DNA from: Actinomycetota bacterium
Lineage (GTDB): Bacteria > Actinomycetota > Actinomycetes > Nanopelagicales > Nanopelagicaceae
NCBI GenBank assembly: GCA_016870795.1
Contig: VGAJ01000006.1
Span: 1 to 43,388, forward strand
DNA length: 43,388 nucleotides
Reading direction: 5' to 3'
Shown: positions 1-43,388 of the stretch, one piece after another
Layout of the letters: every line of letters begins with the position of its first letter
Position numbering within the stretch: position 1 is the first letter of the stretch
Program-made: the position numbers and the translations under genes
Notes under the pieces: model-generated
What the model was told of the DNA's origin: nothing
The model's input: the letters and a program-made list of their open reading frames with translations, nothing else
The model's database searches: none

Positions 1-1222
1 AGACTCCATTTTGCTGGCAGTACTTAATAACAGATGTAAGTGCGCTTGGATTTGGCTCTTTAGATCCAGGGATTACTAATTCAATAGCCTGCATCGCCCC
101 GCGCCCTCTAACATCTCCAATAATTGGATACTTCTTCTTCATAGCCTCAAGGCTACTTCGCATAATTAATCCAAGCTCATTTGCTCGCTTGACTAAGTTT
201 TCTTCCTCAATTGTTGCAATAGCGCCAAGGGCTGCTGCGCAGGCGATAGGAGATCCACCAAATGTTCCACCAAGACCGCTGGCATGGATAGAGTCCATGA
301 CATCAGCCCTTCCTGTAACTGCTGCAAGTGGAAGACCGCCTGCAATTCCTTTGGCTGTAGTGATTAAATCTGGAACGATTGATTCATCCTCGCAGGCAAA
401 CATCTGGCCAGTTCTTGCAAAGCCAGTCTGCACCTCATCTGCAATAAAGAGAATTCCATTTTCTTTGCAGAACTTACTAAGGCCTGGAAGAAATCCCTTG
501 CAAGGAACGATAAAGCCGCCTTCGCCAAGAATTGGTTCGATAACGATGCAGGCAACATTCTTTGCACCAATTTCTTTCTCAATCTTATGAAGCACAGTAT
601 CTAAAACTGATTCTTGGCAGGATCCAGAGCAGGAATCGCAGCGATATGGATAAGACATTGGCATGCGATAAACCTCAGGGGTAAATGGTCCAAAACCATC
701 TTTATATGGCATGTTCTTAGCAGTCATTGCCATAGTTAGATTAGTTCTGCCGTGATAGCCATGTTCAAAGACAACAACTGCTTGGCGTTTGGTGAAATTG
801 CGAGCAATCTTGACCGCGTTTTCAACTGCTTCAGCGCCTGAATTAAAGAGAGCTGATTTCTTCTTATGATCTCCTGGAGTTAAACGATTGAGCGCTTCAC
901 AGACCTGGATATATCCCATATATGGGGCGATCATGAAACAGGTGTGGGTAAATGCCTCTACCTGCTCCTTCACATTTTTAACAACTCGATCAGCTGAGTT
1001 TCCAACATTTACAACTGCAATTCCTGCTCCCATATCGATAATGGAGTTTCCATCAACATCAACAATTACCCCGCCGCCAGCTTTTTCAACTACAACAGGA
1101 ATTGCCATGCCAAGTGAGGCTGAGACTGCCTCTGCTCTGCGCTTAATTAGTTCTTGGGATTTTGGTCCTGGAATTGGGGTGATTAGTTTTCTAACCTGCT
1201 CGAGATGTGGCCCTGAACTCAT
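1..1222 (-). CDS. gabT: Class III aminotransferase, probably 4-aminobutyrate aminotransferase (C-terminus off window)
   Basis: PLP-dependent class III aminotransferase. The best fit is GABA transaminase, which moves the amino group of 4-aminobutyrate to 2-oxoglutarate and gives succinate semialdehyde. Reading the reverse strand from ATG at 1222 gives 407 codons without a stop up to the window edge, so the last few dozen residues of a roughly 440-residue family are missing. Visible class III landmarks are NSGAEAVENAVK, the HGYHGRT turn, the IADEVQTGFARTG segment with the cofactor-binding Asp, and TTAKGIAGG with the Schiff-base Lys. A cluster of cysteines (YRCDSCSGSC) is typical of actinobacterial GabT-like proteins. 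A TAGAAT hexamer ends 6 bases before the ATG, which suggests a leaderless mRNA and supports this start. The gene is divergent from dxr. Substrate is inferred: ornithine or other omega-amino acids remain possible. Confidence 0.85.
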   Translation of the reverse strand, partial: MSSGPHLEQVRKLITPIPGPKSQELIKRRAEAVSASLGMAIPVVVEKAGGGVIVDVDGNSIIDMGAGIAVVNVGNSADRVVKNVKEQVEAFTHTCFMIAPYMGYIQVCEALNRLTPGDHKKKSALFNSGAEAVENAVKIARNFTKRQAVVVFEHGYHGRTNLTMAMTAKNMPYKDGFGPFTPEVYRMPMSYPYRCDSCSGSCQESVLDTVLHKIEKEIGAKNVACIVIEPILGEGGFIVPCKGFLPGLSKFCKENGILFIADEVQTGFARTGQMFACEDESIVPDLITTAKGIAGGLPLAAVTGRADVMDSIHASGLGGTFGGSPIACAAALGAIATIEEENLVKRANELGLIMRSSLEAMKKKYPIIGDVRGRGAMQAIELVIPGSKEPNPSALTSVIKYCQQNGV

Positions 1223-1228
1223 CTGCTT

Positions 1229-1234
1229 ATTCTA
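1229..1234 (-). promoter_or_regulatory. Probable -10 element of the aminotransferase gene (leaderless)
   Basis: On the reverse strand TAGAAT is followed by exactly 6 bases (aagcag) and then the ATG of the aminotransferase. There is no Shine-Dalgarno sequence. This TANNNT-N6-start layout recurs before other genes in the window and fits a transcript that begins at or next to the start codon. Confidence 0.5.
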
Positions 1235-1275
1235 TCTTTTCCATCTATTTAACCTATTTCTGAGAAGATGGACCC

Positions 1276-2412
1276 GTGCGCGATATTGTGATTTTAGGCT
1301 CCACCGGCTCTATTGGGGTTCAAGCCTTAGAGGTTATCGCTGCAAACCCTGAACTTTTTAGAGTAGTTGGCCTTAGCGCAGGGGGAAATAACTTAACTTT
1401 ATTGACCAAGCAGGTTAGAGATTTTAACGTCCCCATAGTTGGAGTTAGTAGCGGAGCGCAAGAACTCAAGAGCTCGCTAAGCGGGGTAAAGGTAATTGAT
1501 GGAACCCAAGCTTCAGAGCAGATTGCATCTCTTACTTGCGATTTAGTTCTAAATGCAATCACCGGATCTATTGGCCTTGGTCCAACTCTTGCAGCTCTAG
1601 CTTCAGGAAATAAAGTAGCCCTTGCCAATAAAGAATCTCTAGTTGCTGGTGGAGATTTAGTGATGGCATATGGAAGTGAGAAGATAATTCCAGTTGATTC
1701 CGAGCACTCTGCTCTCTTTCAAGCGATGAGCGCAGGGCGAGCCAGTGATGTCTCTAAATTAATTCTTACCGCAAGCGGTGGCCCTTTTAGAGATCGACAG
1801 GATTTATCTCAAGTGAAATTGGCAGATGCACTTGCCCATCCCACCTGGTCTATGGGGCCAGTTGTAACTATCAACTCTGCAACGCTAGTTAATAAAGGCC
1901 TTGAGATTATTGAGGCGCATTATCTCTTTGATATCGCCTACTCAAAGATCGAGGCAGTGATTCATCCACAATCAATTGTGCACTCACTTGTGGAATTTAA
2001 AGATGGCTCAACTCTTGCTCAAGCATCACCTCCTGATATGAAGGGGCCGATTGCATACGCTCTTGCTTATCCAAATAGGGTCGCTGGGGCTATGGCTCCA
2101 ATTAATTGGAGCGCCAAGCAGAGTTGGGATTTTGAGCCAATAGATGAGAATAGATTTCCCGCAGTACAACTTGCAAGAAGAGCAGGAGCTCTAGGATCTT
2201 CTGTTGCTGCAATTTATAACGCAGCAAATGAGGTGGCAGTTGCTGCATTTATGAAGGAGGAGATCGCTTTCACGGCAATAGTGGATACGATTGAAAAGGT
2301 TGTGGATAAGTTATCAGTTAGTGCTCCTTCTAGAATTAGAGATATCTCAGATGTCAGCGCTATTGAGAAGGATGCGCGGATGTATGCAATAGAAGTATTG
2401 AAGAAAGGCTAG
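1276..2412 (+). CDS. dxr: 1-deoxy-D-xylulose 5-phosphate reductoisomerase
   Basis: Cytosolic enzyme of the MEP isoprenoid pathway that rearranges and reduces DXP to 2-C-methylerythritol 4-phosphate with NADPH. At 378 residues it is near full family length. The N-terminal Rossmann motif GSTGSIG is at residues 8-14, the ANKES segment at 117-121, the metal-binding D141 and E143 sit in PVDSEHSALFQ, and KGLE at 207-210 supplies the third acidic ligand. HPQSIVHS and PDMKGPIAYALAYP are further signatures. The start is a GTG without an obvious Shine-Dalgarno sequence. The reading frame begins three residues before the first strand of the nucleotide-binding fold, so little is missing. It is followed after 13 bases by rseP and then ispG, the usual actinobacterial trio. 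Identity is secure. Confidence 0.97.
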   Translation: MRDIVILGSTGSIGVQALEVIAANPELFRVVGLSAGGNNLTLLTKQVRDFNVPIVGVSSGAQELKSSLSGVKVIDGTQASEQIASLTCDLVLNAITGSIGLGPTLAALASGNKVALANKESLVAGGDLVMAYGSEKIIPVDSEHSALFQAMSAGRASDVSKLILTASGGPFRDRQDLSQVKLADALAHPTWSMGPVVTINSATLVNKGLEIIEAHYLFDIAYSKIEAVIHPQSIVHSLVEFKDGSTLAQASPPDMKGPIAYALAYPNRVAGAMAPINWSAKQSWDFEPIDENRFPAVQLARRAGALGSSVAAIYNAANEVAVAAFMKEEIAFTAIVDTIEKVVDKLSVSAPSRIRDISDVSAIEKDARMYAIEVLKKG

Positions 2413-2425
2413 GAGAGAAGGGGTT

Positions 2426-3607
2426 ATGGGTTTTCTTGGAGTAATTGCCTTTATTCTGGCTCTGCTTATTTCAGTGATGATCCATGAATTTGGCCATTAC
2501 ATAACTGCTAAACGATATGGCATGAGAGTCACTGAATTCTTTGTAGGTTTTGGAAAGCGTCTATGGTCAACCCAGCGTGGTGAGACAGAGTTTGGAATAA
2601 AGGCAATACCTGCTGGTGGTTATTGCAAGATCTCTGGAATGTCGCCAACTGAGGAGTTAGCAGATGAATTTAAACCAAGAGCTTTTTATCTAGCATCTGC
2701 TCCTAAGAAGTTAGTAGTTCTTGGAGCTGGTTCTTTTCTACATTTTGTTCTAGCGCTCTTTCTACTCTTTACTCTCTTTGCAGGAATTGGCACATCACAA
2801 GTTCTTCCAACGATTTCTCAAGTGCTTCCTTGCGTTCCTAAAGAGAGTACCTGTAAGGCCGGTGATCCAATTTCTCCAGCTAAGCGCTCAGGTTTAATGC
2901 CGGGAGATGAAATCCTTGGAGTAAATGGTCAAGAGCTTGCCTGGAAAGAATCAGCAGAGATACTTCGAGCCTCTGCAGAGAAAGAAATAACTTTACTAAT
3001 TGAAAGAGATGGGCAAGTAATAAGTATTGCCATCACTCCAGCAACCAGAGTTGTTGAAGGAGATTCCAGAGGTTTTCTTGGAATCATTAATGAATTTGGT
3101 TTAGTAAGACAAAATCCGATTAAGGCTGCTGCTTCAAGTGCAAGAGCAACTGGAGCAATCTTTGAAGGCTCAATTAAGGCTCTGATTTCACTTCCCTATC
3201 AAATACCTTCTTTAATTGGCCAGACATTTTTTGGGCAGGAGAGAAATTCGCAAGGTTTAGTTGGAATCGTTGGAGTTGCAAGAGCAAGCGGCGAGACTGT
3301 TTCTAGTGGAAACTTAAATACTGGCGAGAAAGTTGCCACATTTATTCTTATTGTGGCTTCACTTAATATCTTTGTCGGAATCTTTAACCTGCTGCCAATT
3401 CTTCCTCTAGATGGTGGCCATATGGCAGTTGCTAGCTATGAGGCAATCAGACGAAGAATTGCAGCTATGAGAGGAAAGGCCGATCCTGGGCCGGTTGATG
3501 TGGAAAAGCTCACCCCGATTACCTTGGTGGTCTTTGCCGTACTTCTAGTTCTGACTGTGATTTTGCTAATTGCTGATATTTTCAATCCAATTAACCTCAA
3601 TCTTTAG
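2426..3607 (+). CDS. rseP: RseP-type site-2 protease (M50 zinc metalloprotease)
   Basis: Integral-membrane intramembrane protease of the M50B family (Rip1/RseP), which cuts anti-sigma factors and other membrane substrates in regulated proteolysis. The zinc motif HEFGH is at residues 20-24 inside the first membrane helix. The second metal motif, DGGH, is at 329-332 in [16 protein letters not shown] domain lies roughly at 150-215 ([16 protein letters not shown]). Hydrophobic helices flank both motifs and the C-terminus is a final membrane segment. Length (393) is normal for actinobacterial Rip1. The ATG has a GAGAAGG Shine-Dalgarno. It sits between dxr and ispG, and co-transcription is likely because the gaps are 13 and 14 bases. 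Confidence 0.95.
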
Positions 3608-3621
3608 GAGAGAATAGGGCC

Positions 3622-4773
3622 ATGGTTGATCTGGGAATTCCATCTGCGCCGCCGCCAGTTCTTGCCCCGCGCCGTAAGTCTCGCCAGTTAAAAGTAGGAA
3701 GCGTTTTAGTTGGGGGAGATGCGCCAGTATCAGTTCAATCGATGTGCACCACACTTACCGCTGATGTGAACTCAACATTGCAACAGATCGCTGAGTTAAC
3801 TGCTTCAGGATGCCAGATAGTTAGAGTTGCTGTTCCTAGCCAAGATGATGCTGATGCGCTAAAAGATATTGCTAGAAAATCTCAGATTCCTGTTATCGCA
3901 GATATTCACTTTCAACCAAAATATATCTTCGCAGCAATTGATGCAGGATGCGCCGCGGTTAGAGTCAATCCTGGAAATATTAAACAATTTGATGACAAGG
4001 TAAAGGAAGTTGCGAAAGCTGCAGGAGATGCTGGAATTCCAATTCGAATTGGAGTTAACGCTGGATCACTTGACCCAAGACTTTTATCAAAGCATGGAAA
4101 AGCAACCCCTGAGGCGCTAGTTGAATCAGCGCTCTGGGAAGCTGGATTATTCGAAGAGCATGGCTTTAGAGATATCAAAATCTCGGTTAAGCATCATGAT
4201 CCAGTAACGATGATTAAGGCATACCGGCTCCTTGCTGCAAAGTGTGATTATCCACTTCACTTAGGAGTAACAGAGGCTGGTCCACTATTCCAAGGAACTA
4301 TAAAGTCTGCAACAGCATTTGCGGTATTACTTGCAGAGGGAATCGGCGACACAATTCGAGTTTCACTCTCTGCCCCTCCAGTTGAGGAAGTTAAAGTTGG
4401 TATTTCTATTCTTGAATCTCTTAATTTAAGACAGCGAAAGTTAGAGATCGTTTCTTGCCCATCTTGTGGGCGCGCTCAAGTAGATGTCTATTCACTTGCA
4501 GAGAAAGTACAAGCAGGCCTTGAAGGAATGACAGTCCCACTTCGCGTTGCAGTGATGGGCTGTGTTGTTAATGGACCAGGAGAGGCGCGAGAGGCAGATC
4601 TTGGCGTTGCATCCGGTAATGGCAAAGGTCAGATATTTGTTAAAGGTGAAGTAATAAAAACAGTTCCTGAGGCGCAGATTGTTGAAACTTTGATTGAAGA
4701 GGCGATGCGCCTTGCAGAGGAGATGGAAGCTGCTGGTGTCGCATCGGGAGAACCAACAGTAAACGTAAAGTAA
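3622..4773 (+). CDS. ispG: 4-hydroxy-3-methylbut-2-enyl diphosphate synthase (flavodoxin/ferredoxin)
   Basis: [4Fe-4S] enzyme of the MEP pathway (GcpE) that reductively opens methylerythritol cyclodiphosphate to HMBPP. At 383 residues it has the compact bacterial two-domain form: a TIM barrel (about 20-265) and a C-terminal Fe-S domain. The cluster ligands are visible at C279 and C282 (SCPSCGR), C314 (GCVVNGPGE) and E321. The N-terminal [12 protein letters not shown] motif is typical. Preceded by GGAG and an ATG, 14 bases after rseP. Together with dxr this gives two MEP steps in one transcription unit. Confidence 0.97.
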
Positions 4774-4778
4774 TTCGC

Positions 4779-4784
4779 TAGGCT
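4779..4784 (+). promoter_or_regulatory. Probable -10 element of proS (leaderless)
   Basis: TAGGCT lies 7 bases before the proS ATG, in the 18-base gap after ispG, with no Shine-Dalgarno sequence. This matches the TANNNT pattern seen before other genes here and would start the mRNA at or next to the ATG. No convincing -35 was found. Confidence 0.4.
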
Positions 4785-4791
4785 TAGCGCT

Positions 4792-6516
4792 ATGTTAAAG
4801 ATGTCATCTCTCTTTCTGCGCACGCTTAGAGATGACCCATCAGATGCTTCAGTTGCTAGCCATAGGCTTCTAGTTAGAGCGGGATATATCCGCCCAATTG
4901 CTGCAGGAATATTTTCTTGGTTGCCCCTTGGGGTAATTGCTCTTAGAAATGTCGAAAGAGTTATAAGAGATGAGATGGATAAGGCGGGCTTTCAAGAAGT
5001 TCACTTTCCAGCGCTTCTTCCTAAAGATCCTTATGAGAAAAGTAATCGCTGGGAAGAGTATGGACCTGCCTTATTTAGGCTCCAGGATCGAAAAGGTAGC
5101 GACTATCTACTAGGGCCAACCCATGAAGAGATGTTTACTCTGATGGTGAAGAGCGAATACTCCTCATATAAAGATCTTCCTCTTTCAATCTATCAAATCC
5201 AAACCAAATATCGCGATGAAGCTCGTCCTAGAAGTGGAATTATTCGTGGACGCGAATTTATTATGAAAGATTCTTATTCATTTGATTTAGATGATGCTGG
5301 CCTTGAAGTTTCATATCAGAAGCATCGGGCTGCCTATATTGAAACCTTTAATCGCCTAGGACTTAAATTCAATATCGTCTCTGCTGTCTCTGGCGCTATG
5401 GGCGGGTCAAAATCTGAAGAGTTCTTAGCTCCATGCTCAACGGGTGAGGACACTTATGTGCTCTGTCCTAAATGTGGATATGCAGCAAATGTTGAAGCCA
5501 TGGTTAGTAAGGTTAGTAAAAAAGAGATAGCAAAAGCACCCAAGATGGAGCTTCTTGATACTCCAGATACTCCAACTATTGAAAGCTTAGTTGCGGTTAT
5601 GAATCAGAAGTATCAAGCAAATGTGTGCGCATCGGATACGTTAAAGAACATCTTGCTTGTGGCAGATGGGCAGGTAATTTCAATACTAATTCCAGGAGAT
5701 CGCCAGGTTGATTTAAAGAGAGTTGAAGCAAATCTTGCTGGAGTTAAAGAGCTTCGCTTGTTTGAGGATGCAGACTTTGCAAAAAATCCTGGTCTAGTAA
5801 AGGGATATGTTGGCCCGCAAGATGCTAAGAAATTAGGAATCAAGCTCTATGCAGATCCATCAGTTGTTATTGGCTCACACTGGATAACAGGTGCTAATAC
5901 CAAGAATAAACATATGCGCTATGTCACCCATGGTCGCGACTTTAACGTTGATGGATTTATTGAAGCAGTTGAAATTAACCAAGGCGATCCATGTCCAAGC
6001 TGTGATAGCCCAATAATTATTGATCGCGCAATTGAAATTGGTCATATTTTCCAGTTGGGCAGAAAGTATGCCCAAGCACTTGATTTAACAGTTCTTGATA
6101 GCCAAGGAAAATCACAGGTTGTCACTATGGGCTCATATGGCATTGGCGTTACTAGAGCTCTAGCGGCAATTGCTGAGCAGAGCCATGATGAAATCGGCAT
6201 TATCTGGCCAGATGAAATTGCGCCAGCAAAAGTTCATATCGTGGCAACTGGCAGGGATGATGAGCCATTTATTCAAGCAGAGAGAATTGGAAAAGAGTTA
6301 GAGGCAAAAGGTATTAGCGTGATGATTGATGATAGACGCGAGGCAAGCCCTGGAGTTAAATTCAAAGATGCAGAGCTAATTGGCAATCCTTATATCTTGA
6401 TATTTGGTAAGAGTCTGGCCCAAGATCAAGTTGAATTCCGCAAGAGACGAAGTGGTGAGAAGTCAGAGATTGCGCTTGGTGAGATCACTTCTTACTTAGT
6501 TAAATTGCTAGGTTGA
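4792..6516 (+). CDS. proS: Prolyl-tRNA synthetase (bacterial type, with editing domain)
   Basis: Class II aminoacyl-tRNA synthetase that charges tRNA-Pro. At 574 residues it is the bacterial long form with an inserted editing (INS/YbaK-like) domain at roughly 225-405 between motifs 2 and 3. Motif 1 is in RLLVRAGYIRPIAAGIFSWLPLG, motif 2 around 140-160 (YRDEARPRSGIIRGREF), and motif 3 at 447-454 (GSYGIGVTR). The C-terminal anticodon-binding domain includes VMIDDRREASPGVKF. The start MLKMSSLFLRTLRDDP matches where the family normally begins. Its own leaderless-type -10 precedes it. Confidence 0.97.
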   Translation: MLKMSSLFLRTLRDDPSDASVASHRLLVRAGYIRPIAAGIFSWLPLGVIALRNVERVIRDEMDKAGFQEVHFPALLPKDPYEKSNRWEEYGPALFRLQDRKGSDYLLGPTHEEMFTLMVKSEYSSYKDLPLSIYQIQTKYRDEARPRSGIIRGREFIMKDSYSFDLDDAGLEVSYQKHRAAYIETFNRLGLKFNIVSAVSGAMGGSKSEEFLAPCSTGEDTYVLCPKCGYAANVEAMVSKVSKKEIAKAPKMELLDTPDTPTIESLVAVMNQKYQANVCASDTLKNILLVADGQVISILIPGDRQVDLKRVEANLAGVKELRLFEDADFAKNPGLVKGYVGPQDAKKLGIKLYADPSVVIGSHWITGANTKNKHMRYVTHGRDFNVDGFIEAVEINQGDPCPSCDSPIIIDRAIEIGHIFQLGRKYAQALDLTVLDSQGKSQVVTMGSYGIGVTRALAAIAEQSHDEIGIIWPDEIAPAKVHIVATGRDDEPFIQAERIGKELEAKGISVMIDDRREASPGVKFKDAELIGNPYILIFGKSLAQDQVEFRKRRSGEKSEIALGEITSYLVKLLG

Positions 6517-6530
6517 TTAACTAGTTTCTC

Positions 6531-7307
6531 GTGGATATATCAGTTGAAGTAATTCTATTTCTCATCCTTGCAGCCACCTTTGCAGGACTTGTTGATTCAC
6601 TCGCTGGAGGCGGGGGGCTAATTCAACTGCCAGCTCTTCTAGTTTCACTTCCTGATACCTCGCCTTCGGTGATTCTTGGAACTAATAAAGTCCCCTCTTT
6701 TCTTGGCACCTTAGGAGCTACTGCCTCATATTTAAGAAAGATAAAGCCAGATTTTAAGTTAGCAGCGGTGATGGGTATTCCTGCATTTATTGGCTCAGCT
6801 ATGGGCGCAAGTGTGGCAACAAAGATTCCAAGAGATGCGTTTAAGCCAATAATTTTATTTCTTCTAATTTTTGTTGCAATCTATACCTATCTAAGAAAAG
6901 ACTTAGGACAGGTTTCTTCTGCAAAATTTGCTGGAAGAAATCGACCATTAATCGGCGCAGCGGTTGGGGCTGTAATTGGGTTTTATGATGGAATCTTTGG
7001 TCCTGGGACCGGATCTTTTCTAATGCTTGCACTTGTTGCAGTTCTAGGCTTTGCATTTCTTGAAGCATCAGTTACAGCAAAGCTTGTCAATCTTGCGACA
7101 AATCTTGGAGCGATTTTAGTTTTTGGCTTTAACTCTCAAATCATCTGGGCGCTGGGATTAACGATGGCGGCAGGAAATATCGCCGGAGGATTTATTGGAG
7201 CTAAAGTTGGCATAAGGGGCGGGTCAGTTTTGATTCGTCGGGCGTTTCTAGCCGTCACTACCGCGCTGATCATTCGCCTTATCTATGACACCTTCCTGCG
7301 GGGCTGA
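6531..7307 (+). CDS. TauE/SafE family membrane permease (sulfite/anion exporter-like)
   Basis: Polytopic inner-membrane protein of the TauE/SafE (formerly DUF81) family, 258 residues with about seven to eight hydrophobic helices. The family repeat signature is seen in each half: AGLVDSLAGGGGLIQLPALL near residue 20 and GFYDGIFGPGTGSFL in the middle. Members export sulfite, sulfoacetate or other organic anions. The substrate here cannot be read from sequence. GTG start 14 bases after proS with no clear Shine-Dalgarno. It lies alone between proS and rimP, and the order is unremarkable for Actinobacteria. Confidence 0.9.
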   Translation: MDISVEVILFLILAATFAGLVDSLAGGGGLIQLPALLVSLPDTSPSVILGTNKVPSFLGTLGATASYLRKIKPDFKLAAVMGIPAFIGSAMGASVATKIPRDAFKPIILFLLIFVAIYTYLRKDLGQVSSAKFAGRNRPLIGAAVGAVIGFYDGIFGPGTGSFLMLALVAVLGFAFLEASVTAKLVNLATNLGAILVFGFNSQIIWALGLTMAAGNIAGGFIGAKVGIRGGSVLIRRAFLAVTTALIIRLIYDTFLRG

Positions 7308-7368
7308 GATCTGGGATAGACTTACCCCCACAACTTAACAACAACTAAATAAGTAGGAAGAAATTAAA

Positions 7369-7839
7369 ATGGCTTTGGTAGATAACTTAAATGAGCTTCT
7401 CGCTCCAGTAGTAAAAGCATCTGGGCTCTTACTTGAAGAGATTAAAGTGATTCCAGTTGGACGCTCTCGGATCATCTCAGTAATAGTTGATCACGAAGAG
7501 AGAGATCTAAACCTTGATGAGGTCGCTGCAAGCTCAAGAGCGATATCTAAAATTCTAGAAAACTATAGCCAGCTTGGTGATAATCCATTTACCCTTGAAG
7601 TCACATCCCCTGGCGTTGATCGCCCGCTGGTAAAGGCGTATCAATGGAAGAAAAATCTCGGTCGGCTAATTTCCATAGTCAAAGTCGATGGCGAAAAGCT
7701 AATTGGCCGCCTTAAGAGCCTTGATTTAGATTCAGCCTCACTTGAGGTTAAAAGCGGAGAAGTGAGTATTTTATTTAGCGATATCAAGCGAGCAACTGTT
7801 GAGATTGAATTCAATCGAAAAGTTGGTGAAAAGCGATGA
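7369..7839 (+). CDS. rimP: Ribosome maturation factor RimP
   Basis: Cytosolic factor required for assembly of the 30S subunit. 156 residues, in the usual family range. The N-terminal domain has the LDEVAASSRAISKILE helix and the LEVTSPGVDRPL motif near residues 80-90. The C-terminal SH3-like domain starts around residue 95 (GRLISIVKVDGEKLIGRL). The ATG is preceded by TAGGAAG. Its stop overlaps the nusA start by four bases (ATGA), so the two are translationally coupled, as is standard for rimP-nusA. Confidence 0.95.
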   Translation: MALVDNLNELLAPVVKASGLLLEEIKVIPVGRSRIISVIVDHEERDLNLDEVAASSRAISKILENYSQLGDNPFTLEVTSPGVDRPLVKAYQWKKNLGRLISIVKVDGEKLIGRLKSLDLDSASLEVKSGEVSILFSDIKRATVEIEFNRKVGEKR

Positions 7840-8831
7840 ATGTCGACATGAAAGTTTTAGAAGCCCTAACTATTGAACGCGATATTCCACTTGATCGCCT
7901 AATTACTGCTATTGAGATTGCAGTTAAGAGCGCTTATAACGAGATGGAGGGAGCAAAGCCCTTTGCTCACGCCAAACTAGATTTAATAACAGGCGAGATA
8001 AAGATTCTTATCCCAGTATTTGGGCCAGATGGCGAGAAAATAGATGAGATTAGCGATGAACCAGAGGGCTTTAGTCGTATCGCATCTTCTACTGCCCGCA
8101 AGATTATTAAAGAGAAGATGCGAGAATCAAAGGATCTAGAAATCGTTGGCGAATTTAGCGCAACTGTTGGCGATATTGTCTCTGGAGTAATTCAACAGGG
8201 ACGAGATCAGAAGATGGTTTACATCGATCTTGGAAGAGTAGAGGGAAAAATTCCACCGCATGAACAAGTTCCAGGTGAGATATATAAACATGGCGATCGA
8301 ATCAAGAGCTTTGTGGTTGAAGTTAAGCAAGGCCAGAAGGGTCCTGAGGTATTGCTTTCTAGGAGCCACCCAGCTCTAGTGAAACAATTATTCGCACTTG
8401 AAGTTCCAGAAATTAGAGATCGCATTGTTGAAATTATGGGTATTGCTCGCGAAGCAGGACATCGAAGCAAAATTGCAGTTAGAGCTCACCGCGCAGGTGT
8501 TAGTCCAAAGGGCGCACTTATTGGTCCAATGGGAGCAAGAGCTAGAGCTGTTATGGATGAACTACATGGCGAAAAGATAGATATTGTTGATTGGTCTGAT
8601 GATCCAGCAACATATGTTGGTAATGCTTTAGCTCCGGCAAGAGTCTCTAGCGTTGAGGTAGTAAATATTGATACTCGCTCTGCCAAGGTTGTAGTTCCTG
8701 ATTACCAACTATCTCTTGCCATTGGAAGAGATGGGCAGAACGCCCGTCTGGCTGCTCGCCTAACTGGCTGGCGCATTGATATTCACTCCGATGGGGCGAC
8801 AAGTGGCTCTGGGGCGAGCGAAGTTTCCTAA
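7836..8831 (+). CDS. nusA: Transcription termination/antitermination protein NusA
   Basis: RNA polymerase-associated elongation factor that modulates pausing, termination and antitermination. 331 residues, the short actinobacterial form without the C-terminal acidic repeats of E. coli NusA. The order is an N-terminal polymerase-binding domain (about 1-105), an S1 domain from about 111 to 178 (VGDIVSGVIQQG), and two KH domains. KH1 includes GVSPKGALIGPMGARARAV and KH2 includes LSLAIGRDGQNARLAARL. Start ATG lies inside the rimP stop overlap. Confidence 0.96.
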   Translation: MNVDMKVLEALTIERDIPLDRLITAIEIAVKSAYNEMEGAKPFAHAKLDLITGEIKILIPVFGPDGEKIDEISDEPEGFSRIASSTARKIIKEKMRESKDLEIVGEFSATVGDIVSGVIQQGRDQKMVYIDLGRVEGKIPPHEQVPGEIYKHGDRIKSFVVEVKQGQKGPEVLLSRSHPALVKQLFALEVPEIRDRIVEIMGIAREAGHRSKIAVRAHRAGVSPKGALIGPMGARARAVMDELHGEKIDIVDWSDDPATYVGNALAPARVSSVEVVNIDTRSAKVVVPDYQLSLAIGRDGQNARLAARLTGWRIDIHSDGATSGSGASEVS

Positions 8832-9001
8832 AAGTAGTACTGCGGCGGTATGGTTGCGCCGTGAGGATCTCCCTCACATATATTCAAAGCGAAGGCTAGG
8901 TCGAATAGGCAATGGCACTCTAATGAGCACTTCACAGTCATGAGTAGGTCAATTTAGGCTTCGCGTTTAAAAAGTAAACGAGGAGCCACAAAAGGAGAAA
9001 A
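8832..9001 (+). other. nusA-infB gap without a recognisable ylxR gene
   Basis: This 170-base gap is where Actinobacteria commonly carry ylxR (DUF448), a small RNA-binding protein gene. No start-to-stop frame of useful length is present. One forward frame stays open from inside the nusA end to a TGA near 8943 and would read ...WLRREDLPHIYSKRRLG...LMSTSQS, but it has no upstream start codon in the gap. It could be a decayed remnant or chance. The distal part holds a small imperfect inverted repeat (CGTTT...AAACG, around 8966-8981) and then the AAAGGAG Shine-Dalgarno of infB. Confidence 0.45.
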
Positions 9002-11701
9002 GTGGCAAAGGTCCGCGTTTACGAATTAGCAAAAGATGTAGGGATGGATAGCAAGGATGTCCTTGCAAAACTCCAAGAGATGGGCGAGTTTGTTCGCTCC
9101 GCATCTTCAACTGTTGAAGCACCTGTGGTGCGAAAGTTTCTAGAAAAATTTCCTGCAGTTGCAGCTACACCTAAGAAAGCCCCGGCCAAGAAAGCTCCTG
9201 CTAAAAGAGCCGCAGCCAAGAAAGCAGCGCCAGTTGAGAGCGTTGAGCAAATTGATGAAATTACTCCTCCTATTGCTCCGGTAATTAAAGAGAGCGTAGA
9301 AGAAAAGCCAGCTCCACTTCCTGCTAAACCACCAACTGCTCCTGCTGCCAGAGTTGGAAATAATCCTTTTGGAAATCCTTCAGCTCCTCCTCGTCCACCA
9401 AGACCACAAGGTCAAGGCGGTGCAAGACCTGGAAATAATCCTTTTGGAAATCCTTCAGCTCCTCCTCGTCCACCAAGACCACAAGGTCAAGGCGGCGGGC
9501 AACGTCCGGCAGGAAGTAGACCGCCAGGTGCGCCAGCAAGAGGTGGAAATATGGCAGGACCTCGTCCAGGTTCTGTTCGCCCAGGATTTGCTGCGCGACC
9601 ACAACAACGAAGTGATGGAACAACTGCTCGTCCGCAAGATCGCAACTCTTCATCTCCATATCGCAGCCCAGGTGGCCAAGGTCAGAGACCAGGTGGATCA
9701 ACTGGCGCTCCTGCAAGACCAGGAGCAGGAAAACCAGGTGGCGGTTTTGCGCCAGGAAGACCAGGACAACGCGGAAGCGCTGGTGGAGCATTTGGAAAAA
9801 ATGCTGGAAAGAAAAAGAATTACAAATCAAAGAAGACTCGTCGCGAAGAGATAGACAATATGCAAGCCCCAACACTTGGTGGCGCAATTGTTCCTCGTGG
9901 CGATGGAAATACTCCAGTTAGATTACGAAGAGGAGCATCTTTAGCTGACTTTGCCGAAAAAATTGGAGCAGATCCAGCCGGTTTAGTCTCGGTGCTATTT
10001 CATCTAGGTGAGATGGTTACTGCAACTCAATCAGTTGATGAAGAGACTTTGCATGTATTGGGTAGCGAGTTTGGCTACAAAATTACAGTTGTCTCTCCAG
10101 AGGATGAAGATAAAGAGATATTAGAACAATTTGATATCGACCTTGATCAAGAGCTCTCTGATGTCGATCCTGATGATTTAAGTATCAGGCCGCCAGTTGT
10201 AACAGTTATGGGCCATGTTGATCATGGAAAGACAAGACTACTTGATGCTATTCGCCAAACTGAAGTAGTAAAAGGTGAAGCAGGTGGCATTACTCAACAC
10301 ATCGGCGCTTATCAGATTCATCATGAGCATGCTGGAGTTAATCGCGCGATTACATTTATCGATACCCCAGGCCATGAAGCCTTCACCGCTATGCGTGCTC
10401 GTGGAGCAAAAGTGACAGATATTGCAGTCCTTGTTGTTGCCGCAGATGATGGAGTTATGCCTCAGACAATTGAAGCTCTAAATCACTCTCAAGCAGCAAA
10501 TGTTCCAATTGTTGTTGCGGTCAATAAGGTTGATAAAGAGGGAGCAAATCCTGGGCGAATTCGTCAGCAGTTAACTGAATATAACTTGGTCGCTGAAGAG
10601 TATGGTGGAGATACGCTATTTGTTGATGTCTCCGCAGCTAAAGTAACTGGTATTGATCAATTAGTTGAAGCAATTTTGTTAACTGCAGATGCTGCAATTG
10701 ATTTAAGAGCAATCCATGAAGATGACGCTAGAGGTGTAGCAATTGAGGCTCATCTAGATCGTGGCCGTGGTCCAGTTGCAACAGTTCTAGTCCAGCGCGG
10801 AACGCTAAGTGTTGGAGATGCAATTGTTGCCGGTAGCGCTTTTGGTCGAGTCAGAGCGATGATGGATGAGTTTGGACAAGAAGTTGAAGTAGCAGGTCCA
10901 TCAAGGCCAGTTCAAGTTCTTGGATTTACCTCGGTGCCAAGTGCTGGCGATAGCTTTATCGTTGCACCTGATGATCGAACTGCAAGACAAATTGCGGAAA
11001 AACGTCAGGCCGGAGAGCGCCATGCTGCACTTGCTAAGGCAAGAAAGAAAGTTTCTCTAGAAGACTTCCTTGAGCAATCCAAGGTCACAACTCTTAATCT
11101 AATTCTTAAAGGCGATGTTAGCGGATCTGTTGAAGCACTTGAAGATGCTTTGGTTCAATTAGATGTTGGCAGTGAAGTTGACTTGAGAGTTATTCATAGA
11201 GGCGTTGGTGCTATCACTAAGAGCGATGTAACTCTTGCCTCAGCATCGGGCGCAGTAATTGTTGGTTTCAATGTTAAGCCAGAGGCCCATACTGCAATCT
11301 TTGCTGATGAAGAGGGCGTTGAAGTTCGATTCTATAGCGTGATCTATAAAGCAATTGAGGAGATCGAAGCTGCGCTTAAGGGACTACTCAAGCCTGAATT
11401 TGAGGAAGCAGTCTTGGGTCGCGCTGAAGTGCGCGAGGTCTTTAAGTCCAGCAAGTTTGGAACTATCGCTGGATCTCTGGTTTCAAGTGGCCTGATTAGA
11501 AGAAATGCAAAGGCAAGAGTGCTGCGCGATAACGTGGTAATCGGCGATAACCTAACAATCGAATCTTTAAAGCGATTTAAAGATGATGCAACTGAAGTTC
11601 GTGAGGGCTTTGAGTGCGGAATTGGTGTGGGTAATTTCAAAGATATTCAAATCGGAGATGTATTTGAAGCATTTGAGATGCGCGAGAAAGAGCGAGCATA
11701 A
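9002..11701 (+). CDS. infB: Translation initiation factor IF-2
   Basis: GTPase that brings initiator fMet-tRNA to the ribosome. 899 residues. The N-terminal IF2_N domain (about 1-50, [21 protein letters not shown]) is typical of Actinobacteria. Next comes an Ala/Lys-rich stretch, then a long Pro/Gly/Arg/Gln-rich linker (about 108-275), then the G domain: G1 GHVDHGKT at 404-411, G3 DTPGH at 454-458, G4 NKVD at 508-511 and G5 SAAK. Domains II-IV follow to the C-terminus. The linker contains a perfect 65-base tandem duplication. Start is GTG with AGGAG upstream. rbfA follows after three bases, keeping the universal infB-rbfA-truB order. Confidence 0.97.
9356..9495 (+). repeat. Perfect 65-bp direct repeat inside infB
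   Basis: Bases 9356-9420 and 9431-9495 appear identical, separated by 10 bases, so the period is 75 bases (25 codons). Each copy encodes [20 protein letters not shown] plus glycine in the disordered IF-2 linker. Because the period is a whole number of codons, gain or loss of a unit keeps the frame. Identity at synonymous positions suggests a recent duplication or ongoing homogenisation. Confidence 0.9.
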
Positions 11702-11704
11702 GAC

Positions 11705-12148
11705 ATGGGAAAGTCACATCGGGCTGCAAAAGTTGCTGACCGGATCAAGGTTGTAGTTGCCTCAGCTCTTGAGAGCAAGGTAAGGGATCCGCGCCTTGGT
11801 TTTGTCACAATTACCGATGTTCGAGTAACTGGTGACCTACAACAAGCCTCTATCTTCTATACCGTTTTAGGCGATGATGAAGCGCGATTTAATACTGCCA
11901 AAGTATTAGAAAGTGCTAAGGGGCTTTTAAGAACTGAAGTAGGTAGAGAACTTGGAACCAGAATTACTCCCTCTCTTACCTTCTTTGCAGATGCTTTGGG
12001 TGAGAACGCTAAGAACTTCGAGGATTTACTTGATCAGGTCAGAAAAAGTGATGAAGAGATTGCAAATCTTCGATCTGGCGCAGAGCCGATAAGTGGAGAT
12101 GATCCTTATCGCCAGAGCCGCCCAAAAAACTATCTCTCTGGTGAATAG
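11705..12148 (+). CDS. rbfA: 30S ribosome-binding factor RbfA
   Basis: Single KH-like domain protein that binds the 5' region of 16S rRNA and helps the last steps of 30S maturation. 147 residues. The family hallmarks are the basic start (GKSHRAAKVADRIKVVVASAL), KVRDPRLGFVTITDVRVTGDLQQASIFYTVLG and the helix ending in LGTRITPSLTFFAD. The C-terminal tail (from about 115) is charged and probably flexible. Three bases separate it from infB and it abuts truB directly, so the three are one transcription unit. Confidence 0.96.
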   Translation: MGKSHRAAKVADRIKVVVASALESKVRDPRLGFVTITDVRVTGDLQQASIFYTVLGDDEARFNTAKVLESAKGLLRTEVGRELGTRITPSLTFFADALGENAKNFEDLLDQVRKSDEEIANLRSGAEPISGDDPYRQSRPKNYLSGE

Positions 12149-13006
12149 ATGAGTTTGCAAGATGGCTTTGTCATCATTGATAAGCCAGCCGGAATCACCA
12201 GTCATGATGTAGTGGCAAAGTTAAGAAAAACTCTAGGAACAAAGCAGGTCGGCCATGCCGGGACCTTAGATCCGATGGCAACAGGAGTTCTTGTTCTTGG
12301 GGTAAATAAAGCAACAAAGTTTCTGCAATACATAACTCAAGGAAAAAAGGCCTATCATGCTCAGATTCGATTAGGCCAGGCAACTTCTAGCGATGATGCG
12401 CAAGGTGAAATTACTTCAACTTCTAATACTTCAAATGTTAGTGATCAAGAAATTAGAGAGTTCCTTGCTACTCAAGTTGGAAGCATTATGCAGGTTCCAA
12501 CTAAAGTCTCTGCGATAAAAATTAATGGCCAGAGAGCCTATGACTTGGTTAGAGAGGGAAAAGAGGTAGATATTCCTGCTCGGCAGATAGACATCTATAA
12601 CTTAGATGTAATCGAAATCAAACGTGGAGAATTTCTAGATATTGAAATTACTGTTGAATGCTCTGCAGGAACTTATATTCGATCAATTGCAAGAGACTTA
12701 GGAAGCTCACTTGGAGTCGGAGGACATCTGATTTCTCTTCGAAGGAGCCTAGTTGCTCCATTCTCGCTAAGTGATTGCAGCAGCCTTGAATCACCCGAGA
12801 TAAGGTCGCTTGCCAGCGAGATATCTAAAGTTATGAGTGTAAGAAATGTAGATCTGCTTGAGGTTAAAGAGTTGAGTTTTGGTCGTTCGCTGAGCGCATC
12901 AATTAGTGATGGCCCAGTTGTGGCCCTTGCTCCTGATGGAAAGGTTGCTGCAATATTGGAAAATCGGGAACATGGCGCACAACCTGTGGCGGTCTTTATT
13001 TCATGA
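12149..13006 (+). CDS. truB: tRNA pseudouridine(55) synthase TruB
   Basis: Makes pseudouridine 55 in the T-loop of tRNAs. 285 residues, usual length. The catalytic Asp is D41 in HAGTLDPMATGVL (from H36). The N-terminal GFVIIDKPAGITSHDVV and the SAGTYIRSIARDLG strand around residue 170 are family motifs. A C-terminal domain of about 70 residues follows. The ATG immediately follows the rbfA stop. ribF begins 13 bases after its stop. Confidence 0.96.
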   Translation: MSLQDGFVIIDKPAGITSHDVVAKLRKTLGTKQVGHAGTLDPMATGVLVLGVNKATKFLQYITQGKKAYHAQIRLGQATSSDDAQGEITSTSNTSNVSDQEIREFLATQVGSIMQVPTKVSAIKINGQRAYDLVREGKEVDIPARQIDIYNLDVIEIKRGEFLDIEITVECSAGTYIRSIARDLGSSLGVGGHLISLRRSLVAPFSLSDCSSLESPEIRSLASEISKVMSVRNVDLLEVKELSFGRSLSASISDGPVVALAPDGKVAAILENREHGAQPVAVFIS

Positions 13007-13019
13007 AAGAATTAAAGTT

Positions 13020-13928
13020 ATGAGTAGCGCTGAAGTAACTTGGCATGGTGCCCCGATTCTAGGCTCTGCCCTTGCTATCGGAATTTTTGACGGCGTACAT
13101 ATTGGCCATCAAGTAATTCTTCAAGAGGGAGTAAGAGAAAATCTGCCAGTAGTTGCACTCACCTTTGATCCTCATCCAACATCAGTATTTGCTCCAGATC
13201 GAGTTCCAACTCGGCTGCTGACTTTAAATAATCGCATCGCCCAGTTATCGATGCATGGGGCAAGTAGTGTGGCTGTAATTAAGTTTAGCTCTCAATTTTC
13301 ACAATTAACTCCAGATCAATTCATTAACGAAATATTAAAGCCAAAATTTGATCCAGCACTAGTGTTAGTGGGGGAGAACTTCACATTTGGCGCAAAAGCT
13401 GCTGGAAATGTTGAGTATTTAAAAGCTAATTCACCATTTAAGGTAACGGCGATTCCACTTTATAGCCATGGAAATATTAAAGTCTCCTCTACACGAATTC
13501 GAGAAGCAATCAAGGCAGGAAATATTGAGATTGCTAATCAATTGCTAACAAGACCTCATCAATTAGTGGGCCCAGTTATTCACGGTGAAAAACGTGGCAG
13601 AACCATTGGCTATCCAACTGCAAATATTGGCCTAGATTCCTATGCCACAATTCCATCTGATGGAGTTTATGCCGGATGGTTATCAGTTGGATCCCATCGC
13701 TGGAGCGCAGCAATTTCTATTGGAACTAATCCCACATTTGATGGCGTGCGCGGAAGACAAGTGGAAGCCTACGCACTTGATCGAGATGATCTAGATCTCT
13801 ATGACCAAGAGGCAAAAGTTGAATTCGGTTGGAGACTTAGAGACACCATCAAATTTGGCTCACTAGATGAGCTCTTGGTTCAGATGAAAATAGATTGCGA
13901 TGAAGCTAGAAAATTGACTTCCCTTTAG
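13020..13928 (+). CDS. ribF: Bifunctional riboflavin kinase/FAD synthetase
   Basis: Converts riboflavin to FMN and FMN to FAD. 302 residues from the chosen ATG. The N-terminal nucleotidyltransferase domain has GIFDGVHIGH at 21-30, and the C-terminal flavokinase domain has GRTIGYPTANI from about 193 and DGVYAGW. The same frame is open further upstream (an in-frame ATG at 12906), but that would add 38 residues overlapping truB with no family resemblance. The start at 13020 therefore fits the protein best. It follows truB as in most Actinobacteria. Confidence 0.95.
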   Translation: MSSAEVTWHGAPILGSALAIGIFDGVHIGHQVILQEGVRENLPVVALTFDPHPTSVFAPDRVPTRLLTLNNRIAQLSMHGASSVAVIKFSSQFSQLTPDQFINEILKPKFDPALVLVGENFTFGAKAAGNVEYLKANSPFKVTAIPLYSHGNIKVSSTRIREAIKAGNIEIANQLLTRPHQLVGPVIHGEKRGRTIGYPTANIGLDSYATIPSDGVYAGWLSVGSHRWSAAISIGTNPTFDGVRGRQVEAYALDRDDLDLYDQEAKVEFGWRLRDTIKFGSLDELLVQMKIDCDEARKLTSL

Positions 13929-14053
13929 GCGTATTTTTGCCTCGATTTTAGATCTTTAAGCAGCGCTGGTAGATTTACGCCCCTCAAGCGAGAAAGTGTG
14001 CGCTCGTGTATTAGACCGAGAGCCCTCGTGAAAGATGTAAAGGAAGAAAAAAA
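13929..14053 (+). other. rpsO leader region
   Basis: 125 bases between ribF and rpsO. After the ribF stop there is a weak AGGC/GCCT inverted repeat with a T-rich loop and tail, too small to call a terminator with confidence. The rest is a leader ending in AAAGGAAG, the rpsO Shine-Dalgarno. No riboswitch or tRNA fold was recognised. Confidence 0.35.
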
Positions 14054-14323
14054 ATGGCATTAAAACCTGCCGAGAAGAAAGAAATTATCACCAAGTATGG
14101 CGCCTCTGCATCTGACACAGGAAGCCCTGAATCACAGGTTGCGCTTTTATCACAGAGAATTGAAGAAGTAACTGAGCACCTACAGACAAATCAGCATGAT
14201 CACCACAACCGTCGTGGTCTACTGCTTCTAGTAGGTCGCCGTAGAAGAATTTTGCAATACCTTGCAAAGACAGATATTGCGCGATACCGCGCGATCATCG
14301 ACAAACTCGGCATCCGCCGTTAG
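14054..14323 (+). CDS. rpsO: 30S ribosomal protein S15
   Basis: Primary 16S rRNA-binding protein of the small subunit, 89 residues, exactly the family length. Characteristic segments are [16 protein letters not shown], the [18 protein letters not shown] helix that contacts rRNA, and the C-terminal [13 protein letters not shown] strong AAAGGAAG Shine-Dalgarno precedes the ATG. pnp follows after 151 bases, the conserved rpsO-pnp pair. Confidence 0.98.
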
Positions 14324-14428
14324 TTTGCTGAACAATTAAATAATCACCCAGCGCAACGCTAGAGGTTTGGTCCTCGGTGGTGGCTTACGGATTTAAACAA
14401 GAATGCCGTTGGCTTCGATCGAAGATCC

Positions 14429-14463
14429 ATTCTCTATAAATATGCGTTCGGGTGTTAGAGAAT
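14429..14463 (+). promoter_or_regulatory. Inverted repeat in the pnp leader
   Basis: ATTCTCTA (14429-14436) and TAGAGAAT (14456-14463) form a perfect 8-base stem with a 19-base loop. It ends immediately upstream of the pnp Shine-Dalgarno AGGAG (14465-14468 plus the preceding A). A 12-base palindrome CTTCGATCGAAG lies just upstream (14413-14424). PNPase leaders in other bacteria fold into RNase-processed hairpins used for autoregulation. A similar role here is only inferred. Confidence 0.45.
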
Positions 14464-14474
14464 AGGAGAGACCC

Positions 14475-16682
14475 ATGGAGGGTCAAGACGTTAAGTCTGC
14501 CGCTGTCACAATTGACAACGGAAAATTTGGAAAACGAGAAATTCGTTTCGAAACTGGTCGCCTAGCGCGCCAAGCTGCAGGAACTGCAGTTGTTTATCTA
14601 GATGATGAAACTATGTTGCTATCAGCAACTACTGCTTCAAAGTCACCTAAAGATCAATTCGACTTCTTCCCATTAACAGTTGATGTGGAAGAGCGTATGT
14701 ATGCAGTTGGAAAGATTCCTGGATCATTTTTCCGCAGAGAAGGTCGTCCTTCCGAGGATGCAATTCTTACCTGCCGCTTAATTGATCGTCCGCTTCGCCC
14801 TTCATTCATCAAGGGGCTGCGCAATGAAGTTCAGATTGTAGTGACTGTTATGGCCCTTGATCAGAATCATATGTATGACGTGATTGCTATTAATGCGGCA
14901 TCAATGTCAACGCAATTAGCAGGGCTGCCATTCTCAGGTCCAATTGGTGGCGTGCGTATCGCACTTATCGATGGACAATGGGTTGCTTTCCCAAACCATA
15001 GCGATCTAGAAAATGCTGTTTTTGATATGGTCGTTGCCGGAAGAATTGCTGGCGATGATGTTGCAATTATGATGGTTGAAGCAGAAGCAACAGTTAAGAC
15101 CATTGATTTGATTGGCTCTGGCGCTAGCGCTCCAACTGAGGAAATTGTTGGTCAGGGGCTTGAGGCTTCCAAGCCATTTATTCGTCAGCTCTGCCAAGCA
15201 CAAATCGAACTAGCAAAAGTTGCTGCAAAGCCAACTGCTGAGTTCCCCGTGTTTCTTGATTATCAAGATGATGCATTTGCAGCTGTTGAGAAAGCAGCAA
15301 AGAAAGAGCTTGATGCTGCGCTAAAGATTTCAGGCAAGCAAGAGCGTGAAACTGAGATTGAGAGACTATCTACTGAAGTTAAGCAATCACTTGCGGAGAG
15401 CTTTGTTGGTCGGGAGAAAGAAATTCCTGCAGCATTTCGCTCGCTAACTAAGAAGTTGGTTCGCCAGCGCGTGCTTCGCGAAAAGGTTCGAATCGATGGA
15501 CGAGGACTTCGCGATATCAGACCGCTGATTGCTGAAGTTGAGGTAGTTCCAAGAGTTCATGGCTCTGCAATATTTGAAAGAGGCGAGACCCAGATTCTGG
15601 GAATCACAACTTTAAATATGCTTAAGATGGAGCAACAGCTCGATACGCTCAATCCTGAAGACCACAAGCGTTATATGCATAACTACAACTTCCCGCCTTA
15701 CTCAACTGGTGAGACTGGTCGAGTGGGATCACCCAAGAGACGAGAGATTGGTCATGGAGCACTTGCTGAGCGAGCCCTCCTTCCAGTTCTTCCTGGGCGT
15801 CAAGAGTTTCCTTATGCGATCAGACAAGTATCTGAAGCACTTGGTTCAAATGGATCAACTTCCATGGGATCAGTATGTGCATCAACTCTCTCGCTATTAA
15901 ATGCTGGAGTTCCGCTTAAAGCTCCAGTTGCTGGAATTGCAATGGGCTTAATTTCCGATGATGTTGATGGCAAAGTGGAATATGTTGCTCTGACAGATAT
16001 TTTGGGAGCAGAAGATGCTTTCGGAGATATGGACTTTAAAGTTGCTGGAACAAAAGACTTTGTAACCGCTCTTCAGTTAGATACTAAGTTAGATGGAATT
16101 CCAGCTAGCGTTTTATCAGCTGCTCTTTTGCAAGCAAAAGAAGCTCGTCTTGCAATCTTAAAGGTGATGAATGAAGCTATTGATCGCCCAGATGATATGA
16201 ACCCTCTTGCTCCAAGAATCATCTCAATTAAGATCCCAGTGGATCAGATTGGCGCTGTTATTGGACCTAAGGGCAAAGTCATCAATCAGATTCAAGAGGA
16301 GACTGGAGCTGAGATCTCCATTGAGGATGATGGAACAATCTTTATCGGTGCCACAAATGGCACAGCAGCAGATGCTGCTAAAGCTGCGATTCTCTCAATT
16401 GCCGATCCAAAGCTTCCTGAAATTGGAGAGCGATATAACGGAACAATCGTCAAGCTTGCAACCTTCGGAGCTTTCGTAAATCTCCTTCCAGGAAAAGATG
16501 GCTTGCTACACATCTCTCAGATTAGAAAGATGCATGGCGGAAAGCGCATTGAAAACCTTGAAGATGTTATGAGCGTTGGCGATAAGGTGGAAGTTGAAAT
16601 TGGCGAGATTGACCCAAAGGGCAAGCTCTCGCTAATTCCAGTCTTAGATGAAAGCCAGAAGTCAGATACTGCTTCAGAGTAA
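14475..16682 (+). CDS. pnp: Polyribonucleotide nucleotidyltransferase (PNPase)
   Basis: 3'-5' phosphorolytic exoribonuclease of the RNA degradation machinery, 735 residues. Two RNase PH-like domains (about 10-235 and 335-565) flank a helical linker. These are followed by a KH domain ([20 protein letters not shown] near 595) and an S1 domain ([21 protein letters not shown] near 655-715). The [14 protein letters not shown] and [16 protein letters not shown] segments mark the two PH cores. The actinobacterial enzyme usually also has guanosine 3'-diphosphate 5'-triphosphate synthetase activity (GPSI), not assessable here. The ATG has GGAGAG upstream. Confidence 0.97.
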
Positions 16683-16692
16683 GTGAAATTAA

Positions 16693-17970
16693 ATGACTGT
16701 GCGTAGGACCGTTCTTGCTAGCGGCCTACGCATTGTCACTGAAGAGATTCCTACAGTCCGCTCAGCCGCCTTTGGAATCTGGGTCAATGTTGGATCCCGC
16801 GATGAGAGCTTAAAAGTTGCTGGAGCATCACACTTTCTAGAACACCTACTATTTAAAGGAACGAAGCGACGTAGCGCGCTTGAAATTTCATCCTCAATTG
16901 AAGCCGTCGGCGGCGAAATGAATGCTTTCACATCAAAGGAATACACCTGCTTTTACGCCAGGGTAATTGATAAAGATCTTCCATTAGCCATTGATGTTAT
17001 TTCAGATCTAATTACCTCATCTCTTGGTAAATCAAGTGATGTGGAGGCGGAGAGAAAAGTCGTACTAGAGGAGATCTCTATGCGCGATGATGATCCGGCA
17101 GATTTAGTTCATGAGTTATTTGCTGAGACTTTTTATGGCGACACCACCCTTGGGCGCTCAATACTTGGCACCACTAAATCAATAAAGTCACTTTCTAGAA
17201 GCGCGGTATTTAACTACTATAAAAAGCGCTATCTACCAGAAGATATCGTGGTTGCAGTTGCTGGAAATATCAGGCATCAGCAGGTAGTAGATCAAATCAT
17301 TGCAGCGCTTTCAAGGGATGAGTTCTTAGATCGAGCTGAGAAGAAATTTAATCTAAGGCCAAGCCAGGAATTTAGTAGAAAGCCAAAGAGAAATGTTGGG
17401 CTGATAAATAGAAAGACAGAACAGGCTCACATCGTTCTTGGAATGCCTGGAGTAAATCGAGATGATAAAAGACGCTTTGCCATGGGAGTTTTATCTGCCG
17501 CACTTGGCGGAGGAATGTCCTCTAGGCTATTTCAAGAAATTAGAGAAAAGCGTGGTCTTGCATATTCCGTCTATTCATACGCTCAACAATTTGCTGGAAG
17601 TGGCTTTTTAGCCCTCTATGCTGGATCTACTCCAAGTAAGGCTGTTGAAGTTATAAAGATAATGCGCGGGGTATTGGAAGATGTTGCAAGTAATGGACTA
17701 ACAAGTGAGGAATTAATTAAGGCTCAAGGAGCAGTTAGTGGCTCACTAGTTTTAGGCCAGGAAGATACTGGTTCTCGAATGAGCCGGATTGGAAAGAGCG
17801 AGCTGATCTATGGCCAGGTCTTAAGTTTTGATGAGATCCTTCGAGAGATTTCAGCCGTTGATAGCGCAGCCATTGCAAACCTAGCATCTGAGGTCTTGGG
17901 TTCTGCGCCAAGCCTTGCGATTGTGGGACCATTTGCCAAGCGTTCAATCTTTGAAAAGGCTATGAAGTAG
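16693..17970 (+). CDS. M16 family zinc metallopeptidase (PqqL/MPP-like)
   Basis: Pitrilysin-family peptidase. 425 residues, one complete pair of alpha/beta roll domains like the mitochondrial processing peptidase beta subunit. The inverted zinc motif HFLEH is at 47-51 (HxxEH), with the distal Glu ligand in VEAERKVVLEEI (E126/E127). The second half has the GGGMSSRLFQEIREKRGLAYSV signature. The gene next to pnp in Actinobacteria is nearly always this peptidase. Its substrate is unknown. ATG 10 bases after pnp. dapB follows after 14 bases. Confidence 0.94.
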   Translation: MTVRRTVLASGLRIVTEEIPTVRSAAFGIWVNVGSRDESLKVAGASHFLEHLLFKGTKRRSALEISSSIEAVGGEMNAFTSKEYTCFYARVIDKDLPLAIDVISDLITSSLGKSSDVEAERKVVLEEISMRDDDPADLVHELFAETFYGDTTLGRSILGTTKSIKSLSRSAVFNYYKKRYLPEDIVVAVAGNIRHQQVVDQIIAALSRDEFLDRAEKKFNLRPSQEFSRKPKRNVGLINRKTEQAHIVLGMPGVNRDDKRRFAMGVLSAALGGGMSSRLFQEIREKRGLAYSVYSYAQQFAGSGFLALYAGSTPSKAVEVIKIMRGVLEDVASNGLTSEELIKAQGAVSGSLVLGQEDTGSRMSRIGKSELIYGQVLSFDEILREISAVDSAAIANLASEVLGSAPSLAIVGPFAKRSIFEKAMK

Positions 17971-17984
17971 AAGGTGGAGAAGCG

Positions 17985-18731
17985 ATGAAAATTAAAGTCG
18001 CCGTTCTTGGCGCTAAGGGCCGTATGGGCACCGAGAGCGTGAAGGCTATCTCGGCTGCAAATGATCTGGACCTAGTTGCATCTCTTGACCTCGGTGATTC
18101 CCTAGATCTACTAAAAAGCTCTGGCGCCCAAGTTGTTTTAGATTTTACTCATCCTGATTCGGTAATGAAGAATTTAGAGTATGCAATCAACAGTGGAATT
18201 AATGTAGTAGTTGGAACTACTGGTTTTGATGGTAAGAGAATCGAAGCAGTTAAAGCTCTACTAGCTAAAAATCCTCAAGTTGGAGCAATTATCGCGCCAA
18301 ACTTTGCCCTTAGTGCAGTATTAATGATGCAATTTGCAGCAAAGGCTGCCACCTATTTTGAATCCGTTGAGATTATTGAGCTACATCATCCAGAAAAGGC
18401 AGATGCTCCTTCTGGAACCGCAGCTAGAACTGCAGAGTTAATCTCAGATGCCAGAGCAAAAGCTAAGAAGAGCGCGATGCCTGATAAGACTAGTAGCGGA
18501 CTTGCGGGAGCAAGAGGAGCCAAGGTTGGCGATGTTCCAATTCACTCAATTCGCCTTAGAGGTTTAGTTGCTCATCAGGAAGTTTTACTAGGCGATCAAG
18601 GCGAGACTCTCTCGATTAGACATGACTCAATAGATAGAAGTGGCTATATGCCTGGGGTACTACTTGCCATAAGAAGCGTATCTACAAGACCTGGTTTAAC
18701 CTTTGGCCTTGAGAATCTGATGGATATCTAG
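17985..18731 (+). CDS. dapB: 4-hydroxy-tetrahydrodipicolinate reductase
   Basis: NAD(P)H-dependent enzyme of the diaminopimelate/lysine pathway, acting on the product of DapA, whose gene lies 2 kb downstream. 248 residues, usual actinobacterial length. The dinucleotide-binding GAKGRMG is at 9-15 and the catalytic segment HHPEKADAPSGTA starts at H134/H135 with K138. The tail GLTFGLENLMDI is conserved. Start ATG with GGTGGAGAAG upstream. Confidence 0.96.
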   Translation: MKIKVAVLGAKGRMGTESVKAISAANDLDLVASLDLGDSLDLLKSSGAQVVLDFTHPDSVMKNLEYAINSGINVVVGTTGFDGKRIEAVKALLAKNPQVGAIIAPNFALSAVLMMQFAAKAATYFESVEIIELHHPEKADAPSGTAARTAELISDARAKAKKSAMPDKTSSGLAGARGAKVGDVPIHSIRLRGLVAHQEVLLGDQGETLSIRHDSIDRSGYMPGVLLAIRSVSTRPGLTFGLENLMDI

Positions 18732-18740
18732 GAGGAAAAT

Positions 18741-18995
18741 GTGAGCACTTCAATAACAATGTATAGCGCAGATTGGTGTGGAGATTGCGTTAGATCAAAG
18801 AGATTGCTTGATTCACTTCAAGTTAATTATGAAATCATTGATGTCGAATCAGTGCCTGGAGCCTCTGAGAAAGTTATTGAAATAAATGGCGGAAAGCGCT
18901 CAATCCCAGTAATTCTCTTTTCCGATGGCACCCATCTAACGGAGCCCTCTGATATTGATCTAAAAGCAAAGCTTGAGGCTCTAAAGATTATCTAG
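18741..18995 (+). CDS. Glutaredoxin-like protein (mycoredoxin family)
   Basis: Small thiol-disulfide oxidoreductase of 84 residues with a thioredoxin fold. The dithiol motif CGDC is at residues 13-16 (DWCGDC). The cis-proline segment RSIPVILFSDG and the following G-T-H-L-T helix complete the glutaredoxin signature. Actinobacterial proteins of this type reduce mixed disulfides with mycothiol, and the partner here is inferred. GTG start behind an excellent AGGAGG. Its TAG stop shares a CTAG tetranucleotide with the stop of the convergent azlD. Confidence 0.88.
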   Translation: MSTSITMYSADWCGDCVRSKRLLDSLQVNYEIIDVESVPGASEKVIEINGGKRSIPVILFSDGTHLTEPSDIDLKAKLEALKII

Positions 18996-19297
18996 AGGTT
19001 ATAAACTAGGGCAGAGCTTGCCGCAGCAAGTAACATCATTATTGGAAAGTTTGCTTTGAAACTTAAGGCAATTGCAGCAACTAGAAGTCCTACAAGCCTG
19101 TGATCAATTACAACCTGCTGCTCAATTGTTAGCGCCTGTACAGCTACTAATGAGCTAAGTAGAGCGATAGGTATAAGTGTATTAATCCTTTGAATCGCTG
19201 GTCTATTAAGAAGAGATTCTGGGATGCGATAGCCAAGGTACTTGAGTAGAAAGCAGATCAGAGAGGAAACTAAGGTTGCAATCCATATCTGACTCAT
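18992..19297 (-). CDS. azlD: AzlD-type branched-chain amino acid exporter subunit
   Basis: Small membrane protein, 101 residues with about three to four hydrophobic helices. It is the partner of AzlC in BrnFE/AzlCD-type exporters of branched-chain amino acids or methionine. The helix end GYRIPESLLNRP and the PIALLSSLVAVQAL helix are typical of AzlD. Its ATG overlaps the azlC stop by four bases, so translation is coupled. The 3' end meets the glutaredoxin gene tail to tail. Confidence 0.88.
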   Translation of the reverse strand: MSQIWIATLVSSLICFLLKYLGYRIPESLLNRPAIQRINTLIPIALLSSLVAVQALTIEQQVVIDHRLVGLLVAAIALSFKANFPIMMLLAAASSALVYNL

Positions 19298-19977
19298 CGA
19301 GCTGCCCTGCTTCCAAAAATTACTGCCAATAGCGCTGTTGCAATTATTGGAACTCCAGCTGGAACAAATGGCACTAATAAAAGCGCCAAAAGCGCAGCAG
19401 ATATGGCAAGTACTCGAGTTTTATTGTCAGTAAGTCTTGGCCAGAGGAGTCCAAGAAATGCTGCTGGAACTACTGCATCAAGACCCCACGCTGCAGGATC
19501 TCCAATTGCTCCGGCGCCGATGGCTCCAAGTAGAGTAAAGAGATTCCAGAAGAAATAAACTCCAATACCGGTTGCCCAGAAGCCATAACGCGCAGCCTCA
19601 TCACCTCGCCCCTCTTGGCTAATTGCAACACCTGTTGATTCATCAATTGTTAATTGCGCGCCAATCAAACGCTTAAAGCCTCTTAATTTCAAAAGAGGTG
19701 CCATCTTTAATCCATAGAGACCATTTCGAAAACCGAGAAGAGATCCAGTAGCAATTGCACTAATTGCAGATCCACCAGAGCCCATAACTCCAACAACTGC
19801 AAATTGAGATGCGCCGGAAAATAAGAGAAGAGATAAGAGACAGGTTTGAAGAATCGAAAATCCAGCCGCGATTGAGGCTGCTCCGAAGGCGGCGCCATAT
19901 GTGCCCACTGGAATTGCCACAGCCAGCGAGTCGGATAGGACGCGGCGCCTATTAAAGCTTGAAGGATTTAATGACAC
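19294..19977 (-). CDS. azlC: AzlC-type branched-chain amino acid exporter subunit
   Basis: Main membrane subunit of the AzlCD exporter, 227 residues from the chosen GTG, with about six helices. The family motif AIPVGTYGAAFGAASIAAGFS occurs near the N-terminus, then FSGASQFAVVGVMGSGGSAI and LLGFRNGLYGL. The frame remains open upstream for 26 more codons, but that would run into the thyX promoter. At 19977 the GTG is preceded 6 bases away by CAGAAT, a leaderless-type -10. A function in export of valine, leucine, isoleucine or methionine is inferred from the family. Confidence 0.88.
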   Translation of the reverse strand: MSLNPSSFNRRRVLSDSLAVAIPVGTYGAAFGAASIAAGFSILQTCLLSLLLFSGASQFAVVGVMGSGGSAISAIATGSLLGFRNGLYGLKMAPLLKLRGFKRLIGAQLTIDESTGVAISQEGRGDEAARYGFWATGIGVYFFWNLFTLLGAIGAGAIGDPAAWGLDAVVPAAFLGLLWPRLTDNKTRVLAISAALLALLLVPFVPAGVPIIATALLAVIFGSRAAR

Positions 19978-20024
19978 GCGCTCATTCTGCCTTAGAAAAT
20001 CCCAGCCTTGTGCCAGAGAGTAGA

Positions 20025-20030
20025 TAAGGT
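20025..20030 (+). promoter_or_regulatory. Probable -10 element of thyX (leaderless)
   Basis: TAAGGT lies 7 bases before the GTG at 20038, with no Shine-Dalgarno. The 60-base interval between the azlC GTG and the thyX GTG must hold both divergent promoters, so there is little room for longer 5' ends. Confidence 0.45.
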
Positions 20031-20037
20031 CGCGCAC

Positions 20038-20769
20038 GTGAGCCAGCCAAGCCATCCAGAGATTGTCTTTAGAGATGATGTGACAGTAGAGCTAGTTAAA
20101 TCTAGCGCTAGCGATGCTGATGTGATTTGGGCGGCGCGAGTTTCAACGGCAGGTGAGAATTCTTTAGAGGAGGTAAACGCAGATCCTGCTCGCTCAACTG
20201 GATTGATTAATTATTTGGCTAGAGAGCGCCATGGCTCTCCTTTTGAGCATACCTCAATGACCTTTTTTATTAGCGCCCCGATATTTGTATTTAGAGAGTT
20301 TATGCGCCATCGCATCGCCTCATACAACGAGGAGAGTGGTCGCTATCGTGAGCTACTTCCAGTTTTCTATGTTCCAAATAAAGCTAGAAAATTAGTTCAA
20401 ACTGGAAAGACTGGTCACTATGTATTTGTTGATGGTAGTGATGAGCAGTATGCGATATCAGTAGCTGCGATGAAAGAAAGTTATGAACTTTGTTATTTGA
20501 ATTATAAGAAGATGCTAGATGCAGGGGTGGCAAAAGAAGTTGCTAGGGCAGTGCTTCCAGTTGCGCTCTATTCATCTATGTATGTCACGATGAATGCTAG
20601 AGCTCTTATGAATTTTCTCTCGTTAAGAACAGCCCGAGAAGGATCTCACTTTCCTAGCTATCCGCAGCGGGAGATAGAGATGGTGGCAGAGAAGATGGAG
20701 GAGCACTTTGCCCGCCTGATGCCGATTACCTATGCTGCCTTTGAAAAGTCGGGGCGCGTCGCGCCATAG
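20038..20769 (+). CDS. thyX: Flavin-dependent thymidylate synthase
   Basis: FAD- and NADPH-dependent methylation of dUMP to dTMP using methylene-tetrahydrofolate. It is unrelated to ThyA. 243 residues from the chosen start. The signature RHRxxSxNExSxRY is present from residue 90 (MRHRIASYNEESGRY). The C-terminal part has ARALMNFLSLRTAREGSHFPSYPQREI, which holds the substrate-binding Arg. The frame is open to a TTG at 20008, but those 10 residues overlap the putative -10, so GTG 20038 is preferred. Position next to dapA is the usual actinobacterial one. Confidence 0.95.
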   Translation: MSQPSHPEIVFRDDVTVELVKSSASDADVIWAARVSTAGENSLEEVNADPARSTGLINYLARERHGSPFEHTSMTFFISAPIFVFREFMRHRIASYNEESGRYRELLPVFYVPNKARKLVQTGKTGHYVFVDGSDEQYAISVAAMKESYELCYLNYKKMLDAGVAKEVARAVLPVALYSSMYVTMNARALMNFLSLRTAREGSHFPSYPQREIEMVAEKMEEHFARLMPITYAAFEKSGRVAP

Positions 20770-20780
20770 CCGGTAAGTAG

Positions 20781-20786
20781 TAGCCT
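20781..20786 (+). promoter_or_regulatory. Probable -10 element of dapA (leaderless)
   Basis: TAGCCT followed by 6 bases and the dapA ATG, with no Shine-Dalgarno, in the 23-base gap after thyX. This suggests dapA has its own leaderless transcript in addition to any read-through. Confidence 0.45.
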
Positions 20787-20792
20787 TGGCGC

Positions 20793-21683
20793 ATGTCGAT
20801 TCAGGCGCCATTTGGAAGATTGTTGACCGCGATGGTCACCCCTTTTAAAGATGATCTATCAATTGATTGGGCAAGCGTTGAAAAAGTAGCCGCACATTTA
20901 GTTTCAACGGGTCATGATGGAATTGTTCTAAATGGCACAACAGGGGAAGCGCCAACTACCAGCGATGAAGAAAAAGTAGAAATAATCAAGGTAGTGCGCA
21001 AAGTAGTTGGATCAAATATAAAGATTGTTGCAGGCGCTGGAAATAACGAAACTTCTCATTCGCTCGAGCAGGCAAGGCAGGCAGCTAAGGCTGGAGCTGA
21101 TGGACTTTTAGTGGTGACTCCTTATTACAACAAACCACCGCAGGCTGGAATTGCAGCTCACTTTGAAGCAATGGCGGGTGCTACTGATTTACCAATAATG
21201 CTCTATGACATCCCACATAGAACTGGTGTTGCAATTGAGCCAGATACGATTGTTAAGTTATCAGCAAATCCCAAAATTGCAGCTCTTAAAGATGCAAAGG
21301 GAGATATCGCTTCAACTTCTTGGGTAATTAAGAGATGCGCTATACCGGTTTACTCAGGTGATGACATTTTAAATCTTCCACTACTTTCAGTTGGAGCGGT
21401 GGGATTTGTCTCTGTCTGCGGCCATAGCGTCGGATCAGAGTTGAAACAGATGCTAAATGCATTCTTTTCAGGTGATGTCGCAGAAGCTCTTGAAATTCAT
21501 CAAAGATTATTGCCGGTCTATACCGGAACATTTAGAACCCAAGGAGCAATTCTTACTAAAGCCGCTCTTGATTTAATGGGCTTAAGTGGTGGACGAGTTC
21601 GCCTGCCGCTAGTTGATGCAACCAAGGCTCAGATAGACCAACTACGAGAAGATCTTCGCGCTGGCGGCGTGAAAGTTAAGTAA
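20793..21683 (+). CDS. dapA: 4-hydroxy-tetrahydrodipicolinate synthase
   Basis: Condenses pyruvate with aspartate semialdehyde, the first committed step of lysine and diaminopimelate synthesis. 296 residues, a class I aldolase TIM barrel. The Schiff-base Lys is K166 in AALKDAKGD, and the tyrosine of MLYDIPHRTG is the catalytic proton relay. NGTTGEAPTTSDEEK and TPYYNKPPQAG are further hallmarks. The stop overlaps the ATG of RNase J by one base (TAATG), a conserved dapA-rnj arrangement in Actinobacteria. Confidence 0.96.
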   Translation: MSIQAPFGRLLTAMVTPFKDDLSIDWASVEKVAAHLVSTGHDGIVLNGTTGEAPTTSDEEKVEIIKVVRKVVGSNIKIVAGAGNNETSHSLEQARQAAKAGADGLLVVTPYYNKPPQAGIAAHFEAMAGATDLPIMLYDIPHRTGVAIEPDTIVKLSANPKIAALKDAKGDIASTSWVIKRCAIPVYSGDDILNLPLLSVGAVGFVSVCGHSVGSELKQMLNAFFSGDVAEALEIHQRLLPVYTGTFRTQGAILTKAALDLMGLSGGRVRLPLVDATKAQIDQLREDLRAGGVKVK

Positions 21684-23365
21684 TGAATCATCCGCATCCC
21701 GATCTAGGGTTGCCGCCAAAACTTGCCACCAAAACTCTAAGGATTGTTGCCTTAGGTGGCCTTGGAGAAATTGGTCGCAATATGACCGTTTTTGAATATG
21801 AAGGCCAGTTGTTAATCCTTGACTGTGGCGTTTTATTTCCAAGTGAAACTCAGCCAGGAGTTGATTTAATCCTGCCAGATTTTTCTTATCTAAAAGAGCG
21901 GATGGGTGATATCGCTGCCGTTTTTCTAACTCACGGCCATGAGGATCACATAACCGCACTTGGCTACCTACTTCGCGAGCGAGAAGATATTCAAGTAATT
22001 GGCAGCGCTTTAACTCTTGCTTTCCTAAGGGGAAAGTTAAGAGATCATCGAATCTCACCAATTATGGTTGAAGTTAAAGAAGGTCAGAGCAGAAAAGTTG
22101 GACCTTTTGATTTGGAATTTATTGCAGTAAACCACTCAATTCCTGATGCTTTAGCAGTTGCGATAAAGACTCCTGCTGGGGTAGTGCTTCATACTGGCGA
22201 TTTTAAAATGGATCAACTTCCTCTAGATGGAAGAGTTACTGATTTAGCTCGATTTGCATCCCTTGGCCAATCTGGCGTTGATTTATTTATGGTTGATTCA
22301 ACTAACGCTGATATTCCTGGATTTACCACATCTGAACGAGAAATTATGCCGGTATTGGAACGAGTTATTGATGGCACAAAGGCGAGAGTAATTGTCGCCT
22401 CCTTTGCATCACATGTTCATCGCATCCAACAGGTAATAGATATTGCCTATAGCAAGGGACGAAAAGTTGCCTTTGTTGGACGCTCGATGGTTAGAAATAT
22501 GACTCTCGCTGCAGAGATGGGATATCTACATATCCCGCCGAATACTTTGCTAGAACCTGATGAAATTGAAAGCGCTGGAGATAAAGTTGTATTGATTTGC
22601 ACCGGATCTCAAGGTGAGCCATTGGCAGCTTTATCAAGAATGGCAAATGGCGATCATCAAATTAGAGTAGGAAGAGATGACACTGTAGTTCTTGCATCAT
22701 CTCTGATTCCAGGAAATGAGAATTCGGTCTATCGAGTAATAAATGAATTAACTAGATTTGGCGCTCGCGTTGTACATAAAGGCAATGCGCTAGTGCATGT
22801 TTCAGGTCACGCAGCTGCAGGGGAGTTGCTCTATTGCTATAACGTGGTCAAGCCAAAAAACGTTATGCCAGTTCACGGTGAGTGGCGACATATGACGGCC
22901 AATGCTGAGCTTGCAATCTCAACAGGAGTCAAGCCAAGCAATGTTGTAGTAGTTGATAATGGAGTCATTGTCGATTTAAGTGAAGGAAGAGCAAAGGTAG
23001 TTGGCGCAGTTCCAGTTGGCTATGTTTATGTTGATGGCCAGAGCATTGGAGATATCACTGAGGCATCGATAAAAGATCGTTTGATTCTGGGAGAAGAAGG
23101 CTTTATCTCAGTAATTGTCGTTATCGATTCACAAAGTGGAAAAATAGTTGCTGGTCCTGATATCCATGCACGCGGTTTTGCCGAAGATCTTGAGCTCTTC
23201 AATGAAGTTAAGGGTCGTATTGAGCGAGCCCTGAGCGGAGCAGTAGCTGGTGGAATTAATGGAACTCATCAACTCTCGCAAGTAGTTAGAAAGACAGTGG
23301 GAAGTTGGGTAGGGGAAGAACATCGCCGTCGCCCGATGATTGTGCCTGTTGTAATTGAGGTTTAG
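21683..23365 (+). CDS. rnj: Ribonuclease J
   Basis: Metallo-beta-lactamase/beta-CASP nuclease with 5'-3' exo- and endonuclease activity in mRNA decay and rRNA maturation. 560 residues, usual length. The zinc motif HGHEDH is at 84-89 after the LGGLGEIGRNMTVFEYEG start. VDSTNAD, SFASHVHRIQQ, VSGHAAAGEL and MPVHGEWRH give the beta-CASP motifs. A C-terminal domain of about 100 residues mediates oligomerisation. The ATG overlaps the dapA stop. Confidence 0.96.
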   Translation: MNHPHPDLGLPPKLATKTLRIVALGGLGEIGRNMTVFEYEGQLLILDCGVLFPSETQPGVDLILPDFSYLKERMGDIAAVFLTHGHEDHITALGYLLREREDIQVIGSALTLAFLRGKLRDHRISPIMVEVKEGQSRKVGPFDLEFIAVNHSIPDALAVAIKTPAGVVLHTGDFKMDQLPLDGRVTDLARFASLGQSGVDLFMVDSTNADIPGFTTSEREIMPVLERVIDGTKARVIVASFASHVHRIQQVIDIAYSKGRKVAFVGRSMVRNMTLAAEMGYLHIPPNTLLEPDEIESAGDKVVLICTGSQGEPLAALSRMANGDHQIRVGRDDTVVLASSLIPGNENSVYRVINELTRFGARVVHKGNALVHVSGHAAAGELLYCYNVVKPKNVMPVHGEWRHMTANAELAISTGVKPSNVVVVDNGVIVDLSEGRAKVVGAVPVGYVYVDGQSIGDITEASIKDRLILGEEGFISVIVVIDSQSGKIVAGPDIHARGFAEDLELFNEVKGRIERALSGAVAGGINGTHQLSQVVRKTVGSWVGEEHRRRPMIVPVVIEV

Positions 23366-23400
23366 CGGCGCGCCTGACCTTTAAGAAAATTAATTTCGAA

Positions 23401-23406
23401 TACGAT
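23401..23406 (+). promoter_or_regulatory. Possible -10 element of ftsK
   Basis: TACGAT lies 8 bases before the GTG of ftsK in an AT-rich 49-base gap. There is no Shine-Dalgarno, so a leaderless or near-leaderless mRNA is likely. The spacing is slightly longer than in the other cases in this window. Confidence 0.35.
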
Positions 23407-23414
23407 TTTTCGTT

Positions 23415-25748
23415 GTGGTAAAGAAAAAATCCGCTAGGAAAGCAAGTGGCCTACTCTCGGCTATCGCTTCTGGCTTGGGATTTATCTGGAGCGCTATTGC
23501 CAAGGCACTTGGCGCCAGCATCAGGTTTATTACTCGTGGTGCTAAAGATTTAGAACCTGAGCATAGACGCGATGGTATTGGTTTAATTCTTTTAATTGTT
23601 GCCCTAATTGCTGCAGCAACTTCTTGGATGCAATTAGATAATGCTTTTGGCAGAGCTGCATATGCCTTCTTCTATGGAGGATTTGGCAGGGTTGCAATAC
23701 TTACACCTATTCTCTTTGGCTACTTCGCCTTTCGGCTATTTCGCACCCCACAAGATAAGGGCGCAACTGGTCGAATAACAATTGGCTCACTCCTACTTGT
23801 TCTAAGTTCAACTGGCCTAATCCACATATTAAATCCTTCATCGATTAATACTGGCGCTACTGCAATGCGCGAAGGTGGGGGATGGATTGGCTATGGGGTC
23901 TCAACGCCTCTTGTTGCGCTACTTACCGATATGCTCGCAATTCCAATTCTTATCCTGACCTTAATATTTGGCGCACTTGTTATTACAGCAACTCCATTTT
24001 CAAAGGTAATTGATTTATTCAAGAGCCTTCTCTCTGGGGCAAGTAATAAAGTAAGTGGCGCACTTAATCAAAGACGAGAGCGAAAACTGGAGCGAGAAGA
24101 GTTTGAAATTGCCGATACGCCGCCATTTGAAACTCCTTTAGTTCAAGATTTTAGTAAAGCCCAAGAAGAGGATCTGGAAGAAGAAATAGATGAAGAGAGC
24201 TTTGATGAAGAATTTACAGTTGAGATTCCTAAGCCTGAGGTAAGTGCAAAGCCTGCAAGACCAGTTCAATTGCTGCTTTCCTCAACTGATTCCTATGAGC
24301 TCCCCTCTATGGACCTACTTCGAACTACACCATCTAGTAAGACAAAGACCAAGGCAAATGATCAAATAGTCCAATCTTTAACTGAAGTCTTTGCTCAATT
24401 TGAAATTGACTGTGAAGTAACTGGCTTTATGCGCGGACCTACCGTGACTCGCTATGAAGTCGAGCTTGGCTCAGGGGTTAAGGTAGAGGCAATTACAGCT
24501 TTAAGTAAGAACATCGCCTATGCAGTTGCAAGTAGCGATGTAAGAATCCTCTCGCCAATTCCTGGAAAATCTGCAGTTGGTATCGAGATTCCAAATAGCG
24601 ATAGAGAGATAGTTTCTCTAGGCGATGTGCTTCGCTCCAGCGTTGCTGGAAATGACCACCATCCAATGGTGATTGCACTTGGTAAAGATGTAGAGGGAAG
24701 TTTTATCTGCGCAAATCTTGCCAAAATGCCACACCTACTTGTGGCGGGGGCAACCGGCGCTGGTAAATCATCAATGATTAATTCATTGGTTACCTCAGTA
24801 TTAATGAGAGCAACCCCGAATGATGTTCGCTTAATTCTTATAGATCCCAAACGAGTTGAACTTAACTCTTATGAAGGCATCCCACATCTAATTGCGCCAA
24901 TTATCACCAACCCAAAGAAAGCAGCAGAGGCACTTGCCTGGGTAGTGCGTGAAATGGATATGCGATATGACGATCTTTCAACATATGGCTTTAGGCATAT
25001 CGATGACTTTAATAAGGCAGTTAGAGCTGGAAAAGTTATTGCTAAAGAAGGTGCCGATGCCGCCCTTGAGCCCTATCCATATCTATTGGTAGTAATTGAT
25101 GAGTTGGCAGATCTAATGATGGTTGCTGCCAGGGATGTTGAAGATTGCATCGTGAGAATTACTCAGCTTGCAAGAGCAGCCGGCATTCATCTTGTAATCG
25201 CTACACAACGGCCTAGCGTTGATATTGTCACAGGTTTAATTAAAGCCAATGTTCCTTCACGTCTATCTTTTGCTACTTCATCACTTGCTGACTCCAGGGT
25301 TATTCTTGATACTCCAGGTGCTGAAAAACTTGTCGGACAAGGCGATGCCCTATTTTTGCCCATGGGAGCAAGCAAACCGATGCGAATTCAAGGCGCGTAT
25401 GTATCAGAGCGAGAAATTGAGGCAATTGTAAATCACGTTAAGTCCCAGCTAAAGCCAGTGTATAGAGAAGATATTTTAAAACCAGTAGTTGCAACCAGGG
25501 GCTCTGATGAAGAAATTGGTGATGACAAAGAGTTACTTATCCAAGCAATCGAATTAGTTGTTAGTACTCAATTTGGATCAACTTCTATGTTGCAGCGAAA
25601 ATTAAGAATTGGTTTTGCTAAAGCTGGACGTCTGATGGATTTGATGGAGAGCCGAGGAATTGTGGGACCATCTGAAGGTTCTAAGGCTCGAGTAGTTTTG
25701 GTTAAGCAGGAGGACCTGGCCTCTGTCCTTGAGGTAATTCAGGGGTGA
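23415..25748 (+). CDS. ftsK: DNA translocase FtsK/SpoIIIE
   Basis: Septum-located hexameric DNA pump that clears chromosome DNA at division and aligns dif sites. 777 residues. A basic N-terminus is followed by about four membrane helices (roughly 57-205) and an acidic linker (about 230-280, EEDLEEEIDEESFDEEF). The motor domain has Walker A GATGAGKSS at 445-453 and Walker B VVIDELAD with D562/E563. The C-terminal winged-helix gamma domain starts near 705 (IQAIELVVSTQFGSTSMLQRKLRIGF) and reads KOPS-like polarity sites. GTG start, poor ribosome-binding site. Confidence 0.96.
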   Translation: MVKKKSARKASGLLSAIASGLGFIWSAIAKALGASIRFITRGAKDLEPEHRRDGIGLILLIVALIAAATSWMQLDNAFGRAAYAFFYGGFGRVAILTPILFGYFAFRLFRTPQDKGATGRITIGSLLLVLSSTGLIHILNPSSINTGATAMREGGGWIGYGVSTPLVALLTDMLAIPILILTLIFGALVITATPFSKVIDLFKSLLSGASNKVSGALNQRRERKLEREEFEIADTPPFETPLVQDFSKAQEEDLEEEIDEESFDEEFTVEIPKPEVSAKPARPVQLLLSSTDSYELPSMDLLRTTPSSKTKTKANDQIVQSLTEVFAQFEIDCEVTGFMRGPTVTRYEVELGSGVKVEAITALSKNIAYAVASSDVRILSPIPGKSAVGIEIPNSDREIVSLGDVLRSSVAGNDHHPMVIALGKDVEGSFICANLAKMPHLLVAGATGAGKSSMINSLVTSVLMRATPNDVRLILIDPKRVELNSYEGIPHLIAPIITNPKKAAEALAWVVREMDMRYDDLSTYGFRHIDDFNKAVRAGKVIAKEGADAALEPYPYLLVVIDELADLMMVAARDVEDCIVRITQLARAAGIHLVIATQRPSVDIVTGLIKANVPSRLSFATSSLADSRVILDTPGAEKLVGQGDALFLPMGASKPMRIQGAYVSEREIEAIVNHVKSQLKPVYREDILKPVVATRGSDEEIGDDKELLIQAIELVVSTQFGSTSMLQRKLRIGFAKAGRLMDLMESRGIVGPSEGSKARVVLVKQEDLASVLEVIQG

Positions 25749-25807
25749 ATTTTTAGGGGCGATATTCCAGCTCCCTTGCTAAATTGAGCACTGCTTCAAG
25801 ATTTAGC

Positions 25808-25837
25808 TTGTCGCTGGCCTGCTTCTGCTTCTACAAT
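25808..25837 (+). promoter_or_regulatory. Candidate sigma-70-type promoter before the rodZ-like gene
   Basis: TTGTCG (25808-25813) and TACAAT (25832-25837) are separated by 18 bases in the 121-base gap after ftsK. This is a good match to the vegetative consensus. Transcription would start near 25844, about 26 bases before the ATG at 25870. The rest of the gap shows no gene or strong hairpin. Confidence 0.45.
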
Positions 25838-25869
25838 TCGACCTCCCCACAAGTGATTTAGAGGCTTTT

Positions 25870-26586
25870 ATGTCGGTTGGTTCAACGCTAAAAGAGATGC
25901 GCAAGTCGGCAGGTTTCACTGTCGAGCAACTTGCCAAGCGCTCGCGTATCCCGGCATCGGTGATTGAAGACCTAGAGAAAGATAATTTTCAAACGGCAGG
26001 CGGCCCAACTTATGCTCGTGGCCACATTAAAACGATTGCAAGAATCTGTGGCGTTGGTGATACTGATGTGCTTATTAAATTTGAATCTCAAACAATTCCT
26101 TTAAGTAAATCCATTAGAGATCTATTAAATGAAAATAGCGTTACAAAGCAGAAGAAGGAGAGAAAGCCGATATCTTGGAAGACGCTAACTGGTGCAGCAG
26201 CAGGCTTATTTCTCTTTGCACTTGTTGGAACAGCAATTATTTCCATTGAGGATTCACCAGAGCAAAGCGGTATTACAGCTCCAAGTAGCAGTAAAGATGA
26301 GAGCCAACCTAGCGCTGCAATTACAGATGGCGTTGAGGTAAGACTTAAGGCAGTGAATGGACTTTCATGGGTTGCAGTAAGTGATAGCACTGGCACCACA
26401 CAATTTAGTGGACGAATTCGCCAGGGCGAGGAGAGAGTATTTAGCGATAATCAACTGCTCTATCTAGTCATTGGAAATGCAGGCGCGATTAACCTGACGG
26501 TAAATGGTGAAGATATTGGAGTTGCTGGCGCAGTTGGCGAAGTTTTACGTCTGGAATTCGGTCCTCAAGCATCTAATCAAGGATAA
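25870..26586 (+). CDS. RodZ-like membrane protein with N-terminal helix-turn-helix
   Basis: 238 residues in the RodZ layout. A cytoplasmic XRE-like helix-turn-helix (about 5-70) begins GSTLKEMRKSAGFTVEQLAKRSRIP and includes the GGPTYARGHIKTIARICG segment typical of this class. A basic stretch (about 93-104), one membrane helix (about 106-125), a Ser-rich linker and a C-terminal DUF4115 beta domain (about 150-236) follow. RodZ links MreB filaments to the wall machinery in rods. Many Actinobacteria without MreB keep this gene next to ftsK, where its role is not established. Co-location with ftsK-rimO-pgsA supports orthology. Confidence 0.85.
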   Translation: MSVGSTLKEMRKSAGFTVEQLAKRSRIPASVIEDLEKDNFQTAGGPTYARGHIKTIARICGVGDTDVLIKFESQTIPLSKSIRDLLNENSVTKQKKERKPISWKTLTGAAAGLFLFALVGTAIISIEDSPEQSGITAPSSSKDESQPSAAITDGVEVRLKAVNGLSWVAVSDSTGTTQFSGRIRQGEERVFSDNQLLYLVIGNAGAINLTVNGEDIGVAGAVGEVLRLEFGPQASNQG

Positions 26587-26603
26587 GTTCTACTTCTTCT
26601 CTG

Positions 26604-26609
26604 TAGAAT
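26604..26609 (+). promoter_or_regulatory. Probable -10 element of rimO (leaderless)
   Basis: TAGAAT followed by 6 bases and then GTG at 26616, within the 29-base gap after the rodZ-like gene. No Shine-Dalgarno is present. The hexamer is identical in sequence and spacing to the one before the aminotransferase at the window start. Confidence 0.5.
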
Positions 26610-26615
26610 AACTAG

Positions 26616-28016
26616 GTGTCCAAGCCTAAAAGCGTTGCCTTAGTAACTCTGGGCTGTGCGCGAAATGATGTTGACTCTGAAGAGTTAGCAGGGCGTCTTG
26701 CAGCCGATGGCTGGCAATTAGTTGAAGATGTAGCAACTGCTGATGTGGCTCTGGTAAATACCTGCGGATTCATCGAATCAGCTAAGAAAGACTCAGTAGA
26801 TGCCCTAATTGAAGCTCATTCTATGAAGGCTGATGGAACGCTTCGGGCAGTAGTTGCTGTGGGCTGTATGGCTGAGCGATATGGCAAAGAGCTCGCAGAG
26901 GCGATGCCAGAGGCCGATGCAATTTTAAGTTTTGATGATTATGCCGATATCTCAAGTAGATTACAGAATATTCTTGCTGGAAATTCAAAGCCGGCTCACA
27001 CCCCAAAGGATCGTAGGAGTTTAATTCCAATCTCACCTGTTGCCAGGCAGGAGATGAGGGCCGATTTCAAGACAAAAATGGGGCAAGGCGGCACCTTTGC
27101 AAGAAAGAGACTTGCAAACTCACCAATGGCCCCCTTAAAAATTGCTTCAGGCTGTGATCGCAGATGTTCATTCTGCGCTATCCCACAATTTAGAGGATCT
27201 TTTATCTCAAGAACTCCAGAAGAGATTATTACCGAAGCTAGATGGCTAGCAGAAAATGGCGTCAGCGAACTCTTCTTAGTTAGCGAGAACACCACCTCTT
27301 ATGGAAAAGATCTTGGTGATTTAAAGGCAATGGAAAAATTACTGCCAGCCCTTTCCAAAATAGATGGAATCGAGCGCATCAGAGCTTCGTATCTGCAGCC
27401 AGCCGAGATTAGACCAACGCTACTGCAAGCCTTGATTGCTACTGAGAAAGTCGTTCCCTACTTTGACATCTCATTTCAACACGCCTCGGGCACTCTTCTT
27501 AGAAGAATGCGCCGCTTTGGCGATGGCGAGAAGTTTCTCCACTTATTAACTCAGATAAGAGCACTTAGCCCAGAGGCTGGAATTCGCTCCAACTTTATTG
27601 TGGGATTTCCCGGCGAGAGCCAGGACGAGTATCAAGAGCTAGTTGACTTTGTTAATTCATCAAATCTTGATGCAATTGGAATCTTTGCCTACTCTGATGA
27701 AGATAAAACCGAAGCGCTGACATTAGATGGAAAGTTGGATCCGCAAGTTATTAATGAGCGAACCAGTGAATTAACGACGATTGCTGAAGAGTTAGTAATG
27801 CAGCGAGCTTCAGATCGAATTGGACAGAGAGTTAGAGTTCTAATTGAAGATGAAGAACTCCAAGAGGGAAGAGCTGAGCACCAGGGGCCAGAGGTTGATT
27901 CCAGCACCTTTGTAACCATTGCAGGGCGTCCAAGTGCAGGTTATAAAGTCGGGCAGTATGTTGATGCCATCGTTACCGATACTTCAGGGGCGGATTTAAT
28001 TGCCCAGAGCCTATGA
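26616..28016 (+). CDS. rimO: Ribosomal protein S12 methylthiotransferase RimO
   Basis: Radical SAM enzyme with two [4Fe-4S] clusters that adds a methylthio group to the conserved Asp of ribosomal protein S12. 466 residues. The N-terminal UPF0004 domain carries the auxiliary-cluster cysteines ([12 protein letters not shown] at C14, [17 protein letters not shown]). The radical SAM motif CxxxCxxC is C180, C184, C187 ([13 protein letters not shown]). The TRAM domain is C-terminal from about 400. [12 protein letters not shown] separates it from MiaB. The stop overlaps the pgsA start by four bases (ATGA). Confidence 0.95.
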
Positions 28017-28543
28017 ACCTTCCTAACGCCTTAACAATTGCCCGGATTGCAGCACTCCCGTTTTGCGCTTGGGCGCTATTTAAAAATGGGGGAGATGATC
28101 CAAGCTGGCAGATAATTGCTTGGTTCTCTTTCTTTATTGTTGGTATGACCGATGTTCTCGATGGAATTATTGCAAGACGTTGGAATCAGGTTTCATCCTT
28201 TGGAATTATTTTAGATCCGATTGCTGATAAAGCTTTTATTGCTACTGCACTAATTGGACTTTCGATTCTTGGCAAGATGCCTTGGTGGGTTACGGTCTTA
28301 ATTCTTACCCGAGAAGTTGGAATTACAGTTCTGCGCCTTCTGGTTATCAAGAGAAAAGTTATTAGTGCAAGTAAGGGTGGAAAGATTAAGACTCTTCTAC
28401 AGAACTTCTCAGTAGGTTTCTACATCCTTCCGCTGCCAGAGGCGCTTCATACTCCTAGAGATATATTGCTTGCAATCGCTATCGCCCTCACCTTCATAAC
28501 CGGCTATCAATATCTAAAAGATGTAGTGAAATCAAAGCCATGA
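28013..28543 (+). CDS. pgsA: CDP-alcohol phosphatidyltransferase, PgsA type
   Basis: Integral-membrane enzyme that joins CDP-diacylglycerol to an alcohol, most likely glycerol 3-phosphate giving phosphatidylglycerophosphate. 176 residues with about five to six helices. The complete metal and catalytic motif D-x2-DG-x2-AR-x8-G-x3-D-x3-D is D47, D50, G51, A54, R55, G64, D68, D72. The [10 protein letters not shown] start is typical of PgsA. It is coupled to rimO and to the cinA-like gene by ATGA overlaps, the usual actinobacterial block. Confidence 0.93.
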
Positions 28544-29010
28544 GTGATCTTGCAGCAACGGTAATTGATCTACTAAGAAAGCGAAGTGAGAGCATCTCAT
28601 GCGCAGAATCAATTACAGGCGGAGCGCTCACATCGAAACTTGTCTCGGTTGCTGGAGCTTCAGATGTCTTACTGGGCTCAATCGTTGCTTATTCGAAAGA
28701 GATCAAGATAAGTCAGCTAGGTTTAAGTGCAGAGTTAATTGATGATAAAGGCCTTGTTTCCAAAGAGGTTGCTATTGCGATGGCCAAGGGGGCAAGGCAG
28801 AGACTTGGAAGTAGTTGGGCAATTTCCTCAACCGGCTCTGCTGGGCCAACAGCTCTAGATGGCAGCACTCCTGGTGAGATCTGGATTGCAATTCTGGGCC
28901 CTGATCGGCAAGAAAGTGTGAAATTATCCTTCAATGGCGCTCGCCAGGAGGTCATAAACGGCGCGGTAGAGAGCGCATTAACCCTGCTGGAGCGTATCCT
29001 TAGGTCCTAG
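28540..29010 (+). CDS. pncC: CinA C-terminal domain protein (nicotinamide-nucleotide amidohydrolase)
   Basis: Stand-alone CinA C-terminal domain, 156 residues, which deamidates nicotinamide mononucleotide to nicotinate mononucleotide in NAD recycling. Visible motifs are SCAESITGGALTSKLVSVAGASDVLLGSIVAYS split across the first 50 residues and SSTGSAGPTALDGSTPGEIWIA in the second half. The COG1058 N-terminal domain of full CinA is absent, as in PncC. ATGA overlap with pgsA. Enzyme function is assigned by family. Confidence 0.9.
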   Translation: MSDLAATVIDLLRKRSESISCAESITGGALTSKLVSVAGASDVLLGSIVAYSKEIKISQLGLSAELIDDKGLVSKEVAIAMAKGARQRLGSSWAISSTGSAGPTALDGSTPGEIWIAILGPDRQESVKLSFNGARQEVINGAVESALTLLERILRS

Positions 29011-29049
29011 GAATTCGTTCAATCATTCTTTGAATTAGGAGGCATAGCA

Positions 29050-29322
29050 ATGGAGTTACTACGTAGCCACATTGGTCAATGCCTTCGCGCCGAGCGCATC
29101 TCACAGAGTAGAACTCTAAGAGATGTAGCTAAGGCTGCTCGAGTCTCTCTCGGATATTTATCTGAGGTAGAGCGCGGCCAGAAAGAAGCTTCGTCAGAGC
29201 TACTTAATGCCATTTGTAGTGCACTTGATTTGTCGCTATCAAAAGTACTAGTTGAGGTAACTGCTCAAGTTAAACTCAACGAGACCCCAGTACTTAGCGT
29301 CGTTGATACCAACGCTGCTTAA
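29050..29322 (+). CDS. clgR: ClgR-type XRE transcriptional activator
   Basis: 90-residue helix-turn-helix protein. The segment [36 protein letters not shown] (roughly residues 22-58) is characteristic of ClgR, the actinobacterial activator of clp protease genes. In mycobacteria the ortholog (Rv2745c, also called ClpR) also activates RecA-NDp promoters of DNA-damage genes. The C-terminus ends in Ala-Ala, the kind of end that makes Streptomyces ClgR a Clp substrate. AGGAGG lies 7 bases before the ATG. The pgsA-cinA-clgR-recA neighbourhood is the standard one. Confidence 0.9.
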
Positions 29323-29343
29323 CTAGAGGGGAAGAATAAGGCT

Positions 29344-29877
29344 GTGAGAGATCAGAGCGCGCGCTCGACCTATCAACACCAATCAATAATTCATCGTCGC
29401 ACAAGAAGCGCCATAATGGCAGCGGCTAAAGAGCTCTTGGCCCAAAGTGGTATCTCTGGAACTAACATGATTGAAATTGCGGATAGAGCTCAAGTTTCAA
29501 GAGCCTCGCTATATAACCACTTTCGAGATAAACATGAAGTCTTTTTAGCTTTAGTTGAAAGTGAGCTGGAGCGAATCTCAACTCTTGCAATGATTGCCCA
29601 ATCACGATCAGAGGCGCTCTATTTAATCTCCTGCGAGATTTCAAATCATCCAGGGCTTAAGAGCGCACTGACTAGTGATGGCGAGATTATGGCAAATGCG
29701 CTAACTGCAAGAGAACATAAAATCTGGGTTGAGATCTATGCCCAGCTCTCAAAAATATTTGCAACAGATGTAGTCGGAGTTGGGCTAATTCTTCGCTGGC
29801 TGATGGGGCAAGTTACCGCCCCGCTCTCTGATGCGCACTCAAAAGAGCAGGCAGAGCGTTTAACATCCATTCTTTAA
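29344..29877 (+). CDS. TetR family transcriptional regulator
   Basis: 177 residues. The N-terminal DNA-binding domain (about 20-66) has RSAIMAAAKELLAQSGISG and the recognition helix in IADRAQVSRASLYNHFRDKHEVFLALV. The C-terminal ligand domain is not recognisable. GTG start, preceded by AGAGGGG and, 6 bases before the codon, by AAGAAT, so either a leadered or leaderless mRNA is possible. It lies 21 bases after clgR, where mycobacteria have a PspA-like gene instead. Target unknown; the divergent P450 nearby is a candidate but not demonstrated. Confidence 0.85.
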   Translation: MRDQSARSTYQHQSIIHRRTRSAIMAAAKELLAQSGISGTNMIEIADRAQVSRASLYNHFRDKHEVFLALVESELERISTLAMIAQSRSEALYLISCEISNHPGLKSALTSDGEIMANALTAREHKIWVEIYAQLSKIFATDVVGVGLILRWLMGQVTAPLSDAHSKEQAERLTSIL

Positions 29878-29893
29878 AGTAAGTAATGGTGTT

Positions 29894-30091
29894 ATGAGGA
29901 TCACTGAACTTCGCAGAAGATTAACCGCTCACTTCGGCCCGGATTGGGCCCCCTCTTATTCAAAAGATTTTGTAATGGCAGAACTTGGTGGGCAGAGCGT
30001 TGATCAAGCACTTGAAATGGGATTTGAACCAGCTGATATCTGGCGGGCGGTAGTTAAAAATAACCCGGATATTTCAAGCGATCTTAAATAA
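29894..30091 (+). CDS. DUF3046 family protein
   Basis: 65-residue actinobacterial protein of unknown function, recognised by MRITELRRRLTAHFG, the VMAELGGQSVDQALEMG core and the IWRAV segment. In most Actinobacteria it lies directly upstream of recA. Here a reverse-strand P450 gene separates them. The start ATG is 16 bases after the TetR stop. Its 3' end overlaps the P450 stop by 8 bases in tail-to-tail orientation. Confidence 0.88.
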   Translation: MRITELRRRLTAHFGPDWAPSYSKDFVMAELGGQSVDQALEMGFEPADIWRAVVKNNPDISSDLK

Positions 30092-31490
30092 GCTCAAATC
30101 TCATAGCAACAGCTCCCTTAGGGCGATAAGTTGCTCGTGGTTGGGCTGTAGGAAAAGCGCCAGTAAGTGAAAGTCTGGCTCTCCTTGCAATCTCTAAAAT
30201 AATTATTCGCCCCTCAAGCAGGGCAAATTGATCTCCTAGGCACTTTCTACTACCGGCAAGGAATGGGAAATAAGCCCCGCGTGGCAAGCTCTTTTCAAAG
30301 TCATTACTCCATCGCTCTGGAATAAATTCATTTGGAGATGGAAAATACTTTTCATCCCTTTGAGTGACATATTGACTAACTAAAACATGGGCCCCTTTCG
30401 GAATCTCTCTTCCCCCAAGAGTTATATCTTCTAGAGCCCTTCTTGGTGAGATCCAGACTGGGGGAGCAAGCCTTAAAACCTCACTAAAAATAGCTCCAGA
30501 TAGGGGAGCTGCGAGAATAACCCTGGCAAAATCCTCATCTCCTTCTCTAGCAAAAACTTCCTCTGCCTCTTTAGCAAGGTCATCCCAGTACTTAGGGTTC
30601 TGGCTTAAATATGCAAAGGTCCAAGTTAAAACATTTGCCGTGGTTTCATGGCCACTTAAAATTAAAGTTAGAGTTTCATCTGAAATCTCTCTAGCGCTCA
30701 ACTTCTCACCATCGACAGTTTCTGCCTCAAGTAAGACTCCCATTAAGTCATCGCGTTTGACTCCGCTTGCAATTCGCTCATTAACAATCCTAGTTGCAAC
30801 GTTATGGAGCTCATTAGCAGCTTTTTCAAACTTTCTAAAATATGGAATAGGAAGATTATCAAGGCGATCAAGACCTGGCAGCATGGTGCGCTCAATGCGA
30901 TCTATGGCAATGTGCATCGAGTCTTGAACTCGCTTGGTATCTGCAGAGATATCTGTGCCAAATAAAATATCTGCAACGATGTCAAAAGTTAGCGACATCA
31001 TTTCAGGTCCAATGGCTACGACCTGGCCATCGCTCCAATTTGAGATGTGCTTGCGAGTAAGGTTTAGCATCGTCTGGGCATAAGTTGAGATCTTGCTAAT
31101 GTGAAAGGGCGATTGCATCAACCTTCTATGGCGAAGATGAATAGGTTCTTCATTAGTTAAAAGTCCGCTTCCTAGAACTTTTCTCATCCGATCAAAACCC
31201 ACGCCCTTAATAAAGCTTCCCTGCTTGCTCACCGTTACCTCATTGACCATCTCTGGTGAGAAGGCGGTGATAAAGAGCTGGCCTGCTAAAAAGAATGAGC
31301 TGCAATCGCCATATTCGGCCTTGGCATTTAGTAGAAAGGCTGGGGTATCTTTTTGGAATCTAAGGGTTAATAGGGGCGATCTTGGCCCATCAGGAATATT
31401 TAGACCCTTCAAATCTCGCCGCTTTAGAGGCTTTGGCATCGGCGCGTACTCAGCTGGCCGTGGGCTTTGAAAGGGGGCGAGATCAACCAT
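30084..31490 (-). CDS. Cytochrome P450 monooxygenase
   Basis: Heme-thiolate monooxygenase, 468 residues from the chosen ATG, no membrane anchor seen. The heme-binding loop FLAGSRKCLG carries the ligand C417, the K-helix ExxR is in SEVLRLAPP, the I-helix oxygen-activation motif is SGHETT, and FIPERW is the PERF-like segment. The overall style resembles the CYP102/CYP110/CYP120-like class acting on fatty acids or terpenoids, but the substrate cannot be named. No ferredoxin or reductase gene is adjacent. The frame runs 36 codons further upstream, but ATG 31490 is preceded 6 bases away by TACCTT (leaderless layout), and the longer version would include the LexA box. Confidence 0.93.
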   Translation of the reverse strand: MVDLAPFQSPRPAEYAPMPKPLKRRDLKGLNIPDGPRSPLLTLRFQKDTPAFLLNAKAEYGDCSSFFLAGQLFITAFSPEMVNEVTVSKQGSFIKGVGFDRMRKVLGSGLLTNEEPIHLRHRRLMQSPFHISKISTYAQTMLNLTRKHISNWSDGQVVAIGPEMMSLTFDIVADILFGTDISADTKRVQDSMHIAIDRIERTMLPGLDRLDNLPIPYFRKFEKAANELHNVATRIVNERIASGVKRDDLMGVLLEAETVDGEKLSAREISDETLTLILSGHETTANVLTWTFAYLSQNPKYWDDLAKEAEEVFAREGDEDFARVILAAPLSGAIFSEVLRLAPPVWISPRRALEDITLGGREIPKGAHVLVSQYVTQRDEKYFPSPNEFIPERWSNDFEKSLPRGAYFPFLAGSRKCLGDQFALLEGRIIILEIARRARLSLTGAFPTAQPRATYRPKGAVAMRFELI

Positions 31491-31496
31491 GGCTCC

Positions 31497-31502
31497 AAGG
31501 TA
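31497..31502 (-). promoter_or_regulatory. Probable -10 element of the P450 gene (leaderless)
   Basis: On the reverse strand TACCTT is followed by 6 bases (ggagcc) and the ATG at 31490. The -35 region would fall at about 31520-31525, directly next to the LexA box at 31529-31540. Confidence 0.45.
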
Positions 31503-31528
31503 GGGCTCGCGTGTCTTAAAAGTCATTA

Positions 31529-31540
31529 GAACAGATGTTC
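31529..31540. promoter_or_regulatory. LexA (SOS) box between recA and the P450 gene
   Basis: GAACAGATGTTC is a perfect GAAC-N4-GTTC palindrome, the core of the actinobacterial/Gram-positive LexA operator. It lies 140 bases before the recA GTG and 39 bases before the divergent P450 ATG. A TAGACT hexamer at 31544-31549 could be the -10 of a LexA-controlled recA promoter. The site could repress both directions. Confidence 0.75.
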
Positions 31541-31556
31541 GGCTAGACTTATCTCC

Positions 31557-31577
31557 ATAACAGCGGCGAGCTGTTAT
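31557..31577. promoter_or_regulatory. Inverted repeat upstream of recA
   Basis: ATAACAGC (31557-31564) and GCTGTTAT (31570-31577) are perfect 8-base arms around a 5-base centre. Located between the LexA box and the proximal recA promoter. It may be a second operator or an RNA hairpin in the longer recA transcript. No family match is claimed. Confidence 0.4.
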
Positions 31578-31622
31578 ACCCAACCAGAGCGGTTCCACAT
31601 TTCCGCCGACTGCAAAGTCAGG

Positions 31623-31645
31623 CCGTCAGTGGCATTCCGTACCTT
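31623..31645 (+). promoter_or_regulatory. RecA-NDp type DNA-damage promoter of recA
   Basis: CCGTCAGTG, exactly 8 bases, then TACCTT. The published RecA-NDp consensus is TTGTCRGTG-N8-TANNNT. Seven of nine upstream positions, the spacing and the TANNNT element all fit. Transcription would start near 31652, about 28 bases before the GTG at 31680. In mycobacteria this LexA-independent class is activated by ClgR/ClpR, whose gene lies 2.3 kb upstream here. Confidence 0.6.
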
Positions 31646-31679
31646 CTGGAGCCAACTACGAGAGAAGAGAGGCAAGACC

Positions 31680-32765
31680 GTGGCTAAAGAAGCCAAAGAT
31701 CCAAATGAAATAGCAAAACCCTCTGCCGAACGGCAGAAAGCCCTAGATACCGCGCTTGCTCAAATCGAACGTCAGTTTGGCAAGGGCTCAGTAATGAAGA
31801 TGAGCGATCGAACCGCAACTCCAATTGAGGTAATTCCAACTGGATCCATCGCTCTTGATATGGCCTTAGGAATTGGCGGCATTCCACGTGGCCGCGTTGT
31901 AGAAATCTTTGGACCTGAATCTTCAGGTAAGACAACGCTAACTCTGCATGCAATTGCTAATGCACAGAAAAATGGCGGTATTGCAGCTTTTATCGATGCT
32001 GAGCATGCCTTTGATTCTGAATATGCAAAGAAACTTGGAGTTGATATCGATGCGCTTTTAGTTTCTCAGCCTGATACTGGCGAGCAAGCACTTGAAATTA
32101 TGGACATGTTAGTTCGCTCTGGAGCACTTGATTTAATTGTGGTTGACTCCGTTGCAGCACTTGTTCCTCGCGCTGAAATTGAGGGCGAAATGGGAGATTC
32201 CCATATGGGACTTCAGGCTCGCTTGATGTCACAGGCCTTAAGAAAGATAACTGGCGCGCTAAGCCAGACCAAGACAACAGCTATCTTTATTAATCAGCTC
32301 CGCGACAAGATCGGTGTTTTCTTCGGCTCTCCTGAAACCACAACTGGTGGAAAAGCGCTTAAGTTTTATGCCTCAGTTCGTATGGATATTCGCCGTATTG
32401 AAACTCTAAAAGATGGACAAGAAGCGGTTGGAAATCGTACCCGCGTCAAAGTTGTGAAAAATAAGATGGCTCCGCCATTTAAGCAGGCAGAGTTTGACAT
32501 CATCTACGGCATTGGAATTTCTAGAGAGGGAAGCCTTCTAGATATGGGCGTAGATCTTGGAATTGTGAAGAAATCCGGAGCTTGGTTTACCTATGAAGGA
32601 GATCAACTAGGCCAGGGTAAAGAGAACTCTCGCCAATTCCTGCTTGATAATCCTGCTCTAGCTAATGAAATCGAAGGAAAGATCCGGGCTCACTTTGTCG
32701 CGAGCGATATCGATCCAGCTCTAGTTGCTGCAATCGATGAAGCCGCAGCTGATGTCGAGTTCTAA
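31680..32765 (+). CDS. recA: Recombinase RecA
   Basis: Strand-exchange ATPase of homologous recombination and co-protease for LexA. 361 residues from GTG 31680. Walker [10 protein letters not shown] is at 78-86. [22 protein letters not shown] is Walker B plus the start of loop L1, and the L2 region is [31 protein letters not shown]. No intein interrupts it. The frame opens at an ATG at 31629, but that would place the N-terminus within the RecA-NDp promoter and adds 17 unrelated residues. The [21 protein letters not shown] segment sits at the usual distance from GTG 31680. recX overlaps the 3' end. Confidence 0.97.
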
Positions 32766-33249
32766 TTCAGTAGAAGTTGAGAGCGACCCCTACCAAGTAG
32801 CTCAGACCATTGCCCTTATGGCACTTGGTCGAAGGGCAAAAAGTAGGGGGGAGCTCTTTAAACTTCTCAAATCTCGCGGCATTGAAGAAGAGGTTGCAAA
32901 CGCAGTTCTCTTTCGCCTCGCCGAGCAAGGCTTTATCAATGATCATGAGTTTGCTCGCTGTTGGAGTGAATCACGGCAGAGAACCAAGAAGGTCTCAAAG
33001 CGAATAATTAGCGGAGAGCTGCGTTCTAAGGGAATCTCGCCAGAGATAATAGAGTGGATCACAAGTGATATCAGCGATGATGAAGAGTTTGCCAATGCGA
33101 TGACTTTCGCCGAACGTAAGGCGAGAGCAGTTACTAGCCTTGCACCTGAGGTGGCATACCGCAGATTACATGGCGCCTTATCAAGGCGAGGATTTTCTAG
33201 CCATGTTGTCTCTCGAGTATTGGCAGAGCTGGGTATTACAAGAAATTAA
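32752..33249 (+). CDS. recX: Regulatory protein RecX
   Basis: Inhibitor and modulator of RecA filaments. 165 residues from ATG 32752, made of three-helix repeats. [41 protein letters not shown] and the third repeat [21 protein letters not shown] are visible. The start lies 14 bases inside recA. An in-frame ATG at 32725 would deepen the overlap and is less likely. The 3' end overlaps the convergent dehydrogenase gene by 14 bases. Confidence 0.93.
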
Positions 33250-34459
33250 TGTGTTTGGAATTTAATTCCTTTACATTCGAAACGCCTAGCAACTTCATCG
33301 TTCGCTTGATTTCTGTTGCAAGAATTTCAAGAGATCGCTCAACGCCTTGCTGCCCTCCAGCCATCAACCCGTATAGATAGGCGCGGCCCACATAAGCAAA
33401 GTCTGCTCCAAGCGCGAGCGCTGCCACGATATCTGATCCCCGCATAATTCCTGAATCTATGTGGATCTCGGTAGCTCTTCCTACTGCTTTTCGACAGCTT
33501 GCTATTAATTCAAGTGGCCTTGGAGCTTGGTCAAGCTGTCTTCCGCCATGGTTTGAAAGAATAATTGCATCAACGCCTAATCGAGCAGCTTTTTTTGCAT
33601 CATCTACATTTTGGATTCCCTTAACGGACAAAGTCCCTTTCCATTGGGCTCTAATCCATTTTAAATCATCAAAAGTCATGCTGGGATCAAACATAAAATC
33701 AAGCAGTTCGGCCACCGTTCCATTCCATTGCGACATGGAGGCAAATCGCAATTCTGGAGTGGTTAGGAAATTCCACCACCATTCATATTTCGGAGCTGCT
33801 TCAAGTAATGTTCCAAGGGTTAAAGAGGGAGGAACTGTTAATCCATTGCGTGTATCTCTGTGGCGCGCACCAGCTACAGGTACATCAACAGTCAATATTA
33901 AATTTCTTACTCCCGCGCTCCATGCCTGATCAACTAAGGCCATTGACGCTTCTCGGTCCTTCCACATATACAGCTGAAACCAATTTCGACCAAGGGGTGC
34001 TGCGCTAACCACTTCAGAAATTGTGCTAGTTCCAAGCGTTGAGAGCGCAAAAGGAATTCCAAATTTCTCTGCAGCTCGAGCTCCAGCTATTTCTCCCTCC
34101 GCATTCATCATGCGTGTAAATCCTGTCGGAGCAATTCCGAAGGGAAGAGCAAACTTCTCTCCCAGTATTTCTACTGAAGTGTCGAGTTTTGAAACATCTC
34201 TTAAAACATTAGGGCGAAATTCAAGATTTGAGTAGAGCGCTCTTGCTCTTGAAAGCGAACTTTCACTTTCGGCGGCGCCATCTGTGTAATCGAAAGGTCC
34301 GCGAGGAGTCCGTCGTTTTGCAATTTTGCGCAAGTCTTCAATAGTGACAGCTTTGGATAATCTTCGTTTTTTTCCTGAAATAGCAATTTTTTTAAACTTA
34401 AGAGTTTTTGAAAGTGTGATTGGATTTGGGAAAATCCGTTTCAAATTTGGATTAGCCAT
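33236..34459 (-). CDS. FMN-dependent alpha-hydroxy acid dehydrogenase (LldD/glycolate oxidase family)
   Basis: 407 residues, TIM-barrel flavoprotein oxidising L-2-hydroxy acids such as L-lactate, glycolate or mandelate to 2-oxo acids. Y58 in the FDYTDGAAESE segment corresponds to the substrate-binding tyrosine region. The active-site base is H304 in LSNHGGRQLD, and HIDSGIMRGSDIVAALALGADFAYVGR binds FMN phosphate. The first 35 residues are basic and not conserved. It is the last gene of a four-gene reverse operon, 2 bases after the dehydratase stop. In this context it may oxidise lactate formed from the aldehyde end of a cleaved deoxy sugar acid. Confidence 0.9.
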   Translation of the reverse strand: MANPNLKRIFPNPITLSKTLKFKKIAISGKKRRLSKAVTIEDLRKIAKRRTPRGPFDYTDGAAESESSLSRARALYSNLEFRPNVLRDVSKLDTSVEILGEKFALPFGIAPTGFTRMMNAEGEIAGARAAEKFGIPFALSTLGTSTISEVVSAAPLGRNWFQLYMWKDREASMALVDQAWSAGVRNLILTVDVPVAGARHRDTRNGLTVPPSLTLGTLLEAAPKYEWWWNFLTTPELRFASMSQWNGTVAELLDFMFDPSMTFDDLKWIRAQWKGTLSVKGIQNVDDAKKAARLGVDAIILSNHGGRQLDQAPRPLELIASCRKAVGRATEIHIDSGIMRGSDIVAALALGADFAYVGRAYLYGLMAGGQQGVERSLEILATEIKRTMKLLGVSNVKELNSKHINFL

Positions 34460-34461
34460 AA

Positions 34462-35646
34462 TTAGGCTGTGACACTGACTAGAGAACTGGCACGAAATTC
34501 ATCCCGTAGTTTTAAGCCCAGACCAGGGCTTATGCTTAATTTTAACTCACCATTTTCAATCAGGGGCAATCCATCTACTAGATGTGGATACCAGGTGCGG
34601 TAGGAAGACCTGACCGTCTCTTGAATTAAGGCATTTTCATCGGCAGTTGATAAGTGGGCGCCGGCAGTCAATCCCACCGGGCCGGTGCAATCATGAGGGG
34701 CAATCCTTACGCCGTTTTCTTTTGCTAGCTTTGCCATGGCAAGGCCTTCGGTTAATCCACCACACCAAGATAAATCCAAAGTGAGCACATCAATAAGGTT
34801 TTCTCCAACAAGTCTCTCTACTCGCTTTTTACTCGCAATTGTTTCACCGTGTGCAATTTTTGGCATCGAGTTACCTCGAAGAACTCCTAACTCTTCCAGT
34901 AAGTCTGGATAGATGGGATCTTCGACCCAGAAAACTTCAAACTCTTTTAACGCCGACATTATTTCTTTCGCTGCGCTAGGCGACCAAAGTGCATGGAGCT
35001 CAACCATTATCTCCATCTTCTTGCCCACGGCGTCTCTAATCTTTTTAATCGGCTCTAATCCCAACTTCAAGTCAGAAGATGAAATCTCCCTTCCCCAATT
35101 TTTTTCAGCGAGTAAATCAAATGGCCAAATCTTCATGACTGTGATGCCCTCAGACAAGAGCTCGGTTGCCAACTGCCCAGCATCATTCATAAACGCTGCA
35201 AGATCTTCGTATTTACCAGCACCTTGATCTAATCCCCAAGACTTTGAACCCTGGTTTGATTTGCGCATATATTGCACCCCAGCACAGGTGTTATAGATTC
35301 GAAGTTTGCGGGGAGTGTTCCCACCAATTAATTCGAATATGGGCTTGTTATTAAATTGCCCAGCAATATCCCAAAGCGCTATGTCAATGGCAGATCTAGC
35401 TCTGGTCTCAACTCCTGAGCCGTTATATCCAACATATGTAGTAAGAGTCTTGGCTATTTCGTCTCGATTTAGCGGATCCTTTCCCAAAATCGCTGGACCT
35501 GCGAAGTCACTAATGAAATGTGCCACTGTTGAGCCAAAATAATACGTTTCACCTAAGCCTACGATGCCTTCATCAGTGAGGATTTCAACATATGCCAAAT
35601 TGGGAAATTCAGGATGAGAAAAAGGTTTTACTGCAATAATTTTCAC
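34462..35646 (-). CDS. Enolase-superfamily (mandelate racemase-like) acid-sugar dehydratase
   Basis: 394 residues with an N-terminal capping domain (about 1-125) and a TIM barrel. Catalytic residues of the mandelate racemase group are seen: K172 in VMKIWPFD, metal ligands E216 (MVELHALW), E242 (FWVEDPI) and E268 (AHGET), and the general base H318 in APHDCTGPVG. H218 next to the first ligand is also suggestive. Most such enzymes dehydrate aldonates or aldarates to 2-keto-3-deoxy acids. The sugar acid cannot be assigned. ATG overlaps the GntR stop by four bases. Confidence 0.88.
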   Translation of the reverse strand: MKIIAVKPFSHPEFPNLAYVEILTDEGIVGLGETYYFGSTVAHFISDFAGPAILGKDPLNRDEIAKTLTTYVGYNGSGVETRARSAIDIALWDIAGQFNNKPIFELIGGNTPRKLRIYNTCAGVQYMRKSNQGSKSWGLDQGAGKYEDLAAFMNDAGQLATELLSEGITVMKIWPFDLLAEKNWGREISSSDLKLGLEPIKKIRDAVGKKMEIMVELHALWSPSAAKEIMSALKEFEVFWVEDPIYPDLLEELGVLRGNSMPKIAHGETIASKKRVERLVGENLIDVLTLDLSWCGGLTEGLAMAKLAKENGVRIAPHDCTGPVGLTAGAHLSTADENALIQETVRSSYRTWYPHLVDGLPLIENGELKLSISPGLGLKLRDEFRASSLVSVTA

Positions 35647-36452
35647 GATTGCCCCAAATCCACCGAATATTCTTTAAGTGCAGAGCTAAGTATTTCCTCA
35701 ATACTTGAAGTGGATTGCAGTACATCTTTCACGATTCGCTCAGCAATTTCACGAAGTTCGCGATCTAAGTCATTTTTGTAGGAGTATTCAGCCAAATGAA
35801 TATGTTTTGACATAGCTTTTCTGGCGGCTAAACCATCACGATTCTTAACGGCTTTAAGGATTGTGTAGTGAAGGGGAGCACCTTCTTTATAGATTTCTGG
35901 GTCAGATAAACTTCTTAACATGGTGTCAAAAGCCAATGTGGTGATTGAGCCAAACATAATTTGTAGAACTGGATTGTGGGTGCTCTTAGCTAGTAGAGAG
36001 TGAAATGCAATGTCGGCTTGGGCCATCGGGATAAGTCCATTGGCATTATCTAAAGCCTTCAGCGCAAATTCCATCTGCGCAATATCTTCTGTTGTCGCTC
36101 TCTCCGCGGCAAGCGCGGCACATTGCTCTTCTAAATTTCCTCTAGCTTCAATTAGATCTCGGGCGGTGGCTGTGGATTGCCTTATAGTGGTGTGTACGTT
36201 ACGTGCCGCATTTAACATGCTGGGCTTTCTTACATAAACACCCTTACCTGGAAAAGTCTCAATAAGTCCTTGTCGTTGTAATCCAGCTAAAACTTCCCTC
36301 AAGAATAACCTTGAAACGCCATATTCTTCTGCCAAGATTCTAGTTGAGGGCATCAATCCATCTAAAGCTTCTTCGCCAAAAATAAACCGTTCCGTTAAGC
36401 TCTGGGCAAGAGCATCTTGAGTTATTCCAATTCTCTTTTGTAATGCTTTCAC
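35643..36452 (-). CDS. GntR/FadR family regulator with FCD domain
   Basis: 269 residues. The N-terminal winged helix (about 10-80) has LMPSTRILAEEYGVSRLFLREVLAGLQRQGLIETFPGKGVYV. The all-helical FCD ligand domain (about 95-240) has ARDLIEARGNLEEQCAALAAERAT and the histidines usually binding metal near FHSLLAKSTHNPVLQ and HYTILKAVKNRD. FCD regulators in sugar-acid operons typically repress and are released by the pathway intermediate. It is translationally coupled on both sides (ATGA overlaps) and probably acts on the palindrome at 37305-37328. Confidence 0.92.
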   Translation of the reverse strand: MKALQKRIGITQDALAQSLTERFIFGEEALDGLMPSTRILAEEYGVSRLFLREVLAGLQRQGLIETFPGKGVYVRKPSMLNAARNVHTTIRQSTATARDLIEARGNLEEQCAALAAERATTEDIAQMEFALKALDNANGLIPMAQADIAFHSLLAKSTHNPVLQIMFGSITTLAFDTMLRSLSDPEIYKEGAPLHYTILKAVKNRDGLAARKAMSKHIHLAEYSYKNDLDRELREIAERIVKDVLQSTSSIEEILSSALKEYSVDLGQS

Positions 36453-37219
36453 CTTTTGTCCACCTCCTCAGGATCAAGAGGATAAAGACTGGCTCCGCCA
36501 TCAATTAGTAAATTAGACCCTGTCATATATTGGGACTGAGATGAGAGTAAAAATGCTATTCCTTCTGCGACTTCCTCTGGCTGTTGCAGTCGACCCAAGG
36601 GAATTGCCCTTGAAGCACGAGCTTTATAATCTGGCTCTTCGCGCCACTGTTTTGCAGCCATACCAACATCAACAATTCCCGGTGAAATCAAGTTAGCTCT
36701 GATGCCATTTCTCGCATACTCTCTAGCTATTCCACGGCAAAGCGCAACAAGGCCGGCCTTCGAAGCAGCGTATGGAGTAATGCCTGGCCAAGGAACGTGA
36801 TCAACCCAAGAACTTACAAAAACAATATTTCCCTTTATGTTCTTCTCTAGCCATAACGAAATAATGGTTTTTGATAAATTAATTTGTGAAGTTAGATTTA
36901 GACTTATAACTCTTTCAACATCACTTGAGCTTTGACGCGCTAATTCTCCACTTACAACAATTCCAGCAAGGGCTACCAATGAATCAGGGACATCTTTAGA
37001 CACCATATCCATAAGCTCTTCAATATTCCCGGCCTGCGCAAGATCTAGCTGGTGGTAGTTAAATTTAGGGTGCTCAAGCAAATCCGTAACTGAATCTGGG
37101 TTGGCAATGTCGACCCCAATGACCTGGGCGCCCAGCTTTAATAACAAATTGGTAACAGGTTTTCCGATGCCACCAGAAACCCCAGTAAGGAGTATGACTT
37201 TTCCCTCTAGCGGTTGCAT
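36449..37219 (-). CDS. Short-chain dehydrogenase/reductase (first gene of reverse arm)
   Basis: 256 residues from ATG 37219. Classical SDR: nucleotide-binding TGVSGGIG at 12-19, active-site Y150 and K154 in YAASKAG, Ser in VSSWVDH, and NLISPGIVDVGM after the active site. Likely an NAD(P)-dependent sugar or hydroxyacid dehydrogenase in the operon. GTG (37222) and TTG (37228) are alternative starts. AGGAG lies about 13 bases before the ATG and 4 before the TTG, so the exact start is open. Its stop overlaps the regulator start by four bases. Confidence 0.88.
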   Translation of the reverse strand: MQPLEGKVILLTGVSGGIGKPVTNLLLKLGAQVIGVDIANPDSVTDLLEHPKFNYHQLDLAQAGNIEELMDMVSKDVPDSLVALAGIVVSGELARQSSSDVERVISLNLTSQINLSKTIISLWLEKNIKGNIVFVSSWVDHVPWPGITPYAASKAGLVALCRGIAREYARNGIRANLISPGIVDVGMAAKQWREEPDYKARASRAIPLGRLQQPEEVAEGIAFLLSSQSQYMTGSNLLIDGGASLYPLDPEEVDKR

Positions 37220-37304
37220 CACTCTCAACTCTCTCCTAAGAAAATACTCCCATGTAAATCATTGACAAGGGCCTACCTGCGGAGCAGACTCTCTCACCAC
37301 CAAC

Positions 37305-37328
37305 ACCTATCTGACAAGTCAGATAGGT
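37305..37328. promoter_or_regulatory. Perfect palindromic operator between the divergent arms
   Basis: ACCTATCTGAC (37305-37315), central AA, then GTCAGATAGGT (37318-37328): 11-base perfect arms. The CTGAC...GTCAG core is typical in shape for GntR-family dimers. It ends 19 bases before the binding-protein ATG and just before its AAGGAG, so binding would block the forward arm. A TTGACA at 37262-37267 may be a -35 for the forward promoter and overlaps, on the other strand, a TTGTCA for the reverse arm. Confidence 0.75.
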
Positions 37329-37347
37329 AAAAAAATAAGGAGAAAGC

Positions 37348-38352
37348 ATGAGGAAATCCCGTCGAGCCATAGCGCTTGCATCATCTGGCGCTTTGGTTGC
37401 TTCAATCATGCTAGGAGTTTCAACTTCCAGTCAAAGCTCGGCAGGAACTTGGTGCTCCGGCGTGAAGATTAGTTATTTTAAAGGAGGAACTGCAGACAGT
37501 TTCTCTGACATTCTAGAAAAAGGTGCACGTCAAGCTGCAGCTGACACTGGCGCAGATGTAACTATCATTAGCTCCGGTTGGAACTTTCCTAAGATGGTGC
37601 AGCAATTCAAAGAGGAAATAGTCAAGAAGCCAAGTGCAATTTCGTTCATGGGTCACCCTGGTGATGCTGCGATTCTTGCTGCTGCAAAAGATGCTAAGAA
37701 AGCTGGAATTTTAGTTGACTTTGCAAACGTACCAGCGAAGAGATCAATTAAAGAATTAAATGCAGGTTTCGTTGGCGCAAATCTTGGAAAAATGGGTCAG
37801 TCTCTTGCTAACAGAGCTGTCAAAGACTTTGGAATCAAGAGAGGCGATAAGGCAATCGTTGTCGGAACTTTTGGAGTTAAGGGTCGCTCTGATCGCGAGG
37901 ATGGCGTTGTAAAAGAGCTGAGAGCAAAAGGTGTTGTAGTAACTGAGCTAAATCTCCAATCAATTGGTGAGAACGTGACAGGAAATCCAAACCTTCTCAC
38001 TCCAACTTTAACTGCAGCAATTAAAGCAGCAGGATCTGGCTTGAAACTCATCGTTTCAGAGGGCTCTCTGCTTGGTGCAACTCCAACTTACTTCAAGGCC
38101 GCAGGTCTTGAGCCAGGTCAAGTTAAAGTTGCTGGCTTTGATGTCGGAGCAGACGTTCTTGCCGCTTTTGCAAGCGGACACGTTCAGTTAACTGCTGACC
38201 AAGAGCCATTCAAGCAGGGATATCTGCCAATCGTTTCGCTCTGCCTACAGAAGGTATATGGCCTAGCTCCATCAAGCGTCGATACATCTGCTGGATTCGT
38301 CACGGTTGATAATTACAAAGTAGTGGCAGCGCTTCCAAAGGGCTTCCGCTAA
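37348..38352 (+). CDS. Sugar ABC transporter substrate-binding protein
   Basis: 334 residues, periplasmic-binding-protein type (Peripla_BP_4, ribose/fructose-like). The N-terminal signal peptide has RKSRR, a hydrophobic core to about residue 23 and a Ser-rich cleavage region near 30-33. No lipobox is present because the Cys at 36 follows GTW. The mature part starts GVKISYFKGG, with a hinge-type VKVAGFDVGADVLAAFASGHVQLTADQEPFKQGY near the C-terminus. It captures a monosaccharide or small glycoside for the importer encoded downstream. AAGGAG precedes the ATG. The gap to the ATPase gene contains two strong hairpins. Confidence 0.92.
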   Translation: MRKSRRAIALASSGALVASIMLGVSTSSQSSAGTWCSGVKISYFKGGTADSFSDILEKGARQAAADTGADVTIISSGWNFPKMVQQFKEEIVKKPSAISFMGHPGDAAILAAAKDAKKAGILVDFANVPAKRSIKELNAGFVGANLGKMGQSLANRAVKDFGIKRGDKAIVVGTFGVKGRSDREDGVVKELRAKGVVVTELNLQSIGENVTGNPNLLTPTLTAAIKAAGSGLKLIVSEGSLLGATPTYFKAAGLEPGQVKVAGFDVGADVLAAFASGHVQLTADQEPFKQGYLPIVSLCLQKVYGLAPSSVDTSAGFVTVDNYKVVAALPKGFR

Positions 38353-38356
38353 AAAA

Positions 38357-38376
38357 TAGGTCTCAATAGAGACCTA
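38357..38376 (+). terminator. First hairpin after the binding-protein gene
   Basis: TAGGTCTC, loop AATA, GAGACCTA: a perfect 8-base stem 5 bases after the stop codon. No T-run follows. Probably part of an mRNA-stabilising or attenuating structure with the larger hairpin downstream. Confidence 0.5.
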
Positions 38377-38391
38377 CATGTAGTACGAGGG

Positions 38392-38424
38392 ATGGCGGCA
38401 TCAAATCTGATTTGATGCCGCCAT
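38392..38424 (+). terminator. Strong 15-bp hairpin between binding-protein and ATPase genes
   Basis: ATGGCGGCATCAAAT, loop CTG, ATTTGATGCCGCCAT: a perfect 15-base stem without a T-run. In ABC operons such a structure after the binding-protein gene usually protects its mRNA and limits read-through, giving excess binding protein over membrane components. That role is inferred here. Confidence 0.65.
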
Positions 38425-38474
38425 GGCCTGTCTTGCTAGATTTTGTATCGGCCTGATTGCGTATGGAGGATTAA

Positions 38475-39233
38475 ATGGATAAGAGTCCCTTAATTGAGTT
38501 AATTGGCGTGGAGAAAACTTTTGGCCGAGTTCAGGCTTTATCAAATATAAATTTAAAGCTTTATGAGGGAGAGATAGTTTCACTTGTCGGCGATAACGGA
38601 GCTGGAAAAACGACCTTAACAAAGATCATCTCAGGAACGGAAAGTGCCGATGACGGCGCAAAGATTATTTTGCGTGGGCAAGAACAAAAGAATTGGAACG
38701 CTGCCAAGGCGAGAAAGTTGGGCATCGAGACTGTACATCAGAATAGAGCGCTTTCTGAGCAGCAGAGTATTTACGCAAATGTATTTATGGGCCGTGAGCT
38801 GGTGAATCGTTTTGGATTTGTAAAAAGAAAAGAGCAGATCAAGGAAACTGAAGCTCTAATGCGAAAAATCGGGTATACCTCAAAGGTGTGGACTCCGCAC
38901 TCACCTGTTTTAAAACTATCTGGAGGTGAGCGTCAAGGGGTTGCAATTTCGCGCGCAATTCTTTTTGACAGCAGCCTGGTTATGCTGGATGAACCAACGA
39001 CAGCGATGGCGCTTTCTGAGCAGGCGGAAGTAATGGAGTTTATTCTTAATTTGAAGGCTCAAGGTAGATCGGTGATTTTTATTAGCCATAATCCCTGGGA
39101 TGCTCATGCTGTCGCCGATAGATTTGTAATTCTTGATCGTGGCCGGTTGGTATTTGATGGACCTAAGGGGAATACGACCGCTGATGAGTTTATAAGTATG
39201 CTGCGAGATGTTGCTAAGAAAGGAAGCGTCTGA
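38475..39233 (+). CDS. Sugar ABC transporter ATP-binding protein
   Basis: 252 residues, a single nucleotide-binding domain, unlike the tandem RbsA/AraG type. Walker A GDNGAGKTT is at 39-47, the Q-loop in VHQNRALSEQQS, signature LSGGERQ from 148, Walker B with D172/E173 in MLDEPTTAMA, and the H-loop in ISHN. It resembles FrcA-like ATPases that work as homodimers. GGAGG precedes the ATG. The stop overlaps the permease ATG by one base (TGATG). Confidence 0.92.
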   Translation: MDKSPLIELIGVEKTFGRVQALSNINLKLYEGEIVSLVGDNGAGKTTLTKIISGTESADDGAKIILRGQEQKNWNAAKARKLGIETVHQNRALSEQQSIYANVFMGRELVNRFGFVKRKEQIKETEALMRKIGYTSKVWTPHSPVLKLSGGERQGVAISRAILFDSSLVMLDEPTTAMALSEQAEVMEFILNLKAQGRSVIFISHNPWDAHAVADRFVILDRGRLVFDGPKGNTTADEFISMLRDVAKKGSV

Positions 39234-40219
39234 TGGCAATTGATAACGTGACAGTAAAGAAAGTAGTCATTCCTGATCGTTTCAAGCCAGTTCTTGGAGC
39301 ATCTGGTTTTTACTTCATGATGATGGCCGTCTTTATCTATTTCGCTCCAGATGTCTTTTTGCAGGTTGGAATGTTTACCGCTGTTTTTCTCTCTCTTCCT
39401 CTCTTTATCATTATGGGTCTTGCGCTGGTATTTGTTACTGTATCTGGAGAAATCGATCTATCCTTTCCTTCAATCCTGGCGCTGACTGGGTTAATTTTTT
39501 CTCTGACACTGAGTGCCACTAATTACAATTTTTGGTTGGCGTTTTTAGCAAGCGTTGCCACGGGAGTTGCATGTGGGCTATTTAATGGATTCCTGGTTAC
39601 AAAGTTGGGATTTTCTTCTCTCATTACAACGCTAGGCGTTAATTTCATGTTCGCAGGCATTACTCAAGTGCTAAATCAAGGTCAGGTGCGTCAATTTCCA
39701 GAATTTGACGATTCTCCAATTCGAGCAGCAGTTGTTGGATCTTGGGGTCCGATACCAGCTCAATTAATCTGGGGATTAGGAATAGCTCTAATACTGGGCA
39801 TTATTTTCAATCGGCATCGCTTTGGTATTCATGTTCACATTGCAGGCGACAACCCGGAGGCTGGTAGAGCGATGGGTGTAAATATTTCAAGAGTCAAAGT
39901 GCTTTGCTTTGTTTTGGTTGGAGTCTGCTGTTCGATTACCTCCACAATCTCAATTCTCATCAACTCTACCTATTACTCAACGATGGGAGAGGGTTATCTA
40001 CTACCGGTTTTGGCTGCAGTCTTCGTAGGAGGAACACCAGTAACGGGTGGCAAGGGAACAATTGCTGGATTGGTAATTGGCGCTACCACTGTTGTGTTTA
40101 TCAACACCGGAGTTGTAGCAGTGGGGCTCGATGGATACTACACAGGACTGGGTTTTGGATTAGTCATAATTCTGTCCCTGCTCGGACATCGCGCTCTATC
40201 TGGCCGATTGTCTCGTTAG
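39233..40219 (+). CDS. Sugar ABC transporter permease
   Basis: 328 residues with about eight to ten membrane helices, of the RbsC/FrcC family (BPD_transp_2). Family features are GEIDLSFPSILALTG, GVACGLFNGFLVTKLGFSSLITTLGVNFM, HIAGDNPEAGRAMGVN (the cytoplasmic ATPase-contact loop) and VLAAVFVGGTPVTGGKGTIAG. A single permease gene implies a homodimer. The gene is followed after 9 bases by the glycoside hydrolase-like gene, supporting one operon. Confidence 0.93.
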   Translation: MAIDNVTVKKVVIPDRFKPVLGASGFYFMMMAVFIYFAPDVFLQVGMFTAVFLSLPLFIIMGLALVFVTVSGEIDLSFPSILALTGLIFSLTLSATNYNFWLAFLASVATGVACGLFNGFLVTKLGFSSLITTLGVNFMFAGITQVLNQGQVRQFPEFDDSPIRAAVVGSWGPIPAQLIWGLGIALILGIIFNRHRFGIHVHIAGDNPEAGRAMGVNISRVKVLCFVLVGVCCSITSTISILINSTYYSTMGEGYLLPVLAAVFVGGTPVTGGKGTIAGLVIGATTVVFINTGVVAVGLDGYYTGLGFGLVIILSLLGHRALSGRLSR

Positions 40220-40228
40220 GAAATCTCA

Positions 40229-42457
40229 ATGAGACTCAACCATGAAGAGTCCAATCACCTCCTAGAGATCGATGATAGTTCGGGTCTTCCAAATGGATTT
40301 CGCCTGACTAAACATGGAAGAGATTTCTTCATCAAGGTCTCGACAACGTTAATGATTGAAACCGGAGGCGGAGAGCGGCGCAATCCTGTTGGCGGTTTGG
40401 AGTACTTCGATACCCAATGGTCTAACTCAATAAAGCGCGTTGGAGAGCCATTCACGTCTCAAGATTTGCAGGGAGTCAGCTGGATTATTCCAATTTTGAT
40501 TGGCACAGCAAATGCACAAGTAGTTTATTCAATGAATCGTAATGGTCCAGCGCTTTCAGCTAAGGTAATTTTCAATGGCAATCAAGACTTGATTGTGCGT
40601 AATCTGGTAGCAGACTTTAAATTTGAATTACCTGAAAGCCAATGGCTGAGCAATATTGCTGGAAATGGAATGAGAGGAAATTTGCCATTAAGCGAACTAG
40701 CTTCCTCTACAGGAATCTCGCCTATGGGGGGGCTGCGCGGCTCATCAGGTTTAATCCATCTTAGCTCAGCAGACCAGAGTGAAAACCTCGCTCTTTGGGT
40801 TGATGGCGATGTTGAAATTCCCGAAGTTGAAGTTCAGGGAGTCTCTAGTAGTCAACTTAATCTTAAGATCAAAACAGAGTTCTGCAGTGACCTAAAGGTT
40901 GCGAGCAGCATTCCAATTTCTTTAATATCTATAGATCTCGACGTCCCCAATTGGGAGAAATTTCCTCCAGTGTTTCAATACTGGCTAGGGGAGAGAGGGG
41001 TAACTTCTCCAGCAAGACCACCCGAGTGGATTAAGTATTCGATGATATTTGAAGCTCAATTGGGCTATTCTATTTTTGCCAAAGTTAACAAGTATGGGCC
41101 TTACCCAACTGCCACCGATTTAATTTCAGATTTGCCTCGAATAAAGAAGATGGGATTTAACTGTATTCAACTTATGCCACGTCAGCCTTACCCAAGCTAT
41201 AACGTGCACGACTATTGGGATATTGATACTTCCTACGGAGAAAAGTCTGAGATTAAACGATTAGTCGAACAGGCCCATAAAATTGGAATTCGAGTTATTT
41301 TAGATGTACTGCTTCATGGGGTTTTAGATAAGGAGTCAATAACCAGTGCGGCAGATGGTGTACGAAGTGGCCCATATAAGGATCGAGTTGATGAAACAAC
41401 TTATGACAGTTTTAGTACCGATGTAAAAGATCCTTCTAACTACTACATAGCATGGTCCAGACACATAATTGACTTTGAAGAAGCTTGGCGAGAGGGAAGT
41501 CCAGCAGTTTCTCCCCTGATAGCTCAGCATCCCGAGTGGTTCTATCGCGATGGAAATGGAAACGTTACTGGGGTGTACACCAAGGCATTTGATGCCAGGA
41601 GCGCATCCTGGCAAGAGTATTTTATGGATGCCATGCTCTTTTTGGTTCGTGAACTTGAGATAGATGGATTTCGATTCGACGCTCCAACTTATAACGACTA
41701 TCCAAATTGGGCGACCTGGGCGAGGGGGAGAGCTAATGCCTCAGCTCTTGCATGTGTAGGTCTCTTTCAAAAATTACGCCCAAGAGTTAAAGATTTAAAT
41801 TCTGACGCACTGATGTATACCGAACCATCGGGGCATCTCTTAAGAAAATCTATGGATTTAAATTATAATTACGACGAGCAATGGCTAGTTACATCCCTTG
41901 CCTCGCCCAAGGTCCGCTCTCGTCATGGAATTAGAAGTGGCAAGGAAATTGCAGTTTGGATGAGAGATCGCGACTCGCTCTTGCCTCAAGGTTCAATGAC
42001 GGCCCATCACATCGATTCGCACGACACCTTTTGGTGGCCCTCGTGGGGAATCAAGTGGCGCCGTGAACAGTTTGGACTTCAAATGACTCAACTTCTTACC
42101 TGCATCTTTGGCTCCCTTCCAGGTCCTTTTATGATGTTTGTTGGGGGAGAAGAGGGAATAGAAAGTCTCCTTCCTAAATTAGCTCTTCTCAAGTCGAGTG
42201 ACTCCTATAAATTTGGCGAAGTTAAGTGGTGGGATTCAAGTCAAACTCCAGACGAAATTTTCGGCATAAGTTATCGAAATAAGGGCCAGGCTAAAACTAT
42301 TCTGGTCAATCCCAGTGATAATGAAGTAAGAGTTCCTTTTGAAAAGTGGTTGATTCCGTTTGAATCTGAAAACTTAGTGGGTGATTCAATTTTGGAGTCT
42401 GAGGCCATAGTCTTGCGTCCTAACTCAGCCGTTCTCATCGACAGCAAAGAGGGCTAA
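40229..42457 (+). CDS. GH13-like glycoside hydrolase with large N-terminal beta domain
   Basis: 742 residues, no signal peptide, so cytoplasmic. An N-terminal beta-rich domain (about 1-265) of unrecognised family precedes an alpha-amylase-type TIM barrel that begins near 280 (KYGPYPTATDLISDLPRIKKMGFNCIQ, YNVHDYWDIDTSYG). Catalytic positions are present: nucleophile D484 in GFRFDAP, acid/base E532 in YTEPSG, and D599 preceded by H598 in DSHDTF. Conserved region I, normally DxxxNH, reads D359-VLLHG, so the usual Asn-His is replaced. A short C-terminal beta domain follows. Likely acts on an imported glycoside, but subfamily and substrate are unclear. It overlaps the next gene by one base (TAATG). 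Confidence 0.82.
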   Translation: MRLNHEESNHLLEIDDSSGLPNGFRLTKHGRDFFIKVSTTLMIETGGGERRNPVGGLEYFDTQWSNSIKRVGEPFTSQDLQGVSWIIPILIGTANAQVVYSMNRNGPALSAKVIFNGNQDLIVRNLVADFKFELPESQWLSNIAGNGMRGNLPLSELASSTGISPMGGLRGSSGLIHLSSADQSENLALWVDGDVEIPEVEVQGVSSSQLNLKIKTEFCSDLKVASSIPISLISIDLDVPNWEKFPPVFQYWLGERGVTSPARPPEWIKYSMIFEAQLGYSIFAKVNKYGPYPTATDLISDLPRIKKMGFNCIQLMPRQPYPSYNVHDYWDIDTSYGEKSEIKRLVEQAHKIGIRVILDVLLHGVLDKESITSAADGVRSGPYKDRVDETTYDSFSTDVKDPSNYYIAWSRHIIDFEEAWREGSPAVSPLIAQHPEWFYRDGNGNVTGVYTKAFDARSASWQEYFMDAMLFLVRELEIDGFRFDAPTYNDYPNWATWARGRANASALACVGLFQKLRPRVKDLNSDALMYTEPSGHLLRKSMDLNYNYDEQWLVTSLASPKVRSRHGIRSGKEIAVWMRDRDSLLPQGSMTAHHIDSHDTFWWPSWGIKWRREQFGLQMTQLLTCIFGSLPGPFMMFVGGEEGIESLLPKLALLKSSDSYKFGEVKWWDSSQTPDEIFGISYRNKGQAKTILVNPSDNEVRVPFEKWLIPFESENLVGDSILESEAIVLRPNSAVLIDSKEG

Positions 42458-43176
42458 TGAAGTCAATTGCAGTGGTAACTGGCGCCGCAGGGGGCATGGG
42501 GCTTGCTACTGCGCGAGAATTTCAATCAAGAGGCTATGAGGTTATTGGAGTAGATCAAAGACCAAGTGGGGGAAATTGCAATCATTTCTTTCAAGACAAT
42601 ATTTGTGACGAGAAGCTTTGGATGAAAGTGCGCGATTTTATTGAATCAGAGTATGGAAAGTTAGATACGTTAATAAACATTGCAGGACGAAACTATCTAT
42701 CGATGATTGAAAGCGCTGATTTAGAGCAGTGGCGAAATATGTTTGAGGTAAATGTTTTGGGTATGGTGGTTTCGATTAAGCACCTAAAGAATCTTCTTGA
42801 AAAAAGTGATAAGCCAAGCATCGTAAATATGAGCTCAATCTCGGGTTATATTGGCTCCGTGGGGTATGCCGCATATTGCACAACTAAAGGCGCTGTCGAC
42901 TCTCTTACTAAATCGTTAGCTTTAGAGCTTGCACCTAAGATTAGAATCAATGCAATTGCGCCAGGATGGATTGAAACTCCATTTACCGTTGAAGGGCTTG
43001 AGAAATCCGAGGATCCAGTGAAGTATCGCAAAGATGTTGAATCCATGCATGCTTTAATGAGAGTGGGTACAGCAGAGGAAGTTGCTAAGAGTATTTTTTG
43101 GATGTCGTCCTCAGAGTCATCTTTCATGACAGGCTCAGTAGTCGTCGTCGATGGCGGCTACATGATAAAGAATTGA
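42457..43176 (+). CDS. Short-chain dehydrogenase/reductase (forward arm)
   Basis: 239 residues. Classical SDR with TGAAGGMG at 9-16, NIAGRN, the Ser in NMSSISGYIGS, the catalytic Y140 and K144 (YCTTK), and INAIAPGWIETPF. The tail FMTGSVVVVDGGY is typical. Located between the glycoside hydrolase and the aldolase. A sugar, lactone-forming or 2-keto-3-deoxy-acid dehydrogenase is plausible. It belongs to a different SDR branch from the reverse-arm one, judged by motif wording only. Confidence 0.9.
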   Translation: MKSIAVVTGAAGGMGLATAREFQSRGYEVIGVDQRPSGGNCNHFFQDNICDEKLWMKVRDFIESEYGKLDTLINIAGRNYLSMIESADLEQWRNMFEVNVLGMVVSIKHLKNLLEKSDKPSIVNMSSISGYIGSVGYAAYCTTKGAVDSLTKSLALELAPKIRINAIAPGWIETPFTVEGLEKSEDPVKYRKDVESMHALMRVGTAEEVAKSIFWMSSSESSFMTGSVVVVDGGYMIKN

Positions 43177-43183
43177 TATATCC

Positions 43184-43388
43184 ATGGAGGCGTTAGGAAA
43201 GAATCGCGTAATCCCAGTTCTTGTCATTGAAGATGCAGCTTGGGCGAAGGATTTGGGAAAGTGTTTGATGGACTCTGGAATCAATATTGTTGAAGTAACT
43301 CTACGAACCCCTGCTAGTTGGCAAGCGATAGAGATGATGAAGCAGATTAAGGGACTCTGCGTTGGAATGGGTTCGGTATCAAGAGACT
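43184..43388 (+). CDS. KDPG/KHG aldolase family protein (N-terminus; runs off window)
   Basis: 68 codons are visible from ATG 43184 to the window end. The reading GKNRVIPVLVIEDAAWAKDL, then GINIVEVTLRTPASWQAIE and VGMGSVSRD, matches the first third of Eda-type class I aldolases. The catalytic Glu is in EVTLRTP. The Schiff-base Lys lies beyond the window. The family cleaves 2-keto-3-deoxy sugar acids (usually 6-phosphates) to pyruvate and an aldehyde. It starts 7 bases after the SDR stop, so it belongs to the same operon. Confidence 0.82.
   Translation, partial: MEALGKNRVIPVLVIEDAAWAKDLGKCLMDSGINIVEVTLRTPASWQAIEMMKQIKGLCVGMGSVSRD

Follow-up and report, generated by a model that had tools for sequence, protein, structure and literature searches.

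A cytochrome P450 gene next to the SOS box of recA in Nanopelagicaceae, and a putative structured leader of the recA message

Introduction

The question raised by this locus is whether a gene lying against the SOS box of recA has to be an SOS gene itself, or whether the box is the property of recA and the neighbor only a neighbor. The window (the whole stretch of DNA that was analysed, 43,388 nucleotides) is one contig of a genome of 1.05 Mb, 79% complete, of the family Nanopelagicaceae, and the original prediction for it was that a cytochrome P450 had been inserted between DUF3046 and recA, sharing the SOS intergenic region and perhaps being under SOS control. The explanation that we hold to be reasonably probable as a whole is that the P450 would have a promoter of its own, that the box would serve primarily recA, that recA would be driven by two promoters, and that the transcript of the first of these would carry a structured leader. 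If so, the case is a caution that the neighbor of an SOS box need not be an SOS gene, and it is the comparison between genomes with and without the P450 that tells to whom the box belongs.

The locus and the nature of the P450

On the + strand the order is DUF3046, a convergent P450 gene on the minus strand, the LexA box, recA and recX. The DUF3046 gene (29894–30091, +; PF11248, 62.6 bits) overlaps by 8 bp at its 3′ end the end of the P450 gene (30084–31490, −; PF00067, 207 bits, 6e-61), and recA occupies 31680–32765 (+; TIGR02012, 571 bits), so that the profile matches and their coordinates confirm the P450 in the predicted place. Directly after recX here, at 33236–36452, there are an FMN-dependent dehydrogenase, a sugar-acid dehydratase of the enolase superfamily and a GntR regulator; most members of the genus have a MiaB/RimO-like gene at this site instead, which makes of it a variable island.

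By profile, fold and motifs, 30084–31490 is a member of the cytochrome P450 superfamily. The alignment contains the haem motif FLAGSRKCLG (FxxGxRxCxG), EVLR (ExxR), SGHETT (the acid-Thr pair of the I-helix) and PERW, the first three being almost invariant across orthologues. The best sequence match among solved structures is 3dbg (E 1.3e-51), which we take to be CYP170A1 (albaflavenone synthase), and behind it come 7wzl (titled “putative P450”, = CYP184A1), CYP175A1, CYP51, CYP120 and CYP102; judged by this best match, the protein belongs neither to the CYP102 nor to the CYP120 class, against which a comparison had been proposed. By fold, a model with a pLDDT of 71.5 (moderate confidence) comes closest to CYP184A1 with oleic acid (26% identity, TM about 0.78). 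CYP170A1 and CYP184A1 are thus the closest by sequence and by fold, respectively; unlike the case of these enzymes, neither a terpene synthase nor any other pathway gene was seen linked to the P450, and the scores against the NCBIfam models of albaflavenone monooxygenase (CYP170; 245.4 against a cut-off of 700 bits) and pentalenene oxygenase (217.1 against 800 bits) stay below threshold. That the substrate is a fatty acid or a terpenoid is a guess. A link to carotenoids was considered and rejected, firstly, because phytoene/squalene synthase (PF00494) is found in 189 of 201 genomes, which makes its co-occurrence uninformative, and secondly, because the neighbors of the P450 differ between genera. 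A literature search on P450s of Nanopelagicales returned nothing relevant. The genome has a second, distant P450 (G000:C4:65726–66652, L002), and in G163:C35 (L040) the outgroup-type P450 is present a second time, possibly through contamination (6%).

Distribution and history of the P450

The P450 is present, with at least 69% identity, in 21 of the 24 genomes of the genus (acI, freshwater), and it adjoins recA in every one of them whose contig reaches recA, the same arrangement being found in about 20 separately assembled genomes. The “insertion” of the original prediction therefore holds for the genus as a whole, and not as a trait of a single genome. In G052 (92% complete) the P450 is absent and the order is DUF3046, box, recA; this genome is nested among P450 carriers on the recA tree (support 100/99), and consequently a loss is the likely explanation. 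In other genera the orthologue, 50–55% identical (about 52%), is found at other loci or not at all, and no gene neighbor is consistent across genera. The P450 would thus be an orphan monooxygenase gene, stable in its lineage, which would have arrived between DUF3046 and the control region of recA in the ancestor of the genus.

The start of the P450 and its putative promoter

The predicted start of the P450, at 31490 (ATG 31488–31490), is upheld by the relatives, since this ATG is kept in all of those compared (around 20), while a start at 31526, flush with the box, runs into an in-frame stop just downstream in L010 and L022, and in L011, L012 and L014 the spacing takes it out of frame. A start at 31598 was also discarded, as it encounters stops or frame breaks in relatives and the reading frame would have to cross the recA leader.

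Before this ATG, on the minus strand, there is a candidate −10 element, TACCTT (31497–31502), 6 nt away from it, and a candidate −35 element, ATGACT (31521–31526). The whole arrangement, that is, the box, TA, ATGAC[T/A], 17–18 nt, TANNNT, 5–6 nt and the ATG, is repeated in 24 of 24 loci (15 distinct sequences), when the background of TANNNT at 5–6 nt is 1.5% of the ATGs in the window. Within the −10, TA and T are invariant and the three bases between them vary, as a promoter would predict, and the −35 motif is missing from G052, which has no P450. Moreover, those orthologues at unrelated loci of other genera that were checked mostly keep the same TANNNT at 5–6 nt from the ATG, which suggests that the P450 transcript is probably leaderless, beginning at the ATG itself. 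The P450 would then be transcribed away from recA by its own promoter, the −35 of which abuts the LexA box of recA.

To whom the LexA box belongs

The LexA box, GAACAGATGTTC, lies at 31529–31540, 2 bp away from the −35 of the P450, so that the predicted sharing of the SOS intergenic region is real, and genus-wide; the geometry that had been given also comes near: with a leaderless start the box would span about −39 to −50, as against the 27–38 bases that had been estimated. At the level of the genome, the pattern GAACNNNNGTTC has 16 sites in 1.05 Mb as against 28 for the reversed pattern, without enrichment, and therefore the number of boxes was set aside as evidence and only conservation counts. 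The box is found at recA in essentially every genome of the family that was checked, which shows that it is not there by chance. The comparison that had been proposed, between relatives with and without the P450, gives the same answer on both sides: the box is retained at recA where the P450 is absent (in G052, locus L069, and in other genera), and the orthologous P450s that are not beside recA have no LexA box close to their start. In other words, recA has a conserved box overlapping its promoter, in a genome with a lexA gene that bears a box of its own, and the P450 has a box at its promoter that does not accompany it independently of recA. Because recA keeps it whether the P450 is there or not, the box can be ascribed primarily to recA, and the effect of LexA on the P450 would be at most that of a bystander.

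Such an effect is possible. The expected −35 of the LexA promoter of recA (P2), 17 bp before its −10 TAGACT (31544–31549, +; conserved in position among relatives), coincides base pair for base pair with the 6 bp of the P450 −35 (31521–31526) on the opposite strand, and, with the box 2 bp away and upstream of the P450 −35, LexA could hinder the polymerase there by partially blocking this element. This side effect would not be the reason for the location of the P450.

The alternative to be taken most seriously, even if we consider it unlikely, is that the P450 truly belongs to the SOS genes, in which case LexA bound at 31529–31540 would block sigma region 4 at the −35 and damage would derepress the P450 and recA from one operator. 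The box at 2 bp from the −35, with a geometry kept in 24 of 24 loci, and the presence of lexA in the genus speak in its favor; however, the box is equally conserved without the P450, the orthologues at other loci have none near their start, and it lies upstream of the core promoter. In Escherichia coli, uvrA and ssb are divergent genes that share one LexA operator, and the P450–recA region resembles such pairs in having one SOS box between divergent promoters, but here only the dependence of recA has the support of conservation. The search for literature on P450s controlled by LexA yielded nothing relevant.

Distinctly less probable is the converse, that the P450 promoter is of importance chiefly for recA, with mutual exclusion of the polymerases at the shared −35 setting the basal level of recA. 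The −35 positions do coincide on opposite strands; against this, recA is controlled without any P450 promoter in G052 and in other genera, and the −35 of recA is a weak one, perhaps unused.

Inside the spacer between the −35 and the −10 of the P450, upstream of the recA box, there is an element GCGTGTC (31509–31515, +), which most recA regions have at a distance of 9–24 nt from the box, whether a P450 is present or not. Its spacing is of about 10–14 or about 20–24 nt, i.e., one helical turn apart, and in g17 it often reads GACACGC.

The two probable promoters of recA

The preferred explanation, with the P450 as a neighbor of a box that is primarily that of recA, leads to the control of recA itself. 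In mycobacteria the LexA-independent promoter of recA has the consensus tTGTCRgtg-8 nt-TannnT (PMC5656591), and it is used by PafBC, beside a LexA promoter (PMC11804915). In the window, a candidate promoter of this PafBC/RecA-NDp type (P1) can be recognized at 31625–31645 (+), GTCAGTG-8 nt-TACCTT, which fits the consensus save in the first two letters (CCGTC here as against tTGTC); forms with TGTC occur in some g17 relatives and in g10 and g6. Apart from recA, the exact PafBC-type pattern is found in this genome only next to the box of lexA, and a pafB/pafC-like pair of adjacent WYL-domain genes is present (G000:C1:15528–16668). Thus, recA would be driven from the LexA promoter and from a PafBC-type promoter some 95 bp downstream of it, with transcripts predicted to begin at about 31556 and about 31652, respectively. 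This order, together with lexA and the WYL pair, is that of mycobacterial P1/P2, and would extend the two-promoter control of recA to the dominant freshwater actinobacteria. The differences from mycobacteria are that in this genus the divergent P450 abuts P2, and that P1 has gained a complementary arm on its upstream side, with which it forms a conserved hairpin in what would be the P2 transcript.

Promoters of the PafBC type or near it also lie beside a LexA box at G000:C40:2126–2166 (L283) and G000:C1:156160–156194 (L048, L284), one next to lexA and one preceding a dnaE-like operon, with the same layout as that of recA; the match at the dnaE-like locus is a near one. In g17 (L083, L104, L107, L164) a second promoter, TTGTCAGTGG-N7-TANNNT, overlaps or abuts the LexA box, and would be an additional PafBC-type promoter for recA.

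The proposed hairpins of the recA leader

The new part is a conserved hairpin over this second promoter. It extends over 31584–31649 (+; R1 match at 31578–31653, 84.5 bits), with a helix P1, CCAGAGCGG/CCGTACCTTCTGG, a helix P2, CCAC/GTGG, and a variable apical helix, and in the alignment of the interval it appears downstream of the box as the conserved stretch CCAGAGCGGTTCCAC...GTCRGTGG-N7-TACCTTCTGG. Its 3′ strand is the PafBC-type promoter itself, and the hairpin would therefore be the PafBC promoter sequence paired with a complementary upstream arm.

In 77 distinct leader sequences 95% of the cells pair, and 10 of the 20 pairs have changes on both sides; none of 500 shuffles reached as high, and structures slid along the alignment were only 25–50% paired, so that the helices covary beyond chance, as in structured RNAs. 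The outer helix changes from CCAGA/TCTGG to CCCGA/TCGGG in g8 and to CCTGA/TCAGG in g16; in g17 it is the middle helix that covaries, and the apical helix is nearly free in sequence yet paired. Most of the A3 leader sequences had been retrieved with an exact pattern that spans portions of the two arms, and hence the invariance within A3 is in part a product of selection, from which the set fetched by recA is exempt. The hairpin is found in 133 of 151 genomes of the family, normally once in each; among the 80 named records, in all those with recA inside the fetched stretch, it directly precedes recA and shares its strand, with the LexA box 35–98 nt before it. Among 396 genomes of the phylum outside the family there was no credible match under strict filters, the lone one (G549/L110) falling inside an ABC transporter gene and being discarded as chance; the pattern is absent from viral and phage contigs, Rfam 15 gave only chance hits and none above the gathering score, and the literature on recA leader RNAs provided nothing relevant.

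A second hairpin, specific to the genus, is formed at 31557–31577 (+) by ATAACAGC-GGCGA-GCTGTTAT, with a stem of 6–9 bp and a loop of 5 nt. It shows compensatory changes in relatives and sits where the transcript of the LexA promoter is expected to begin. This transcript would carry both hairpins, and the PafBC transcript neither.

The idea that the whole motif is a riboswitch was abandoned, since its 3′ half is a promoter of the PafBC type, which in g6 and g10 occurs at recA by itself, the upstream (left) arm, and with it the hairpin, being absent. Genomes with and without this arm are the two sides of one branch of the recA tree (support 83/83). The leader is like the structured leader RNAs of Rfam in being a 5′ leader with covarying helices, and unlike them in that no terminator or stem sequestering the ribosome site was recognized in it. 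A role in the stability or the translation of the message would be the most likely, distinguishing the recA message made in the SOS response from that made through PafBC. That the LexA-promoter recA mRNA of Nanopelagicaceae begins with a hitherto undescribed structured RNA that has the PafBC promoter as its 3′ strand, and that the SOS and PafBC transcripts differ by a regulatory hairpin, is a proposal we regard as evenly poised between right and wrong. It would be a concrete and testable candidate for RNA control of a central DNA-repair gene, and, if true, a single stretch of DNA encodes a damage-inducible promoter and, at the same time, an RNA element tuning recA.

The inverted repeat could instead be a palindromic operator in the DNA, with a regulator on both arms, given that its 3′ arm is a promoter and that paired changes would arise in a DNA palindrome too; however, the apical helix keeps its pairing with an almost free sequence, the length of the loop differs between genera, and the arms are asymmetric, with a bulge of 4 nt on one side only, all of which makes this very improbable. 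Chance or an artefact of assembly, for which only the control-level number of boxes in the genome could be invoked, is of negligible probability, being refuted by the same arrangement in the separately assembled relatives.

Lastly, the recA regions of eight records (L143, L144, L156, L180, L186, L188, L209 and L220) are of the Nanopelagicaceae type and carry titles of Bifidobacterium breve, Clavibacter or Streptomycetaceae, names that look mis-assigned.
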